From Thiolapillus brandeum (GTDB taxonomy: Bacteria; Pseudomonadota; Gammaproteobacteria; Chromatiales; Chromatiaceae), in the NCBI RefSeq assembly GCF_000828615.1, contig NZ_AP012273.1, forward strand, positions 310,001-374,000: 64,000 nt of DNA, written 5' to 3'. Both the position numbers and the translations under genes were made by a program. Below, piece after piece: positions 1 to 64,000 of this stretch (position 1 is the first letter of the stretch; the number at the start of each line of letters is the position of its first letter). Below the pieces are notes generated by a model. That model had not been told where the DNA came from, ran no database searches, and saw only the letters and a program-made list of their open reading frames with translations.

Positions 1-752
1 CGGTGCTGATCAGCAGGGCCAAGGGAAAGCGCCCTACCACCAATACCCTGGAACGATATCTCAATAACGACTACGAGGATGATCCCACCGTTCGTGCCAA
101 GGATCTGGCCATTTTCCGCTCCGGAAAACTTCGTGGAACTGGTATTTTGATCACAGATTACGATGATGACAAGAAAGGTCAGTCGTATATGATCTGGTTG
201 CCGGCGTTGCGGAAAATACGCCGTTTCGCCCAGCCTGCGCAGGATGATTCCTGGGGTGGCCTGGATTTTACATTTGGCGACGTGGTATTGCGCAAGCCGG
301 AGAATGAAACTCATGAGTATCTTGGTAAAGAGATCTTCGAGGGCTGCCTTGAAGGAATGGATATTCCCAAGAAACACCAGAACCGCTACACACGCAGGCT
401 CGCCAAAAAGTCTTGTGCGCCCAAGGGGAAAGAAGTCTACAAGGTAAAAAGCACCACCAAGTTCCAGAACTGGTGGTATGACTACCGCATCAGTTATGTG
501 GATACATCCACTTTTGCGGATTACCGTACCGAATACTATAAAAACGGCAGGAAAATTCGCTTCATCGACCGGGACTGGCGCACACTTGGTCTGGATGATC
601 CGAGAGCCCTGGCCTGGGGGTACTGGTACGGGAAAAACTTTGAAACCGGCCACGAGAGCTGGGCTGTAATCCCAAAGGAGGTTATCAAGTATAACGCCAA
701 TTTCAAGCGGTCACTCTGGTCCGAGCGCACTTTGCGCAAGATCAAGCGTTGA
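1..752 (+). CDS. Outer-membrane lipoprotein-sorting (LolA-like) family protein, 5' end cut by window
   Basis: The open frame runs in from the left edge with no credible start. Alignment by eye to the complete paralogue at 888-1832 shows that about 64 N-terminal residues, including the signal peptide, are missing. The two share long identical stretches such as KDLAIFRSGKLRGTG and SYMIWLPALRKIRRFAQPA, and both end in TLRKIKR. The family (PF17131, outer membrane lipoprotein-sorting) has a LolA/LolB-like fold and is expected to carry a lipid or other hydrophobic ligand in the periplasm. It is the first visible gene of a same-strand cluster with its paralogue, a DUF1302 protein and an MMPL/RND transporter, so a shared transport role is inferred. 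The ligand is unknown. Confidence 0.82.
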   Translation, partial: VLISRAKGKRPTTNTLERYLNNDYEDDPTVRAKDLAIFRSGKLRGTGILITDYDDDKKGQSYMIWLPALRKIRRFAQPAQDDSWGGLDFTFGDVVLRKPENETHEYLGKEIFEGCLEGMDIPKKHQNRYTRRLAKKSCAPKGKEVYKVKSTTKFQNWWYDYRISYVDTSTFADYRTEYYKNGRKIRFIDRDWRTLGLDDPRALAWGYWYGKNFETGHESWAVIPKEVIKYNANFKRSLWSERTLRKIKR

Positions 753-887
753 TGGCTGTAGATTGCGTATTACCTGCTGTCTGGTCGCAGTGCCACAGCA
801 GGAGTGTCTGTAAAGTTTGAGAGTGGGCCCCTTGTCCGGCGAGGGGATTCTGGAAATATTTTATTGTATTGTAAGGAACTGAAATTA

Positions 888-1832
888 ATGAAGAAGAAGA
901 TTGTAAGCACTATTGCCACCGCCATGTTGTTCACGACCATGAATGCCATGGCCGGTGTTTCCAAGGATCTGCCATACCCCAGCGGTGACCTGACTGCGGA
1001 TCAGGTAGCGGATCAGGTCTATTTCGTGAACCACTTCTATGCCATGAAGAATTACGCCATCGTGAAGAAGGGCAAGAAGATCACTACCCTGATCCTCAAG
1101 GGAAAGGGCGAGAAACCCACAACCATTACCCTGGAGCGATTCCTCAACAACAACTATAGTGATGGTGTCATTCAGGCGAAGGATCTGGCCATATTCCGTT
1201 CAGGAAAACTGCGTGGTACCGGTATGTTGATTACCGACTATGTTGACGATGCCAAGTCGCAGTCCTATATGATCTGGTTGCCCGCGCTGCGCAAGATCCG
1301 CCGTTTTGCCCAGCCTGCACATGATGACGCCTGGGGCGGCAGTGATTTCACCTTTGGTGACGTTACCCTGCGCAAGCCTATGCATGAAACCCATGAACTG
1401 TTGGGCAAGGCAACTTTCGATGACTGCCTGGGCGCCATCGATATCCCTGAGAATCAGCGTGGCCGCTATACCCGCAACCTTCCCGCCGCAGCCTGTGAAC
1501 ACAAGGGCAAGGAAGTTTACAAGCTGAAGAGCACCACCAAGTTCGAGAACTGGTGGTACGACTATCGCATCAGCTATGTTGATGCCAAGACCTTCGCTGA
1601 CTACCGTACCGAGTATTTCAAAGGCGGTAACAAAATCAAGGTTATTGATCGCAACTGGGTGGACGCGCCTTTGGACGATCCCCGCGCTCAGTTCTGGGGT
1701 TACTGGTATGGCAAGACCCTGGCTACCGGACATGAGACCTGGGCTATCATTCCTGATGGCGTAAGTGTCGCCAATGGTGACTTCAAGGATAAGCTCTGGT
1801 CCGAGCAGACCCTGCGCAAGATCAAACGTTAA
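888..1832 (+). CDS. Outer-membrane lipoprotein-sorting (LolA-like) family protein
   Basis: A 314-residue protein. I chose ATG 888 because AAGGAA lies 9 bases upstream and the product then begins with a typical Sec signal peptide (MKKK, a hydrophobic stretch, cleavage near AMA-G at about residue 22). An in-frame start at 804 would put non-signal residues in front. The mature part matches the PF17131 lipoprotein-sorting/LolA-like family, with the conserved block around residues 100-150 (KDLAIFRSGKLRGTG, YMIWLPALRKIRR) and a WWYDYRISYVD block. It is a close tandem paralogue of the gene before it. Its position before a DUF1302 outer-membrane protein and an RND transporter suggests a periplasmic carrier between inner- and outer-membrane parts; this is inference. 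Confidence 0.85.
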   Translation: MKKKIVSTIATAMLFTTMNAMAGVSKDLPYPSGDLTADQVADQVYFVNHFYAMKNYAIVKKGKKITTLILKGKGEKPTTITLERFLNNNYSDGVIQAKDLAIFRSGKLRGTGMLITDYVDDAKSQSYMIWLPALRKIRRFAQPAHDDAWGGSDFTFGDVTLRKPMHETHELLGKATFDDCLGAIDIPENQRGRYTRNLPAAACEHKGKEVYKLKSTTKFENWWYDYRISYVDAKTFADYRTEYFKGGNKIKVIDRNWVDAPLDDPRAQFWGYWYGKTLATGHETWAIIPDGVSVANGDFKDKLWSEQTLRKIKR

Positions 1833-1854
1833 TCCGAAATAAATAACATCCTGC

Positions 1855-1877
1855 GGCATGGCTGTTTTGGCCATGCC
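1855..1877 (+). other. Intercistronic stem-loop
   Basis: GGCATGGC and GCCATGCC form a perfect 8-bp stem with a 7-base loop between the LolA-like gene and the DUF1302 gene. No T-run follows. It may stabilise or punctuate the mRNA rather than end transcription. Confidence 0.4.
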
Positions 1878-1896
1878 TGTATACGGAGAGAGTAAA

Positions 1897-4062
1897 ATGT
1901 ATAAACGTTCATCCCTACATCTGGCCATCCTTGCGGCCATGTCTTTGCCGGCCACGGCCAATGCAGGGTTTTTCGATGACATCGAGGTCAATGGCTTTTT
2001 GAAAAACGAAACGGCCATTTTTCTGAATGATGGCCAGGTAACCGGCGAAGCCCGCAATATGCTGGACAACGGTGGTCATGATGCCGGCGACCTGCTGAAA
2101 TTCGAAAACTCTGCAAGATTCTTTGTTAACGGCCTGCTGGGCGAGAATGGCAGCTGGCACTTGGATCTGAACATCGTTTGTGATTCAGAAGGCGTCAATA
2201 CTGACTACAAATGCCACGAAAGCTATACCCAAAACGATTGGTTGCGCGAGCTCTATGTCGATTACGCCGTTTCCGACTGGAACATCCGCTTCGGTAAACA
2301 GCAGGTGGTTTGGGGTACGGCAGATGGTATCAAGCTGCTGGACATCATCAACCCAACCGACTTCCGGGAGATGGCGCAGAACTCCATGGAAGATTCCCGT
2401 ATTCCCATCTGGATGCTCAATGTGGAAAGGAATATTGGTGAAACGGGCAACATCCAGTTTATCGTTTCCGAGAACCGGAAGAATGCGATTCCCGGTCTGA
2501 ATCGTGATGGTGATTCCGGTCATCCCTTTATCATGAAGGGCGTGGATTCCATTACCGGCGATGTGAATGGCTTTCTCAACGTCACCCCGGCTCTGGCCAG
2601 CGTGGCAGGAAGCTTCAATGGTGCCGCCATGGCCGGCATGTTTACCGGCAACTTGAATATGGCTGGTCTGTTGCCATTCGCCGGGTTGACCGTTGACGGC
2701 TTTGCCAGCACTCCCACAGTGTTTGGCTTTCCCTGTCCTCCCACGGGTTGTGATGGCACCCAGACGCCGGTACCTTTCGGGCCTGGCTATATTGTGCTGA
2801 ACAATATCGCTCAGAATGGTTTGTATCCTGGTGATCCCAATGCCAACAACAATGAAACCAACCTGATGGATATCAATGGCCCTCAGGTCACCCAGGTTGA
2901 ATGGGATCCTTCCAACCCGAAGTCCGCGTTTGAATACATGCCCAACGCTACCTTCGCTACCTTCAACACCTTTACCAACGTGGCCTTCACTGCTCAGGGA
3001 CCGGTGTTCAGCGGTGCGGAAACCAAGTACGTGGTGGATGACCCTGATCCTGAGAGATTGAATGCCGGTTTGCGTTACCGGGGTTCCCTGGATAACGGGC
3101 TGAACTTTGGCCTCAACTATTTCTACCACTACAGCGCCAATCCGGAAATCAACCTGAGCTGGCGTGATGCCGTTACCGGAGAGAAACTGGATGTACTGCG
3201 TGCCCGTGGCATGGTTGTCGGTACTGACCCTGCCGGTAATCCGGTGGTTATGCCCAACCCGGGTGATACCATTTCCGCCAAGGATGTCGGCAACAATGCC
3301 ATGACCAGTCTGGATGCCATGCCTACGATTCTTCTGATGAATGGTGCCGGGCAGTTCTATGGGGCTTTTGATCCTACTCGTGGAATACCCAATACCAACC
3401 AGAACGGCGTATACATGGAAATGGAAGAAACCCGTTCCAGGGTGAACAGTTTTGGCGGTTCCATGGACTATGGCACCCAGCTGGGCAGCCTGCCGGTGGT
3501 GTTCCGTGCAGAAGTGCTGTACGACAAGGGTGAAAAACAGCCCGTGGTGGATAAACGTCTTCTCGGGATCGGTGATCTGACCAATGCCCTGACCATGGAA
3601 GACATGGACAAGTTCAGCTACGTCATCGGTGTTGATGTGACAGTGTTTACCAACATGCTCATCAGTGGCCAGTTCATCCAGCAGAACAACCTGGATTTCG
3701 TGGATGACAAGCGCAGCTGCACCACCCAGGCTGGAAATGTCTTTGACTGTTCACGCTATACCGGCGATTTTTCCACTCTGAGCCTGACCAATGGCATGAA
3801 CAAGGGTTGGGAAAACAAGGAATTCTATTCCCTGTTCTTCTCCAAGCCGTTTGGCGAAGGTCAGCTGGGTCGCTGGAACAACATCATCATGGCTGAAGAT
3901 GGTGGTGGTTACTGGGATCGCTTCGATGTGGAGTATTCCTTCACAGATGAGTTTATCGGTTCTGCCGAACTGAACTTCTATTGGGGTGATGAAGATACCA
4001 CCTTCGGACAGTTCAAGAACTCATCCAATGCCCAGATCGGTCTCAAGTACATTTGGGAATGA
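1897..4062 (+). CDS. DUF1302 family outer-membrane protein
   Basis: A 721-residue protein. ATG 1897 is preferred over the in-frame ATG at 1858 because GGAG lies 8 bases upstream and the product then starts with a signal peptide (MYKRSSLHLAILAAMSL, cleavage near ANA-G). The N-terminal mature part carries the DUF1302 (PF06980) hallmark RFGKQQVVWGTADG, followed by a porin-like sequence rich in alternating aromatic/polar strands and a C-terminus ending in W-E, compatible with a beta-barrel. A middle stretch rich in Gly, Ala and Pro (about residues 230-340) may be a long surface loop or lid. DUF1302 proteins are commonly encoded with lipoprotein-sorting/DUF1329 proteins and MMPL exporters, as here. 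The function is unproven. Confidence 0.85.
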   Translation: MYKRSSLHLAILAAMSLPATANAGFFDDIEVNGFLKNETAIFLNDGQVTGEARNMLDNGGHDAGDLLKFENSARFFVNGLLGENGSWHLDLNIVCDSEGVNTDYKCHESYTQNDWLRELYVDYAVSDWNIRFGKQQVVWGTADGIKLLDIINPTDFREMAQNSMEDSRIPIWMLNVERNIGETGNIQFIVSENRKNAIPGLNRDGDSGHPFIMKGVDSITGDVNGFLNVTPALASVAGSFNGAAMAGMFTGNLNMAGLLPFAGLTVDGFASTPTVFGFPCPPTGCDGTQTPVPFGPGYIVLNNIAQNGLYPGDPNANNNETNLMDINGPQVTQVEWDPSNPKSAFEYMPNATFATFNTFTNVAFTAQGPVFSGAETKYVVDDPDPERLNAGLRYRGSLDNGLNFGLNYFYHYSANPEINLSWRDAVTGEKLDVLRARGMVVGTDPAGNPVVMPNPGDTISAKDVGNNAMTSLDAMPTILLMNGAGQFYGAFDPTRGIPNTNQNGVYMEMEETRSRVNSFGGSMDYGTQLGSLPVVFRAEVLYDKGEKQPVVDKRLLGIGDLTNALTMEDMDKFSYVIGVDVTVFTNMLISGQFIQQNNLDFVDDKRSCTTQAGNVFDCSRYTGDFSTLSLTNGMNKGWENKEFYSLFFSKPFGEGQLGRWNNIIMAEDGGGYWDRFDVEYSFTDEFIGSAELNFYWGDEDTTFGQFKNSSNAQIGLKYIWE

Positions 4063-4096
4063 TGTGGCAGTAGCCGCGTAGTACTTGCGGCAGTGA

Positions 4097-4128
4097 GGCA
4101 AGGCAGGCCCCGGCGGGTCTGTCTTGCC
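4097..4128 (+). terminator. Terminator-like hairpin after the DUF1302 gene
   Basis: GGCAAGGCAGGCCC and GGGTCTGTCTTGCC pair over 14 positions with two G-U wobbles around a 4-base loop. The following sequence (GTCCTTTCTGTCC) is pyrimidine-rich but has no clean T-run, so termination may be partial. A second short perfect hairpin, CTGTCCG/CGGACAG, follows near 4136. Confidence 0.5.
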
Positions 4129-4295
4129 GTCCTTTCTGTCCGGCTCGGACAGGGCAAGGATCTTTGATTTCCTGGATCAGACTACCTGTTCAGCAGGTGT
4201 TCTGGTGCTTTTTGTTATTGCAGTGCAACTTATTCCGGGCCATGAGCTCAGGATCATAATAATTTAAATTTTCAGCAGCATATCGGGAGTTCCTC

Positions 4296-7091
4296 ATGGG
4301 AGAACAGGCTCAAAAACGTGGCATGGCGGAAAGATACGCGGACTTCGTTCTGAAGTTTCGAATGCCAATCATCATTCTACTGGTCATCGGAACAATCATC
4401 GGTGCCCTGTATATCCCCAAGCTGGATATCCGCAATGATCCGGATACCTTGTTGCCTCCAACCAACCGGTATGTAGCCACCAATCTGTATGCCGAACATA
4501 ACTTTGGCATGGGTAACCTGATGGTTTTCTCCCTCAGGGTGAAAGACGGTGACATCTACCAGCCCTGGTTTATCAACAAGGTTCAGGATTTGCACCGGAA
4601 ACTGGTGGCACTGCCCACCTCCCGGGAAGCGAATTTCATTGACTTTGCCGCACAGAAGATCAAATACATGACTTCTGATGACAATGGGCTGGTCTTCAAA
4701 CGGCTGATTCCCACTTCCGGTATCAGCAGTGATCCGGCGGAAGCCAAGAAACAACTGGATTTCCTCAAGGAAGGTATCAAGACCAATCCGGTAATGGCCC
4801 CCATGCTGGTGGCCATGTTTGACAAGGATGGCAAACGTTGCGCTTACGAGGACTATCACAAGGAAGAATGTGTGGCCAAGGCGGCCTATGTCATTGCTGA
4901 CTATTCGGATGACGTAAAGGCCATCTATCTGCCCTGGGTAGAGTCCGTACGCAAGCTGATGGACGAGGTCTCTCAGGATGACCGTATTGAACTTCTGGTG
5001 GCAGGCGAACCTTACTTCCTGGCCTGGATGCTGGCAGACCTGGTGCACAAATGGTGGTTGTTCGCCATTTCCATCGCCATCGTCATTGTGGTTCTTTGGC
5101 TGGAATTCCGTGACTGGCGTGGTGCGTTCTTCCCGCTCCTTGGTGTCGGTATGACCATTGCCTTTACTCTGGGGTTGATGGGCTTCACAGCATTCAAGCT
5201 GACCACCATGATGGTGCTCACCCCCATGCTGTTGCTGGCCATTGGAATAGGACACTCGGTGCAGGTGACGCGGCGATTCCTGCTGGATTACGGCAAGTGC
5301 GGTGATTGTGACGAGGCTGCACGGCAGGCCATTTCTCATACCATCGTACCGGCAACACTCTCCATCATCACCGACATGGTGGGTTTTGCCACTCTGGCTA
5401 CTGTGGATATATCCTTCTACAAAGCCTATGCGTGGTTCGGCATGTTCGGCATGCTCACCCTGTTGGCCACCACGACTACGCTCATCCCGCTACTACTGAC
5501 CAGGTTTCCCCCAACCAGGGAAAGCTGCCAGGCTGGTGGTCACAGCTGGGAGGTCAAGGTGGGCGGTATTCTGGCGAAGATCGTCATGGGGCCGGGCAAG
5601 ATGATTCCCATCACCTTCATTGCCATTATCATGGCTGTTTCCGTGTACTACACCAATATCTTCAACTGGAAGGGAGATCCCGTAGCCCAGGTGAAGATGG
5701 AGCAGGAAGGCGATATCATGCCCGGGGTCGAAAAAGGCATCAACTATGCCCGTGCCGCTTTCAAGGGCAGCTCCCAGATCTGGAAGGATCTGGTCAAGCT
5801 GAATCAGATCATGCCCGGGGTCATTTCCGTGAGTATTCCCATACGCGGCAAGAAGCCTGTACTGCCGGATTGCTCCGAGGACAAGTTGTTCCCGGATGAG
5901 ATCTACGATATGGAGGATCCCCAAGAGCGCACAGCGATTTGCGCGGCTGAATCCCAGGCGCGCTCCTGCTGGGATTCCGAGGCCTGTGGCGCCCAGGGTA
6001 TCTTCAATGATGCAGACGTCCTGGCGGATATGGAGACCATGGAAAACTGGATGCGTACCCATCCCTTTATTGGTTATACGGGTTCCTATGCGCAATATGT
6101 CCGACTGGTCAACATGCTGCTCAGTGCCGAACCCGGCACCAAGCCCAATATCAAGGATCTGGCGGTTCCTTCCCATGACTATCTGACCGCTATTGATCCC
6201 GATGATGACCGGGATCCCAACGGCATCATTCAGCTGTACAACGGCCTGCTGGAAATGATGACCTCGGATGGGGACATGGACTCCTTTGTCTCTGCCGACT
6301 GGAATGAGGGTGTCATTCTCGGGTTTATCAATACCATGGATCCCAGAGAGACCCACCAGGTCACCATGGACATCATGCAGTACGTGGAAGACCACAAGAA
6401 CGACAAGGGTTTCAGCAAGGTCAATTTTGGCCTGAGATGCGGTCCTGTGGACAAGCCGGATGTCTATCTCGCCTGTGATACGGATTTGGCCAAACCCGGA
6501 CCAAACTACGTGCGTCCAGGTGTCGGCGGATTCCTTGGGGCCACTGAGGCCACTCGGGAGGTCGCTATGGACAACTGGCTGAGCGGCCCCCTGTTCACTG
6601 CTCTGGTGGTGTTCCTCGTAGCGGCGCTGATTTTCCGTTCCCTGATGGTGGCCAGCATACTTATCTCCACTCTGCTGATTACCCTGTTTGCCCAATATGG
6701 TCTGGGGGGATACTTTACTTCGGTGCAGGAATGGTCCGGCAACCTGGCTTTCCATCTGCTGGTTACCCTGAGTATCGCCATGGGACTGGGCGTGGACTAT
6801 GGGATTTACATGTTCTCACGGTTGCGTGAAGAGATGGCGGCTACTGCGGGGGACTGGAATGCTTCTCTGAGAAATACCCTCAATACCACGGGTTCTGCAG
6901 TTATCGTTTCCGTAGTGGTTCTGCTGGGCAGCTTTATTCCCCTGGTGGCGACAGACCTTGCCAATACCTGGGGTCTGGCCATGTTCATTGGCGAAGCCCT
7001 GGTGATCGATGTGTTCACCGCGCTGATGTTGCTGCCGGTGCTGGTTTACCTGCTCAAGCCCAAGTATGTCTTTGGAGTGAATGACAAGTAA
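4296..7091 (+). CDS. RND superfamily (MMPL-type) transporter
   Basis: A 931-residue inner-membrane transporter. ATG 4296 follows GGGAG by 6 bases. The architecture is the RND duplication: one N-terminal membrane helix (about residues 24-45), a large periplasmic loop, five helices (about 250-400, with the GIGHSVQ motif), then a repeat with a second helix near 430, a second loop and helices from about 765 to the end, with a GLGVDYGIYMFSR motif matching the first half. This places it in the MMPL/PF03176 group rather than the multidrug AcrB group. Such proteins export lipids or hydrophobic compounds using the proton gradient. With the LolA-like and DUF1302 proteins upstream it could hand a hydrophobic substrate to the outer membrane; the substrate is unknown. 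Confidence 0.9.
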   Translation: MGEQAQKRGMAERYADFVLKFRMPIIILLVIGTIIGALYIPKLDIRNDPDTLLPPTNRYVATNLYAEHNFGMGNLMVFSLRVKDGDIYQPWFINKVQDLHRKLVALPTSREANFIDFAAQKIKYMTSDDNGLVFKRLIPTSGISSDPAEAKKQLDFLKEGIKTNPVMAPMLVAMFDKDGKRCAYEDYHKEECVAKAAYVIADYSDDVKAIYLPWVESVRKLMDEVSQDDRIELLVAGEPYFLAWMLADLVHKWWLFAISIAIVIVVLWLEFRDWRGAFFPLLGVGMTIAFTLGLMGFTAFKLTTMMVLTPMLLLAIGIGHSVQVTRRFLLDYGKCGDCDEAARQAISHTIVPATLSIITDMVGFATLATVDISFYKAYAWFGMFGMLTLLATTTTLIPLLLTRFPPTRESCQAGGHSWEVKVGGILAKIVMGPGKMIPITFIAIIMAVSVYYTNIFNWKGDPVAQVKMEQEGDIMPGVEKGINYARAAFKGSSQIWKDLVKLNQIMPGVISVSIPIRGKKPVLPDCSEDKLFPDEIYDMEDPQERTAICAAESQARSCWDSEACGAQGIFNDADVLADMETMENWMRTHPFIGYTGSYAQYVRLVNMLLSAEPGTKPNIKDLAVPSHDYLTAIDPDDDRDPNGIIQLYNGLLEMMTSDGDMDSFVSADWNEGVILGFINTMDPRETHQVTMDIMQYVEDHKNDKGFSKVNFGLRCGPVDKPDVYLACDTDLAKPGPNYVRPGVGGFLGATEATREVAMDNWLSGPLFTALVVFLVAALIFRSLMVASILISTLLITLFAQYGLGGYFTSVQEWSGNLAFHLLVTLSIAMGLGVDYGIYMFSRLREEMAATAGDWNASLRNTLNTTGSAVIVSVVVLLGSFIPLVATDLANTWGLAMFIGEALVIDVFTALMLLPVLVYLLKPKYVFGVNDK

Positions 7092-7103
7092 CCGGGGGAA
7101 ATA

Positions 7104-7121
7104 GCCGGGCTTCGGCCCGGC
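7104..7121 (+). other. Stable hairpin with UUCG loop after the RND gene
   Basis: GCCGGGC-TTCG-GCCCGGC is a perfect stem with the very stable UUCG tetraloop. No T-run follows, so it probably protects the mRNA 3' end or pauses polymerase ahead of the true terminator just downstream. Confidence 0.5.
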
Positions 7122-7141
7122 GGACAACCCAACCGTCCTTG

Positions 7142-7179
7142 CCGCCCTTTCAACGAAGGGGATCAAGGGCGGTTTTTTT
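7142..7179 (+). terminator. Intrinsic terminator of the transporter cluster
   Basis: CCGCCCTT (7142-7149) pairs with AAGGGCGG (7165-7172), followed directly by seven T residues at 7173-7179. The T-run overlaps the reverse-strand stop codon of pth, so the two convergent units share these bases. Confidence 0.85.
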
Positions 7180-7762
7180 ATGCGCCCCTGCTGTGTACCT
7201 GGTTCATGAATTTCTGGAAGTCACCTTTGAGCAAATCATCGATGTGGTCAGCCGAGGTGTCGATGGCCAACTCGAGTTTGTGCTGATCCTCCCGGGAAGG
7301 CCGGGAGAGCACATACCCGGTGACTTTGTCCCTGTGCCCCGGGTGGTCTATGCCCAGTCGCAGCCGCCAAAAATCCCGGCTGCCAAGGGCCGAGATAATG
7401 TCCCTGAGGCCGTTGTGTCCGCCATGTCCCCCTCCCTGTTTGAGGCGAACCGCTCCCGCAGGCAGATCCAGTTCGTCATGCACGACCAGGATATTTTCAG
7501 GGGAGATACGATAGAAACGGGTCAGGGCATTGGCGGATTTGCCACTGCGGTTCATGTAGGTCATGGGTTTTAGCAGCCAGCACTTTCCTGCAGCCAGCTC
7601 AAGCTTTCCGGTCTCGCCAAAGAACTTTCCTTCGGGACGCAGGCTGACGCTGTAACGCCGGGCCAGCTCATCAACAAACCAGAATCCAACATTATGCCTG
7701 TTGTCCTGGTATTTTCCGCCCGGGTTCCCCAGGCCAATGATGCATTGTATGCCTTGCTGCAT
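7178..7762 (-). CDS. pth: Peptidyl-tRNA hydrolase
   Basis: A 194-residue cytoplasmic enzyme that cleaves the ester bond between peptide and tRNA on prematurely released peptidyl-tRNAs. The family residues are all present: the IGLGNPG motif with Asn13, catalytic His23 in NRHNVGFW, Asn71 in MTYMN, Asp96 in VVHDELDLP and Asn117 in GGGHGGHNGL. Length is normal for the family. It follows rplY and prs on the same strand, the usual gammaproteobacterial order, but an intrinsic terminator lies between rplY and pth, and no strong Shine-Dalgarno sequence is evident before its ATG. The usual downstream neighbour ychF is not here; the convergent transporter cluster is. Confidence 0.97.
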   Translation of the reverse strand: MQQGIQCIIGLGNPGGKYQDNRHNVGFWFVDELARRYSVSLRPEGKFFGETGKLELAAGKCWLLKPMTYMNRSGKSANALTRFYRISPENILVVHDELDLPAGAVRLKQGGGHGGHNGLRDIISALGSRDFWRLRLGIDHPGHRDKVTGYVLSRPSREDQHKLELAIDTSADHIDDLLKGDFQKFMNQVHSRGA

Positions 7763-7806
7763 GATCTTTAAGTGGAATAGAGGCTGTGATTGCCAGGGAG
7801 CTTAAC

Positions 7807-7834
7807 AAAAAAGGCGGCCAGCCGGCCGCCTTTT
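7807..7834 (-). terminator. Intrinsic terminator after rplY (bidirectional shape)
   Basis: AAAAGGCGGCC pairs perfectly with GGCCGCCTTTT around a 4-base loop. Read on the reverse strand the stem is followed by six T residues (complement of 7807-7812). It lies 22 bases beyond the rplY stop, between rplY and pth. Confidence 0.85.
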
Positions 7835-7855
7835 GTGCTTTCAAACGAAGGAAGA

Positions 7856-8515
7856 CTATTCTTCTTCGGCGGCTGGCTCCTCGGCAGCCTGCTCCGTGGT
7901 TTCCTCTTCCGTTTCCTCTTCTGTGGCACTGCTTTTGGCGTGTACAGAAACCACCAGTTCATCATGGTCGTGGCTGTCGCCGTGAGACAGAGCGACAATC
8001 TCCACGCCTTCAGGCAGTGTGAGATCCGAAAGGTGAAGGGCATCGCCAATATCCATATGGGATATATCCACATCGATGTACTCGGGAAGGTTTTGCGCTT
8101 CACAGATGATTTCCAGGTCCACAAGGGCATGACTGATGGTGCCTCCATGGGTTTTCACGCCTGGAGCGACATCTTCGCCGATGAAATGCAGGGGAACGTT
8201 CATCTTGATACGGTCGGTATCGGCAACCCGCAGCAGATCCAAATGCAGTACAAAGGGTTTTGCCGGATGGCGTTGCAGATCCTTCAGAATCACGCGTTGC
8301 ACCTTGCCGTCTATTTCCACGTTTACGATGGAGGAATAAAAGGCTTCCTGCTCCAGGTGCTGCAACAATTTGTTGTGCGGGGTGGAGATCATCTCGGGAT
8401 CTTTTCCGCCTCCATAGATCACGCCAGGTACCAGGCCTTCGCGACGCAGGCGGCGGCTCGCACCCTTCCCCTTGTCACTGCGGGCCGCAGCTTGAATATT
8501 GATGATGTCAGACAT
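7856..8515 (-). CDS. rplY: 50S ribosomal protein L25 (CTC form)
   Basis: A 219-residue L25 of the long general-stress (CTC) type. The N-terminal domain (about residues 5-92) binds 5S rRNA, with the SRRLRREGLVPGVIYGG motif; the C-terminal beta domain (about 100-185) is the TL5/CTC extension that E. coli L25 lacks. The tail after residue 190 is almost entirely Glu, Ala and Thr and is probably disordered. AGGAGA precedes the ATG. It sits between prs and pth, the common order, with separate terminators on both sides, so it may be transcribed on its own. Confidence 0.96.
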   Translation of the reverse strand: MSDIINIQAAARSDKGKGASRRLRREGLVPGVIYGGGKDPEMISTPHNKLLQHLEQEAFYSSIVNVEIDGKVQRVILKDLQRHPAKPFVLHLDLLRVADTDRIKMNVPLHFIGEDVAPGVKTHGGTISHALVDLEIICEAQNLPEYIDVDISHMDIGDALHLSDLTLPEGVEIVALSHGDSHDHDELVVSVHAKSSATEEETEEETTEQAAEEPAAEEE

Positions 8516-8550
8516 TGTTCTCTCCTGAGAAAAATCCGCCCGGGGGCGGC

Positions 8551-8592
8551 TAAAATAAAAGCCTGGTTCATCCGCGACCAGATGAACCAGGC
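8551..8592 (-). terminator. Intrinsic terminator after prs
   Basis: GCCTGGTTCATC and GATGAACCAGGC form a perfect 12-bp stem with an 8-base loop; on the reverse strand the stem is followed by TTTTATTTTA. It is the strongest-looking terminator on this strand and separates prs from rplY. Confidence 0.88.
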
Positions 8593-8622
8593 AGTCGATG
8601 CGCCCCTGGGGGCGCGGTAAAT

Positions 8623-9576
8623 TCAGTCCATAAACAGGGAGCTGACAGACTCCTCGTTATTGATGCGGCGCATGGTTTCAGCCAGGATTCCGGCAATGGA
8701 CAGCTGGCGAATTCTGCCGGAGGCTTCCGCCTCCGGCTGTAGTGGGATGGTGTTGGTCACCACCAGCTCATCCAGGTTGGAACCTTCGATATTCTTTACG
8801 GCAGGGCCGGACAACACTGCGTGAGTACAGTAGGCGACGACCCGGGCGGCTCCATGTTCCTTAAGGGCGTCAGCGGCTTTGCACAAGGTGCCGGCGGTGT
8901 CCACCAGGTCATCAACCAGCACGCAGGATCGGCCATCCACGTCACCGATGATATTCATCACCTGGGCCTCATTGGCCTTTGGGCGGCGTTTGTCGATAAT
9001 GGCAAGGTCGGCATCGTCCAGGCGTTTTGCAAGAGCTCTGGCGCGCACTACGCCCCCTACATCAGGGGAAACAACCATTAGCTCCGGATACTTTTGGCGC
9101 CAGATGTCTCCGAGCAGTATGGGAGAAGAATAGATGTTGTCTACGGGGATGTCGAAAAAACCCTGGATTTGGTCGGCGTGCAGATCCATGGTCAATACAC
9201 GGTCAGCGCCGGCAGTACCCATCATCTTGGCGGCCAGGCGGGCGGTGATGGGCACCCGGGCGGAACGCGGGCGGCGATCCTGGCGGGAGTATCCAAAATA
9301 GGGGATAACGGCGGTAATGCGGTTGGCGGATGCCCAGCGCAGGGCGTCGATCATCACCAGCAGTTCCATGAGGTGATCATTGGTGGGTGCACTGGTGGGC
9401 TGAACTACGAAAACGTCCCGGCCACGCACGTTGTCTTCGATCTCAACCTGGACTTCGCCATCGCTGAAGTGATCCACGACGGATTTTCCCACGGCCAGGT
9501 CGAGGTACTCCGTGATTTCACGGGTCAGTGCCGGATGGGCATTTCCGCCGAAGACCATCATGCCGTTGCTAGCCAC
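8623..9576 (-). CDS. prs: Ribose-phosphate pyrophosphokinase (PRPP synthetase)
   Basis: A 317-residue cytoplasmic enzyme making 5-phosphoribosyl diphosphate from ribose 5-phosphate and ATP, which feeds nucleotide, histidine and tryptophan synthesis. Visible signatures are the [10 protein letters not shown] segment, the flexible-loop motif [17 protein letters not shown], the divalent-cation site [11 protein letters not shown] and the PRPP loop [13 protein letters not shown]. The start is taken as GTG 9576, with GAGGG 8 bases upstream; an ATG five codons later (9561) would align with the E. coli start almost as well. The gene lies just downstream of tRNA-Gln and ispE on the same strand and has its own strong terminator. 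Confidence 0.96.
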
Positions 9577-9637
9577 TTGTATGGCCCTCGCTTACTTGTC
9601 AGCTATCTCGTCAGACAGCTTCAATCATTTAAGTGTA

Positions 9638-9712
9638 TGGCTGGGGCGGCAGGATTCGAACCTGCGATGCCGGAGTCAAAGTCCGGTGCCTTAACCACTT
9701 GGCCACGCCCCA
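9638..9712 (-). tRNA. tRNA-Gln (anticodon TTG)
   Basis: Read on the reverse strand, a 75-base cloverleaf starts TGGGGCG and ends CGCCCCA-G-CCA with the CCA encoded. The anticodon loop is CTTTGAC (anticodon TTG), and the T-arm contains GGTTCGAATCC. U1-A72 is typical of tRNA-Gln. Its 5' 22 bases are also the end of ispE, including the ispE stop codon. It lies between ispE and prs, a conserved location. Confidence 0.96.
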
Positions 9713-10560
9713 AAAAACTCTTTGTACTGTGTGTGCAGGGGCGAAATGTTGCTTCCCCGGCTCACAAAGCCTTGCATGTCGGCAGGCAGCTGTTGGTGCG
9801 CCTGCTCGGCCTTCTGCCGTGACGGGTATTCCCCGAAAACACAGGCGCCAGTGCCGGTGAGTCTGCCTTCGCCGTGCCGGTCGAGCCAGGACAGAGCCTG
9901 TGCGACCTTTGGATGGCGTTGGGCCACCAGCGATTGCAGGGTGTTTTCATGTCGACCCGCAATGAAGTCGCGTATTTTGATTGTCTTGGCGTCCCGTGTC
10001 AATTGGGGATCGCAAAAAATTTTGGCGGTGGAGACATGGCAGTCGGGTGTGAGCACCAGATACCAGGGCTCCTGTGGCTGGAAAAACTGCATTTTTTCAC
10101 CGATGCCTTCGGCCCATGCCGAGCGGCCGTGGATGAAGATCGGTACGTCAGCGCCCAGTTGCAGTCCCAGTCCGGCCAGTTCATCGATGCCCAGGTCGAG
10201 GTTCCAGAGCTTGTTGAGTATCACCAGGGTAGTGGCGGCATTGGAGCTGCCCCCGCCCAGTCCGCCGCCCATGGGGAGCTGCTTACGAATATGAATGTCC
10301 GCACCTCCCTGGTATCCCGTGTGCCGCTGTAGCAATCGGGCGGCGAGTATGGCCAGATTTCTGTCGTCGGATACGCCAGGCAGGGCGGGGGTGCAGTGGA
10401 TCTGCCGGTCGTTGCGCACCTGGAAGCTTAGTGCATCGGCCTGTTCAAGGAACTGGAATACTGTTTGCAGCAGGTGATAGCCGTCGTTTCTGCGCCCAAG
10501 GACGCGCAGCATGAGGTTCAGTTTGGCGGGAGCCGCCCAGTGGATTTCCTCAGCGTTCAC
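9691..10560 (-). CDS. ispE: 4-diphosphocytidyl-2-C-methyl-D-erythritol kinase
   Basis: A 289-residue GHMP kinase that phosphorylates CDP-methylerythritol in the MEP isoprenoid pathway. Visible motifs are PAKLNLMLRVLGRRNDGYH at residues 11-29 (substrate binding and catalytic Lys), the ATP loop PMGGGLGGGSSNAA at 96-109, and LGADVPIF near 135. The conserved family end GSNISPL is followed by about 14 extra residues because the frame stays open into tRNA-Gln; the stop TAA is inside the tRNA D-arm region, a 22-base overlap. The start is GTG in a GTGA overlap with the stop of the upstream TPR lipoprotein gene, indicating translational coupling. Confidence 0.96.
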   Translation of the reverse strand: MNAEEIHWAAPAKLNLMLRVLGRRNDGYHLLQTVFQFLEQADALSFQVRNDRQIHCTPALPGVSDDRNLAILAARLLQRHTGYQGGADIHIRKQLPMGGGLGGGSSNAATTLVILNKLWNLDLGIDELAGLGLQLGADVPIFIHGRSAWAEGIGEKMQFFQPQEPWYLVLTPDCHVSTAKIFCDPQLTRDAKTIKIRDFIAGRHENTLQSLVAQRHPKVAQALSWLDRHGEGRLTGTGACVFGEYPSRQKAEQAHQQLPADMQGFVSRGSNISPLHTQYKEFFGAWPSG

Positions 10561-12293
10561 AGAAAGCGTTGGGCCGTCTGCCGAAGTTTCTTGCTGTCAG
10601 GGTGGCGTTCGATGGCCTGTTCCCAGGTTTTGCGCGCCTCTTCCCTGGCGCCGGTGGCCCACAGGACTTCTCCCAGGTGGGCGGCAATCTCCGGATCATC
10701 GAGTTTCCTGGCTGCCTGGCGCAGGAATTTGAGGGATTCCCGGGTGCGTCCCAGGCGGTACAGTACCCATCCCATGCTATCCAGAATGGCCGGGCTGTCC
10801 GGGTCTCTCTTGTAGGCGGCGCTGATGTACTGGAAAGCTTCCTGGTAGCGCCTGGTGAGGTCGGCCAGGGTGTAACCCAGTGCGTTCAGTGTGTCCGTAT
10901 CATCAGGTTTGATCTTTAGTACCGCCTTGAAGTCCCTTTCCGCAAGATCGACTTTCCCCATATCTGCCGCCAGCAGGCCGCGTGCATAGCGAAGATCGGC
11001 GTTGTTGGGGTAGGTGCGAATGGCTTCTGTGTAGATGTTCAGGGCTTGGTCGATCTTGCCCAGATCCTTCAGCATTTCAGCTTCCGTAATATAGGTTTGT
11101 GCTGCCTGTTGCGGAGCGGTAATGCGCAAATTGCGAAACAACTCTTTGGATTCCTGTAGTTTTCCAAGCCTCCCGGTAAGGATGGCGATACGTAAAAGGG
11201 CATCGTGCTTCAGTTTTCCTCCCTTGACTTGGCGATAGTTGTTTATCGCTTGATCAAGGTTTCCCTGCAGCTCCTCCAACTGGCCAAGGAAATACTGTGC
11301 CTCGTCCTGTTTCTGAAAGCGTGGGTCGTCCCGCAGTCTTTCCCAGGTGCTCCTGGCAAGTTCCCAGTTTTCCACCTGTAGCGCCAGTATGCCCACCAGA
11401 TACAGGAGTTCATGGTCCTGGGGTTTCTGCTTCAAAGCCATCTGAAAGCGTTCCAGTGCTTCCGCATATCTTTTCTGTTGCATGAGGAGTCGGCCATAGG
11501 CTTCCTGGATTGTGGCGGCCTTGGGGTGTTTTTGGGCTGCGCTGCTCAGTGCTTCTTCTGCGGTGGCTTCTTCGCCCTGCATGGCGTATATCTGTACCCG
11601 CAGCAAATAGGGTATATCCCAGTCAGGTGCAAGGCGGTTGGCTTCATCCACAGCTGCCAGTGCCTGGTCGAATCGCTTCTCCTGTGAAGCGACGAGGGCC
11701 AGGGCATAGTGGGCATGTGCGTTTTCGGGATGTTCCCGAACCAGGGTTTTCATCAGTTCGATTTTGGTATCGCCCTTTGCCGAGGCAAGGGCGGATCCCA
11801 ACAACAGAAAACCATCTTTTCCCAATGCATCAGCGATTTTGATGATGGCTTGAGCCTGTTCCATGGCACCACTCAAATCATCGGTGCGAAGGGCATGCAG
11901 CAATGCAAGCTGGCGGGCGGCCAGAGAGTTGGGGTCATACTCGATCCAGCGGATCGTGGCGCTGGCCGCTTTCTCCATATCCCCTTGTCGCCATGCCAGA
12001 CGTGCCGCTTTGCTGGCCGCTACAGGGTCTTTGGCTTCCCGGGCCGCCGCCATCAGATGATCATAGGCGGATTCCCAGGCGCCCCGCCGGACGCTGATTT
12101 CACCGGCCAGATAGTTATAGAGCAGTTCCTTGTCCAGTTGCTCCGGGGGCACAGCGGTACTCTTGAAGGGAAGTGGTTTGGCAGGTTTTGAACTTGGGGC
12201 TGTATTTCTGGTATCGGGCCTGATTGTCGGAGTCTGGCAGGCGCTGAGCAGCAGGGAAAATGCAAACAGGAGGGAATAAGCTGAGTAGCGCAT
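10557..12293 (-). CDS. Tetratricopeptide-repeat lipoprotein
   Basis: A 578-residue protein. ATG 12293 is chosen over an upstream in-frame ATG (12380) because it gives a lipoprotein signal peptide with lipobox LLSAC (lipidated Cys19). After a Pro/Lys-rich linker the rest is a long array of 34-residue TPR units, for example HYALALVASQEKRFDQALAA and LGYTLADLTRRYQEAFQYI. This matches the large TPR protein usually encoded between hemA and lolB upstream of ispE in pseudomonads and relatives. It probably acts as a periplasmic or membrane-attached scaffold; the partner is unknown. Its stop overlaps the ispE start (GTGA). lolB, normally between these two genes, is absent. Confidence 0.88.
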   Translation of the reverse strand: MRYSAYSLLFAFSLLLSACQTPTIRPDTRNTAPSSKPAKPLPFKSTAVPPEQLDKELLYNYLAGEISVRRGAWESAYDHLMAAAREAKDPVAASKAARLAWRQGDMEKAASATIRWIEYDPNSLAARQLALLHALRTDDLSGAMEQAQAIIKIADALGKDGFLLLGSALASAKGDTKIELMKTLVREHPENAHAHYALALVASQEKRFDQALAAVDEANRLAPDWDIPYLLRVQIYAMQGEEATAEEALSSAAQKHPKAATIQEAYGRLLMQQKRYAEALERFQMALKQKPQDHELLYLVGILALQVENWELARSTWERLRDDPRFQKQDEAQYFLGQLEELQGNLDQAINNYRQVKGGKLKHDALLRIAILTGRLGKLQESKELFRNLRITAPQQAAQTYITEAEMLKDLGKIDQALNIYTEAIRTYPNNADLRYARGLLAADMGKVDLAERDFKAVLKIKPDDTDTLNALGYTLADLTRRYQEAFQYISAAYKRDPDSPAILDSMGWVLYRLGRTRESLKFLRQAARKLDDPEIAAHLGEVLWATGAREEARKTWEQAIERHPDSKKLRQTAQRFL

Positions 12294-12521
12294 GAGTTGT
12301 CCTGGGCCTGAATAGTGATAAGTGGCGTTGGTGTGTGTTGAATATACAGGGAATCTGTGGTCTTGGATCGTCTGAATCAAATTCCGGACGGTTTTTCAGG
12401 GCGCGAAAATGCTGCGAACACCTGCTTTATTTTCATATATAGTGTACTGTTCACCAGCATGGTTTTCCATAGCAGTATCAGGTTCGATTTTCCGGCCTGA
12501 TATTTTTTCAATGAAATGGTG

Positions 12522-12550
12522 TTGACAAGCGGTCGATTATTCTGGAAAAT
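12522..12550 (+). promoter_or_regulatory. Sigma-70 promoter of the tRNA-Tyr/Gly/Thr-tuf unit
   Basis: TTGACA (12522-12527), a 17-base spacer, then GAAAAT (12545-12550), followed by a GC-rich discriminator GCGTCC. It ends 14 bases before tRNA-Tyr. A GC-rich discriminator is characteristic of promoters under stringent control. Confidence 0.75.
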
Positions 12551-12564
12551 GCGTCCTCTTTTTT

Positions 12565-12649
12565 GGAGGGGTTCCCGAGTGGCCAAAGGGGGCAGACTGT
12601 AAATCTGCTGGCTCAGCCTTCGGAGGTTCGAATCCTCCCCCCTCCACCA
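12565..12649 (+). tRNA. tRNA-Tyr (anticodon GTA)
   Basis: An 85-base class II tRNA: 5' GGAGGGG pairs with CCCCTCC before ACCA (CCA encoded). It has a long variable arm and anticodon GTA in ACTGTAAAT. It closely resembles E. coli tRNA-Tyr and is first in the conserved Tyr-Gly-Thr-tuf order. Confidence 0.97.
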
Positions 12650-12856
12650 TATCGTTTCCTCCGGCTGCGGTGTCAGCTTTGGTGGAGACCAAGAGCCGGG
12701 AAGTGAGGCTCGACAAAGGGGCAGGGTAGATCCTGATCCTTTTTTATAGTGCCCGGTTGATTGTTCCGGGTATTGGCGGTCTGCATGGATGTGGACAGTT
12801 TGCCGGCCGGCAATAGGTTGTCGGCGAGGATGGGCGGTGCTAAAGCCGCGTTTTCA
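12650..12856 (+). other. tRNA-Tyr to tRNA-Gly spacer
   Basis: A 207-base spacer with no tRNA or open frame of note. It holds a CCCGG/CCGGG hairpin (12752-12770) and a perfect 14-base palindrome TTGCCGGCCGGCAA (12800-12813), probably removed during processing of the polycistronic transcript. Confidence 0.5.
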
Positions 12857-12930
12857 GCGGGTGTAGTTTAATGGTAGAACTTCAGCCTTCCAAGCTGACT
12901 ACGTGGGTTCGATTCCCATCACCCGCTCCA
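12857..12930 (+). tRNA. tRNA-Gly (anticodon TCC)
   Basis: A 74-base cloverleaf starting GCGGGTG and ending CACCCGC-T-CCA. Anticodon loop CTTCCAA gives TCC (reads GGA/GGG). The T-arm contains GGTTCGATTCC. It is second in the Tyr-Gly-Thr-tuf cluster. Confidence 0.96.
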
Positions 12931-12968
12931 GATTGTGCTCTGGCAGGAAGTCGGGGATAACAAGCTTT

Positions 12969-13044
12969 GCCCAGATAGCTCAGTTGGTAGAGCACACCCT
13001 TGGTAAGGGTGAGGTCGGCAGTTCAAATCTGCTTCTGGGCTCCA
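12969..13044 (+). tRNA. tRNA-Thr (anticodon GGT)
   Basis: A 76-base cloverleaf starting GCCCAGA and ending TCTGGGC-T-CCA. Anticodon loop TTGGTAA gives GGT (reads ACC/ACU). It lies 76 bases before the first tuf gene. Confidence 0.96.
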
Positions 13045-13120
13045 GATTCCGGCATGCCTCGGCATGCGGTTTTACTGAAGCGTTGACCATTGTAATTTAT
13101 TTTTCGGAGATTGTTCGGCG

Positions 13121-14311
13121 ATGTCTAAGGAAAAATTTGAAAGAACCAAACCCCATGTAAACGTGGGCACCATTGGTCACGTAGACCACGGTAAAACCAC
13201 GCTGACGGCGGCGATCACGACCGTGCAGGCGGCCAAGTTTGGTGGTGAGACCAAGGCTTACGACCAGATTGACAATGCCCCGGAAGAGCGTGAGCGTGGT
13301 ATCACCATCGCGACCGCCCACGTGGAATACGAGTCTGACACCCGTCACTACGCCCACGTGGACTGCCCGGGACACGCGGACTACGTCAAGAACATGATCA
13401 CCGGTGCCGCGCAGATGGACGGCGCGATCCTGGTGGTATCTGCCGCAGACGGCCCCATGCCTCAGACCCGTGAGCACATCCTTCTGTCCCGTCAGGTTGG
13501 CGTTCCCTACATCCTCGTGTACCTGAACAAGGCGGACATGGTGGATGACGAAGAACTGCTCGAACTGGTGGAAATGGAAGTGCGTGAACTGCTGGACGAG
13601 TACGAATTCCCCGGCGACGACACCCCCATCATCACCGGCTCTGCCCTGAAGGCCCTGGAAGGTGACACCTCTGATATTGGTGTGCCCTCCATCACCAAGC
13701 TGGTCGAGGCCCTGGACAGCTACATTCCCGAGCCTGAGCGGGCCATCGATGGCTCCTTCATCATGCCCATCGAAGACGTGTTCTCCATCTCCGGTCGTGG
13801 CACCGTGGTGACCGGGCGTGTCGAGCGCGGCATCGTGAAGGTAGGCGAAGAAGTGGAAATCGTGGGTATCCGCGATACCCAGAAGACCACCGTTACCGGT
13901 GTTGAGATGTTCCGCAAGCTGCTGGACGAAGGTCGTGCCGGTGACAACGTGGGCGTGCTGCTGCGTGGCACCAAGCGTGATGAAGTCGAGCGTGGCCAGG
14001 TACTGGCGCACCCCGGCACCATCAACCCGCACACCCACTTCGAATGTGAAGTGTACATCCTGAGCAAGGACGAAGGCGGGCGTCATACCCCGTTCTTCAA
14101 CAACTACCGTCCACAGTTCTACTTCCGTACCACGGATGTGACCGGTGCTTGTGAACTGCCGGAAGGCGTCGAGATGGTCATGCCAGGCGACAACGTGAAG
14201 ATGACCGTGAAACTGATCGCGCCCATCGCCATGGAAGAAGGTCTGCGCTTCGCCATTCGTGAAGGTGGCCGCACCGTCGGCGCCGGTGTTGTTTCCAAGA
14301 TTATCGAGTAA
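13121..14311 (+). CDS. tuf: Elongation factor Tu (intact copy)
   Basis: A 396-residue GTPase that delivers aminoacyl-tRNA to the ribosomal A site. The P-loop GHVDHGKT, effector/G2 segment [13 protein letters not shown]3 DCPGHADY and G4 NKADM are all intact, followed by the two beta-barrel domains. ATG 13121 is preceded by GGAG. It is cotranscribed with the three upstream tRNA genes. The coding sequence is nearly identical at nucleotide level to the second copy at 29945-31136: I count five synonymous differences plus one inserted base and the ATG/GTG start difference. It is the copy with a clean reading frame and probably supplies most EF-Tu. Confidence 0.98.
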
Positions 14312-14341
14312 TTCCGGTCTGACCGGTAAATGGGCAGCAGG

Positions 14342-14374
14342 GTGTGGCTGTAACGGCCACACTCTTTGCCTTTT
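14342..14374 (+). terminator. Probable intrinsic terminator after tuf
   Basis: GTGTGGC pairs with GCCACAC around a 7-base loop and is followed by TCTTTGCCTTTT. The stem is modest and the T-rich tract interrupted. It lies 21 bases before tRNA-Trp. Confidence 0.55.
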
Positions 14375-14395
14375 CGAGTAAAAGCAGTAACTTTT

Positions 14396-14471
14396 AGGCC
14401 AGTAGCTCAATTGGTAGAGCAGCGGTCTCCAAAACCGCAGGTTGGGGGTTCAAGTCCCTCCTGGCCTGCCA
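14396..14471 (+). tRNA. tRNA-Trp (anticodon CCA)
   Basis: A 76-base cloverleaf starting AGGCCAG and ending CTGGCCT-G-CCA. The anticodon is CCA in loop CTCCAAA. It sits between tuf and secE, as in E. coli and many relatives. Confidence 0.97.
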
Positions 14472-14531
14472 TTTTACAGCGCTTCACGCTGCGGGTTGTT
14501 GCCAGTGGGGAGAAGTGCTGAAGTAGGCAGG

Positions 14532-14909
14532 ATGAACGTAAAAACTGAAACTCAAGGTTCCGCCATGGACACGCTTAAGCTGTTGTTGTCCGTGGTCATA
14601 CTGATCGCCGGCATAGTCGGATTTTATCTGCTCGAGGCACAGCCTCTGTGGATACGTCTGCTTGCCTTGCTGGCTATGGTTGGTGTGGCCGTAGTAGTGG
14701 CTTTGATGACCGATCCCGGTCGGCGAATCAAATCTTTTTTCTCTTCGGCCAAGACCGAGGTGCGCAAGGTCGTCTGGCCTACCCGGCAGGAAACCCTGCA
14801 GACTACCCTGGTCATTTTCATTGCGGTATTGCTTACCTCTCTGTTCATGTGGGCAGTGGATTCCATCCTGTTTGAGCTGGTTCGCTGGTTTACAGGTCAC
14901 GGAGGCTGA
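14532..14909 (+). CDS. secE: Preprotein translocase subunit SecE
   Basis: A 125-residue inner-membrane subunit of the SecYEG channel. ATG 14532 follows a purine-rich AGGCAGG; an upstream in-frame start at 14442 would lie inside tRNA-Trp and is rejected. It has three predicted membrane helices (about residues 14-34, 38-58 and 92-115), the E. coli-type three-helix form, with the conserved cytoplasmic amphipathic segment [20 protein letters not shown] before the last helix. It is followed two bases later by nusG. Confidence 0.96.
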
Positions 14910-14911
14910 TC

Positions 14912-15445
14912 ATGACAAAGCGCTGGTATGTAGTGCATGCGTTTTCCGGATATGAGGGCAAAGTGCAGCGCTCGCTGGCGGAGCGCATCGAGCGCTTCGG
15001 CATGGAAGACTACTTTGGCGAGATCCTGGTGCCTACCGAGGAAGTCGTGGAAATGCGTGGTGGCCAGCAGCGTCGCAGCGAGAGAAAATTCTTCCCCGGC
15101 TATGTTCTGGTGAACATGGAGCTGACGGATGAAACCTGGCATCTGGTCAAGGATACGCCTCAGGTGCTGGGATTTATTGGTGGCACCGAAGACAAGCCCG
15201 CACCCATAACGGACAAGGAGGCCGAGGCCATCCTGCAACGGGTTCAGGAAGGGTCCGAAAAGCCACGTCCCAAGGTGCTGTTCGAGCCGGGAGAAGTGGT
15301 TCGTGTTATCGATGGTCCCTTCAATGACTTCAATGGTGTTGTCGAGGAAGTCGATTACGACAAGAGTCGCCTCAAGGTATCTGTCTCCATCTTTGGCCGT
15401 TCCACGCCGGTTGAGTTGGAATTTGGACAGGTGGAAAAGGGCTGA
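14912..15445 (+). CDS. nusG: Transcription termination/antitermination factor NusG
   Basis: A 177-residue RNA polymerase elongation factor. The N-terminal NGN domain ([26 protein letters not shown]) binds the polymerase clamp; the C-terminal KOW domain ([19 protein letters not shown]) contacts Rho or ribosomal S10. It starts two bases after secE and is followed by a strong terminator, so secE-nusG form one short unit. Confidence 0.98.
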
Positions 15446-15481
15446 CAATTTATTTGTAACGCCAGCTGTGATGCTGGCGCC

Positions 15482-15504
15482 AACGTGCTTCGGCGCGTTT
15501 TTTT
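15482..15504 (+). terminator. Intrinsic terminator after nusG
   Basis: AACGTGC-TTCG-GCGCGTT forms a 7-bp stem (one G-U) with a UUCG tetraloop, followed by T residues at 15500-15504. A second hairpin GCCAGC/GCTGGC (15461-15478) immediately precedes it. Confidence 0.85.
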
Positions 15505-15664
15505 GACCCTGCACAGGAGGTGTGGCGCAAAGCGAAAATGTAGCAACACCGCGTTTTTGCGAGATTGAGTCGGGAAAGGCCAGGGACAGCCTTTTTCCTG
15601 CATCTAAACAAAGGGGAGTCCCGGTGAGAGTCCTGGGCGTTTGCACCCAACAGAGAGGTATATC
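15505..15664 (+). promoter_or_regulatory. Leader of the L11 operon
   Basis: A 160-base untranslated stretch between the nusG terminator and rplK. It contains an imperfect hairpin GGAAAGGC...GCCTTTTTCC (15573-15598) and a GGGAGTCCC-GGTGAGAGTCC segment. In relatives L1 binds this leader to repress rplK-rplA translation; I cannot define the L1 site precisely, nor a convincing promoter. Confidence 0.4.
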
Positions 15665-16096
15665 ATGGCAAAGAAGATCGAAGCCTATATCAAGCTTCAG
15701 GTTCCTGCACAGGAAGCCAACCCCAGTCCTCCGGTCGGTCCGGCCCTGGGTCAGCATGGTGTGAATATCATGGAGTTCTGCAAGGCGTTCAACGCCCAGA
15801 CCCAGAATCAGGAAAAGGGTCTCCCCGTTCCTGTGGTGATCACCGTCTATTCCGATCGTTCCTTCACTTTTGTGATGAAGACGCCTCCTGCGTCCATCCT
15901 GCTGAAGAAAGCTGCTGGCATCAAGTCCGGCAGTGGCCGCCCCAACACAGAGAAGGTAGGCAAGGTTACCCGCGCCCAACTCGAAGAGATTGCCAAGGCC
16001 AAAGAGCCTGATCTGACTGCAGCAGACATGGATGCCGCCGTACGTACCATCGCCGGCACTGCGCGCAGCATGGGTCTTGATACGGAGGGTGTGTAA
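15665..16096 (+). CDS. rplK: 50S ribosomal protein L11
   Basis: A 143-residue protein of the GTPase-associated centre on 23S rRNA and the target of thiostrepton. ATG 15665 ([20 protein letters not shown]) matches the family start and follows AGAGAGG; an in-frame ATG at 15641 would add eight residues. The proline-rich N-terminal domain ([14 protein letters not shown]) and C-terminal rRNA-binding domain ([16 protein letters not shown]) are intact. It stops immediately before the rplA start. Confidence 0.98.
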
Positions 16097-16792
16097 ATGG
16101 CAAAGCTGAGTAAGCGAATGAAGGCTATCCAGGAGAAACTGGATGCTGGCAAGCAGTATGACGCTGAAGAGGCGTTCACGCTGCTCAAGGAAGTTTCCAG
16201 TGTGAAATTTCCTGAGTCCGTGGATGTGGCTGTAAACCTGGGTGTCGATCCCCGAAAATCCGACCAGGTTGTGCGTGGTTCCACCGTGCTGCCCAATGGT
16301 ACGGGAAAGGAAGTGCGGGTTGCCGTATTCACTCAGGGCCCCGCGGCCGATGCGGCCAAGGAAGCTGGTGCGGACATCGTGGGTATGGAAGACCTGGCCG
16401 AGCAGGTTAAGGCCGGCAATATGGACTTTGATGTGGTTGTTGCCAGTCCTGATGCCATGCGCGTCGTGGGCCAGTTGGGGCAGATTCTTGGCCCCCGTGG
16501 ACTCATGCCCAACCCCAAGGTGGGAACCGTGACTCCTGATGTTGCCCAGGCAGTAAAGAACGCCAAGGGCGGTCAGGTGCGATATCGTACGGACAAGAAC
16601 GGCATTATCCATGCATCCATTGGCAAGGTTGGTTTCGAGCCCGCTGCGCTGAAGGAGAATCTGGAAGCTTTGCTGGTTGACCTGAAGAAGGGAAAACCCA
16701 GCAGTGCCAAGGGTGTGTACATGAAAAAAATTACCGTCTCCACCACTATGGGGCCGGGTATTACCCTGGATCAGGCTTCACTGAACGACTGA
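16097..16792 (+). CDS. rplA: 50S ribosomal protein L1
   Basis: A 231-residue L1-stalk protein; in gammaproteobacteria it also represses translation of its own operon by binding the rplK leader. The signature [16 protein letters not shown] and the [19 protein letters not shown] segment are present. It begins directly at the end of rplK (stop TAA followed by ATG), so translation is coupled. Confidence 0.98.
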
Positions 16793-16874
16793 TCCGGAAG
16801 ACGGAATTCCGCAGCGTTTTTGCGCTGCGAAAAAGGCTTTGGAGCGGCGACCATGATGTAGCGGTCGCTTGCTG

Positions 16875-16945
16875 TCAAAGACCGCAGGTGCCGGAATGCC
16901 GGGAACGGCAGAGGCTTAATCTACCTGCGCAGACGGAGCTTCGAA
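16875..16945 (+). promoter_or_regulatory. L10 leader (rplJ-rplL autoregulatory element)
   Basis: The segments AAGACCGCAGGTG, GGCTTAAT and CCTGCGCAGACGG have the spacing of the conserved L10(L12)4-binding leader (Rfam L10_leader), with CCGCAGG and CCTGCG able to pair. It lies in the 264-base gap before rplJ, where the L10 complex is known to repress rplJL. A stem GCAGCG...CGCTGC near 16810-16830 precedes it. Confidence 0.75.
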
Positions 16946-17056
16946 ATCAGGGCTGACCTGATGACGGGCACCGGAAAACGGTGGAATGAAATACTTCATT
17001 CCTGGTGTAAACGAGAACGGGTGACCGTTCCTCATCGTTGTCGGGAGGTGACGACT

Positions 17057-17590
17057 TTGGCACTTAATCTTGAGCAAAAGAAAGCCATCGTCGCCGAAGT
17101 TGCTGACGTAGCGAGCAGTGCGTATTCCGCAATCGCCGCCGAATACCGTGGACTGACCGTGGAAGATCTTACCGAACTGCGCAAACAAGCGCGTGGTGCC
17201 GGTGTTTATCTTCGTGTGGTCAAGAACACGTTGGCCAAGCGAGCTGTGGAAGGTACGGATTTTGCCTGTATGCAGGAGGGCTTTGTTGGCCCGCTGCTGC
17301 TGGCCTTCTCTCAGGAGGATCCGGGCGCTGCCGCACGTGTGATCAATGATTTTGCCAAAGAGCATGATGCTCTGGTGGTAAGAATGGTTTCCATCAATGG
17401 AAAGCTGCTCGAACCCTCAGAAATCAGTGTTCTGGCGAAGATGCCTACGTACGAGCAGGCAATCAGTATGCTGATGGGCACCATGTTGGCGCCTGTACAG
17501 AAGCTGGTTACCACGCTCAATGAAGTACCGGGCAAACTGGTTCGCACGGTTGCAGCGATTCGCGACGCAAAGGAAGCAGGCGCAGCCTGA
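17057..17590 (+). CDS. rplJ: 50S ribosomal protein L10
   Basis: A 177-residue base of the L7/L12 stalk. I choose TTG 17057 as start: it gives MALNLEQKKAIVAEV, matching the family, with GGGAGGTG 6-13 bases upstream. An in-frame GTG at 17048 lies inside that Shine-Dalgarno sequence, and an ATG at 16961 would add 32 unrelated residues through the leader. The weak TTG start is compatible with tight autogenous control through the upstream L10 leader. The C-terminal helix that binds L7/L12 dimers (KLVRTVAAIRDAKEAGAA) is present. Confidence 0.96.
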   Translation: MALNLEQKKAIVAEVADVASSAYSAIAAEYRGLTVEDLTELRKQARGAGVYLRVVKNTLAKRAVEGTDFACMQEGFVGPLLLAFSQEDPGAAARVINDFAKEHDALVVRMVSINGKLLEPSEISVLAKMPTYEQAISMLMGTMLAPVQKLVTTLNEVPGKLVRTVAAIRDAKEAGAA

Positions 17591-17637
17591 TTCCTCATCC
17601 CACACTTTTAACTTGAAGATATGTAGGAGCCCTGAAA

Positions 17638-18018
17638 ATGGCAGTTTCTAAAGACGATATCCTCGAAGCAATCGCCAACATGTCCGTAATGGACGTTGTC
17701 GAGCTGATCGAGGCAATGGAAGAAAAATTCGGTGTAACCGCAGCTGCAGCTGTTGCTGCTGCTCCCGCTGCCGGTGGTGATGCTGGTGGTGATGCCGCTG
17801 CAGAACAAACCGAGTTTGACGTAGTACTTACCGGTTTTGGTGACAAGAAGGTTGGCGTAATCAAAGCCGTTCGCGGTTTGACCGGCCTGGGCCTGAAAGA
17901 AGCCAAAGACGCGGTAGAAGGCACTCCTTCTGTATTGAAGGAAGGCGTAAGCAAGGAAGAAGCTGAAGAAGCGAAGAAAACGCTGGAAGAAGCTGGCGCC
18001 TCTGTCGAGATCAAGTAA
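17638..18018 (+). CDS. rplL: 50S ribosomal protein L7/L12
   Basis: A 126-residue stalk protein, present as multiple dimers, that recruits translational GTPases. It has an N-terminal dimerisation helix, an Ala/Gly-rich hinge at about residues 38-57 and a C-terminal factor-binding domain ([20 protein letters not shown]). AGGAG precedes the ATG. It is cotranscribed with rplJ; an attenuator-like hairpin follows before rpoB. Confidence 0.98.
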
Positions 18019-18055
18019 CACGGATCTTGGCTGGCGTTTACGCTAAGCCGGAAAT

Positions 18056-18085
18056 GGCTGGCGGCACCAATGCCGTCGGCCTTTT
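18056..18085 (+). terminator. Attenuator-like hairpin between rplL and rpoB
   Basis: GGCTGGCGGCA and TGCCGTCGGCC form an 11-bp stem with two G-U pairs and a 4-base loop, followed by TTTTCC. In E. coli a partial terminator at this place lowers rpoBC transcription relative to rplJL; the same role is inferred. Confidence 0.7.
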
Positions 18086-18168
18086 CCTGTTTGTAAGAGA
18101 TTTTGCCCGCAAGGGCGACCGGCATTGAGCCGGTGGTAATGACTGGACTAAACTGAGGGAAGGCAAGC

Positions 18169-22311
<4,143 letters not shown>

Positions 22312-22358
22312 GGCGCATTGGGCCTTGAGTCGAGCAGCGATACAACGGAGATAGATTC

Positions 22359-26591
<4,233 letters not shown>

Positions 26592-26642
26592 GCTGTTTTC
26601 CCTGATGCCAGGAAAAATTACCGCTAATTTTCCCGACAGGGC

Positions 26643-26671
26643 TTGACACGGAGGCCGCGCATATCTAGAAT
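26643..26671 (+). promoter_or_regulatory. Near-consensus sigma-70 promoter of the str operon
   Basis: TTGACA (26643-26648), exactly 17 bases, then TAGAAT (26666-26671), followed by a GCGCGG discriminator. It is the best promoter in the window, 195 bases before rpsL. The GC-rich discriminator suggests growth-rate/stringent control. Confidence 0.88.
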
Positions 26672-26865
26672 GCGCGGTCTTCGCATAAGGCTGAGCAGCA
26701 AGACGGCCTTATTGATTATTTCTCGCGGCCCAGGCCGCATGGCGAAAATAACCGATTCGACTGCATGATGTCGTCCGCTTTGAGCTCCAGTGAGCGGATG
26801 GGTCGTCCTCTGCACGAATTTTTGGCGCTTCGGCAAGAGACCGAGGCGTCCGGAGACTGTATTAC

Positions 26866-27240
26866 ATGGCTACAATCAATCAGTTGGTGCGCAAGCCTCG
26901 CAAGCGCGCAGTAGAGAAGAGCAATGTGCCGGCCCTGGAGGCTTGTCCCCAGCGTCGAGGTGTGTGTACCCGTGTGTATACCACCACCCCCAAGAAGCCG
27001 AACTCGGCTTTGCGTAAGGTAGCGCGTGTTCGTCTGACCAATGGATATGAAGTGTCTTCCTACATCGGTGGTGAAGGGCATAATTTGCAGGAACACTCCG
27101 TGGTCCTGATTCGTGGCGGCCGGGTAAAGGATTTGCCGGGTGTGCGCTATCACGTAGTGCGTGGCGCGCTGGATACTTCCGGTGTCGAATCACGCCGCCA
27201 GGGTCGTTCCAAGTACGGTGCCAAGCGCCCGAAGAGCTGA
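26866..27240 (+). CDS. rpsL: 30S ribosomal protein S12
   Basis: A 124-residue decoding-centre protein. The loops [11 protein letters not shown] (Lys43) and [13 protein letters not shown] (Lys88) carry the residues of streptomycin-sensitive S12, and Asp89 of the methylthiolation site is present. First gene of the str cluster, 195 bases downstream of its promoter; the long leader contains no open frame of note. Confidence 0.98.
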
Positions 27241-27273
27241 TCGATTAACCATACCGAACATTTTTTAGAGTAG

Positions 27274-27750
<477 letters not shown>

Positions 27751-27811
27751 TCGCCTGGCAGACTGGCATCAGGCTCTTTTACAGTATTAATATATTAGGA
27801 CGGATATAACC

Positions 27812-29902
27812 GTGGCACGTACTACACCTATCGAACGTTATCGTAACGTCGGAATCATGGCGCATATCGATGCGGGCAAGACCACCACTACAGAGCGTGT
27901 GCTCTACTACACTGGCGTGTCTCACAAGATCGGTGAGGTGCATGACGGCGCGGCCACCATGGACTGGATGGAGCAGGAGCAGGAGCGGGGTATCACCATT
28001 ACCTCAGCGGCCACTACCTGTTTCTGGAAAGGGATGGCAGGCAACTATCCTGAGCATCGTATCAATATCATCGATACCCCGGGACACGTGGATTTCACCA
28101 TCGAGGTGGAGCGTTCCCTGCGTGTTCTCGATGGTGCCGTGTTTGTGCTCTGCGCGGTGGGTGGTGTAGAGCCTCAGTCAGAAACTGTCTGGCGCCAGGC
28201 CAATCGCTATGAAGTCCCGCGCATGGCCTTTGTCAACAAGATGGATCGCATGGGTGCCAACTTCTTCCGGGTGGTTGAGCAGCTCAAGGAACGTCTGGGT
28301 GCCAATGCCGTGCCCATTCAGGTACCCATCGGTGCCGAGGAAGATTTCAGTGGTGTCATCGACCTGATCAAGATGAAGTCCATCGTCTGGAGTGACGAGA
28401 ACATGGGGGTGGAATTCCACTATGAGGATATTCCTGCCGACATGGTGGATGTTGCCGAGGAGTGGCGAGGTCATATGGTTGAAGCAGCCGCCGAAGCCAA
28501 TGACGAGATGATGGAAAAGTATCTCGAAGGCGAAGAGCTGAGCGAAGACGAGATCATGGAAGGGCTGCGTATTCGTACCCTGAATCTGGAGATCACTCCG
28601 GTAACCCTGGGTTCCGCCTTCAAGAACAAGGGCGTGCAGGCCATGCTCGACAAGATTATCGAGCTCATGCCATCGCCTGTGGATGTGCCGCCTATCAAGG
28701 GCGAGCTCGAAGACGGTAGCGAGGCCGTGCGTCATGCTTCCGATGACGAGCCCTTCGCTGCTCTGGCATTCAAGATTGCCACCGACCCTTTCGTGGGCAC
28801 CCTGACTTTCTTCCGCGCCTATTCCGGTGTGGTGAATGCGGGCGACAGCGTCTATAACCCTGTCAAACGCAAGAAAGAGCGCATGGGTCGTATCCTGCAG
28901 ATGCATGCCAACTCCCGTGAGGAGATCAAGGAAGTTCGTGCTGGTGATATTGCTGCAGCCGTTGGTCTGAAAGATGTCACTACAGGCGATACCCTGTGTG
29001 ATATGAAAGAGCAGATCGTGCTGGAGCGCATGGAATTCCCGGAGCCGGTTATCTCGGTGGCCGTAGAGCCCAAGACCAAGGCCGACCAGGAAAAAATGGG
29101 CATCGCTCTGCAAAAGCTGGCTCAGGAAGATCCGTCCTTCCGGGTTCACACTGATGAGGAGTCCGGTCAGACCATCATCTCCGGCATGGGTGAGCTGCAT
29201 CTGGATATCATCGTGGACCGCATGAAGCGCGAGTTCAACGTGGAAGCCAACGTGGGCGCGCCCCAGGTGGCCTACCGCGAGACGATTCGCAAGTCAGTGG
29301 AAGCCGAAGGCAAGTTCGTGCGTCAGTCGGGTGGTCGAGGTCAGTATGGTCACGTGTGGCTGAAGATCGAGCCTCTGACGGATAGCGAAGAGAATTATGA
29401 GTTTGTCAACGCCATCGTGGGTGGTGTGGTTCCCCGTGAGTACATTCCCGCGGTGGACAAGGGCATTCAGGAAGCCATGCAAAGCGGTGTAATTGCAGGC
29501 TATCCGGTGGTTGATATTAAAGTCACTCTTTATGATGGTTCCTACCATGAGGTGGATTCCAACGAGCAGGCATTCAAGATCGCCGGTTCCATGGGCTTCA
29601 AGAATGGTGCTGCTGAGGCGGATCCTGTTCTTCTCGAACCCATCATGAAGGTCGAAGTGGTCACTCCTGAAGAATATATGGGTGACGTTATCGGCGACCT
29701 GAACAGTCGCCGTGGCATGGTTCAGGGTATGGAAGACAGTCCTGCAGGCAAGATCATCAAGGCCGAGGTTCCCTTGTCATCCATGTTCGGCTATGCCACC
29801 GATTTGCGCGGCGCCACCCAGGGCCGGGCAAACTACAGCATGGAATTCGCCAAGTACAGCGAAGTTCCACAGAGCATTGCAGAGAGCATTGTCAACAAGT
29901 AA
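27812..29902 (+). CDS. fusA: Elongation factor G
   Basis: A 696-residue translocation GTPase. The start is GTG 27812 with AGGACGG upstream. The G1 motif [14 protein letters not shown]2 [15 protein letters not shown]3 DTPGHVDFT and G4 NKMDRMGA are present, followed by domains II-V. This is the canonical EF-G1 form, in the usual rpsL-rpsG-fusA-tuf order. Confidence 0.98.
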
Positions 29903-29944
29903 CCCGATTCGTTGAAACAGTTTCGTTGAGAAAGGTAAGCTAAA

Positions 29945-31136
29945 GTGTCTAAGGAAAAAATTTGAAAGAACCAAACCCCATGTAAACGTGGGCACCATTG
30001 GTCACGTAGACCACGGTAAAACCACGCTGACGGCGGCGATCACGACCGTGCAGGCGGCCAAGTTTGGTGGTGAGACCAAGGCTTACGACCAGATTGACAA
30101 TGCCCCGGAAGAGCGTGAGCGTGGTATCACCATCGCGACCGCCCACGTGGAATACGAGTCTGACACCCGTCACTACGCCCACGTGGACTGCCCGGGACAC
30201 GCGGACTACGTCAAGAACATGATCACCGGTGCCGCGCAGATGGACGGCGCGATCCTGGTGGTATCTGCCGCAGACGGCCCCATGCCTCAGACCCGTGAGC
30301 ACATCCTTCTGTCCCGTCAGGTTGGCGTTCCCTATATCCTCGTGTACCTGAACAAGGCGGACATGGTGGATGACGAAGAACTGCTCGAACTGGTGGAAAT
30401 GGAAGTGCGTGAACTGCTGGACGAGTACGAATTCCCCGGCGACGACACCCCTATTATCACCGGCTCTGCCCTGAAGGCCCTGGAAGGTGACACCTCTGAT
30501 ATTGGGGTGCCCTCCATCACCAAGCTGGTCGAGGCCCTGGACAGCTACATTCCCGAGCCTGAGCGGGCCATCGATGGCTCCTTCATCATGCCCATCGAAG
30601 ACGTGTTCTCCATCTCCGGTCGCGGCACCGTGGTGACCGGGCGTGTCGAGCGCGGCATCGTGAAGGTAGGCGAAGAAGTGGAAATCGTGGGTATCCGCGA
30701 TACCCAGAAGACCACCGTTACCGGTGTTGAGATGTTCCGCAAGCTGCTGGACGAAGGTCGTGCCGGTGACAACGTGGGCGTGCTGCTGCGTGGCACCAAG
30801 CGTGATGAAGTCGAGCGTGGCCAGGTACTGGCGCACCCCGGCACCATCAACCCGCACACCCACTTCGAATGTGAAGTGTACATCCTGAGCAAGGACGAAG
30901 GCGGGCGTCATACCCCGTTCTTCAACAACTACCGTCCACAGTTCTACTTCCGTACCACGGATGTGACCGGTGCTTGTGAACTGCCGGAAGGCGTCGAGAT
31001 GGTCATGCCAGGCGACAACGTGAAGATGACCGTGAAACTGATCGCGCCCATCGCCATGGAAGAAGGTCTGCGCTTCGCCATTCGTGAAGGTGGCCGCACC
31101 GTCGGCGCCGGTGTTGTTTCCAAGATTATCGAGTAA
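29945..31136 (+). CDS. tuf: Elongation factor Tu, second copy, with apparent +1 frameshift at codon 5
   Basis: The gene begins at GTG 29945 with AAAGG 9 bases upstream, but the run of five A residues found in the first copy (13131-13135) is six here (29955-29960). Reading from the start gives GTG TCT AAG GAA AAA ATT TGA, a stop at codon 7. The total length is 1192 bases, one more than the intact 1191. Past the insertion, the frame encodes a complete EF-Tu identical to the first copy. A GTG at 29988 could restart translation but lacks a Shine-Dalgarno sequence and would remove the N-terminus up to NVG before the P-loop. Either a sequencing error in a homopolymer, a recent pseudogene, or a recoded gene. 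Confidence 0.93.
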
Positions 31137-31141
31137 TCGTT

Positions 31142-31453
31142 ATGGCTAACCAGCGTATCAGAATCAAACTCAAGTCCTTCGATCATCGGCTGATAGATCA
31201 GTCAACCCAGGAGATCGTGGACACAGCGAAGCGCACTGGCGCCCGTATCAAGGGGCCCATTCCGCTTCCTACGCGCAAAGAGCGCTACACGGTACTGATC
31301 TCACCGCATGTCAACAAGGACGCGCGTGACCAGTACGAGATTCGCACCCACAAGCGGCTTATGGACATCGTCGATCCTACCGATAAGACGGTCGATGCCC
31401 TGATGAAGCTGGATTTGGCTGCTGGGGTTGATGTTCAGATCAAGCTGAACTGA
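31142..31453 (+). CDS. rpsJ: 30S ribosomal protein S10
   Basis: A 103-residue 30S head protein and also the NusE antitermination partner of NusB. The sequence ([31 protein letters not shown]) is typical. It starts only 5 bases after the second tuf stop, so its ribosome-binding site lies in the tuf end and no separate S10 promoter or L4-binding leader can fit. Confidence 0.98.
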
Positions 31454-31464
31454 GGTTTTTAATC

Positions 31465-32115
31465 ATGGCATTAGGATTAGTTGGACGCAAAGCAGGCATG
31501 ACTCGGGTCTTCAATGAAGACGGTGTCTCCGTGCCTGTCACTGTGGTTCAGGTTGAGCCCAACCGCGTTACCCAGGTGCGCAGCCCGGAAACCGACGGCT
31601 ACCAGGCTGTGCAGGTTACTGTAGGTCAGCGCAAGGCGAGCCGTGTGAGCAAGCCATTGGCGGGCCACTTTGCCAAGGCGGGTGTCGAAGCAGGCCGCGG
31701 CCTGTGGGAATTCCGCCTGGAAGATCACGATGGGGATATTCCGGAAGTGGGCAGCGAGATCAAGGCCGACCTGTTTGAAAGCGGACAGAAAGTGGATGTC
31801 AGTGGCATCTCCAAGGGTAAGGGTTTCCAGGGCGGCGTGAAGCGCCACAATTTCAAGATGCAGGATGCCACCCACGGTAACTCCATCTCTCACCGTGCAC
31901 CAGGTTCCATCGGTCAGTGTCAGACTCCGGGCCGGGTGTTCAAGGGTAAGAAGATGGCAGGCCACATGGGTAGCGAGAAGGTTACCGTGCAGACCCTGGA
32001 AGTCGTGCGTGTTGATACCGAGCGTGGTTTGCTGCTGATCAAGGGCGCCGTACCTGGTGCGCCTGGTGGCGATGTTATCGTCACTCCGGCGATTAAACTG
32101 AAGAACAAGGGTTAA
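31465..32115 (+). CDS. rplC: 50S ribosomal protein L3
   Basis: A 216-residue early-assembly protein next to the peptidyl-transferase centre. The conserved loop [16 protein letters not shown], with the glutamine that PrmB methylates in relatives, is present. The N-terminus [14 protein letters not shown] is typical. It follows rpsJ by 11 bases in the S10 gene order. Confidence 0.98.
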
Positions 32116-32118
32116 GTC

Positions 32119-32721
32119 ATGGACTTGAATGTAACAGGCGGGGCTTCCCTGCAGGTATCCGACGCCGTGTTTGGCGCGGACTTCAAAGAAGCGCTGGTGC
32201 ATCAGGTGGTCACGGCCTATATGGCTGCTGCCCGTTCCGGCACCAAGGCGCAGAAAAACCGATCCGCTGTCAGCGGTGGTGGCATCAAGCCTTTCCGTCA
32301 GAAAGGCACGGGTCGCGCCCGTCAGGGCACCATCCGCAGCCCCATCATGCGCAAAGGTGGTGTTACCTTCGCCGCACAGCCTCGTAGCTATGTGCAGAAG
32401 GTCAACAGGAAGATGTATCGCGGCGCTCTGCGTTCCATCCTTTCCGAGCTGCTGCGTCAGGAGCGACTGGTCGTTGTTGATAGCTTCAGTGTGGATGCGC
32501 CGAAAACCAGGGAACTGGTTGGGAAGCTGAAAGAACTGGGTATGGACGACGTGCTGATCATCGTGGATCAGTTAGATGAGAACCTGCTGCTGTCTGCGCG
32601 CAACCTCTATCACGTGGATGTGCGGGATACGGATCAGCTGGATCCTGTATCCCTGGTAGGTTACGAAAAAGTGCTGGTTACTTCCGGAGCGCTGAAGAAG
32701 ATCGAGGAGAATCTGGCATGA
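32119..32721 (+). CDS. rplD: 50S ribosomal protein L4
   Basis: A 200-residue tunnel-lining protein. The extended loop ([19 protein letters not shown]) that reaches the exit tunnel is intact. In E. coli L4 also represses the S10 operon through its leader; that leader cannot be present here. Its end overlaps rplW by four bases (ATGA). Confidence 0.98.
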
Positions 32722-33014
32722 GCAACGAACGTCTGATGAAAGTTCTTCTGGGTCCATTGATGTCCGAGAAAAGCGCCAATGCCGCAGACAATGCGCGCCA
32801 GTTCACCTTCAAGGTGACCACTGACGCAACCAAACCTGAGATTGCCGCAGCCGTTGAACAGCTATTCGACGTAACTGTGGACAAGGTTCAGACCATCAAG
32901 GTCAAAGGCAAGAGCAAGCGTTTCGGCCAGATACAGGGAAAGCGCAAAGACTGGAAGAAAGCCATTGTGCGCCTGGCGGAAGGTCAGGACATCGATTTTG
33001 GAGCCGGTGCCTAG
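32718..33014 (+). CDS. rplW: 50S ribosomal protein L23
   Basis: A 98-residue protein at the tunnel exit that docks trigger factor and SRP. The [15 protein letters not shown] start and [21 protein letters not shown] loop region are typical. It starts inside the rplD stop (ATGA overlap), indicating coupled translation. Confidence 0.97.
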
Positions 33015-33053
33015 CACCAGCACTGACAAGACAAGCAAAGCGGAAGCAGAAAG

Positions 33054-33881
33054 ATGCCAATCGTTAAAGCCAAACCGACATCACCGGGGCGCCGGTTCGT
33101 TGTTCAGGTCAAGACACCTGGACTGCACAAGGGTGCACCCTACGAGCCACTCGTCGCCAAGAAAACCAAATCCGGTGGGCGTAACAACCAGGGCCGTATC
33201 ACCACCCGTCATCGTGGTGGTGGTCACAAGCAGCGCTATCGCATTATTGATTTCAAGCGCGACAAGGATGGCGTGCCTGGTGTTGTGGAGCGTCTGGAAT
33301 ATGATCCCAACCGCAGTGCGCATATCTGTTTGGTCAAATATGCAGACGGTGAGCGCCGCTACATCATTGCGCCCAAGGGCGTGAAGGCAGGGGACGCTAT
33401 TCAATCCGGTCTGGAAGCGCCCATTGAGCCGGGCAACTGCCTGACTCTGCGCAACATCCCTGTGGGTAGCACCATTCACTGCATCGAGATGAAGATCGGA
33501 AAGGGCGCGCAAATCGCTCGTAGCGCCGGCACTTCAGCACAGCTGGTAGCCCGTGAAGGTGATTACGCCACCTTGCGTTTGCGTTCCGGTGAGATGAGAA
33601 AAATTCATGCCGATTGCCGTGCCACTATTGGTGAAGTCGGCAATTCCGAGCATAGCCTGCGCAAATTGGGCAAGGCCGGAGCCACTCGTTGGCGCGGCAT
33701 TCGTCCTACAGTGCGGGGTGTGGTCATGAACCCGGTGGATCACCCGCATGGTGGTGGTGAAGGCCGTACTTCCGGTGGCCGTCATCCCGTGAGTCCCTGG
33801 GGTGTGCCCACCAAGGGTTATAAGACCCGCAGTAACAAGCGTACCGACAAATTCATCGTACGCGATCGTCGCCGCAAGTAA
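33054..33881 (+). CDS. rplB: 50S ribosomal protein L2
   Basis: A 275-residue primary rRNA-binding protein needed for subunit joining and peptidyl transfer. The signature [11 protein letters not shown] with the functional histidine and the C-terminal [19 protein letters not shown] are intact. Separated from rplW by 39 bases. Confidence 0.98.
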
Positions 33882-33900
33882 TCAGGTGAGGTAAGAAAAA

Positions 33901-34176
33901 ATGCCACGTTCAATACGAAAAGGTCCTTTCGTCGATCATCATCTGATGAAGAAAGTGGAAGAAGCCGCAGCAAGCAACAACCGTCGTCCCATAAAGACGT
34001 GGTCGCGCCGCTCGATGATTCTTCCGGAAATGGTCGGATTGACCATCGCTGTACACAACGGTCGTCAGCATGTGCCCGTTCTTGTTTCCGAGAACATGGT
34101 GGGTCACAAGCTGGGCGAATTCGCGTTGACCCGCACCTATCGCGGGCACACGGCCGACAAGAAATCGAAGCGTTAA
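33901..34176 (+). CDS. rpsS: 30S ribosomal protein S19
   Basis: A 91-residue 30S head protein that contacts S13. The start [18 protein letters not shown] and the segment [17 protein letters not shown] are characteristic. Part of the S10 run; 19 bases after rplB. Confidence 0.98.
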
Positions 34177-34188
34177 GGAGAGCACACA

Positions 34189-34521
34189 ATGCAAGCAACA
34201 GCAAAATTGCGTTATGCACGCCTCTCTGCGCAGAAAGGGCGTCTGGTTGCTGACCAGATCCGGGGCCTGCCAGTAGAGCGTGCACTGGAGACCCTGCAGT
34301 TCAGCAAGAAAAAGGGCGCTGCACTGATCAAGAAGATTCTGGATTCCGCTATCGCGAATGCAGAAAACAACGAGGGTGCCGATGTGGATGAGCTTCGGGT
34401 CACGACCGTGATGGTCGATGAGGGTCCAACAATGAAGCGCATCCGGGCAAGAGCAAAGGGCCGTGCGTCCAAGATACTGAAGCGCACCAGCCACATCACC
34501 GTCACCGTTGGCGACGAGTAA
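34189..34521 (+). CDS. rplV: 50S ribosomal protein L22
   Basis: A 110-residue protein whose long hairpin lines the exit tunnel. The C-terminal hairpin [18 protein letters not shown] is of normal length, without the changes linked to macrolide resistance. Follows rpsS by 12 bases. Confidence 0.98.
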
Positions 34522-34533
34522 GAAGGCAAAGTT

Positions 34534-35223
34534 ATGGGTCAAAAAGTAAATCCGATTGGAATGCGCCTGGGTATTGTCAAGCAACATACCTCCAAGTGGT
34601 ATGCCGACAGCAGCAACTATGCTGATCTGCTGAACCAGGACCTGGAAGTTCGCGACTTTCTGAAGAAGAAGCTGGCGCATGCATCAGTTTCCCGAATTCA
34701 GATCGACCGCGCCGCCAACAACGCGCACATCACCGTGCATACGGCTCGGCCTGGACTGGTGATCGGCAAGAAAGGTGAGGACATCGATGCTCTGCGCCGT
34801 GAGGTTTCCCGCAAGATGGGCGGCCCCGTGCATATCAGCATCGAAGAAATCCGCAAGCCTGAGCTGGATGCTCAGTTGGTTGCCGAGAGCATTGCTCAGC
34901 AGCTGGAGCGCCGTATCATGTTTCGCCGCGCCATGAAGCGTGCGGTGCAGAACTCCATGCGTCTGGGAGCTGAGGGCGTAAAGGTGCATATCTCCGGACG
35001 TCTGAATGGCGCAGAGATTGCCCGCGCGGAATGGTATAGGGAAGGCCGTGTGCCCCTGCACACCCTGCGTGCGGATATCGATTACGGCACCGCCGAAGCC
35101 GAAACGACCTACGGTATCATCGGTATCAAGGTGTGGATCTTCAAGGGTGAGATTTATGGTGACGAAGCTCTCACCGAATCCAAGTCCGGCAAGAAAGGCA
35201 AGAAATCCGGTGGGAGAAGCTAA
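34534..35223 (+). CDS. rpsC: 30S ribosomal protein S3
   Basis: A 229-residue protein at the mRNA entry site. The KH domain has the loop [15 protein letters not shown]; the C-terminal domain has [21 protein letters not shown] Lys/Gly/Ser-rich tail ends the protein. Stop is two bases before rplP. Confidence 0.98.
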
Positions 35224-35225
35224 TC

Positions 35226-35639
35226 ATGTTGCAGCCTAAGCGTACCAAGTTTCGTAAACAACACACTGGCCGGAACCGTGGCCTGGCCCAGCGCGGCAGC
35301 AATGTCAGTTTTGGTGAGTACGGCCTGAAGGCTACCGGTCGCGGTCGTATCACCGCCCGCCAGATCGAAGCAGCCCGCCGGACCATTACCCGGCGCGTAA
35401 AACGTGGCGGAAAACTTTATATCCGAGTTTTCCCGGACAAGCCCATCACCAAGAAGCCTCTGGAAGTAAGGATGGGTAAAGGTAAGGGTAACGTTGAGTA
35501 CTGGGTGGCTCTGGTTCAGCCTGGTCGCATGCTCTATGAGATCGAGGGTGTCACCGAAGAGCTGGCGCGCGAAGCTTTCAAGCTTGCTGCCGCCAAATTG
35601 CCTGTAGCTACAACATTTGTAAAGCGGACGATAATGTGA
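35226..35639 (+). CDS. rplP: 50S ribosomal protein L16
   Basis: A 137-residue A-site protein of the large subunit. The start [19 protein letters not shown] and [15 protein letters not shown] segment are typical; the arginine hydroxylated by YcfD in relatives lies in the conserved MGKGKG region. Its stop TGA shares one base with the rpmC ATG. Confidence 0.98.
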
Positions 35640-35833
35640 TGAAAGCGAGTGAACTGAGGGACAAGTCCCTGGATGAGCTGAAAAACGAACTGATGGAAAA
35701 GCTCAAGGAGCAATTCAATCTGCGTATGCAGAATGGAACTGGCCAGCTGGCGCGTCATCATGTTATCAAAGAGGTGCGTCGCGATATCGCACGCATCAAG
35801 ACAGTTATGAACGAAATGCGGAAGGCAGGTTAA
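35639..35833 (+). CDS. rpmC: 50S ribosomal protein L29
   Basis: A 64-residue tunnel-exit protein. I use ATG 35639 ([18 protein letters not shown]), which matches the family; a GTG immediately before it (35636) is also in frame. The ATG overlaps the rplP stop by one base. Confidence 0.97.
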
Positions 35834-35835
35834 CC

Positions 35836-36096
35836 ATGAGCGAGCAAGGCCAGACAAACCGGACCCTGCAGGGCAAGGTGATCAGCGACAAGATGGATAA
35901 GTCCATTACCGTGCAGATCGAACGTCGCGTCAAACACCCCATCTACGGCAAGTTTATTCGCCGTTCCACCAAGGTGCACGCGCATGACGAGAATAACGAG
36001 TGCCGTGCGGGAGACCTGGTGGTAGTGGAGCAGTGCCGTCCGCTGTCCAAGACCAAGAAATGGCGTTTCGTCAAGCTGGTCGAACGCGCAAAGTGA
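35836..36096 (+). CDS. rpsQ: 30S ribosomal protein S17
   Basis: An 86-residue primary 16S rRNA-binding protein of OB fold ([33 protein letters not shown]). It closes the S10 group; 40 bases without a recognisable promoter separate it from rplN. Confidence 0.97.
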
Positions 36097-36136
36097 TTTT
36101 TCTATTTAGAAAGACTGACAACATAAGGGTAGTGTC

Positions 36137-36505
36137 ATGATCCAGATGCAAACCATACTGAACGTTGCCGATAACAGCGGTGCTAAACGTGTTCAGTGCA
36201 TCAAAGTGCTGGGCGGCTCACATCGCCGTTACGCCGGCGTGGGCGATATCATCAAGGTTTCCGTAAAGGACTCCATCCCTCGCGGCAAGGTAAAGAAAGG
36301 TGATGTATACAATGCGGTGGTGGTTCGCACCCGGAAAGGTGTGCGCAGATCCGATGGCTCCGTGATCCGTTTCGACGGTAACGCAGCCGTACTGCTGAAC
36401 AGCCAATTGCAACCCATCGGCACCCGTATCTTCGGCCCGGTGACCCGTGAACTGCGTGGAGAGCGTTTCATGAAGATCATTTCATTGGCTCCCGAGGTGC
36501 TTTGA
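36137..36505 (+). CDS. rplN: 50S ribosomal protein L14
   Basis: A 122-residue protein at the subunit interface, forming bridge B8. [20 protein letters not shown] is the family start. First gene of the spc group. Confidence 0.98.
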
Positions 36506-36514
36506 GGAACCGTC

Positions 36515-36835
36515 ATGGCAAACAAGATTCGAAAAGGGGACGATGTCATCGTCCTGGCTGGAAAGGACAAGGGCAAGCGTGGCAGCGTGCTCAAACTGGT
36601 TGGCGAAGACCGGGTGCTGGTGGAAAACATCAACCTGGCGAAAAAGCATGCCAAGCCGAATCCTGCAAAGGGTGAGCCCGGCGGCATCGTGGAAAAGGAA
36701 ATGCCCCTGCATATTTCCAACGTCGCCCTGTTCAACCCGGTAAGCAACAAGGCCGATCGTGTGGGTTTCAAAACCCTGGATGATGGTCGCAAAGTACGTA
36801 TATTCAAATCCAACGGCGAAGTCGTGGACGTCTGA
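36515..36835 (+). CDS. rplX: 50S ribosomal protein L24
   Basis: A 106-residue assembly initiator with an N-terminal KOW motif ([17 protein letters not shown]) that binds 23S rRNA near the exit tunnel. Spc gene order; 13 bases before rplE. Confidence 0.98.
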
Positions 36836-36848
36836 GGCAAGTAATCCA

Positions 36849-37385
36849 ATGGCTAGGTTACAGGATCATTACAAAGAGAGCGTCATCCCCGCGCTGATCG
36901 AGAAATTCGGTTACAAGAGCGTGATGGAAGTACCTCATATCGAAAAAATTACTCTGAACATGGGTGTCGGCGAGGCGACTGGAGACAAGAAAATCCTCCA
37001 GAATGCCGTCGGTGACATGGTCAAGATCGCCGGGCAGAAGCCTGTGGTGACACTGGCGCGCAAGTCCGTGGCCGGTTTCAAGATTCGTGAGGGTTGGCCC
37101 ATTGGCTGCAAGGTCACGTTGCGTGCGGACCGCATGTACGAATTCCTCGATCGCCTGGTGAATATCGCTATCCCGCGGATACGTGATTTTCGTGGTCTCA
37201 ACCCCAAGTCCTTCGATGGCCGTGGCAACTACAGCATGGGCGTCAAGGAGCAGATCATTTTCCCTGAAGTGGACTATGACAAGATCGATGCCCTGCGCGG
37301 AATGGATATCACCATTACCACCAGTGCCCGCAGCGACGAGGAAGGAAAAGCCCTGTTGGAGGGTTTTAACTTTCCCTTCAAGTAA
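36849..37385 (+). CDS. rplE: 50S ribosomal protein L5
   Basis: A 178-residue protein that brings 5S rRNA into the central protuberance. ATG 36849 ([14 protein letters not shown]) is the family start; an in-frame ATG at 36759 lies in rplX and is rejected. In E. coli S8 represses the spc operon by binding the mRNA near the rplE start; I did not identify that hairpin with confidence here. Confidence 0.98.
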
Positions 37386-37410
37386 CAGTTAATAGAGAAC
37401 CCAGGAAACC

Positions 37411-37716
37411 ATGGCAAAGAAAAGCATGATCGCCCGCGAGAAAAAGCGGGCCAGGCTGGCGGAGAGATATGCCGCCAAGCGCGCCGAATTGAAGGCCATC
37501 ATCAAAAACCCGGAAAGCGCTCTGGAGCAGATTGATGAAGCTGTCCTCAAACTGCAGAAGCTGCCTCGTGACTCCAGTCCCGTGAGAAAGCAGCGCCGCT
37601 GCCGCATCACCGGCCGTCCTCACGCGGTATATCGCAAGTTCGGTCTTTGCCGCAACAAACTGCGCGAAGCTGCCATGCGTGGTGATGTGCCTGGCCTGAA
37701 GAAGGCCAGCTGGTAA
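37411..37716 (+). CDS. rpsN: 30S ribosomal protein S14 (zinc-free form)
   Basis: A 101-residue 30S head protein. It is the long C-minus form without the CXXC zinc pairs ([20 protein letters not shown] has isolated cysteines only). Followed by an unusually long 188-base gap with a strong hairpin before rpsH. Confidence 0.97.
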
Positions 37717-37725
37717 GTAAATTAC

Positions 37726-37760
37726 CTTTCTGTCCGGTAGTTTTGCTGCCGGACAGAAAG
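37726..37760 (+). other. Strong hairpin between rpsN and rpsH
   Basis: CTTTCTGTCCGGTAG pairs with CTGCCGGACAGAAAG over 15 positions with one G-U, loop TTTTG. No T-run follows, so it is not a classical terminator; it may be an mRNA stability element, processing site or regulator-binding site. A second possible stem, GGCTCCC/GGGGGCT, lies near 37820-37845. Confidence 0.7.
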
Positions 37761-37904
37761 GGAGAATATCTGGAATAAAAAAATCTCTGGATTTTCTCGC
37801 ATAAATTGGTTAAAGTTGCCGGCTCCCTCACTCAGGGGGCTGTATTCGTCAATGGGTATCGGACTTCGCTCCAGAAGTTGCCTGACCCGAGGAGCCTATA
37901 AACT

Positions 37905-38300
37905 ATGAGTATGTCAGATCCGATTGCGGATATGCTTACACGCATCCGTAATGGCCAGGCTGCTGGCAAGGTCAGCGTGACGCTGCCTGCATCCAAGAAA
38001 AAACTGGCTATCGCCAATGTCCTGAAAAGCGAGGGATACATTGCTGATGTGAACGCCACAGAAGCAGATGGCAAGCCTGTCATGGAAATAACTCTCAAAT
38101 ATTTTCAGGGCCAGCCTGTTATTGAGATGGTCAAGCGGGTGAGTCGTCCTGGCCTGCGTATCTATAAAGGGCGTAACGATCTGCCCAAGGTGCGCGGCGG
38201 ACTGGGGATTGCCATTGTATCCACTTCCCGTGGGTTGATGACTGACCGCGAGGCCCGTAAGCAGGGTCACGGCGGCGAAGTCATCGCCTTCGTGGCTTGA
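37905..38300 (+). CDS. rpsH: 30S ribosomal protein S8
   Basis: A 131-residue primary binder of 16S rRNA helix 21; in E. coli it also represses the spc operon. The [14 protein letters not shown] start and [20 protein letters not shown] end are typical. ATG 37905 is used; an ATG two codons later is also possible. GAGG precedes. Confidence 0.98.
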
Positions 38301-38319
38301 TCATCGAGGAGGCTTTGAA

Positions 38320-38856
38320 ATGTCACGTATAGCAAAAGCTCCCGTGCCAGTAGTATCCGGCGTGGAAATAAAGCTCGATGGTCAGAAAGTTACTGTCAAG
38401 GGCTCCAAGAACAGCGCGGATTTCGAGGTTCATCCCTTGGTGGAAGTGAAGCTCGAAGAAGGCGAATTGCGTTTCGCTCCCAAGGACACGGAAAGCAAAT
38501 CCGGTTGGGCCATGGCAGGCACCATGCGATCTCTGGTCAACAACATGGTTATCGGCGCGTCCCAGGGTTTCCAGAAGAAGTTGCAGCTCATTGGGGTAGG
38601 TTACCGTGCGCAGGTCAAGGGTAAGGTGCTGGATTTGAGTCTTGGTTTTTCCCATCCTGTGGAGTATCCCATTCCGGAAGGTATCAGTATTGAGACCCCT
38701 TCCCAGACTGAGATCCTGGTATCCGGTCCTGACAAGCAGAAGGTAGGGCAGGTTGCTGCAGAGATTCGCCGCTACCGTCCGCCTGAGCCTTACAAAGGCA
38801 AAGGTGTCCGCTATGCGGATGAGTATGTAATCCGCAAAGAAGCGAAGAAGAAATAA
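38320..38856 (+). CDS. rplF: 50S ribosomal protein L6
   Basis: A 178-residue protein near the sarcin-ricin loop with two duplicated RNA-binding domains. The C-terminal signature [16 protein letters not shown] is intact. GAGGAGG precedes the ATG. Confidence 0.98.
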
Positions 38857-38868
38857 GAGGTTATGACG

Positions 38869-39225
38869 ATGGACAAGAAGACAAGTCGCATACGTCGGGC
38901 CCGTCGGTCCAGAGCCAAGATTCGCGAGCTGGCCGTCAATCGCCTAACCGTGCATCGGACCCCCCGACATATCTACGCCCAGGTCATTGGCCCGGATGGC
39001 GCTACGGTCGTTTGTTCCGCCTCGACCCTGGACAAGGACGTACGCTCCGGGGTCAAGGGTTCTACCGGTAATGCAGAGGCAGCCGCAGTAGTCGGCAAGG
39101 CAGTTGCAGAACGCGCCAAGGCGGTCGGGGTTGAAAGCGTTGCTTTTGATCGCTCCGGTTTTCAATATCACGGCCGCGTAAAAGCGTTGGCGGAAGCAGC
39201 CCGCGAAGCCGGGCTCCAGTTCTGA
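38869..39225 (+). CDS. rplR: 50S ribosomal protein L18
   Basis: A 118-residue 5S rRNA-binding protein. I choose ATG 38869 ([20 protein letters not shown]) because AGAGG lies 8 bases upstream; the in-frame ATG at 38863 is only two bases from it. The [12 protein letters not shown] segment is typical. Confidence 0.97.
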
Positions 39226-39235
39226 GGATTGGGAA

Positions 39236-39742
39236 ATGGCAAATTATGAACAAAACGCCGGTGGCGACGATCTGATTGAAAAGCTTGTCGCTGTCAATCG
39301 CGTGGCCAAGGTGGTCAAAGGCGGTCGCCAGTTCGGTTTTTCTGCACTGGTAGTGGTCGGGGATGGCGATGGAAAAGTCGGTTTTGGCATGGGGAAGGCG
39401 AAAGAAGTGCCTATCGCTATCCAGAAGGCCATGGAAACGGCGCGACGGAACATGAAGAGTGTCAAGCTGGCAGACGGCACCTTGCAATACCCGGTGATCG
39501 GTAAACACGGCGCTGCCAAGGTATATATGCAGCCGGCATCTGATGGTACCGGTATTATTGCAGGCGGCGCCATGCGGGCCATCTGCGAGGCGGTTGGAGT
39601 GCATAATGTACTCGCCAAGTGCATTGGCACCAATAATCCGATTAACGTGGTTCGTGCCACCATGAACGGCCTGGCCAACATGGTCAGTCCCGAAGATGTG
39701 GCGGCAAAACGCGGCAAGACCGTGGAAGAGATCCTGGGGTAA
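39236..39742 (+). CDS. rpsE: 30S ribosomal protein S5
   Basis: A 168-residue protein that guards decoding accuracy and mRNA helicase activity at the entry site. It has the N-terminal double-stranded RNA-binding fold ([19 protein letters not shown]) and C-terminal domain [18 protein letters not shown]. Follows rplR by 10 bases. Confidence 0.98.
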
Positions 39743-39748
39743 AAGACA

Positions 39749-39940
39749 GTGGCTGACGCAAAGAAGATGAAGGTAAAGCTGGTACGCAGCATGAATGGCC
39801 GTCTGAAAAATCATCAGGCCTGCGTTCGCGGACTGGGTCTGCGCCGTATGCATCAGGTGGTTGAGGTGGAGGACACCCCTTCTACCCGCGGCATGTTGAA
39901 CAAGGTATCTTATATGGTACAGCTCGTGGAGGACGCATAA
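39749..39940 (+). CDS. rpmD: 50S ribosomal protein L30
   Basis: A 63-residue protein starting at GTG 39749. Typical residues are [25 protein letters not shown] and NKVSYMVQL. Six bases after rpsE and one base before rplO. Confidence 0.97.
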
Positions 39941-39941
39941 G

Positions 39942-40376
39942 ATGCGCCTGAATACACTTAAACCTGCAGATGGCAGCAAGTCGGATCGCAAACGTGTAGG
40001 GCGCGGTATCGGTAGTGGCCTGGGCAAAACCTGTGGTCGTGGTCATAAGGGACAGAAGTCCCGTTCCGGTGGATACCACAAGGTTGGTTTCGAGGGTGGC
40101 CAGATGCCTTTGCAACGGCGCCTGCCCAAAATAGGTTTCCGCTCCCGCAAGGCCAAGTATACGGCTGAGGTTCGTCTTGACGAGCTTGCGAAAGTCTCTG
40201 GAGACGTGGTTGACCTCAAGGCGCTGCATGAGGCGGATATTCTGCCTTATTCCATGAAGCGGGCCAAGGTTATCCTTTCCGGGGAAATCACTCGTGCGGT
40301 GACCGTAAAGGGGCTGGGTGCCACCAAGGGTGCGCGGGCAGCGATCGAAGCTGCCGGCGGAACAGTAGAGGACTGA
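39942..40376 (+). CDS. rplO: 50S ribosomal protein L15
   Basis: A 144-residue late-assembly protein with a Gly/Arg-rich N-terminal extension ([17 protein letters not shown]) that threads into 23S rRNA and a globular C-terminal domain. Directly upstream of secY in the spc order. Confidence 0.98.
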
Positions 40377-40383
40377 ACAACTC

Positions 40384-41736
40384 ATGGCGCTGAAACCCGC
40401 AGCTGGTGGTAGTGGTATACAGATGGGGCAGCTTACTGAGCTGCGCCAGCGTTTTCTGTTCCTTTTGGGAGCTTTGATCGTATACCGCATCGGTACCTAT
40501 ATCCCGGTACCCGGTGTAAACCCGGCGGCGCTGGCGGCTTTGTTCGACCAGCAGCAGGGCAGCATTCTGGGCATGTTCAACATGTTCTCCGGTGGCGCCC
40601 TGAAGCGTGCATCCATACTTGCTCTGGGCATTATGCCCTACATCTCCGCTTCCATTATCGTGCAGCTGATGACCTCAGTGATTCCCAAGCTCGAGCAGTT
40701 GAAGAAGGAAGGTGAGGCAGGCCGGCGCAAGATCACTCAGTACACCCGGTATGGAACCGTGGTGCTGGCGACTTTCCAGGCGGTGGGTATCTCTGTTGCA
40801 TTGCAAAGTCAGTCGTCGGGTGGCATGTCCATGGTCATGGCTCCCGGTATGGGGTTCGTGTTCACCGCCACCATCTCACTGGTGACGGGCACCATGTTCC
40901 TCATGTGGCTGGGCGAACAAATTACCGAAAGGGGTCTGGGCAACGGAATTTCCATGATCATTTTCGCCGGTATTGTTGCCGGGTTGCCCGCCGCTTTCGG
41001 GAACGTGGCGGAGATGGTGCGTAACGGAGAGATGAACGCCCTGTTTGCCCTGTTCCTGCTCCTGTTGGCGTTGGGTGTTACGGCATTCGTAGTCTTCGTG
41101 GAACGGGGGCAACGGCGCATTACGATCAATTATGCCAAACGGCAACAGGGCAGAAAGATGCTGGCGGCACAAAGCAGTTTTCTGCCGCTCAAGCTCAATA
41201 TGGCGGGTGTTATACCACCTATATTTGCGTCCAGTATCATCCTGTTCCCGACGACACTGGCGCAATGGGCGGGCAATACACCGAATATGCGCTGGTTGCA
41301 GGACATCGTAGCCAAATTGTCTCCAGGGCAGCCAATCTATGTGGCGCTCTATGCCGCAGCAATAATTTTCTTCTGCTTTTTTTACACGGCGCTGGTGTTC
41401 AACGCCCGGGAAACGGCAGATAATCTGAAGCGTTCCGGCGCTTTCATACCCGGGATTCGTCCCGGAGAGCAGACCGCAAAATACATCGATGGCGTCATGA
41501 CGCGCCTGACTCTGGCGGGTGCCATTTATATTACCGCCGTGTGTCTGCTGCCCGAGTTTTTGATCGTAGGCTGGAACGTACCGTTTTATTTTGGCGGCAC
41601 CTCGTTGCTGATCGTGGTTGTCGTGATCATGGACTTCATTGCCCAAGTGCAGTCGCATCTCATGTCTCACCAGTATGAGGGGTTGATGAAGAAAGCTAAT
41701 CTCAAGGGCCAGGGCGGTGCGGGCATTCCCCGCTAA
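40384..41736 (+). CDS. secY: Preprotein translocase subunit SecY
   Basis: A 450-residue channel subunit of SecYEG with ten membrane helices. Visible landmarks are TM1 ending in [14 protein letters not shown], the plug/TM2 region, [12 protein letters not shown], and the cytoplasmic loops KRQQGRKM and [16 protein letters not shown]. It lies between rplO and rpmJ, the usual position. Confidence 0.98.
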
Positions 41737-41763
41737 ACCTGGCGCACAGACAGGAACGAGAAA

Positions 41764-41877
41764 ATGAAAGTTCGTGCTTCAGTAAAGAAGATGTGCCGTA
41801 ACTGCAAAATCGTCAAACGCAAGGGCGTGGTGCGGGTGATTTGCACCGATCCCCGGCACAAGCAGCGTCAGGGCTGA
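41764..41877 (+). CDS. rpmJ: 50S ribosomal protein L36 (zinc-binding form)
   Basis: A 37-residue protein, [20 protein letters not shown] to HKQRQG. The C-X2-C...C...H ligand set (Cys11, Cys14, Cys27, His32) marks the zinc-containing form. Preceded by GAGAAA; follows secY by 27 bases. A 134-base gap with a promoter separates it from rpsM. Confidence 0.97.
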
Positions 41878-41929
41878 ATGGTTGGATCGATACTTCTTCC
41901 GGAAATAACCCGGTTTTGGAAGATCGATA

Positions 41930-41958
41930 TTGAAAAAGTATGATGGTTGGGATATAGT
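41930..41958 (+). promoter_or_regulatory. Sigma-70 promoter upstream of rpsM (alpha group)
   Basis: TTGAAA (41930-41935), 17-base spacer, TATAGT (41953-41958), followed by TCCGCG. About 46 bases of leader precede rpsM; in relatives S4 binds this leader to control the alpha operon. Confidence 0.75.
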
Positions 41959-42011
41959 TCCGCGTTTTCGCTGGACGAAATTCTGACTGTTAAGTATCAG
42001 GAGATGACAGG

Positions 42012-42368
42012 ATGGCCCGCATAGCAGGCGTAAATATTCCGGACCGCAAACACGCGGTCATAGCATTGACTGCAATTTATGGCATTGGCCGTTCACGTGC
42101 AGCCAAAATTTGTGAAACTGCAGGCGTTGCGCCGGACAGTAAGATGATTGAGCTTAGCGAGGAGCAGGTGGACAAGATCCGCGCCGAAGTCGCCAAGTTC
42201 GTCGTCGAAGGTGATCTGCGTCGTGAGATCTCCATGAACATCAAGCGCCTGATGGATCTTGGTTGCAACCGTGGCATTCGTCATCGTCGCGGGCTGCCCC
42301 TGCGTGGTCAGCGCACCAAGACCAACGCACGTACCCGTAAGGGTCCGCGTCGTCCCATCAAACGCTAA
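42012..42368 (+). CDS. rpsM: 30S ribosomal protein S13
   Basis: A 118-residue head protein that bridges to the large subunit and contacts the P-site tRNA with its tail ([14 protein letters not shown]). The start [18 protein letters not shown] and [15 protein letters not shown] are typical. First gene of the alpha group with its own promoter. Confidence 0.98.
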
Positions 42369-42400
42369 CAGACAGATAATTCGAGAGTGTAGGTACAGGC

Positions 42401-42790
42401 ATGGCCAAGTCCACAACCCGTTCCAAGAAGAAGATCAAAAAGACCGTAAGCGATGGTATTGCCCACGTTCACGCGTCTTTCAACAATACCATCATCACCA
42501 TTACCGACCGCCAGGGCAATGCCTTGTGCTGGGCGACATCCGGTGGTTCCGGCTTCCGCGGTTCCCGCAAGAGCACGCCTTTTGCCGCTCAGGTAGCAGC
42601 AGACCGGGCGGGCCAGGTCGCAAAGGAATATGGTGTGAAGAACCTGGACGTGAACGTCAAGGGTCCTGGTCCGGGTCGTGATTCCGCGGTTCGTGCCCTG
42701 AACAATGCCGGTTTCAAGATTACCAGCATTACCGATGTGACACCCATTCCTCACAATGGCTGCCGTCCACCCAAAAAACGTCGCGTGTAG
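42401..42790 (+). CDS. rpsK: 30S ribosomal protein S11
   Basis: A 129-residue platform protein at the E site. [17 protein letters not shown], the [11 protein letters not shown] segment and the end [12 protein letters not shown] are characteristic. Part of the rpsM-rpsK-rpsD-rpoA-rplQ unit. Confidence 0.98.
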
Positions 42791-42805
42791 TCTGGAGCAT
42801 TAATT

Positions 42806-43426
42806 ATGGCAAGGTATCTCGGACCAAAATGTAAACTGATGCGCCGCGAGGGTACGGATCTGTACCTGAAGAGTCGTGCGCGTTCTGTCGATTCCAAGTG
42901 CAACATGGAGAAGTTGCCGGGTCAAACCCAGGAACGTCGCCGTCGTCTCTCCGACTATGGTGTGCAGCTGCGTGAAAAGCAAAAGGTGCGCCGCCTGTAT
43001 GGTGTACTGGAAAAGCAGTTCCGCAACTATTACGCGACTGCTGATCGGCAGAAAGGCCCCACGGGTGAAAACCTGCTGCAACTGTTGGAGCGCCGTCTCG
43101 ACAATGTCGTGTATCGCATGGGATTCGGCGCTACGCGCAACGAAGCCCGTCAGCTGGTGAGCCACAAGGCGATCGAAGTCAATGGCAAGGTTGTCAATGT
43201 TCCTTCTTATTGTGTCAGCCCTGATGATGTCGTTTCAGTAAGGGAAAAGGCACGCAAGCAGGTTCGCATTGCCAATGCATTGGCCCTTGCCGAACAATAC
43301 GGTTTCCCCGAGTGGGTGGAAGTTGATGTAAAGGGCATGAGTGCTACATTCAAGCGCCTGCCTGAGCGGGCCGATCTGCCTGCAGAGATCAACGAACAGC
43401 TCATCGTAGAACTTTACTCCAAGTAA
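42806..43426 (+). CDS. rpsD: 30S ribosomal protein S4
   Basis: A 206-residue primary 16S rRNA-binding protein and, in relatives, the repressor of the alpha operon. [19 protein letters not shown] is the family start; the S4 RNA-binding domain ([20 protein letters not shown]) is intact. It lacks the zinc-finger cysteine set of some bacteria. Confidence 0.98.
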
Positions 43427-43443
43427 GTCAGGAAGGTACGTTC

Positions 43444-44448
43444 ATGGCGGATTCCGTCACAGATTTTTTGAAGCCGCGCATCATTGGCGTGGACAAGGTC
43501 AACGAGAAGCGCTCCAAGGTATCTCTGGAGCCTCTGGAAAGAGGCTTTGGTCATACCCTGGGAAATGCGTTACGCCGCATTCTGCTGTCTTCCATGCCGG
43601 GTTGCGCCATTGTCGATGCAGAAATCGACAATGTGCTGCATGAGTACAGTGGTATTGAAGGCGTGCAGGAAGATGTTCTCGAGATCCTGCTCAACCTCAA
43701 GGGTGTCGCTATCGTCATGGAAGACCGTGATGATGCCGAGCTCAGTCTTTCGGTCAAGGGGCCTGCCGTGGTTACCGCAGGTGATATTCAACTCACCCAT
43801 GGCGTCGAGGTTGTCAACCCGGATCATGTGATTGCGCATCTCACCGACAAGGGTGAACTCAGCATGCGGCTAACGGTGCAGCGTGGTCGCGGCTATGAGG
43901 CAGCTTCCAACCGGGACAGTGCGGCGGGTGAGGATCGGCCCATTGGCCATCTCAAGCTTGATGCTTCCTTCAGCCCGGTGTTGCAGGTGGCCTATAGCGT
44001 CGAGTCGGCCCGGGTAGAGCAACGTACAGACCTGGACCGCCTGGTTATTGATATCGATACCAATGGTACCATTGATCCCGAAGATGCCATTCGCCGGGCT
44101 GCGACGATATTGCAGAAGCAGTTGGAGACATTCGTTTATCTGGAAGAAACCTCCCCGGAAGACGAATCCGAGTCAGAGCCTGAAGCTCCGGCTATTGATC
44201 CGATACTGTTGCGTCCGGTGGACGACCTGGAGCTGACGGTGCGTTCCGCGAACTGTCTCAAGGCCGAGAATATTTTCCTTATTGGCGACCTGATTCAGCG
44301 TACCGAGGTTGAGCTTCTCAAGACCCCGAATTTGGGCAAGAAATCCCTGAATGAAATCAAGGACGTTCTCGCCACCCGGGGGCTGTCACTGGGCGTGCGC
44401 CTGGAGAACTGGCCACCGGAAAACATACAGGAACTGGTAGCGAAATAA
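43444..44448 (+). CDS. rpoA: DNA-directed RNA polymerase subunit alpha
   Basis: A 334-residue assembly subunit. The N-terminal dimerisation domain ([20 protein letters not shown]) is joined by an acidic linker (about residues 235-250) to the C-terminal domain that binds UP elements and activators ([20 protein letters not shown], with the conserved Arg near 266, and [14 protein letters not shown]). Between rpsD and rplQ as usual. Confidence 0.98.
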
Positions 44449-44492
44449 TCGCTGCTGATTGATCTTAAACTTTTACTCAGGATAGTCGACCC

Positions 44493-44885
44493 ATGCGTCA
44501 TCGCAAAGCCGGACGGCAGTTAAATAGAAACAGTTCTCATCGCAAAGCCATGTTCCGTAACATGGCCGTATCTCTCATCGAGCATGAGATGATCAAGACC
44601 ACCTTGCCCAAGGCCAAGGAACTGCGTCGCGTTGCAGAGCCTCTTATCACTCTCGCAAAACAGGACAGCGTGGCCAAGCGGCGTCTGGCGTTTTCACGTC
44701 TGCGCGATGACGCGGCAGTCGGCAAGCTGTTTGCTGAACTGGGGCCCCGCTACCAGGAACGCCCTGGAGGATACCTGCGTATTCTCAAATGCGGTTATCG
44801 CCCTGGCGACAAGGCGCCCATGGCTTATGTCGAACTGGTGGATCGTCCGGTTTCCGATGATACCGAGGAAATATTCGAGGATTGA
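44493..44885 (+). CDS. rplQ: 50S ribosomal protein L17
   Basis: A 130-residue protein at the tunnel exit. [20 protein letters not shown] is the family start; the protein is slightly longer than E. coli L17 by an acidic tail ([10 protein letters not shown]). Last gene of the ribosomal block, followed by a terminator. Confidence 0.98.
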
Positions 44886-44912
44886 TGTCCCGACTGTTCC
44901 TTAGCAATAAAT

Positions 44913-44936
44913 GCCGGGCCATGGTCCGGCTTTTTT
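44913..44936 (+). terminator. Intrinsic terminator after rplQ
   Basis: GCCGGGCC-ATGG-TCCGGC forms a GC-rich stem with one G-U pair followed by six T residues (44931-44936). It closes the ribosomal superoperon; the next gene begins 15 bases later. Confidence 0.85.
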
Positions 44937-44951
44937 GTGTGCTGGAAAATA

Positions 44952-45692
44952 ATGAGTTCGGGTATATTTCTGTTCACTGACTTCGGCATCCAGGGGCCTT
45001 ATACGGGACTCATGGAGGCTGCCATGGCCAGGGCGTGTCCCGATGCCCGGGTAATCAACCTCCTGTGTGATGCGCCGCGCCATGATCCTCGCCCGTCGGC
45101 CTATCTGCTGGATGCCATGGTGAACTGGATTCCCCAGGATGGCATCGTGGTCGCTGTAGTGGATCCCGGGGTCGGGGGGCAAAGAAAAAAGCTGGTCCTG
45201 CGCAGCCACTACCGCTGGTTCCTTGGGCCGGATAACGGTTTATTGTCCCGGATATGCCGTCGGGATGATCAGTCAGAACTATGGGAGTTGCATGCAGAGG
45301 ATCATTGGCGGGTATCAGCGAGCTTTCATGGCCGGGATGTCTTTGGCCCGGCGGCTGCAATGCTTGCCTGTGGTGGGAATCCGAAACTGACATCCGTGCC
45401 CAGGGAAGAGATGGTTGGTTTCGATTGGCCAGACCTCTTGGCTGAAGTCATTTATATCGATGATTTCGGCAATGCCATGACAGGCATTACCGCGCAGTCT
45501 GTCCCTTCCTCCCGAAGCCTTCAGGTGGGGGGGAAATCACTACCCCGTGTCCGAACTTTCTCCGAGGTACCTGAAGGAGCGCTCCTGCACTATGAGAATT
45601 CCCTGGGTTTGCTGGAAATAGCCGTGAATTGCGGAAGTGCTGCCGAGGTGTTGGGACTGGTGATTGGTTCCCCCGTAGCCCTGCCCAGGTAA
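44952..45692 (+). CDS. S-adenosylmethionine hydroxide adenosyltransferase (SAM hydrolase, DUF62 family)
   Basis: A 246-residue protein of the SAM_adeno_trans/DUF62 family (PF01887), enzymes that split S-adenosylmethionine into adenosine and methionine using water. The family motifs appear in order: FLFTDFGIQGPYTG, VVDPGVGG, GPDNGLLS, FHGRDVFGPAAA and IYIDDFGNAMT. ATG 44952 is preferred over GTG 44937, which lies next to the rplQ terminator. It stands alone between that terminator and the MITE-like element. Its physiological role in bacteria is poorly understood. Confidence 0.88.
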   Translation: MSSGIFLFTDFGIQGPYTGLMEAAMARACPDARVINLLCDAPRHDPRPSAYLLDAMVNWIPQDGIVVAVVDPGVGGQRKKLVLRSHYRWFLGPDNGLLSRICRRDDQSELWELHAEDHWRVSASFHGRDVFGPAAAMLACGGNPKLTSVPREEMVGFDWPDLLAEVIYIDDFGNAMTGITAQSVPSSRSLQVGGKSLPRVRTFSEVPEGALLHYENSLGLLEIAVNCGSAAEVLGLVIGSPVALPR

Positions 45693-45763
45693 GCTCGGAA
45701 TCTATCTGAACGAAGCAGATAGTGAACCAAAGTGGGCGAACGCAAGGCCCGAACCCAGGATAA
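45693..45763 (+). other. Gap between SAM hydrolase gene and inverted-repeat element
   Basis: Seventy-one bases with one perfect hairpin, CTATCTG-AACGAAG-CAGATAG (45702-45722), just past the gene. No T-run follows, so it is not a clear terminator. Nothing else is recognisable. Confidence 0.4.
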
Positions 45764-46048
45764 TATTAACCCGGCGACCAAGTATGCCTGTTTCAGGACG
45801 CAGAGAAGGGCGCTGAACAAGGCGTGGCGCGCCGGCAATGGCCCAGTCCTTGGCAAGGGCCACAACGTAGTGCAGTGACCTTCTCTGCGTCCCTAACTTA
45901 TTGATGTTGTAACGAAAGGCCAAGCTGTGCTGCCCCACGGACAGCGTTGCCACCGCTTGCAGTAGGCGCGCTACAGCGGCGCGGCGGCGCCTTGCCGTGA
46001 AGCAGCACAGCTTGGCTGAACCAGACCTACTTGGTCGCCGGGTTAATA
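45764..46048. mobile_element. MITE-like hairpin element, 285 bp, with 21-bp terminal inverted repeats
   Basis: The ends are perfect inverted repeats of 21 bases: 45764-45784, beginning TATTAACCCGGCGACCAAG, and its complement at 46028-46048. The outermost TA on both sides is what a TA target duplication would look like. Inside, two further long inverted repeats form separate hairpins: GGACGCAGAGAAGG (45796-45809) with 45879-45892, and GCCAAGCTGTGCTGC (45919-45933) with 46002-46016. Imperfect pairing continues inward from the terminal repeats (CTGTTTCAG/CTGGTTCAG). No transposase is encoded; open frames across it look random. The layout fits a non-autonomous transposable element, perhaps mobilised by a TA-targeting transposase such as the IS630/Tc1 group, but a structured RNA cannot be excluded. 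Confidence 0.65.
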
Positions 46049-46263
46049 GCCCCAGAGCTCCTGCTCTCGCACAAGGCCGAATTGGGAGGATTTGCCGCAC
46101 GGAATCGGGATATTCCGGGCGCCAGGGGTGAGTTCATGACTTACCCAGTTGTTCTCCAGGGAGGCGGGTTGAATATTCCCTTCAGTCAGCCATTGTATGC
46201 CGTTCGTCCAAATTTGATGGTGTGCTGTGGAATTCCGTGGTCTGCTGGGCTAGTATCACAATC
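46049..46263 (+). other. Non-coding stretch before the DUF4124 gene
   Basis: A 215-base gap with a small hairpin AGAGC-TCCT-GCTCT (46054-46067) and GGAAT...ATTCC (46101-46117). It must carry the promoter of the DUF4124-ntrBC unit; a TAGTAT at 46251 could be a -10 box, but no good -35 is seen. No gene remnant is recognisable. Confidence 0.35.
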
Positions 46264-46833
46264 ATGAAAACGATTTCGTTCATTATTCTGGCACTGGCTT
46301 TCTCTCTGGCACAGGGGGAAATCTACAAGTGGGTGGATGGTGAAGGTAATATCCACTACGGTGATCAGCCTGAATCCACGAAGGCGAAGCCCATGAAAAA
46401 GCTACCGGGGCTATCGACTTATGCTCCTCCTGTGGTGCCTGAAAGAGATGAGGCGTTGGATGATGGAGAAGAGGGCCTGGTTCCCGGCCAGGCGCCTGCG
46501 ACGGATAAAGCCGCCTCACAGGGATATCGTAGTATCAGTATCATAAGCCCGGAAGACCAGGGCACTGTGCGCAGTAGCCCGGGTAATGTTTCTGTTTTTG
46601 TCGCTTTGGCTCCTGTGTTGCGCAAGGGCGATTATTTGAAGGTGATATTGGACGGCACTCCTTCCAAGGAGAAGTACCAGAGTATGGTCATCAATCTGCA
46701 GAATGTAAACCGGGGTGAGCATAAGCTTGCCGTTGCGGTCTATAACAAACAGGGTATGGAACTCTTGCGCTCTGATACCCGGACATTTTTTTTACATAGA
46801 ACTATCGCCAAGCCCAGACGTTCTCCCCGCTGA
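46264..46833 (+). CDS. DUF4124 domain-containing periplasmic protein
   Basis: A 189-residue protein. ATG 46264 gives a signal peptide (MKTISFIILALAFSLAQG); the longer frame from 46222 does not. The N-terminal DUF4124 motif EIYKWVDGEGNIHYGDQP (about residues 19-36) directly follows the signal sequence. A proline- and acid-rich linker leads to a C-terminal domain (about 95-180: ISIISPEDQGTVRSSPGNVS) resembling a small immunoglobulin-like beta domain. DUF4124 genes are often found beside glnA-ntrBC in gammaproteobacteria, as here. Function unknown. Confidence 0.8.
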   Translation: MKTISFIILALAFSLAQGEIYKWVDGEGNIHYGDQPESTKAKPMKKLPGLSTYAPPVVPERDEALDDGEEGLVPGQAPATDKAASQGYRSISIISPEDQGTVRSSPGNVSVFVALAPVLRKGDYLKVILDGTPSKEKYQSMVINLQNVNRGEHKLAVAVYNKQGMELLRSDTRTFFLHRTIAKPRRSPR

Positions 46834-46874
46834 CTTTTTCTTTCCCGGACTCCGGTTCGACACATGTATTTCCC

Positions 46875-47963
46875 ATGACTGAGAACACCAGGGTTTCTAC
46901 CGACGCGCTGGCTGCGGCGATTCCGGCTCATCAGGTAACCTCCCTGATTCTGTTTGATCGTGACCTGAAGATCCTTTATATGAATCCTGCTGCGGAGATG
47001 CTGTTGTCTGTGAGCGCACGCATGGCCCGGGGGTTGTCCCTGTCCCAGGTCATACGCTGTTCCCGGGATGTCTTTGATCAGCATCTTGGTATGGTGGTCG
47101 AAAGTAATCAACCCATCACGGAGCGGGGCATATCCCTCTCGCTGCCGGATGGGCACTCCATTACCGTGGATTGTACCCTGGCGCCAGTGGAGTTCGAGGA
47201 TCCGGAAACCTGCGTACTCGCGGAAATCCGCCGGGTGGATCGTCAATTACGCGTGACGCGAGAGGAGCAGCTGATTACGCAGAATCTGGCGACCCGTGAT
47301 CTTGTCCGGGGAATGGCCCATGAAATAAAGAACCCTCTGGGCGGAATGCGTGGCGCCGCTCAACTTCTGGCCATGGAACTGGGGGAGGACTCAGAACTTG
47401 GTGACTATACCCGTATAATTGTGGAAGAAGTGGATCGCCTGAAGTCTTTGGTGGATCAGATGTTGGGATCACGCCAGCTTCCTGTGATGGGTGCTGTAAA
47501 TATTCATCATATTCTGGAACGAGTGTATACGATCGTCTCTTCAGATCCGGAGCATTCCATCGCATTCGAACGGGATTATGATCCCAGCATACCGGATCTG
47601 CAGGCCGATGAAGGGCAACTGGTTCAGGCGATCCTGAACATCGTGCAGAATGCGGTGCAGGCGACAGGCAGTAAAGGTACAGTGCTACTCCAGACCCGGG
47701 TGCTGCGCCAGTTTACCCTGGCCGGCGTGCGTCATCGTCTGGTGCTGCAAATCAATATCGTCGATGACGGCCCTGGTATACCCCAGGAACTTCAGGAAAG
47801 AGTTTTTTATCCCATGGTCAGTGGCAAGTCGGAAGGTACGGGTTTGGGATTGTCTCTGGCGCAGTCCATGATCAACAGACACGGCGGTCTGATCGAATTC
47901 ACCAGTACACCGGGTAAGACGGTGTTCACGATCTATCTGCCCCTGGAGCAGTGCAATGAGTGA
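46875..47963 (+). CDS. ntrB: Nitrogen regulation sensor histidine kinase NtrB
   Basis: A 362-residue cytoplasmic sensor kinase/phosphatase for NtrC, normally controlled by PII. It has an N-terminal PAS domain (about residues 12-125), the H-box RGMAHEIKNPLGGMRGAAQ with phospho-acceptor His149, an N-box (ILNIVQNAVQATG) and the G-boxes DDGPGIP and GTGLGLSLAQSM. There is no membrane segment, as expected. It overlaps ntrC by eight bases. glnA, often upstream, is not in the window; a DUF4124 gene takes that place. Confidence 0.95.
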   Translation: MTENTRVSTDALAAAIPAHQVTSLILFDRDLKILYMNPAAEMLLSVSARMARGLSLSQVIRCSRDVFDQHLGMVVESNQPITERGISLSLPDGHSITVDCTLAPVEFEDPETCVLAEIRRVDRQLRVTREEQLITQNLATRDLVRGMAHEIKNPLGGMRGAAQLLAMELGEDSELGDYTRIIVEEVDRLKSLVDQMLGSRQLPVMGAVNIHHILERVYTIVSSDPEHSIAFERDYDPSIPDLQADEGQLVQAILNIVQNAVQATGSKGTVLLQTRVLRQFTLAGVRHRLVLQINIVDDGPGIPQELQERVFYPMVSGKSEGTGLGLSLAQSMINRHGGLIEFTSTPGKTVFTIYLPLEQCNE

Positions 47964-49353
47964 TACTGGCGTGATCTGGATAGTGGATGATGATCGTTCG
48001 ATTCGTTGGGTGCTGGAGAAAGCATTGTCCGGGGCGGGCTATGAAACCCGGGGGTTCGAGCAGGCTGATGACCTGCTCGAGGCTTTGCAGTCCTGGGAGC
48101 CGGCTGCCATCCTGTCTGATATCCGTATGCCCGGTATGGACGGGCTCACCTTGTTGGGCAAGGTGCATGAACTTCGTCCGCAGGTGCCGGTCATTATTAT
48201 GACCGCACACTCGGATCTTGATAGTGCGGTGAATGCTTATGGAGTAGGCGCGTTCGAGTACCTGCCCAAGCCTTTTGATATTGACGAGGTGTTGGACCAG
48301 GTGCAACGTGCTGTTGCCAGTCGGGATGGTGAATCAGCAGCGCAGAGAGAAGTCCGTGGCGCAGACGGTGGAATAATCGGTGAAGCGCCTTCCATGCAAG
48401 GAGTTTTTCGAGCTATCGGACGTTTGGCGCGATCCAATATCTCAGTGCTCATCAATGGTGAATCCGGTACCGGCAAGGAGTTGGTGGCACAGGCCCTGCA
48501 TCAGCACAGCCCTCGTGCGCAACAGACCTTTATTGCCCTGAACATGGCGGCCATTCCCAGAGAACTTATGGAATCAGAATTGTTCGGGCACGAAAAAGGG
48601 GCATTCACTGGAGCCCAATCACGGCGTATGGGGCGTTTTGAACAGGCGCAAGGTGGTACCCTGTTTCTGGATGAGATCGGCGATATGCCGCCTGAAGCCC
48701 AGACGCGCCTTTTGCGCGTACTTGCGGACGGCGAGTTCTACCGGGTGGGAGGGGTAAGTCCCATCAGGGCAGATGTTCGTATCGTGGCGGCGACACACCA
48801 GGATCTTGAATTGCTGGTGGAGCAGGGGCGCTTCAGGGAGGATCTGTTCCATCGCTTGAATGTGATTCGTATTCAGATTCCACCACTAAGGGAAAGACGG
48901 GAAGATATCCCCCTGCTGATGGACCACTTTCTTTCCAGGGCTGCAGAAGAGCTGGGTGTGCCGGCCAAGATCCTGAGAGCCGATGCCCTGGAAAGGCTGG
49001 AGGCGTTTTCCTGGCCAGGAAATGTGCGGCAACTGGAGAATACCGCCCGCTGGCTTACAGTTATGGCCTCGGGGCAGGAGATACATCCGCAGGATCTGCC
49101 ACCGGAAATTCTCGAATCCGCAGAAGCCGGGCCGGCTGAATCCCGGGATGCTGAGGACTGGGAATCCGTGCTGGGCTTTTGGGTAGAGCGGCGTCATGCA
49201 GCGGGTGGAGAAGGCTTGATGGCAGAAGTTGAGGCGGCAATGATACGGGCAGCACTGAAAGCGACCGCCGGGCGACGTCAGGATGCCGCCCGTTTGTTGG
49301 GCTGGGGGCGAAATACCCTTACTCGCAAGCTTAAAGAGCTTGAGGGCTCTTAG
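47956..49353 (+). CDS. ntrC: Nitrogen regulation response regulator NtrC
   Basis: A 465-residue sigma-54-dependent activator. Receiver domain 1-120 with phospho-acceptor Asp55, Thr83 and Lys105; AAA+ domain with Walker A GESGTGKE (Lys174), sigma-54 contact loop GAFTGA at 215-220, Walker B GGTLFLDEIGDMP and the R-finger region; a Fis-type helix-turn-helix at the C-terminus (AARLLGWGRNTLTRKLKEL). It activates glutamine synthetase and other nitrogen genes at sigma-54 promoters. Start is inside the end of ntrB. Confidence 0.96.
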   Translation: MSDTGVIWIVDDDRSIRWVLEKALSGAGYETRGFEQADDLLEALQSWEPAAILSDIRMPGMDGLTLLGKVHELRPQVPVIIMTAHSDLDSAVNAYGVGAFEYLPKPFDIDEVLDQVQRAVASRDGESAAQREVRGADGGIIGEAPSMQGVFRAIGRLARSNISVLINGESGTGKELVAQALHQHSPRAQQTFIALNMAAIPRELMESELFGHEKGAFTGAQSRRMGRFEQAQGGTLFLDEIGDMPPEAQTRLLRVLADGEFYRVGGVSPIRADVRIVAATHQDLELLVEQGRFREDLFHRLNVIRIQIPPLRERREDIPLLMDHFLSRAAEELGVPAKILRADALERLEAFSWPGNVRQLENTARWLTVMASGQEIHPQDLPPEILESAEAGPAESRDAEDWESVLGFWVERRHAAGGEGLMAEVEAAMIRAALKATAGRRQDAARLLGWGRNTLTRKLKELEGS

Positions 49354-49357
49354 CGGG

Positions 49358-49432
49358 TTACCATTTCCATGGCTTGAGCAGGGCAATGACCGCTGCCAGC
49401 AGGATTAGAATGAGAAAGAGCTCGATAAACAT
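49358..49432 (-). CDS. Possible 24-residue membrane miniprotein
   Basis: A reverse-strand frame of 24 codons reads MFIELFLILILLAAVIALLK and ends in Pro-Trp-Lys-Trp. It is one continuous hydrophobic helix with a basic/aromatic end. It lies wholly between ntrC and the next forward gene, but has no clear Shine-Dalgarno sequence. Length and composition resemble small single-helix membrane proteins. It could be chance. Confidence 0.3.
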   Translation of the reverse strand: MFIELFLILILLAAVIALLKPWKW

Positions 49433-49451
49433 GATGATGAGGTTTTAGATT

Positions 49452-49850
49452 GTGGATCTGACCAGTATTGAATTGCCCGGCTCCATGATAGCCGATATTA
49501 AGGTTCTGGACGAAGAAGTCCGGGTGCGCTTTGAGCCAGCCTACCTGGTCAAGACCATGACCGGATCTGATGAGCGTACCCGCTGGCGGCAGAATATCGA
49601 ACTGATTTTTGACAGTGGTGAGTTGCTGGAGGGAGGTACCATTGATCTTCCTGCCGGTTGCACCGGTGGAGATGTGGGTGAGAATATCTACACTTACAGG
49701 GATATGGTTCCCATTCCTCTGGAAAGCCGCGGCCAGGCCCACTGCGACCTTGGGGTGGAAGGAAGTTCTCTGCGAATCCGAATTCAGGCCGAGGGTGTGC
49801 ATTTGGCGAGGGAGGGCATGCCAAAATATATAGAACATCTGAGAGATTGA
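49452..49850 (+). CDS. Hypothetical protein
   Basis: A 132-residue protein starting at GTG 49452 with GAGG 9 bases upstream. I do not recognise the family. No signal peptide or membrane helix; about balanced charge with many acidic residues, predicted mixed alpha/beta (IELIFDSGELLEGGTIDLP, SSLRIRIQAEGVHLAR). Codon use looks like that of the neighbours, and it is the only plausible gene in this interval. It follows ntrC but the 98-base gap and opposing miniprotein argue against a tight operon. Confidence 0.65.
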   Translation: MDLTSIELPGSMIADIKVLDEEVRVRFEPAYLVKTMTGSDERTRWRQNIELIFDSGELLEGGTIDLPAGCTGGDVGENIYTYRDMVPIPLESRGQAHCDLGVEGSSLRIRIQAEGVHLAREGMPKYIEHLRD

Positions 49851-50167
49851 TGGTTCTTTGGTTCCGTATAGATCCAACCCGCGAAAAGGCCCATTCGTGC
49901 GGCAAGTGAAGGATGATGTTCTGCCGTTTTTCTCCTGATCCGGGAGTCCGTCGAATTTGACCATTTGTAGTTTCTGCGCAAATGACATTTTCACCTTCCT
50001 GAGTGGCCAAGATAAAATCACTGAGGGCGAACTGAATCAATTCATCGCAAGCACCGATAGAGTCATAGAAGTCTCACGGACGTAGCAAGTATAAAATGAT
50101 AAATACCGCAGGCGGCATCAGGATGGCTGTGGCGGGCGTGTGTACACCTGCTTCCTGAGGAGGAACT
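49851..50167 (+). other. Intergenic region upstream of the di-iron protein gene
   Basis: A 317-base stretch with no supported gene. Reverse-strand frames reach into the forward hypothetical gene and look random. A TATAAAAT at 50090-50097 could serve as -10 for the downstream gene; no matching -35 is clear. GAGGAGG directly precedes that gene's ATG. Confidence 0.4.
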
Positions 50168-50920
50168 ATGGAATTGTATAATGATGGCCGCCATATCTGC
50201 GTTGCTTTCCGAAATCTGGTCAAGGGCGAGGCCGTGCAGGCCAACCAGTTTTTTATCGTCGACAATGAACATGCCGCTCTTATAGACCCTGGTGGTGAGT
50301 TGACTTATACCGCGCTTTTCATGGCGATGAGCGAGTACATCAACGTGAAAAATCTGGACTATGTCGTGGCCTCGCACCAGGATCCGGATATAGTGGCTTC
50401 TCTCAACAAGTGGATGGTGGGAACCGATGCCAAGGTGGTTGTGCCGGCATTGTGGGAGCGCTTTATTCCCCATTTCACTCGTCCGGGCAAGACCGAAGGG
50501 CGTCTCCTGGCCATTCCGGATGAAGGCGTTAATCTTCAGTTGGGAGGCATTACCCTGAAGGCGTTACCCGCGCATTTCATGCATGCAGAAGGCAACTTCC
50601 AGTTTTATGATCCCGTGAGCAAAATCCTCTTTTCAGGTGATTTGGGTGCCAACCTGTGCCCGGTGGAAGATCTGGACAAGCCCGTCACGCAGCTCAAGGA
50701 GGTGTTGCCTTACATGGAGGGTTTCCACAAACGTTATATCAATGGCAACAAGGTGTGCCGTTTCTGGGCCAATATGGTGCGGGGACTGGATATTGATATG
50801 ATTGTGCCCCAACATGGCAGGGCGCTTACTGGCGTCGCGATCGAACAGTTTATTCGCTGGATCGAGCAGCTGGAATGTGGTGTGGACCTGATGACCCAGG
50901 ACAATTATAGGATTCCATGA
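50168..50920 (+). CDS. MBL-fold oxygen-binding di-iron (ODP-type) protein
   Basis: A 250-residue protein of the metallo-beta-lactamase fold, closest in pattern to the di-iron domain of flavodiiron proteins but without the flavodoxin domain. Candidate metal ligands are His70, Asp72 and Asp74 in ASHQDPDIV (replacing the usual HxHxDH), His136/His139 in PAHFMHAEGNF, Asp158 in FSGDLGAN and a His in IVPQHGRAL. Stand-alone ODP proteins bind oxygen at a di-iron centre and act in redox or chemotaxis sensing. GAGGAGG lies before ATG 50168. It converges with the CNBD-HDOD gene, whose end is 18 bases away. Confidence 0.85.
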   Translation: MELYNDGRHICVAFRNLVKGEAVQANQFFIVDNEHAALIDPGGELTYTALFMAMSEYINVKNLDYVVASHQDPDIVASLNKWMVGTDAKVVVPALWERFIPHFTRPGKTEGRLLAIPDEGVNLQLGGITLKALPAHFMHAEGNFQFYDPVSKILFSGDLGANLCPVEDLDKPVTQLKEVLPYMEGFHKRYINGNKVCRFWANMVRGLDIDMIVPQHGRALTGVAIEQFIRWIEQLECGVDLMTQDNYRIP

Positions 50921-50938
50921 TCCTGGCCATGGGAACCA

Positions 50939-52210
50939 TCAATCGTTGATGCCCAGGGTGCGTTTGGTATCTTCCAGCATCTGGTTGGCATACACCCTCA
51001 ACTCTGTCGCCAGAATGCTGTCTGGTGTATCCAGGCGGAGTTTCTTCAATGCAGGAATTTGAGGCAAAGGGGGTGGAGGATTGTTGTTGTCCTTGCGCGA
51101 TATCTGAACGCAGGCTTTTGCAGCAATGACGATGTCCGTCAGATTTGGCTGGTTTCTGCCATGGTCGTACATCCATTCTGTGGAATCACAGATGCTCTGG
51201 GATAATGTGTGGAATATATTCCAGTGGGACAGCAACATGCGTCCGATCTCCTTGCTGAACATTAGTATGCAGTCCTGCAGTTCCCGGGAAGTGATTTCCC
51301 GGTAGAAATTGTAGGCATAGCTGAGAATGGTGAGTTCGCCGATGTTGTGCAGCAGTCCTGCCAGCCGCGCTTCTTCGGCATTTTCCATGTCCAGTTTTTT
51401 CGCCAGGTGTTCTGCAACAGTGGCGACCATGATGCTGCGCTCCCAGGTTCCACGAAATGCTTCCTGTAGCAGGAGTGTGCGGGGGTCGCGGGATTCCCGG
51501 AACAGGTTCATGAAAGTCAGCTTGTGGGTTCTCTGCGAACCCATTTGAAAGATCGCAGATTCTATGCTGGCAACGGCGCCGCCTGAGCGCTGGAACTGGG
51601 AGGCTTTGAGTAGTTTCAGTGATAGCGCGGGATCCAGCATGGCAGCTTCGGCCATCTCCCCGTTGACCTGTTCTTCCTCCAGTATTCTCCGGCTGACGCT
51701 CAGTGCCACCGGGTGCCAGGATAGCAACAGCAGGGAATGCCGATGCAGATCCTCGTAGATATGGGCAACCATCTGGGCAGAAAAGTCCGCGTTTTCCTCG
51801 CTGGTTTCCTCCACCAGGTAATGGGAGGAGATCATCTCCGAGGCTTCGTCTATGTCAATCAGTTCATCCAGCAGATCATTGCTGATCTTGATGTACTGAA
51901 CAGGTGTCAGGGCGGTTACCCGGTACCGGCTGGGACGTAAGCGTGAAAGGGGGGAACGGGACGATGGATCCGTGTGCTTGATTACCCTCTGGCGTCCATC
52001 TGCAGCTTCCAGAAGCACATTTCCCCTGAGCAGGAAAATGCTGCTGTTTTCCGTGTCGCCAAGCTCCATGAGCACATCTTTCTTGCGTGCCTGTAACCAG
52101 TTGGCATGTTCCACGATATCTTCAAGCTGGTGTCTGTCCAGATCCGCAAGGGGGGAGAACCGATGCAGAGTCTCGACCGTTTTGATGTCCTTGTCTTCGC
52201 GCTTTGACAT
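50939..52210 (-). CDS. Cyclic-nucleotide-binding and HDOD domain protein
   Basis: A 423-residue cytoplasmic signalling protein. The N-terminal part (about residues 10-125: FSPLADLDRHQLEDIVEHAN, IFLLRGNVLLEAADG) is a cNMP-binding beta-roll; the central-to-C-terminal part (about 140-345) is an HDOD domain (LDPALSLKLLKASQF, ARLAGLLHNIGELTILSYAY). Residual HD-type histidine and Asn in LLHNIGE show the relation to HD phosphohydrolases, but HDOD domains usually lack activity. A Pro-rich segment (NNPPPPLPQIPAL) precedes the C-terminus. Probably senses a ligand and passes the signal by protein contacts; targets unknown. Confidence 0.88.
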   Translation of the reverse strand: MSKREDKDIKTVETLHRFSPLADLDRHQLEDIVEHANWLQARKKDVLMELGDTENSSIFLLRGNVLLEAADGRQRVIKHTDPSSRSPLSRLRPSRYRVTALTPVQYIKISNDLLDELIDIDEASEMISSHYLVEETSEENADFSAQMVAHIYEDLHRHSLLLLSWHPVALSVSRRILEEEQVNGEMAEAAMLDPALSLKLLKASQFQRSGGAVASIESAIFQMGSQRTHKLTFMNLFRESRDPRTLLLQEAFRGTWERSIMVATVAEHLAKKLDMENAEEARLAGLLHNIGELTILSYAYNFYREITSRELQDCILMFSKEIGRMLLSHWNIFHTLSQSICDSTEWMYDHGRNQPNLTDIVIAAKACVQISRKDNNNPPPPLPQIPALKKLRLDTPDSILATELRVYANQMLEDTKRTLGIND

Positions 52211-52283
52211 ATGCTTTTTGGAAAGATCCTTTGGTTCTCAGAGCGTCATGGGTGAGAAGGTGTATGGCTGTCGAATAATCCTT

Positions 52284-53243
52284 TCAACAACCGCATTTTG
52301 CAGGTGTTGATGTATTCAGTCGCAAGCTTCCCGTGATCTGCGCTACATTGGCCAGTTCATGCCGATCCATATATTCGAGCAGGCCCAGATTTATTCTAGA
52401 GCAAATCAGGGGATCATAGAACAAGGCAGTACCGACTCCCACGGCACTGGCGCCTGCGATGAGAAACTCGATGGCATCCTCCGCGCTGTTTACTCCCCCC
52501 TGGCCGATGATGGGAATACCGTGTTTCCGGGTCTCCTGATACACCTGGTGTACCTTGAGCAGAGCCACAGGCTTGATGGCAGGGCCGGACAGCCCCCCCT
52601 GATTGTTGCCGATAACGGGTGAGCGGCTTTCGATGTCTATGGCCATACCCATCAGGGTGTTGATTACGGCAAAGGCATCGGTGCCGGCTTCGATGCAGCA
52701 TCTGGCATTGTAGGCAATATCGGTCTGGTTGGGGGAGAGTTTGGTAATCAGGGGTTTGTCCGTTACCTTGCGGCAGGTTTCCACCACGCGTGCGGACATT
52801 TCAGGGTCATTGCCAAAAGCCACGCCGCCTTCCTTCACATTGGGGCAGGAAATGTTGATCTCAATGGCATCGATGGGGGAATCATCGAACTTGCGCGTGA
52901 CTTCCTCGTATTCCTCCAGGGTGGAGCCCGAGACGTTGGCAATGAAACGGGTTTCGTCGAAGTCCAGTTGGGGCAGGATGTCGCTGATCACCCTGTCCAC
53001 CCCCGGATTTTGCAGGCCGATGGCATTGAGCATGCCACCGTGGGTTTCGTAGACCCGGTGTGGCGTATTGCCCGGACGCAGGCTTCCGGTTGTGCCCTTG
53101 AGACAGATGGCCCCGGCATCCCGATTGGAGAAACCTTCGATACGCGTGTACTCTTCACCAAAGCCGACACAGCCAGACAGCAGTACCAGCGGGGTTTGAA
53201 ATATCATGCCGCAGAAATCCACGGCCAGTCGGGGGTCACTCAT
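52284..53243 (-). CDS. pyrD: Dihydroorotate dehydrogenase, class 1B catalytic subunit
   Basis: A 319-residue FMN enzyme oxidising dihydroorotate to orotate in pyrimidine synthesis. The active-site base is Cys133 in EINISCPNVKEGGVAFG, the hallmark of class 1; the VKEGG continuation is typical of class 1B. Lys49 (CLKGTT) and the FMN phosphate loops (PIIGQGGVNSAEDAIEFL, GASAVGVGTAL) are present. It lacks the N-terminal membrane extension of the quinone-linked class 2 enzyme usual in gammaproteobacteria. Class 1B normally needs a PyrK electron-transfer subunit, which is not nearby. ATG 53243 is used; GTG 53252 is also in frame. Could also be a related homologue with another substrate. Confidence 0.8.
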   Translation of the reverse strand: MSDPRLAVDFCGMIFQTPLVLLSGCVGFGEEYTRIEGFSNRDAGAICLKGTTGSLRPGNTPHRVYETHGGMLNAIGLQNPGVDRVISDILPQLDFDETRFIANVSGSTLEEYEEVTRKFDDSPIDAIEINISCPNVKEGGVAFGNDPEMSARVVETCRKVTDKPLITKLSPNQTDIAYNARCCIEAGTDAFAVINTLMGMAIDIESRSPVIGNNQGGLSGPAIKPVALLKVHQVYQETRKHGIPIIGQGGVNSAEDAIEFLIAGASAVGVGTALFYDPLICSRINLGLLEYMDRHELANVAQITGSLRLNTSTPAKCGC

Positions 53244-53265
53244 CCAGGTCACCAGGACAAACAGC

Positions 53266-53736
53266 TTGTTTAATCTTGTATTGTATCAGCCGGAGATACC
53301 GCCAAACACGGGAAATATCATTCGTCTGTGCGCCAATACCGGTTGCCGCCTGCACCTGGTGCAACCCCTGGGATTCGATCTGGATCATGCCCGCCTGAAA
53401 CGCGCAGGCCTGGACTATCACGAATATGCCAGGGTGCGGGTGCATCCGTCCTGGGAGGCGCTTCAGGAAGCCCTGGGCAGGCCTCGCATGGCGGCCTTCA
53501 GCACCAGCGGTACGGCTTCCCACGCGGATTTCGATTATGTCCCCGGAGATGCGCTGGTATTTGGCCCGGAAACCAGGGGCTTGCCGCAGGAGATATTGCG
53601 TGAGTTGCCTGCTTCTCACTGCCTGCGGGTGCCGATGCTGCCCGGGCAGCGTAGTCTCAACCTGTCAAATGCAGCGGCTGTGGTGGTTTACGAGGCTTGG
53701 CGGCAGCAGGGTTTTGCCGGCGCTGGAAAGGCGTGA
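53266..53736 (+). CDS. trmL: tRNA (cytidine/uridine-2'-O-)-methyltransferase TrmL
   Basis: A 156-residue SPOUT methyltransferase that modifies the wobble base of tRNA-Leu. The start is TTG 53266, giving MFNLVLYQPEIPPNTGNI, which matches the family exactly; AGGA lies 8 bases upstream. The in-frame ATG at 53206 would add 20 unrelated residues inside pyrD. The SAM-binding knot motifs FGPETRGLP and RVPMLPGQRSLNLSNAAAV are intact. Divergent from pyrD with only 22 bases between start codons. Confidence 0.93.
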   Translation: MFNLVLYQPEIPPNTGNIIRLCANTGCRLHLVQPLGFDLDHARLKRAGLDYHEYARVRVHPSWEALQEALGRPRMAAFSTSGTASHADFDYVPGDALVFGPETRGLPQEILRELPASHCLRVPMLPGQRSLNLSNAAAVVVYEAWRQQGFAGAGKA

Positions 53737-53757
53737 AGCTGCCTGGCGGGATGCCCT

Positions 53758-54765
53758 TCAGCCGACTTCGGGCTTCTGCTCCCTGCTGAGCAGGGCCTTG
53801 ACGGCGGAAGCAGGATCGACACCCTCGTAAATGATGCGATATACCTGTTCGGTGATGGGCATGTCAACGTTCAGGGTTTCTGCCTTGCGGCGAAAATCCC
53901 GGGCAGCCGCCAGGCCTTCCACTTCCTGTCCGATGCGCTCACGAGCTTCCTCGATGCTCAGCCCTTCGGCCAGGGCCAGACCCATGCGTCGGTTGCGTGA
54001 CAGGTTGTCCGTACAGGTGAGAACCAGATCACCCAGTCCGGCCAATCCCATGAAGGTATCATGCTGGCCCCCCAGGGCCAGACCCAGGCGAGTGATTTCC
54101 GCCAATCCCCGGGTGATCAGGGCGGCACGGGCATTGGCACCAAAGTTCAGACCATCAGACATGCCGGCTGCGATGGCCATGACATTCTTGGCAGCACCGC
54201 CAATCTGGACGCCCACAAGATCGTCTGAGGTGTAGGCGCGAAAAGTGTCGTTGCGAAGGTAACCGGCCATGCGTGTGGCATGTTGCAGATTGCTCGACGC
54301 CACGGTAATGGCTGTGGGCATGCCCTTTGCCACTTCCAGGGCGAAGGTGGGGCCGGACACCACGGCCAGATCCGTATCGGGAAACCGGGCTCTCGCCACT
54401 TCGTGAAGCAGGCGCAGGCTCTCGGGTTCCAGCCCCTTGGTCGCCCAACTCAGGGATGCCGGATTGGGGGCAATGGTGCTGATCTGCTGCATGACGCTGC
54501 CAAAGGCATGGCTGGGCACGACCACCAGGATTTCTTCGGCATCGGTGATGCACCAGGCCAGATCGGAACTGGATGTCAGTCCCTCAGGAAAGGGGATGCC
54601 GGGCAGGAAATGGCGGTTTTCCCTATCCCTTTGCAGTGCTGCTGCAGGCTCGGGTTCGTGTCCCCAGAGCCTGATTTCGTGACCATTGCGGGCCAGCAGA
54701 ATGGCCAGGGCCGTGCCCCAGGAGCCTGCGCCCAGTACTGCGATTCCTGCTCCTTCCCCTGACAT
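53758..54765 (-). CDS. gpsA: Glycerol-3-phosphate dehydrogenase [NAD(P)+]
   Basis: A 335-residue enzyme reducing dihydroxyacetone phosphate to sn-glycerol 3-phosphate for phospholipid synthesis. The NAD(P) motif AVLGAGSWGTALA starts near residue 9; SGPTFALEVAKGMPTA, the catalytic lysine in GGAAKNVMAIAAGMSDGL and GLGDLVLTCT are present. It follows secB by 12 bases on the same strand, as in E. coli, and converges with trmL. Confidence 0.97.
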   Translation of the reverse strand: MSGEGAGIAVLGAGSWGTALAILLARNGHEIRLWGHEPEPAAALQRDRENRHFLPGIPFPEGLTSSSDLAWCITDAEEILVVVPSHAFGSVMQQISTIAPNPASLSWATKGLEPESLRLLHEVARARFPDTDLAVVSGPTFALEVAKGMPTAITVASSNLQHATRMAGYLRNDTFRAYTSDDLVGVQIGGAAKNVMAIAAGMSDGLNFGANARAALITRGLAEITRLGLALGGQHDTFMGLAGLGDLVLTCTDNLSRNRRMGLALAEGLSIEEARERIGQEVEGLAAARDFRRKAETLNVDMPITEQVYRIIYEGVDPASAVKALLSREQKPEVG

Positions 54766-54777
54766 GGCTGTTCAGCC

Positions 54778-55233
54778 TCAGTGCTCGGCGGATTCTTCCG
54801 CCTGTTTTTGCTGCTGCACCTGCTGGGCATACAAGGCCTCGAAATTGACCGGTGCCAGGAGGAACTGGGGGAAGCTGCCACGTACAATCAGATCAGAGAC
54901 GACTTCGCGCACATAGGGGAACAGGGTGTTGGGGCAGTAAATACCCAGCAAAGGCCCCATTTCCTCTTCGGGGATGCCCTGGGCGAGGAAAATACCCGCC
55001 TGGGTGACCTCGGCCAGAAAAGCGGTCTTGTCCTCGATCTTGGCAGTGACGGTTACCGTAAGAGCAACTTCGATATTGCCTTCGCCCAGATCCTTGATGG
55101 CATTGTTCAGGTTGACGTTGATCTGGGGTTTCCATTCCTGCATGAATACTTCCGGAGAATTGGGTGTCTCGAAGGAGATATCCTTGGTGTAGATGCGTTG
55201 GATGGAGAATTGGCGCTGGGTTTCTTCTGTCAT
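54778..55233 (-). CDS. secB: Protein-export chaperone SecB
   Basis: A 151-residue tetrameric chaperone delivering preproteins to SecA. RIYTKDISFETPNSPEVF and ALLGIYCPNTLFPY-like segments (here GPLLGIYCPNTLFPYVREV) are characteristic. The tail is Gln/Glu-rich. Order rhodanese-secB-gpsA matches E. coli yibN-grxC-secB-gpsA except that grxC is missing. Confidence 0.97.
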   Translation of the reverse strand: MTEETQRQFSIQRIYTKDISFETPNSPEVFMQEWKPQINVNLNNAIKDLGEGNIEVALTVTVTAKIEDKTAFLAEVTQAGIFLAQGIPEEEMGPLLGIYCPNTLFPYVREVVSDLIVRGSFPQFLLAPVNFEALYAQQVQQQKQAEESAEH

Positions 55234-55288
55234 GGTGATCTGTCCTGATTGTCTGCGTTATCGATAGATGGCGGGAATGAACCCGGTA

Positions 55289-55711
55289 TCAGTTGCGTTT
55301 GATGGGGAGTCCCGCGCTCTGCCAGGCCATTATGCCACCGCGCAGGTTGTGCACATCCTGGAAACCGGCTTTCATGAGCATTTTGGTGGCCATGGCCGAA
55401 CGGGAGCCTGAGCGGCACGCCACGATGACCGGCTTGTCCTTGTATTTGTCCAGCTGCTGCATCTGCTTGGCAAAGCCATTCAGCGGAATGTTGATAGCGT
55501 TGACCACATGGCCCTTGTTGAATTCGGCAATGGAACGCACATCCACCATCACGCCGTCATTATGATTGATCAGAGCAGTGCTTTGCAGGGCATCTACAGC
55601 GTTCTTGTTGACGGGGTCGAAAAATATGTTCCATATCAAAGCACCGGACAAGGCCACAAAAGTGATGACCAACAGTGCGTGATTGGTGATGAATTCTGCC
55701 AGTTGTTCCAT
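55289..55711 (-). CDS. Membrane-anchored rhodanese-like sulfurtransferase (YibN type)
   Basis: A 140-residue protein. Start at ATG 55711 (MEQLAEFITNHALLVITFVA) gives one N-terminal membrane helix (about residues 9-31) followed by a cytoplasmic rhodanese domain with active-site Cys99 in VACRSGSRSA. Rhodaneses carry sulfane sulfur as a cysteine persulfide. It lies between secB and an ArsR regulator, all on the reverse strand. Similar to E. coli YibN, located at the same place beside gpmI. A role in handling persulfide or in membrane-protein assembly is possible. Confidence 0.9.
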   Translation of the reverse strand: MEQLAEFITNHALLVITFVALSGALIWNIFFDPVNKNAVDALQSTALINHNDGVMVDVRSIAEFNKGHVVNAINIPLNGFAKQMQQLDKYKDKPVIVACRSGSRSAMATKMLMKAGFQDVHNLRGGIMAWQSAGLPIKRN

Positions 55712-55818
55712 CCGGATCTCGGGCCTTGCGGAGAAAAGAGCGTGATTATAGCGCAACTCCCCGGAAAAAAGAGAATTCTCCGCAAGAGCCGGGCTGGAAG
55801 TGAAATTCGTGACAAATT

Positions 55819-56121
55819 TCAGTGTGCGTGGGTGCAGAACACCTGTCGCATCATGTCGATGAGCTGCAGGGTACGGCTGTCGGCCACCCGGTAGAACACG
55901 CGGTTGGCATCTTTGCGGGCATCCAGTATGCCTTTTTCCCTGAGTATGGCCAGGTGTTGGGATATGTTGCTCTGGGAGGAACCTACCTTGGAGACGATGT
56001 CATGTACGCTGACTTCATTTTCTCCCAGGGTGCAGAGAATCTTCAGTCGCAGGGGATGGGACATGGCCTTGAGGGAGCGGGATGCGCGCTCGATATCGCT
56101 ATCGTCTTGAATAAGCGCCAT
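55819..56121 (-). CDS. ArsR-family regulator with a BigR/SqrR-like cysteine pair
   Basis: A 100-residue winged-helix repressor. SHPLRLKILCTLGENEVSVHD, the recognition helix SSQSNISQHLAILREKG and the wing DANRVFYRVA are typical ArsR. Cys30 and Cys96 are 66 residues apart, the same spacing as the persulfide-sensing pair of BigR and SqrR, and no arsenic or metal CXC motif is present. ATG 56121 follows CAGGAG at a longish distance; a GTG upstream in frame near the AT-rich promoter region is also possible. It is upstream of and codirectional with the rhodanese gene, so it may control it. Sensing of sulfide/persulfide is inference. Confidence 0.85.
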   Translation of the reverse strand: MALIQDDSDIERASRSLKAMSHPLRLKILCTLGENEVSVHDIVSKVGSSQSNISQHLAILREKGILDARKDANRVFYRVADSRTLQLIDMMRQVFCTHAH

Positions 56122-56204
56122 GCTGTCGCCGAACTCCTGGATCTTGTTTCTCCGGGAAGAATGCAGGTCTTTCACGAATGGCTTCTCCAGTTGTATCAAT
56201 ACAT

Positions 56205-56260
56205 GCTTGATTAATAACAAACTAATACAATAATACACTGTTTTACTGAGGGATATGCAA
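56205..56260 (-). promoter_or_regulatory. AT-rich promoter/operator region of the ArsR gene
   Basis: On the reverse strand, TTGCAT (complement of 56255-56260) and TATTAT (complement of 56230-56235) are 19 bases apart. The adjoining AT-rich tract has repeated ATTA/TAAT half-sites (56209-56235), a plausible site for ArsR self-repression overlapping the -10. Confidence 0.45.
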
Positions 56261-56316
56261 GGGTTTTTTTCACAAGCCCTGTTCAGTACCCAATCCCGGA
56301 GCAAGAAGGCGAAATC

Positions 56317-56325
56317 TGCTAAAAT
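56317..56325 (+). promoter_or_regulatory. Extended -10 promoter of gpmI
   Basis: TGC-TAAAAT is an extended -10 box; the expected -35 position has no good match. The inferred transcript starts about 40 bases before the gpmI ATG. Confidence 0.55.
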
Positions 56326-56374
56326 CTCCGCCCATCTCTGCCACTTGGCTGAACACTCGACCTGGTATTCCGAT

Positions 56375-57949
56375 ATGAACAAGCCTCCCCGTCCTGTTGT
56401 ACTCATCATCCTAGATGGTTGGGGACTGCGTGATGAAACCGAAAACAACGCCATTGCTGCCGCCAGCACCCCGGTCTGGGATCGTCTTTGGTCCGAGTGT
56501 GCGCATACGGCGCTGGAGACTTCCGGATCTGCCGTAGGTCTTCCCAGTGGCCAGATGGGGAATTCGGAAGTCGGTCACCTCAATCTGGGAAGTGGCCGGG
56601 TGGTGTACCAGGAGTTCACTCGAGTGAGTCGTTCCATTCGCACGGGTTCGTTCTTCAGCAATGCCACCCTGGTTGGCGCAGTGGATATTGCCGTGGACAA
56701 TGATACTGCTGTGCATATCCTGGGGCTCCTGTCCCCGGGGGGGGTTCACAGTCATGAAGAGCATATTCATGCCATGGTTCAGCTGGCTGCCCAGCGGGGA
56801 GCCAAAAAGATTTATGTGCATGCCTTTCTGGATGGCCGGGACATGCCACCCAAAAGCGCCATGGCTTCCCTGCAGGCCATGGACGCGGTATTCGCAGAAG
56901 TTGGCCATGGCCGTATCGCCAGCATCATTGGGCGATACTACGCCATGGATCGGGACCACCGCTGGGAGCGTATCCGGAAGGCTTATGACCTGATCACTCT
57001 GGGGCAGGGCGAATACACGGCAACCTCTGCCGAACAAGGCCTGGAAATGGCTTATGAGCGCGGAGAAACAGACGAATTCGTTGATGCAACCGTCATTCTG
57101 CCCGAGGGAGAGGAAGTGGTGCATGTGCAGGATGGGGATGTGATCATCAACATGAACTACCGCTCCGACCGCGCCCGGCAGATCACCCGCCCTTTCATCG
57201 AGGAGGATTTTGATGCCTTTGAGCGCAAGGCTGTGCCCAGGCTGGGCAGTTTTGTCAGTCTGACGGAATACAACAAGGAATGGGACATCCCGGTAGCCTT
57301 TCCTGCAGAACGTCTGGAAAATGTTTTCGGCGAGTATATCTCCCACATGGGCCTGCGCCAGCTACGCCTGGCGGAGACGGAGAAATATGCCCACGTAACA
57401 TTCTTCTTCAATGGCGGCAGGGAACAGCCATTCGAGGGTGAGGATCGAATTCTGGTGCCGTCTCCGGATGTCGCCACCTATGATCTCAAGCCCGAGATGA
57501 GTGCCCCGGAAGTCACGGACCACCTGGTGCGGGCTATTGAGGATGGCAAGTATGATGCCATTGTCGTCAATTACGCGAATGGAGACATGGTGGGGCATAC
57601 GGGGAAATTCGATGCAGCGGTTCAGGCAGTGGAAACCCTCGACGAATGCCTGGGCCGGGTGACCCGGGCCATCCACAAGGTAGGCGGCGCCATGCTGGTC
57701 ACGGCGGATCACGGCAACTGCGAGAAAATGCTTGATGAAGCGAGTGGTCAGCCATACACCGCCCATACCACCACTCCGGTTCCTCTGGTGTATGTGGGTG
57801 AGCGTCCTGCCCGGCTCATGGATGGCGGAGCTCTTTGCGACGTGGCGCCCACCATGCTCAAGATCATGGGGTTGCCTGTACCGCCGGAAATGACCGGACA
57901 TCCCCTGCTCGAGTACCTGGACGAGGATCAGGAAACAGATCCCGAGTGA
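56375..57949 (+). CDS. gpmI: 2,3-bisphosphoglycerate-independent phosphoglycerate mutase
   Basis: A 524-residue manganese enzyme interconverting 3- and 2-phosphoglycerate. ATG 56375 gives [20 protein letters not shown]; metal ligand Asp14 and nucleophile Ser64 in [15 protein letters not shown] are present, as are [19 protein letters not shown] and the second metal cluster NGDMVGHTG and TADHGNCE. It is followed by envC with a TGATG overlap, the E. coli order gpmI-envC. Confidence 0.97.
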
Positions 57950-59121
57950 TGTCCGCGCTTGCTCGGGTTGGAGTCGGATTGCTTTGGCTGTTGCTGGCTG
58001 GAATGGCCGGTGCAGAGCAGGGGGGCACTGACCAATCCCGGGCCGGGGACATTCGGCAGCAACAGGAGAAACGTCAGCTTCTGCGCCATCAGATACAGGC
58101 GTTGCAGGCAGAACTGAGCCGCATCCGGAAGCAGAAAGAAAGCCTGGTGGCGGAACTGGCGGACAGGGAGCGGGAGATGAGCGCCCTGCATCTGAAGTTA
58201 CGTGATCTGAATCACGAATCTGAAAACCTTCAGAAACAACTGCATCAGTTACAGAACAGAAGGGAAGTACTGGAAAAGGCCATGCGTGAGGATGCCGCCC
58301 GGCTTGCCCGCCTGCTGCGTTCTGCCTATGTGGCTGGCCGCCAGGAACGCCTGAAGCTTTTTCTTAACCAGCAGGATCCTGCTTTGCTGAATCGCATGCT
58401 CGCCTACCATGACTATATTGGACGGGAGCGTGCCCGTCAGCTGCGCCAACTGCAGGCTGATACGGAAGAATTGCAGCAGCTGGCGGGTCAGATAGTCAGC
58501 CGCCAGCAGGCGCTGGAGCAGACCAGAGCCCGGGCTGAAGAACAACGCCACAGCCTTGCGGAAAAGCAGCAGCAGCGGCAGAAACTGCTGGGAAAGATCG
58601 ATGCCAGTCTTTCCCGAAAATCCCGAAGGCTGGCCCGCTGGCAGGAAGACGAACGGCGTCTTGGCGAGCTTCTGGAGCACATTCAATCGACCCTGGAGTC
58701 CCTGGACTTCCCTGAGCAGAAAGGCTTTCGTGAAAGCCGTGGTCATCTCCCATGGCCTTTGCAGGGGCGGTTGCGCAAGCGCTTCGGTGCCGAGAAAATC
58801 GGCAACCTGCGCTGGGACGGGGTTATAATCGATGCCAGGGAGGGTGATGGGGTCAAGGCCGTACATGCCGGGCGTGTGGCCTGGGCAGACTGGCTACGTG
58901 GCTATGGCCTGCTCATGATCATCGAGCACGGAAACGGTTTTATGACCTTGTACGGTAATAACCAGAGTTTGTTCAAGGAAACCGGTGACTGGGTGGAGGC
59001 CGGTGAAGTGATTGCCCAGGCGGGGGACGGCCGCATGGACAATACGGCAGGCATCTATTTTGGTATCAGGCACAAGGGCAAGGCTCTCAATCCGGTGCGC
59101 TGGTGTGGCAAACACAAATGA
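57949..59121 (+). CDS. envC: Murein hydrolase activator EnvC
   Basis: A 390-residue periplasmic protein that activates the amidases splitting septal peptidoglycan. ATG 57949 overlaps the gpmI stop and gives a signal peptide (VGVGLLWLLLAGMAGAEQ). Residues about 30-255 are a long coiled coil; about 270-385 form a LytM/M23 domain. The catalytic zinc ligands of active M23 peptidases are not kept (RWDGVIIDAREG, IEHGNGFMTLYGNN), as in E. coli EnvC, fitting an activator rather than an enzyme. Followed after 29 bases by the ctp gene. Confidence 0.93.
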   Translation: MSALARVGVGLLWLLLAGMAGAEQGGTDQSRAGDIRQQQEKRQLLRHQIQALQAELSRIRKQKESLVAELADREREMSALHLKLRDLNHESENLQKQLHQLQNRREVLEKAMREDAARLARLLRSAYVAGRQERLKLFLNQQDPALLNRMLAYHDYIGRERARQLRQLQADTEELQQLAGQIVSRQQALEQTRARAEEQRHSLAEKQQQRQKLLGKIDASLSRKSRRLARWQEDERRLGELLEHIQSTLESLDFPEQKGFRESRGHLPWPLQGRLRKRFGAEKIGNLRWDGVIIDAREGDGVKAVHAGRVAWADWLRGYGLLMIIEHGNGFMTLYGNNQSLFKETGDWVEAGEVIAQAGDGRMDNTAGIYFGIRHKGKALNPVRWCGKHK

Positions 59122-59150
59122 ACTCAATATGAAATCAGGATACATCGACT

Positions 59151-60452
59151 ATGAATAAATGGGCAGCACAGCTGATTTTCTGGATGGTTCTGAGTCTGTT
59201 GTCTCTCTCTGTGGTGCAAGGGAAGGAAACGCCTGCCGAGAAGAAAGCTCTGCCTCTGAAGGAATTGCGCATTTTTGCCGAGATATTTGGCCGGGTGCAG
59301 CAGGACTACGTGGAACCGGTCACTGATCGCGAGCTTCTGGATCATGCCATTCGTGGCATGCTCGAAGGCCTGGATCCTCATTCCGCCTACCTGGACGAAA
59401 CACACTTCAAGGAGTTGCAGGAAGGCACCAGTGGTGAATTCGGCGGTCTGGGCATAGAAGTGGGGGTGGAGGATGGCTTCATCAAGGTCATCGCCCCTAT
59501 CGACGATACCCCGGCGCAAAAGGCTGGCATCAAGGCAGGAGATCTGATCATTCGCTTGAATGAACGGCCGGTAAAGGATATCGGCCTGAGCGAGGCCATA
59601 AAGATCATGCGTGGCAAGCCGGGCACTTCCATCACACTCACGGTGCAGCGTGAAGGAGAACACAAACCCCTGGTGTTCAATATCGTGCGTGCGGTGATCA
59701 AGCAGGCCAGTGTCAAAGCACGCATGCTGGCTCCCGGCTTTGGCTATGTGCGTCTGGCGCAGTTTCAGGCTCCCACGGCTGAGGATATGCTCGCGGCCAT
59801 CCGTAAACTGGAGAAGCAGAACAAGGGGCCACTGAAAGGTCTGGTGCTGGACCTGAGGAACAATCCCGGAGGTGTGCTGCAGGGAGCGGTAGCCGTGAGT
59901 GATGCCTTTCTCGAAGATGGCCTGGTGGTTTACACCCAGGGACGTGCCGAAAGCTCGGCACTGAAGTTTCATGCCCGTCCTGGCGATGTTCTCAACGGAG
60001 CACCACTGGTGGTGCTGGTCAACGAAGGATCCGCTTCCGCCTCTGAAATTGTTGCCGGAGCCCTGCAGGATCACAAGCGTGCGGTGATCATGGGGCGTAC
60101 CACTTTCGGCAAGGGCTCGGTTCAAACCATTATCCCCATCAGCAGCAAGATTGCCATCAAGCTCACCACTGCCAGGTATTACACACCCAACGGGCGTTCC
60201 ATCCAGGCAGAGGGAATTCAGCCTGACATCGAACTGAGCAAGGTCAAACTCAAGGAAATCAAAAAAAGCCTGCTGCAGGTGAAGGAAGCGGATCTGGCAG
60301 ATCATCTGGCCAACCCCAAAAACGCTGGGAAGAGCGGGAAGGGCCACACGAATACAAACGGGAAAAAGAAGAAAAAGCTGCTTGAAGAAGACTATGAGCT
60401 GAATGAAGCTCTCAACCTTCTCAAGGGCATCACCCTGTTCAGCAAAAGATAG
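59151..60452 (+). CDS. Carboxy-terminal processing protease (S41, CtpA type)
   Basis: A 433-residue secreted serine protease. Signal peptide at 1-24, PDZ domain at about 95-170 (GIEVGVEDGFIKVIAPIDD, AGIKAGDLIIRLN), then the S41 domain with the Ser/Lys pair: Ser296 in NEGSASASEI and Lys321 in GRTTFGKGSVQ. A Lys-rich, low-complexity segment (GKKKKKL) precedes the C-terminus. Such proteases trim periplasmic proteins and control peptidoglycan hydrolases. The gpmI-envC-ctpA arrangement suits a cell-wall role. Confidence 0.95.
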   Translation: MNKWAAQLIFWMVLSLLSLSVVQGKETPAEKKALPLKELRIFAEIFGRVQQDYVEPVTDRELLDHAIRGMLEGLDPHSAYLDETHFKELQEGTSGEFGGLGIEVGVEDGFIKVIAPIDDTPAQKAGIKAGDLIIRLNERPVKDIGLSEAIKIMRGKPGTSITLTVQREGEHKPLVFNIVRAVIKQASVKARMLAPGFGYVRLAQFQAPTAEDMLAAIRKLEKQNKGPLKGLVLDLRNNPGGVLQGAVAVSDAFLEDGLVVYTQGRAESSALKFHARPGDVLNGAPLVVLVNEGSASASEIVAGALQDHKRAVIMGRTTFGKGSVQTIIPISSKIAIKLTTARYYTPNGRSIQAEGIQPDIELSKVKLKEIKKSLLQVKEADLADHLANPKNAGKSGKGHTNTNGKKKKKLLEEDYELNEALNLLKGITLFSKR

Positions 60453-60539
60453 ATGAACTTCAGGTTTTTTCTGCAAACAGGTGGTTAGACTGCAACCACA
60501 GCAATACGGTTTCATATCAATAACGGAAGAGGACATGCT

Positions 60540-61091
60540 ATGGCGCGGGTGCTGATACCTTTGGCTCAGGGCTGTGAAGAGCTGGAAGCAGTGACTGTCA
60601 TCGATCTGTTGCGGCGGGCTGGCATCGAAGTGGTAACCGCCGGTCTGAAGGACGGTGCCGTCACATGCAGCCGTGGTGTGGTACTCGTGCCTGATACGCT
60701 TCTGGAGCAGGTTCTTGATGATGACTTTGATATGCTGGTGCTGCCGGGAGGGCTGCCTGGTGCGGACTATTTGAACGAAGATCCCCGTATCATCAGGCTG
60801 TTGCAACAGATGGCACAAAAGCAAAAATACACAGCGGCCATTTGCGCTGCCCCCAAGGTGTTGGCCAGCGCCGGCCTGCTGCACGGACGGAAGGCGACTT
60901 CCTATCCAGGTGTTCTGGATGCCCTGCAGCTTCCGGATACCCGCTACCAGGGTGATCCCGTGGTGGTGGATGGACAGGTGATTACTTCGCGAGGGCCGGG
61001 GACGGCCATGGATTTCGCCCTGGAACTGATAGAGAAACTGGTGGGGCGGGAGTCGCGGGAATCTGTTGAATCAGGACTGGTTCGAGCATAA
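60540..61091 (+). CDS. DJ-1/PfpI family protein, YajL-like
   Basis: A 183-residue cytoplasmic protein. The DJ-1 nucleophile elbow AAICAAPKVLASAG carries Cys102; the conserved acid region GCEELEAVTVIDLLRRAG is at 11-28 and TCSRGVVLV and SRGPGTAMDFALELI match E. coli YajL. Members act as chaperones or deglycases under oxidative and carbonyl stress; exact activity is debated. ATG 60540 follows GAAGAGGA. Confidence 0.93.
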   Translation: MARVLIPLAQGCEELEAVTVIDLLRRAGIEVVTAGLKDGAVTCSRGVVLVPDTLLEQVLDDDFDMLVLPGGLPGADYLNEDPRIIRLLQQMAQKQKYTAAICAAPKVLASAGLLHGRKATSYPGVLDALQLPDTRYQGDPVVVDGQVITSRGPGTAMDFALELIEKLVGRESRESVESGLVRA

Positions 61092-61156
61092 ATCGGATGG
61101 GTTTCCCGGACTTGTAGACCCGATGGGCTGATCAGGCACAACCATTGAGGAACTTA

Positions 61157-62524
61157 ATGTTGAGGCGCAGAGGAAACATCTGGGTATGGATCATCGGCAT
61201 CCCCGTCATTCTTGGGGGCATTGCGCATTGGGGGCTTTATTATTTCGTCAAGTCACGCGTCGATACTTTCATTCTGGAGGCCACCCCGAGAGCCACTATC
61301 CACTACCGTGAACTGGATACCAGTCTGGGCGGTACGGTCACCCTGCGTGGTGTTGACATCGTGCCAGCGGGTTTTGAACAGGGTCTTTCAATAGGCAGTG
61401 TTCAGCTACAGGGGCCGGATGCCTTTTCGTTTCTGCTGAAGCAGTTGCCCCTGGTGGGAGAAGAAGGCCCCCCGGATTTTCTGCAACTGATCCTGAAGGA
61501 CGCATTGGTGGATATCTCCGGAGGCAAGGCGGCCTCCCTGGATCAGAGTTGGGAAAAAGCCAATCCGGAGTTCGCCCGGGACAGGGATATATGCAAGCCA
61601 GGAGGAAGTGCATCCTTTACTCAGTTGCAGGAGCTTGGAATCGATGAGCTGCACGGCGACAGTAAAATGGGGTACCGGCATATTGCACAAACCCGGAAGC
61701 TGTTCGTGGATGTTGGCGGTGAACTCAGGCATATTCAGAAGACCCATCTTTCTATAGAACTCAACAATGTGCCGGCGCTTGATTCACGTAAGCTCATGGG
61801 CGTGGCTCTGGCAAATATGAAACTCGACTATTTTATTGATCCGGAATTCGCGCATCGGGTCAGCGCTTACTGCGGGGGCAAACGAGGTCTGACGGCGGAA
61901 CAGTATTCCGAGTTGTTCGCTGATGACGTGATTCGGGAGTTGAATCGCAACGGCATCATTCTTGGATACGGCCTGACCTGGGCATTGAAAAACTACATGG
62001 AGAATTGGGGGGATCTCAATATCGAACTCAGTCCGCCCCGGCCAGTGGGGCTGTTGAGCCTGGTCAACCTGCCCAAAGACGAATTGCCCGAGAAACTGGG
62101 GTTGCAGGTGGCGATGAATGGTCAATTGGTGACTGATCTGTATTTCAGTATCCAGGATGGGATACCACTTCTGCAGGGTTCAAAGGCCAAACCCGGGAAA
62201 AAGACATTCAAGCCGCGTATCCGTTACCGATGGGAGTACCAACCTGTGTCCCTGGGGAGTCTTTCCTCCTATCTTGACCACAAGGTGCGTATTCGTACGG
62301 CAGATGGTGTGGTGCATGAAGGGCTGCTAATCAGTATCCGTGGCAAAAAGATTTCCGTGCAGAAAAAAATCAGTGGCGGCAAGTTCATCGCTCACCTTTC
62401 GCCTGCCAATATACGTTCTGTGATGGTGCGGGTCAGGGTAAAGGTTGAACCAAAAGTATCAGCGCCGCAGAAGGCTGTTGCCCAACAGCCCGATTCCCAG
62501 GATGCCGAGGGTGCCACTGAGTAG
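61157..62524 (+). CDS. Membrane-anchored protein of unknown function with possible Sm-like C-terminal domain
   Basis: A 455-residue protein. ATG 61157 ([20 protein letters not shown]) has GAGG upstream; TTG 61145 is less likely. One N-terminal membrane helix (about 8-30) follows a basic start, so the rest should be periplasmic. Residues about 40-330 contain beta-rich segments ([34 protein letters not shown]) reminiscent of AsmA-like/DUF proteins but not recognised. Residues about 364-430 ([38 protein letters not shown]) look like a five-strand Sm-like barrel. The Gln/Ala tail overlaps the end of ubiB by 66 bases. Function unknown. Confidence 0.75.
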
Positions 62525-64000
62525 GCTCAGACTGCCGGTAGCCAGCAGGGGTGATCCCAGAGCGGCGAGAATGGTTGCACTGACGATCAGGGCGCTGCCG
62601 CCAATACTCTGCCGGATGCGGGTCTGGTTTTGCTTCATCTCCCTGCGTAGCGTCACCAGCTCTTCTGAATGCCAGTTCAGGCGGAGCTTGCCTTCCTCGG
62701 CATTTTTCAGCACCCGGTAGGCCAGGCGTGGAATTTCCGGCAGTTGTTCCGACATTTGCGGCAGAGATTCCTTGACGCGGCGAACGAAAGCCTTGGGCCC
62801 CACTTGCTCGGACAGCCATTTCTCCATAAAGGGCTTGGCCGTGGCCCACAGATCCAGTTCCGGGTAGAGCATACGCCCCAGACCTTCGATGTTCAGCAGG
62901 GTTTTTTGCAACAGCACCAGCTGGGGCTGCACCTCCATGTCGAAGCGCCGTGCGGTCTGGAACAGGCGCAGCAGGAAATGGCCGAAGGAAATGTCCGCCA
63001 GGGGTTTTTCCCAGATGGGCTCGGACACGGTGCGGATAGCCGCTTCGAACTCTTCCACCCGGGTGCCTTCGGGTACCCAGCCGGACTCCACGTGCAGCTC
63101 CGCCACCCGGCGGTAGTCCCGGTGGAAGAAGGCCAGCAGGTTCTCGGCCAGGTAGCGCTGATCCTGGGTGGTCAGGGTGCCCATGATGCCGAAGTCCACG
63201 CTGATGTAGCGTCCGCTGGGCTCGACGAAGATGTTGCCCGGGTGCATGTCGGCATGGAAGAAATTGTCGCGGAAGACCTGGGTGAAGAAGATCTCCACAC
63301 CGCGTTCTCCCAGCAGGGCCATGCTCACGCCCTGGGCCTTGAGTTTTGCTACCTCGTCCACGGGAGTCCCATAGACCCGCTCCATGACCATGACATTGTT
63401 GCGGCAGTAATCCCAGTACACCCTGGGGATGTAGAGCATCTCGCTGTTTTCGAAATTGCGCCGTAACTGGGAGGCATTGGCCGCCTCGCGCATCAGATCC
63501 AGTTCGTCGAAGATGGTCTTTTCGTATTCTTCCACCACCTCAACAGGGCGCAGGCGCCGTGCTTCCCGGGAATACTTCTGGGCCAGATGGGCCAGGGTGT
63601 ACATGAGATCCACATCCTTGCGGATGGCCTTTTCGATGCCGGGGCGCACCACCTTGACGATGACTTCCTCGCCGCTGTGCAGGGTGGCGGCATGTACCTG
63701 GGCGATGGAGGCAGAAGCCATGGGCTGGGCCTCGAAGCTGGCAAAGATATCCTCTACCCTGCCGCCCAGAGCCTTTTCCACGATGGCTTTGGATTGCCCG
63801 GCAGGAAAAGGGGGAACATCATCCTGGAGTTTGACCAGTTCCCCGGCAATGTCATCCGGGAGCAGGTCGCGGCGCGTGGACAGGATCTGTCCGAACTTGA
63901 TGTAGATGGGCCCCAGGTCTTCCAGGGTGCGGCGGATGCGCACCCCGTAACCCGGACGTTTTCCGTGTTGCAGCCAGTAGAAGGGCGACAGGTAGCGGAA
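62459..64000 (-). CDS. ubiB: Ubiquinone biosynthesis kinase-like protein UbiB, N-terminus beyond window
   Basis: The frame stays open to the right edge ([19 protein letters not shown] precedes a GTG at 63943), so the start lies outside. UbiB is an atypical membrane kinase/ATPase needed for coenzyme Q assembly. Visible motifs: [20 protein letters not shown] (the KxGQ signature), [11 protein letters not shown] (Ala-rich nucleotide loop), [10 protein letters not shown] (catalytic loop) and VDFGIMG (metal-binding). Two hydrophobic helices end the protein ([30 protein letters not shown]). Its 3' end overlaps the convergent gene. Confidence 0.95.

What the first reader, a model, noticed from the sequence alone, without database searches (positions are those of the whole stretch)
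45764..46048. Nested-hairpin MITE-like element with perfect 21-bp ends
A 285-bp block has perfect 21-base terminal inverted repeats, an outermost TA on each side as expected for TA target duplication, and two more long perfect internal inverted repeats (14 and 15 bp) arranged as separate arms. No transposase is present. The only accessory-looking DNA in an otherwise core region, it sits between the SAM hydrolase gene and the DUF4124-ntrBC unit, where it could supply or block transcription. The multi-arm architecture is unusual for a simple MITE.
Basis: partly seen in the sequence, partly recalled or inferred. Interest (0 to 1): 0.6.

Follow-up and report, generated by a model that had tools for sequence, protein, structure and literature searches.

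The report
Mobile element with conserved folded arms
This 285-base block is one copy of a small mobile DNA element that carries no enzyme of its own, and relatives of its two hairpin arms in many other bacteria keep the same shape and loop letters while the rest of the sequence changes, which suggests that the fold itself is useful.

Summary
The block has 33-nt inverted ends (outer 21 perfect), TA at both ends and two hairpin arms. It is mobile: 19 full-length copies (283-286 bp) in its genome, and none between the orthologous genes in 9 of 9 relatives that keep the gene pair. Ends of sister subfamilies resemble IS630-family ends in two genus genomes. Ends of more distant relatives match IS630- or IS5-family elements. 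No such transposase was found in the own genome.

The surprise is the interior: two ~105-nt arms joined head to head, with conserved loops (CAAGGC / GCAGGCAATGG / CCTTG.CAAG / AACRC). For 81 arms chosen by loop bases alone, 80% of outer-stem positions are Watson-Crick pairs, against 34% when arms are swapped. An arm model hits 116 of 369 sampled Gammaproteobacteria genomes. Rfam has no family for it and eight paper searches found no description.

Best reading: a new MITE variant, moved in trans, whose arms act as folded RNA or single-stranded DNA. The arm's partner and benefit are unproven. In passing: an IS110-family element abuts the MITE end in 4 of its 6 copies.

The parts
45764..46048 (.). 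whole element, 285 bp
   Evidence: 19 full-length copies of 283-286 bp in the own genome
45764..45796 (+). left inverted end (33 nt), TA outermost
   Evidence: the first 12 bases equal those of the IS630-family end in L215
46016..46048 (-). right inverted end (33 nt), TA outermost
45792..45896 (+). arm 1, sense strand, ~105 nt
   Evidence: covariance model match 95.4 bits at G000:C1:355792-355896 (the window is C1:310001-374000)
45915..46020 (-). arm 2, sense on the minus strand
   Evidence: covariance model match 62.7 bits at G000:C1:355915-356020
45818..45823 (+). conserved CAAGGC of arm 1 (its counterpart AAC starts at 45864)
   Evidence: sequence; columns 27-32 and 74-76 of alignment A1
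45989..45994 (-). conserved CAAGGC of arm 2
   Evidence: sequence
45897..45914 (.). linker between the arms; in many relatives outside the genus the arms abut around a short CCCnnnGGG
   Evidence: ORF list; orthologue found in relatives
   Evidence: ORF list and sequence; orthologue found in relatives

Best explanation
A non-autonomous MITE that inserts at TA. Its ends belong to the IS630 type (to the IS5 type in some distant relatives), and such a transposase would move it in trans. Between the ends lie two copies of one ~105-nt structured arm, head to head, so that either strand reads end, sense arm, antisense arm, end. The arm is kept by selection on its fold and loop bases and acts as a single-stranded fold recognised by some factor widespread in Gammaproteobacteria. 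I slightly favour a cis-acting RNA made by read-through from neighbouring genes over a DNA fold that helps transposition. Shown: copies, lineage-specific presence, IS-like ends in the family, conserved fold with covariation, head-to-head order. Inferred: movement in trans, TA duplication, RNA versus DNA, the factor and the benefit.
For: 19 full-length copies, nine of them 97-100% identical to the window copy. No copy between the orthologous genes in 9 of 9 relatives. The IS630-family end in L216 matches subfamily D in 25 of 30 positions and that in L215 in 22; the best of 60 shuffles of L216 was 20; both genes carry PF13358. The Parahaliea element's end matches both ends of an IS630-family element of Acidovorax; the Stutzerimonas-type end matches both ends of IS5-family elements of Azotobacter and Paracoccus. 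Fold: 28 of 31 pairs with two-sided changes in 25 preselected arms; in 81 arms chosen by loop bases only, 80.2% Watson-Crick pairs against 25-31% in six other registers and 34.2% for swapped arms. Head-to-head arms in 49 of 60 loci. Model matches in 116 of 369 Gammaproteobacteria genomes.
Against: The window's own subfamily A matches the IS630 ends in only 18 of 30 positions, which is chance level (shuffle mean 17.2); only the outer 12 bases agree fully with L215. The own genome has no PF13358 or DUF4096 hit, so its mover is unidentified. No left end was found for either genus IS630 gene. The end of the Microbulbifer element found no IS in plasmids. Short end matches have weak BLAST E-values. 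Against the RNA reading: in the wider loci, elements lie between co-directional genes less often (15 of 41) than element-free gaps do (68 of 105). The GT-over-AC bias is carried mostly by three positions.
Confidence: 0.55

Rival explanations
1. The arms act at the DNA level only: in single-stranded DNA (lagging strand or displaced strand) each end plus sense arm folds and helps excision, capture by the transposase, or priming of the complementary strand.
For: Each end has its arm in the same orientation relative to the end, as expected of subterminal transposon sites. The DNA fold is also far beyond chance. Derivatives with intact ends but shortened or missing arms were few in what I saw (the list is capped).
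Against: IS630-type transposition needs only the transposase and double-stranded ends in vitro (passages of PMC2170065). The arms are absent from the IS630 and IS5 loci examined.
Confidence: 0.3
2. Neutral interior: template switching at imperfect palindromes keeps correcting one stem strand to the other, so stems stay paired without selection on a fold.
For: Such correction is known for quasi-palindromes (recalled) and would give two-sided changes.
Against: It does not explain loop bases conserved across genera, unpaired internal loops kept open at a fixed register, constant arm length, or the inner T-G positions that stay unpaired in the Watson-Crick sense.
Confidence: 0.08
3. A REPIN-like system moved by a Y1 (RAYT) transposase that recognises the arms.
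For: Inverted pair of hairpins with loop conservation; Y1 matches in 11 of 15 genus genomes.
Against: G008 (99% complete) and G014 (84%) carry elements but show no Y1 match, while G002, G007 and G011 have Y1 matches but no element or end match. The ends are long TIRs of DDE type.
Confidence: 0.04

Closest known systems
MITEs derived from IS630 / Tc1-mariner elements (for example RUP, Correia/NEMIS; names recalled)
   Same: no gene, inverted ends, TA at the ends, multicopy, intergenic, related IS elsewhere
   Different: here the interior is a conserved paired structure across genera and the ends vary; in a usual MITE the ends define the family (recalled)
MITEPsy1 of Pseudomonas syringae (PMC3189936, passages)
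   Same: short gene-less element, ends like an IS5-family element (ISPsy2), inserts at CTAG or YTAA
   Different: 100 nt with 18-nt ends and a 4-nt duplication; sequence not compared here, so a relation is neither shown nor excluded
QMITE2 of Coxiella burnetii (PMC10969869, passages)
   Same: gene-less element whose transcript is predicted to fold strongly
   Different: direct repeats of 7-9 bp; the passages I saw give a single-sequence fold, no covariation
REPIN / BIME with RAYT (listing and recall)
   Same: two inverted hairpin units forming one non-autonomous element
   Different: units here are ~105 nt with long DDE-type ends; no co-occurrence with Y1 genes in the genus
Intergenic repeats R0-R200 of Pseudomonas fluorescens (PMC2718517, passages)
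   Same: MITE-like intergenic repeats, some with inverted repeats and near an IS
   Different: sequences not held, so no comparison; tail-to-tail bias reported there, my rough counts show none in the own genome (2 of 21)

Membership tests
MITE | short, without a gene, with terminal inverted repeats | tested here: met
MITE | multiple dispersed copies | tested here: met
   19 full-length copies
MITE | target duplication seen against an empty site | tested here: inconclusive
   TA at both ends of the copies; relatives have no element between the genes but flanks are too diverged for a base-level empty site; strict scripted TA in 18 of 47 other dimers, rough end calling
MITE | ends shared with an autonomous element | tested here: inconclusive
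   met for sister subfamily D (25 of 30 with L216) and for two distant families; subfamily A of the window only 18 of 30; no mover found in the own genome
IS630/Tc1-derived | insertion at TA, mobilised by a DDE_3 transposase | not testable with these tools
   needs a transposition assay; PF13358 genes with similar right ends exist in 2 of 15 genus genomes
Structured RNA family | secondary structure supported by compensatory changes | tested here: met
   (a folded single-stranded DNA would give the same signal)
Structured RNA family | transcribed and folded in cells | not testable with these tools
   no RNA-seq or probing data
Known Rfam family | match at or above a gathering score | tested here: not met
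REPIN/RAYT | Y1 transposase in genomes that hold the element | tested here: not met
   no Y1 match in G008 and G014, which hold elements; both are incomplete assemblies

The most novel reading that the evidence does not exclude
The arm is an unrecognised structured RNA of Gammaproteobacteria and some other Pseudomonadota, carried by MITEs with ends of at least two transposase families. Because the arms are head to head, a transcript from either side presents a sense arm first, so the element could act on RNA polymerase or on transcript processing in both directions and make its own insertions harmless: a mobile, direction-independent RNA insulator.
Probability: 0.25. Interest if true: 0.9.

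Novelty: new variant of a known kind. Interest (0 to 1): 0.72.

Why it matters
A MITE interior is usually thought to be free to decay. Here it is the conserved part, with a fold backed by extensive compensatory change across genera, while the ends vary and resemble those of two transposase families. That points to a function for the inside of a MITE, provides a covariance model that finds the family in about a third of sampled Gammaproteobacteria genomes, and makes the question of what the fold does directly testable.

Tried and rejected
Rejected or led nowhere: (1) Conserved single-copy RNA gene: multicopy and absent between the orthologous genes. (2) An autonomous element with arms at its ends: no such pair of TATTAACCCGGC ends found in the own genome; two facing arms 5 kb apart in G100:C76 have mirrored flanks and look like an assembly artefact. 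(3) Y1/RAYT and DUF4096 transposases as mover in the genus. (4) Phages: the Stutzerimonas-type element has no match. (5) Gene orientation, with home-made gene calls: own loci 14 co-directional, 2 convergent, 5 divergent (element-free gaps 4, 1, 8); other loci 15, 12, 14 (element-free gaps 68, 19, 18); the last comparison speaks mildly against easy tolerance inside operons. (6) Rfam. (7) Integron attC, considered because of CCTAAC in the linker, dropped by inspection only. (8) Empty site through a related plasmid: no usable record. (9) IS for the Microbulbifer-type end: none; of 14 records for the Parahaliea-type end, 2 have an annotated IS630 gene under the match, most others lie elsewhere.

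Rows dropped: one search kept 72 of 114 candidate arms (42 failed, partly a register problem). One search reduced these to 36, and I gave 25 of the 36, leaving out 11 that were shifted by a base or had an atypical middle; so A1 and model R1 are biased towards good pairing. One search repeats the test without a pairing criterion. One search covered 80 of the 119 stretches. The first version of the GT/AC count was replaced.

Papers: eight searches found no description of this family; only open PMC papers are held. Passages only were seen of PMC2718517, PMC4853749, PMC10969869, PMC3189936, PMC4465626 and PMC2170065; the other papers in listings only.

Full report
Observation. The 285-bp block is real: 33-nt inverted ends with the outer 21 perfect, TA at both outer ends, two internal inverted repeats. 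It folds far better than dinucleotide shuffles as RNA on either strand and as DNA on the + strand.

Copies. A DNA search of the own genome gives nine copies at 97-100% identity over the whole query. Seven more align over the whole query at 66-69%. Three more align in part (73, 72 and 67%) but are full length by their ends. That makes 19 copies of 283-286 bp. Two derivatives of 133 bp and one of 142 bp keep both ends. Among 55 genomes (own and relatives), 12 have a match: nine of the genus, own included, and three others. The exact end TATTAACCCGGC occurs in 12 of 15 genus genomes, own included, with no hit of the reversed control.

Site history. Both flanking genes are found side by side in nine relatives (loci L079-L087). 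In eight of the nine the gap between the aligned ends is 94-159 nt, too short for the element. In the ninth (L085) it is 340 nt, and the element profile finds nothing there, while it finds the element in two control loci. The window copy is thus specific to its lineage. The flanks are too diverged to read an empty site to the base.

Ends. Two of 15 genus genomes have an IS630-family gene (PF13358), each followed closely by an end of the same type. The L216 end matches the end of subfamily D in 25 of 30 positions and the L215 end in 22; the best of 60 shuffles of L216 reached 20, mean 17.2. Subfamily A, to which the window copy belongs, matches both in only 18 of 30, no better than chance beyond the outer bases. 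No left end was found for either gene. Outside the genus, the Parahaliea element's end agrees in 22 of 25 positions (my count) with one end of an IS630-family element of Acidovorax carolinensis that has an inverted partner about 1.1 kb away. The Stutzerimonas-type end matches both ends of an 861-bp IS5-family element of Azotobacter and an 842-bp one of Paracoccus; the Azotobacter protein has DUF4096 and DDE_Tnp_1, the Paracoccus one could not be scanned. These short matches have weak E-values; their weight comes from lying at IS ends. The Microbulbifer-type end found no IS. That this transposon type duplicates TA, and an IS630 preference for CTAG, rest on passages and a reference title in PMC2170065. 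The own genome shows no PF13358 or DUF4096 match, so what moved its nearly identical copies is unknown.

The arm. Copies of diverged subfamilies differ in the stems but keep the loops. An inner stretch of the query matched elements in other families whose ends are entirely different. Both halves of an element carry the motif, the second on the other strand. In 25 aligned arms, 28 of 31 pairs have two-sided changes, 93.8% of cells pair, and the covariation score is 0.910 against 0.200 in shuffles, none of 500 reaching it. Those rows had been preselected for pairing, so I repeated the test with arms chosen by loop bases only, in one fixed register. At under 90% identity, 81 arms have 80.2% Watson-Crick pairs in the 19-bp outer stem, against 25-31% in six other registers and 34.2% when the sides of different arms are combined. 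At under 70% identity, 33 arms have 75.8% against 32.6%, with a mean stem identity of 33% between arms. Unrelated stem sequences that pair at one exact register are strong evidence for a maintained fold.

Strand and molecule. In the 81 arms GT pairs outnumber AC mismatches 129 to 29 on the CAAGGC strand. Three inner positions carry most of this. Without them it is 60 to 26, and 23 to 15 in the 33-arm set, while the cross-arm background is about 1.4 to 1. I take it as a hint of single-strand folding that cannot tell RNA from DNA.

Architecture and spread. The arm model R1 gives 131 matches in the 80 stretches searched, 49 in the own genome, and matches in 116 of 369 Gammaproteobacteria genomes, 91 of 272 genera, at E up to 0.001. 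In a phylum sample 72 of 398 match at E up to 0.0001: 38 of the same class, own included, and 34 outside, 30 of these in one family. That this family is zetaproteobacterial is a guess. I inspected 20 matches from these samples and two lone arms of the own genome: 18 of 22 pass a simple test for the exact loop motifs, four do not and look like variants. Of 60 loci, 49 have two arms head to head, 35 of the 49 pairs with no gap, against one pair in the opposite order; 11 loci show no such pair. The median element length is about 270 with rough end calling.

Mechanism. The ends would be used by a transposase in trans (inferred). The arms are kept by selection on a fold with fixed loop bases (shown by covariation; the cause is inferred). 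Derivatives with intact ends but reduced arms were few in what I saw, which suggests that the arms help the element to spread or to be tolerated. The head-to-head order gives every transcript, whichever way it runs, a sense arm first; it equally suits a subterminal DNA part. In the wider loci, elements were found between co-directional genes less often than element-free gaps (15 of 41 against 68 of 105), which does not help the RNA-insulator reading. I keep a slight preference for RNA and say so as a preference.

A guest IS. Checking copies with a shared flank showed an IS110-family element (PF02371 and PF01548). Of its six copies in the own genome, four abut the outer base of a MITE end (TATCAACCCGG); a fifth abuts TATCAGCCCGG without a MITE, and the sixth junction was not read. 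It probably uses the MITE end as its target.

Known or new. Rfam has no match and eight searches of held papers found no description (listed in Tried and rejected). I file it as a new variant of MITE. The genus is probably Thiolapillus or near it, because a Thiolapillus brandeum record is among the core hits (L185); that is a guess.

Noticed in passing
own genome C1: 698371-699870, 778125-779623, 1184935-1186433, 2351145-2352643 (and 872105-873603, 1877329-1878827): Six copies of an IS110-family element; four abut the outer end of a MITE copy at the same base, a fifth a similar 11-mer without a MITE. It looks like a site-specific IS that homes to the MITE end.
   Followed up: partly
L264 (G000:C1:2491549-2491652) and L265 (G000:C1:1897684-1897788): Lone arms with the same core but other stems in the own genome; L264 lies in a ~158-bp inverted repeat with a different end, possibly a single-arm element.
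   Followed up: partly
L252, L253, L254, L263 (G014:C3, G008:C99, G012:C47, G014:C76): Perfect or near-perfect 31-37 bp palindromes made of the two MITE ends alone, apparently what is left after loss of both arms.
   Followed up: no
L217, 3001-3270: A copy of the Stutzerimonas-type element in a Pseudomonas aeruginosa plasmid fills the gap between two co-directional genes (CaiB/BaiF transferase and acyl-CoA dehydrogenase).
   Followed up: no
L258 (G100:C76): Two inverted elements 5 kb apart with mirrored flanks, probably a palindromic contig; their end also begins TATTAACCCG though the genome is of another family.
   Followed up: partly
L271, L276 and others: Arms in AT-rich genomes keep loop motifs with AT-rich stems, so the fold tolerates wide changes of base composition.
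   Followed up: no
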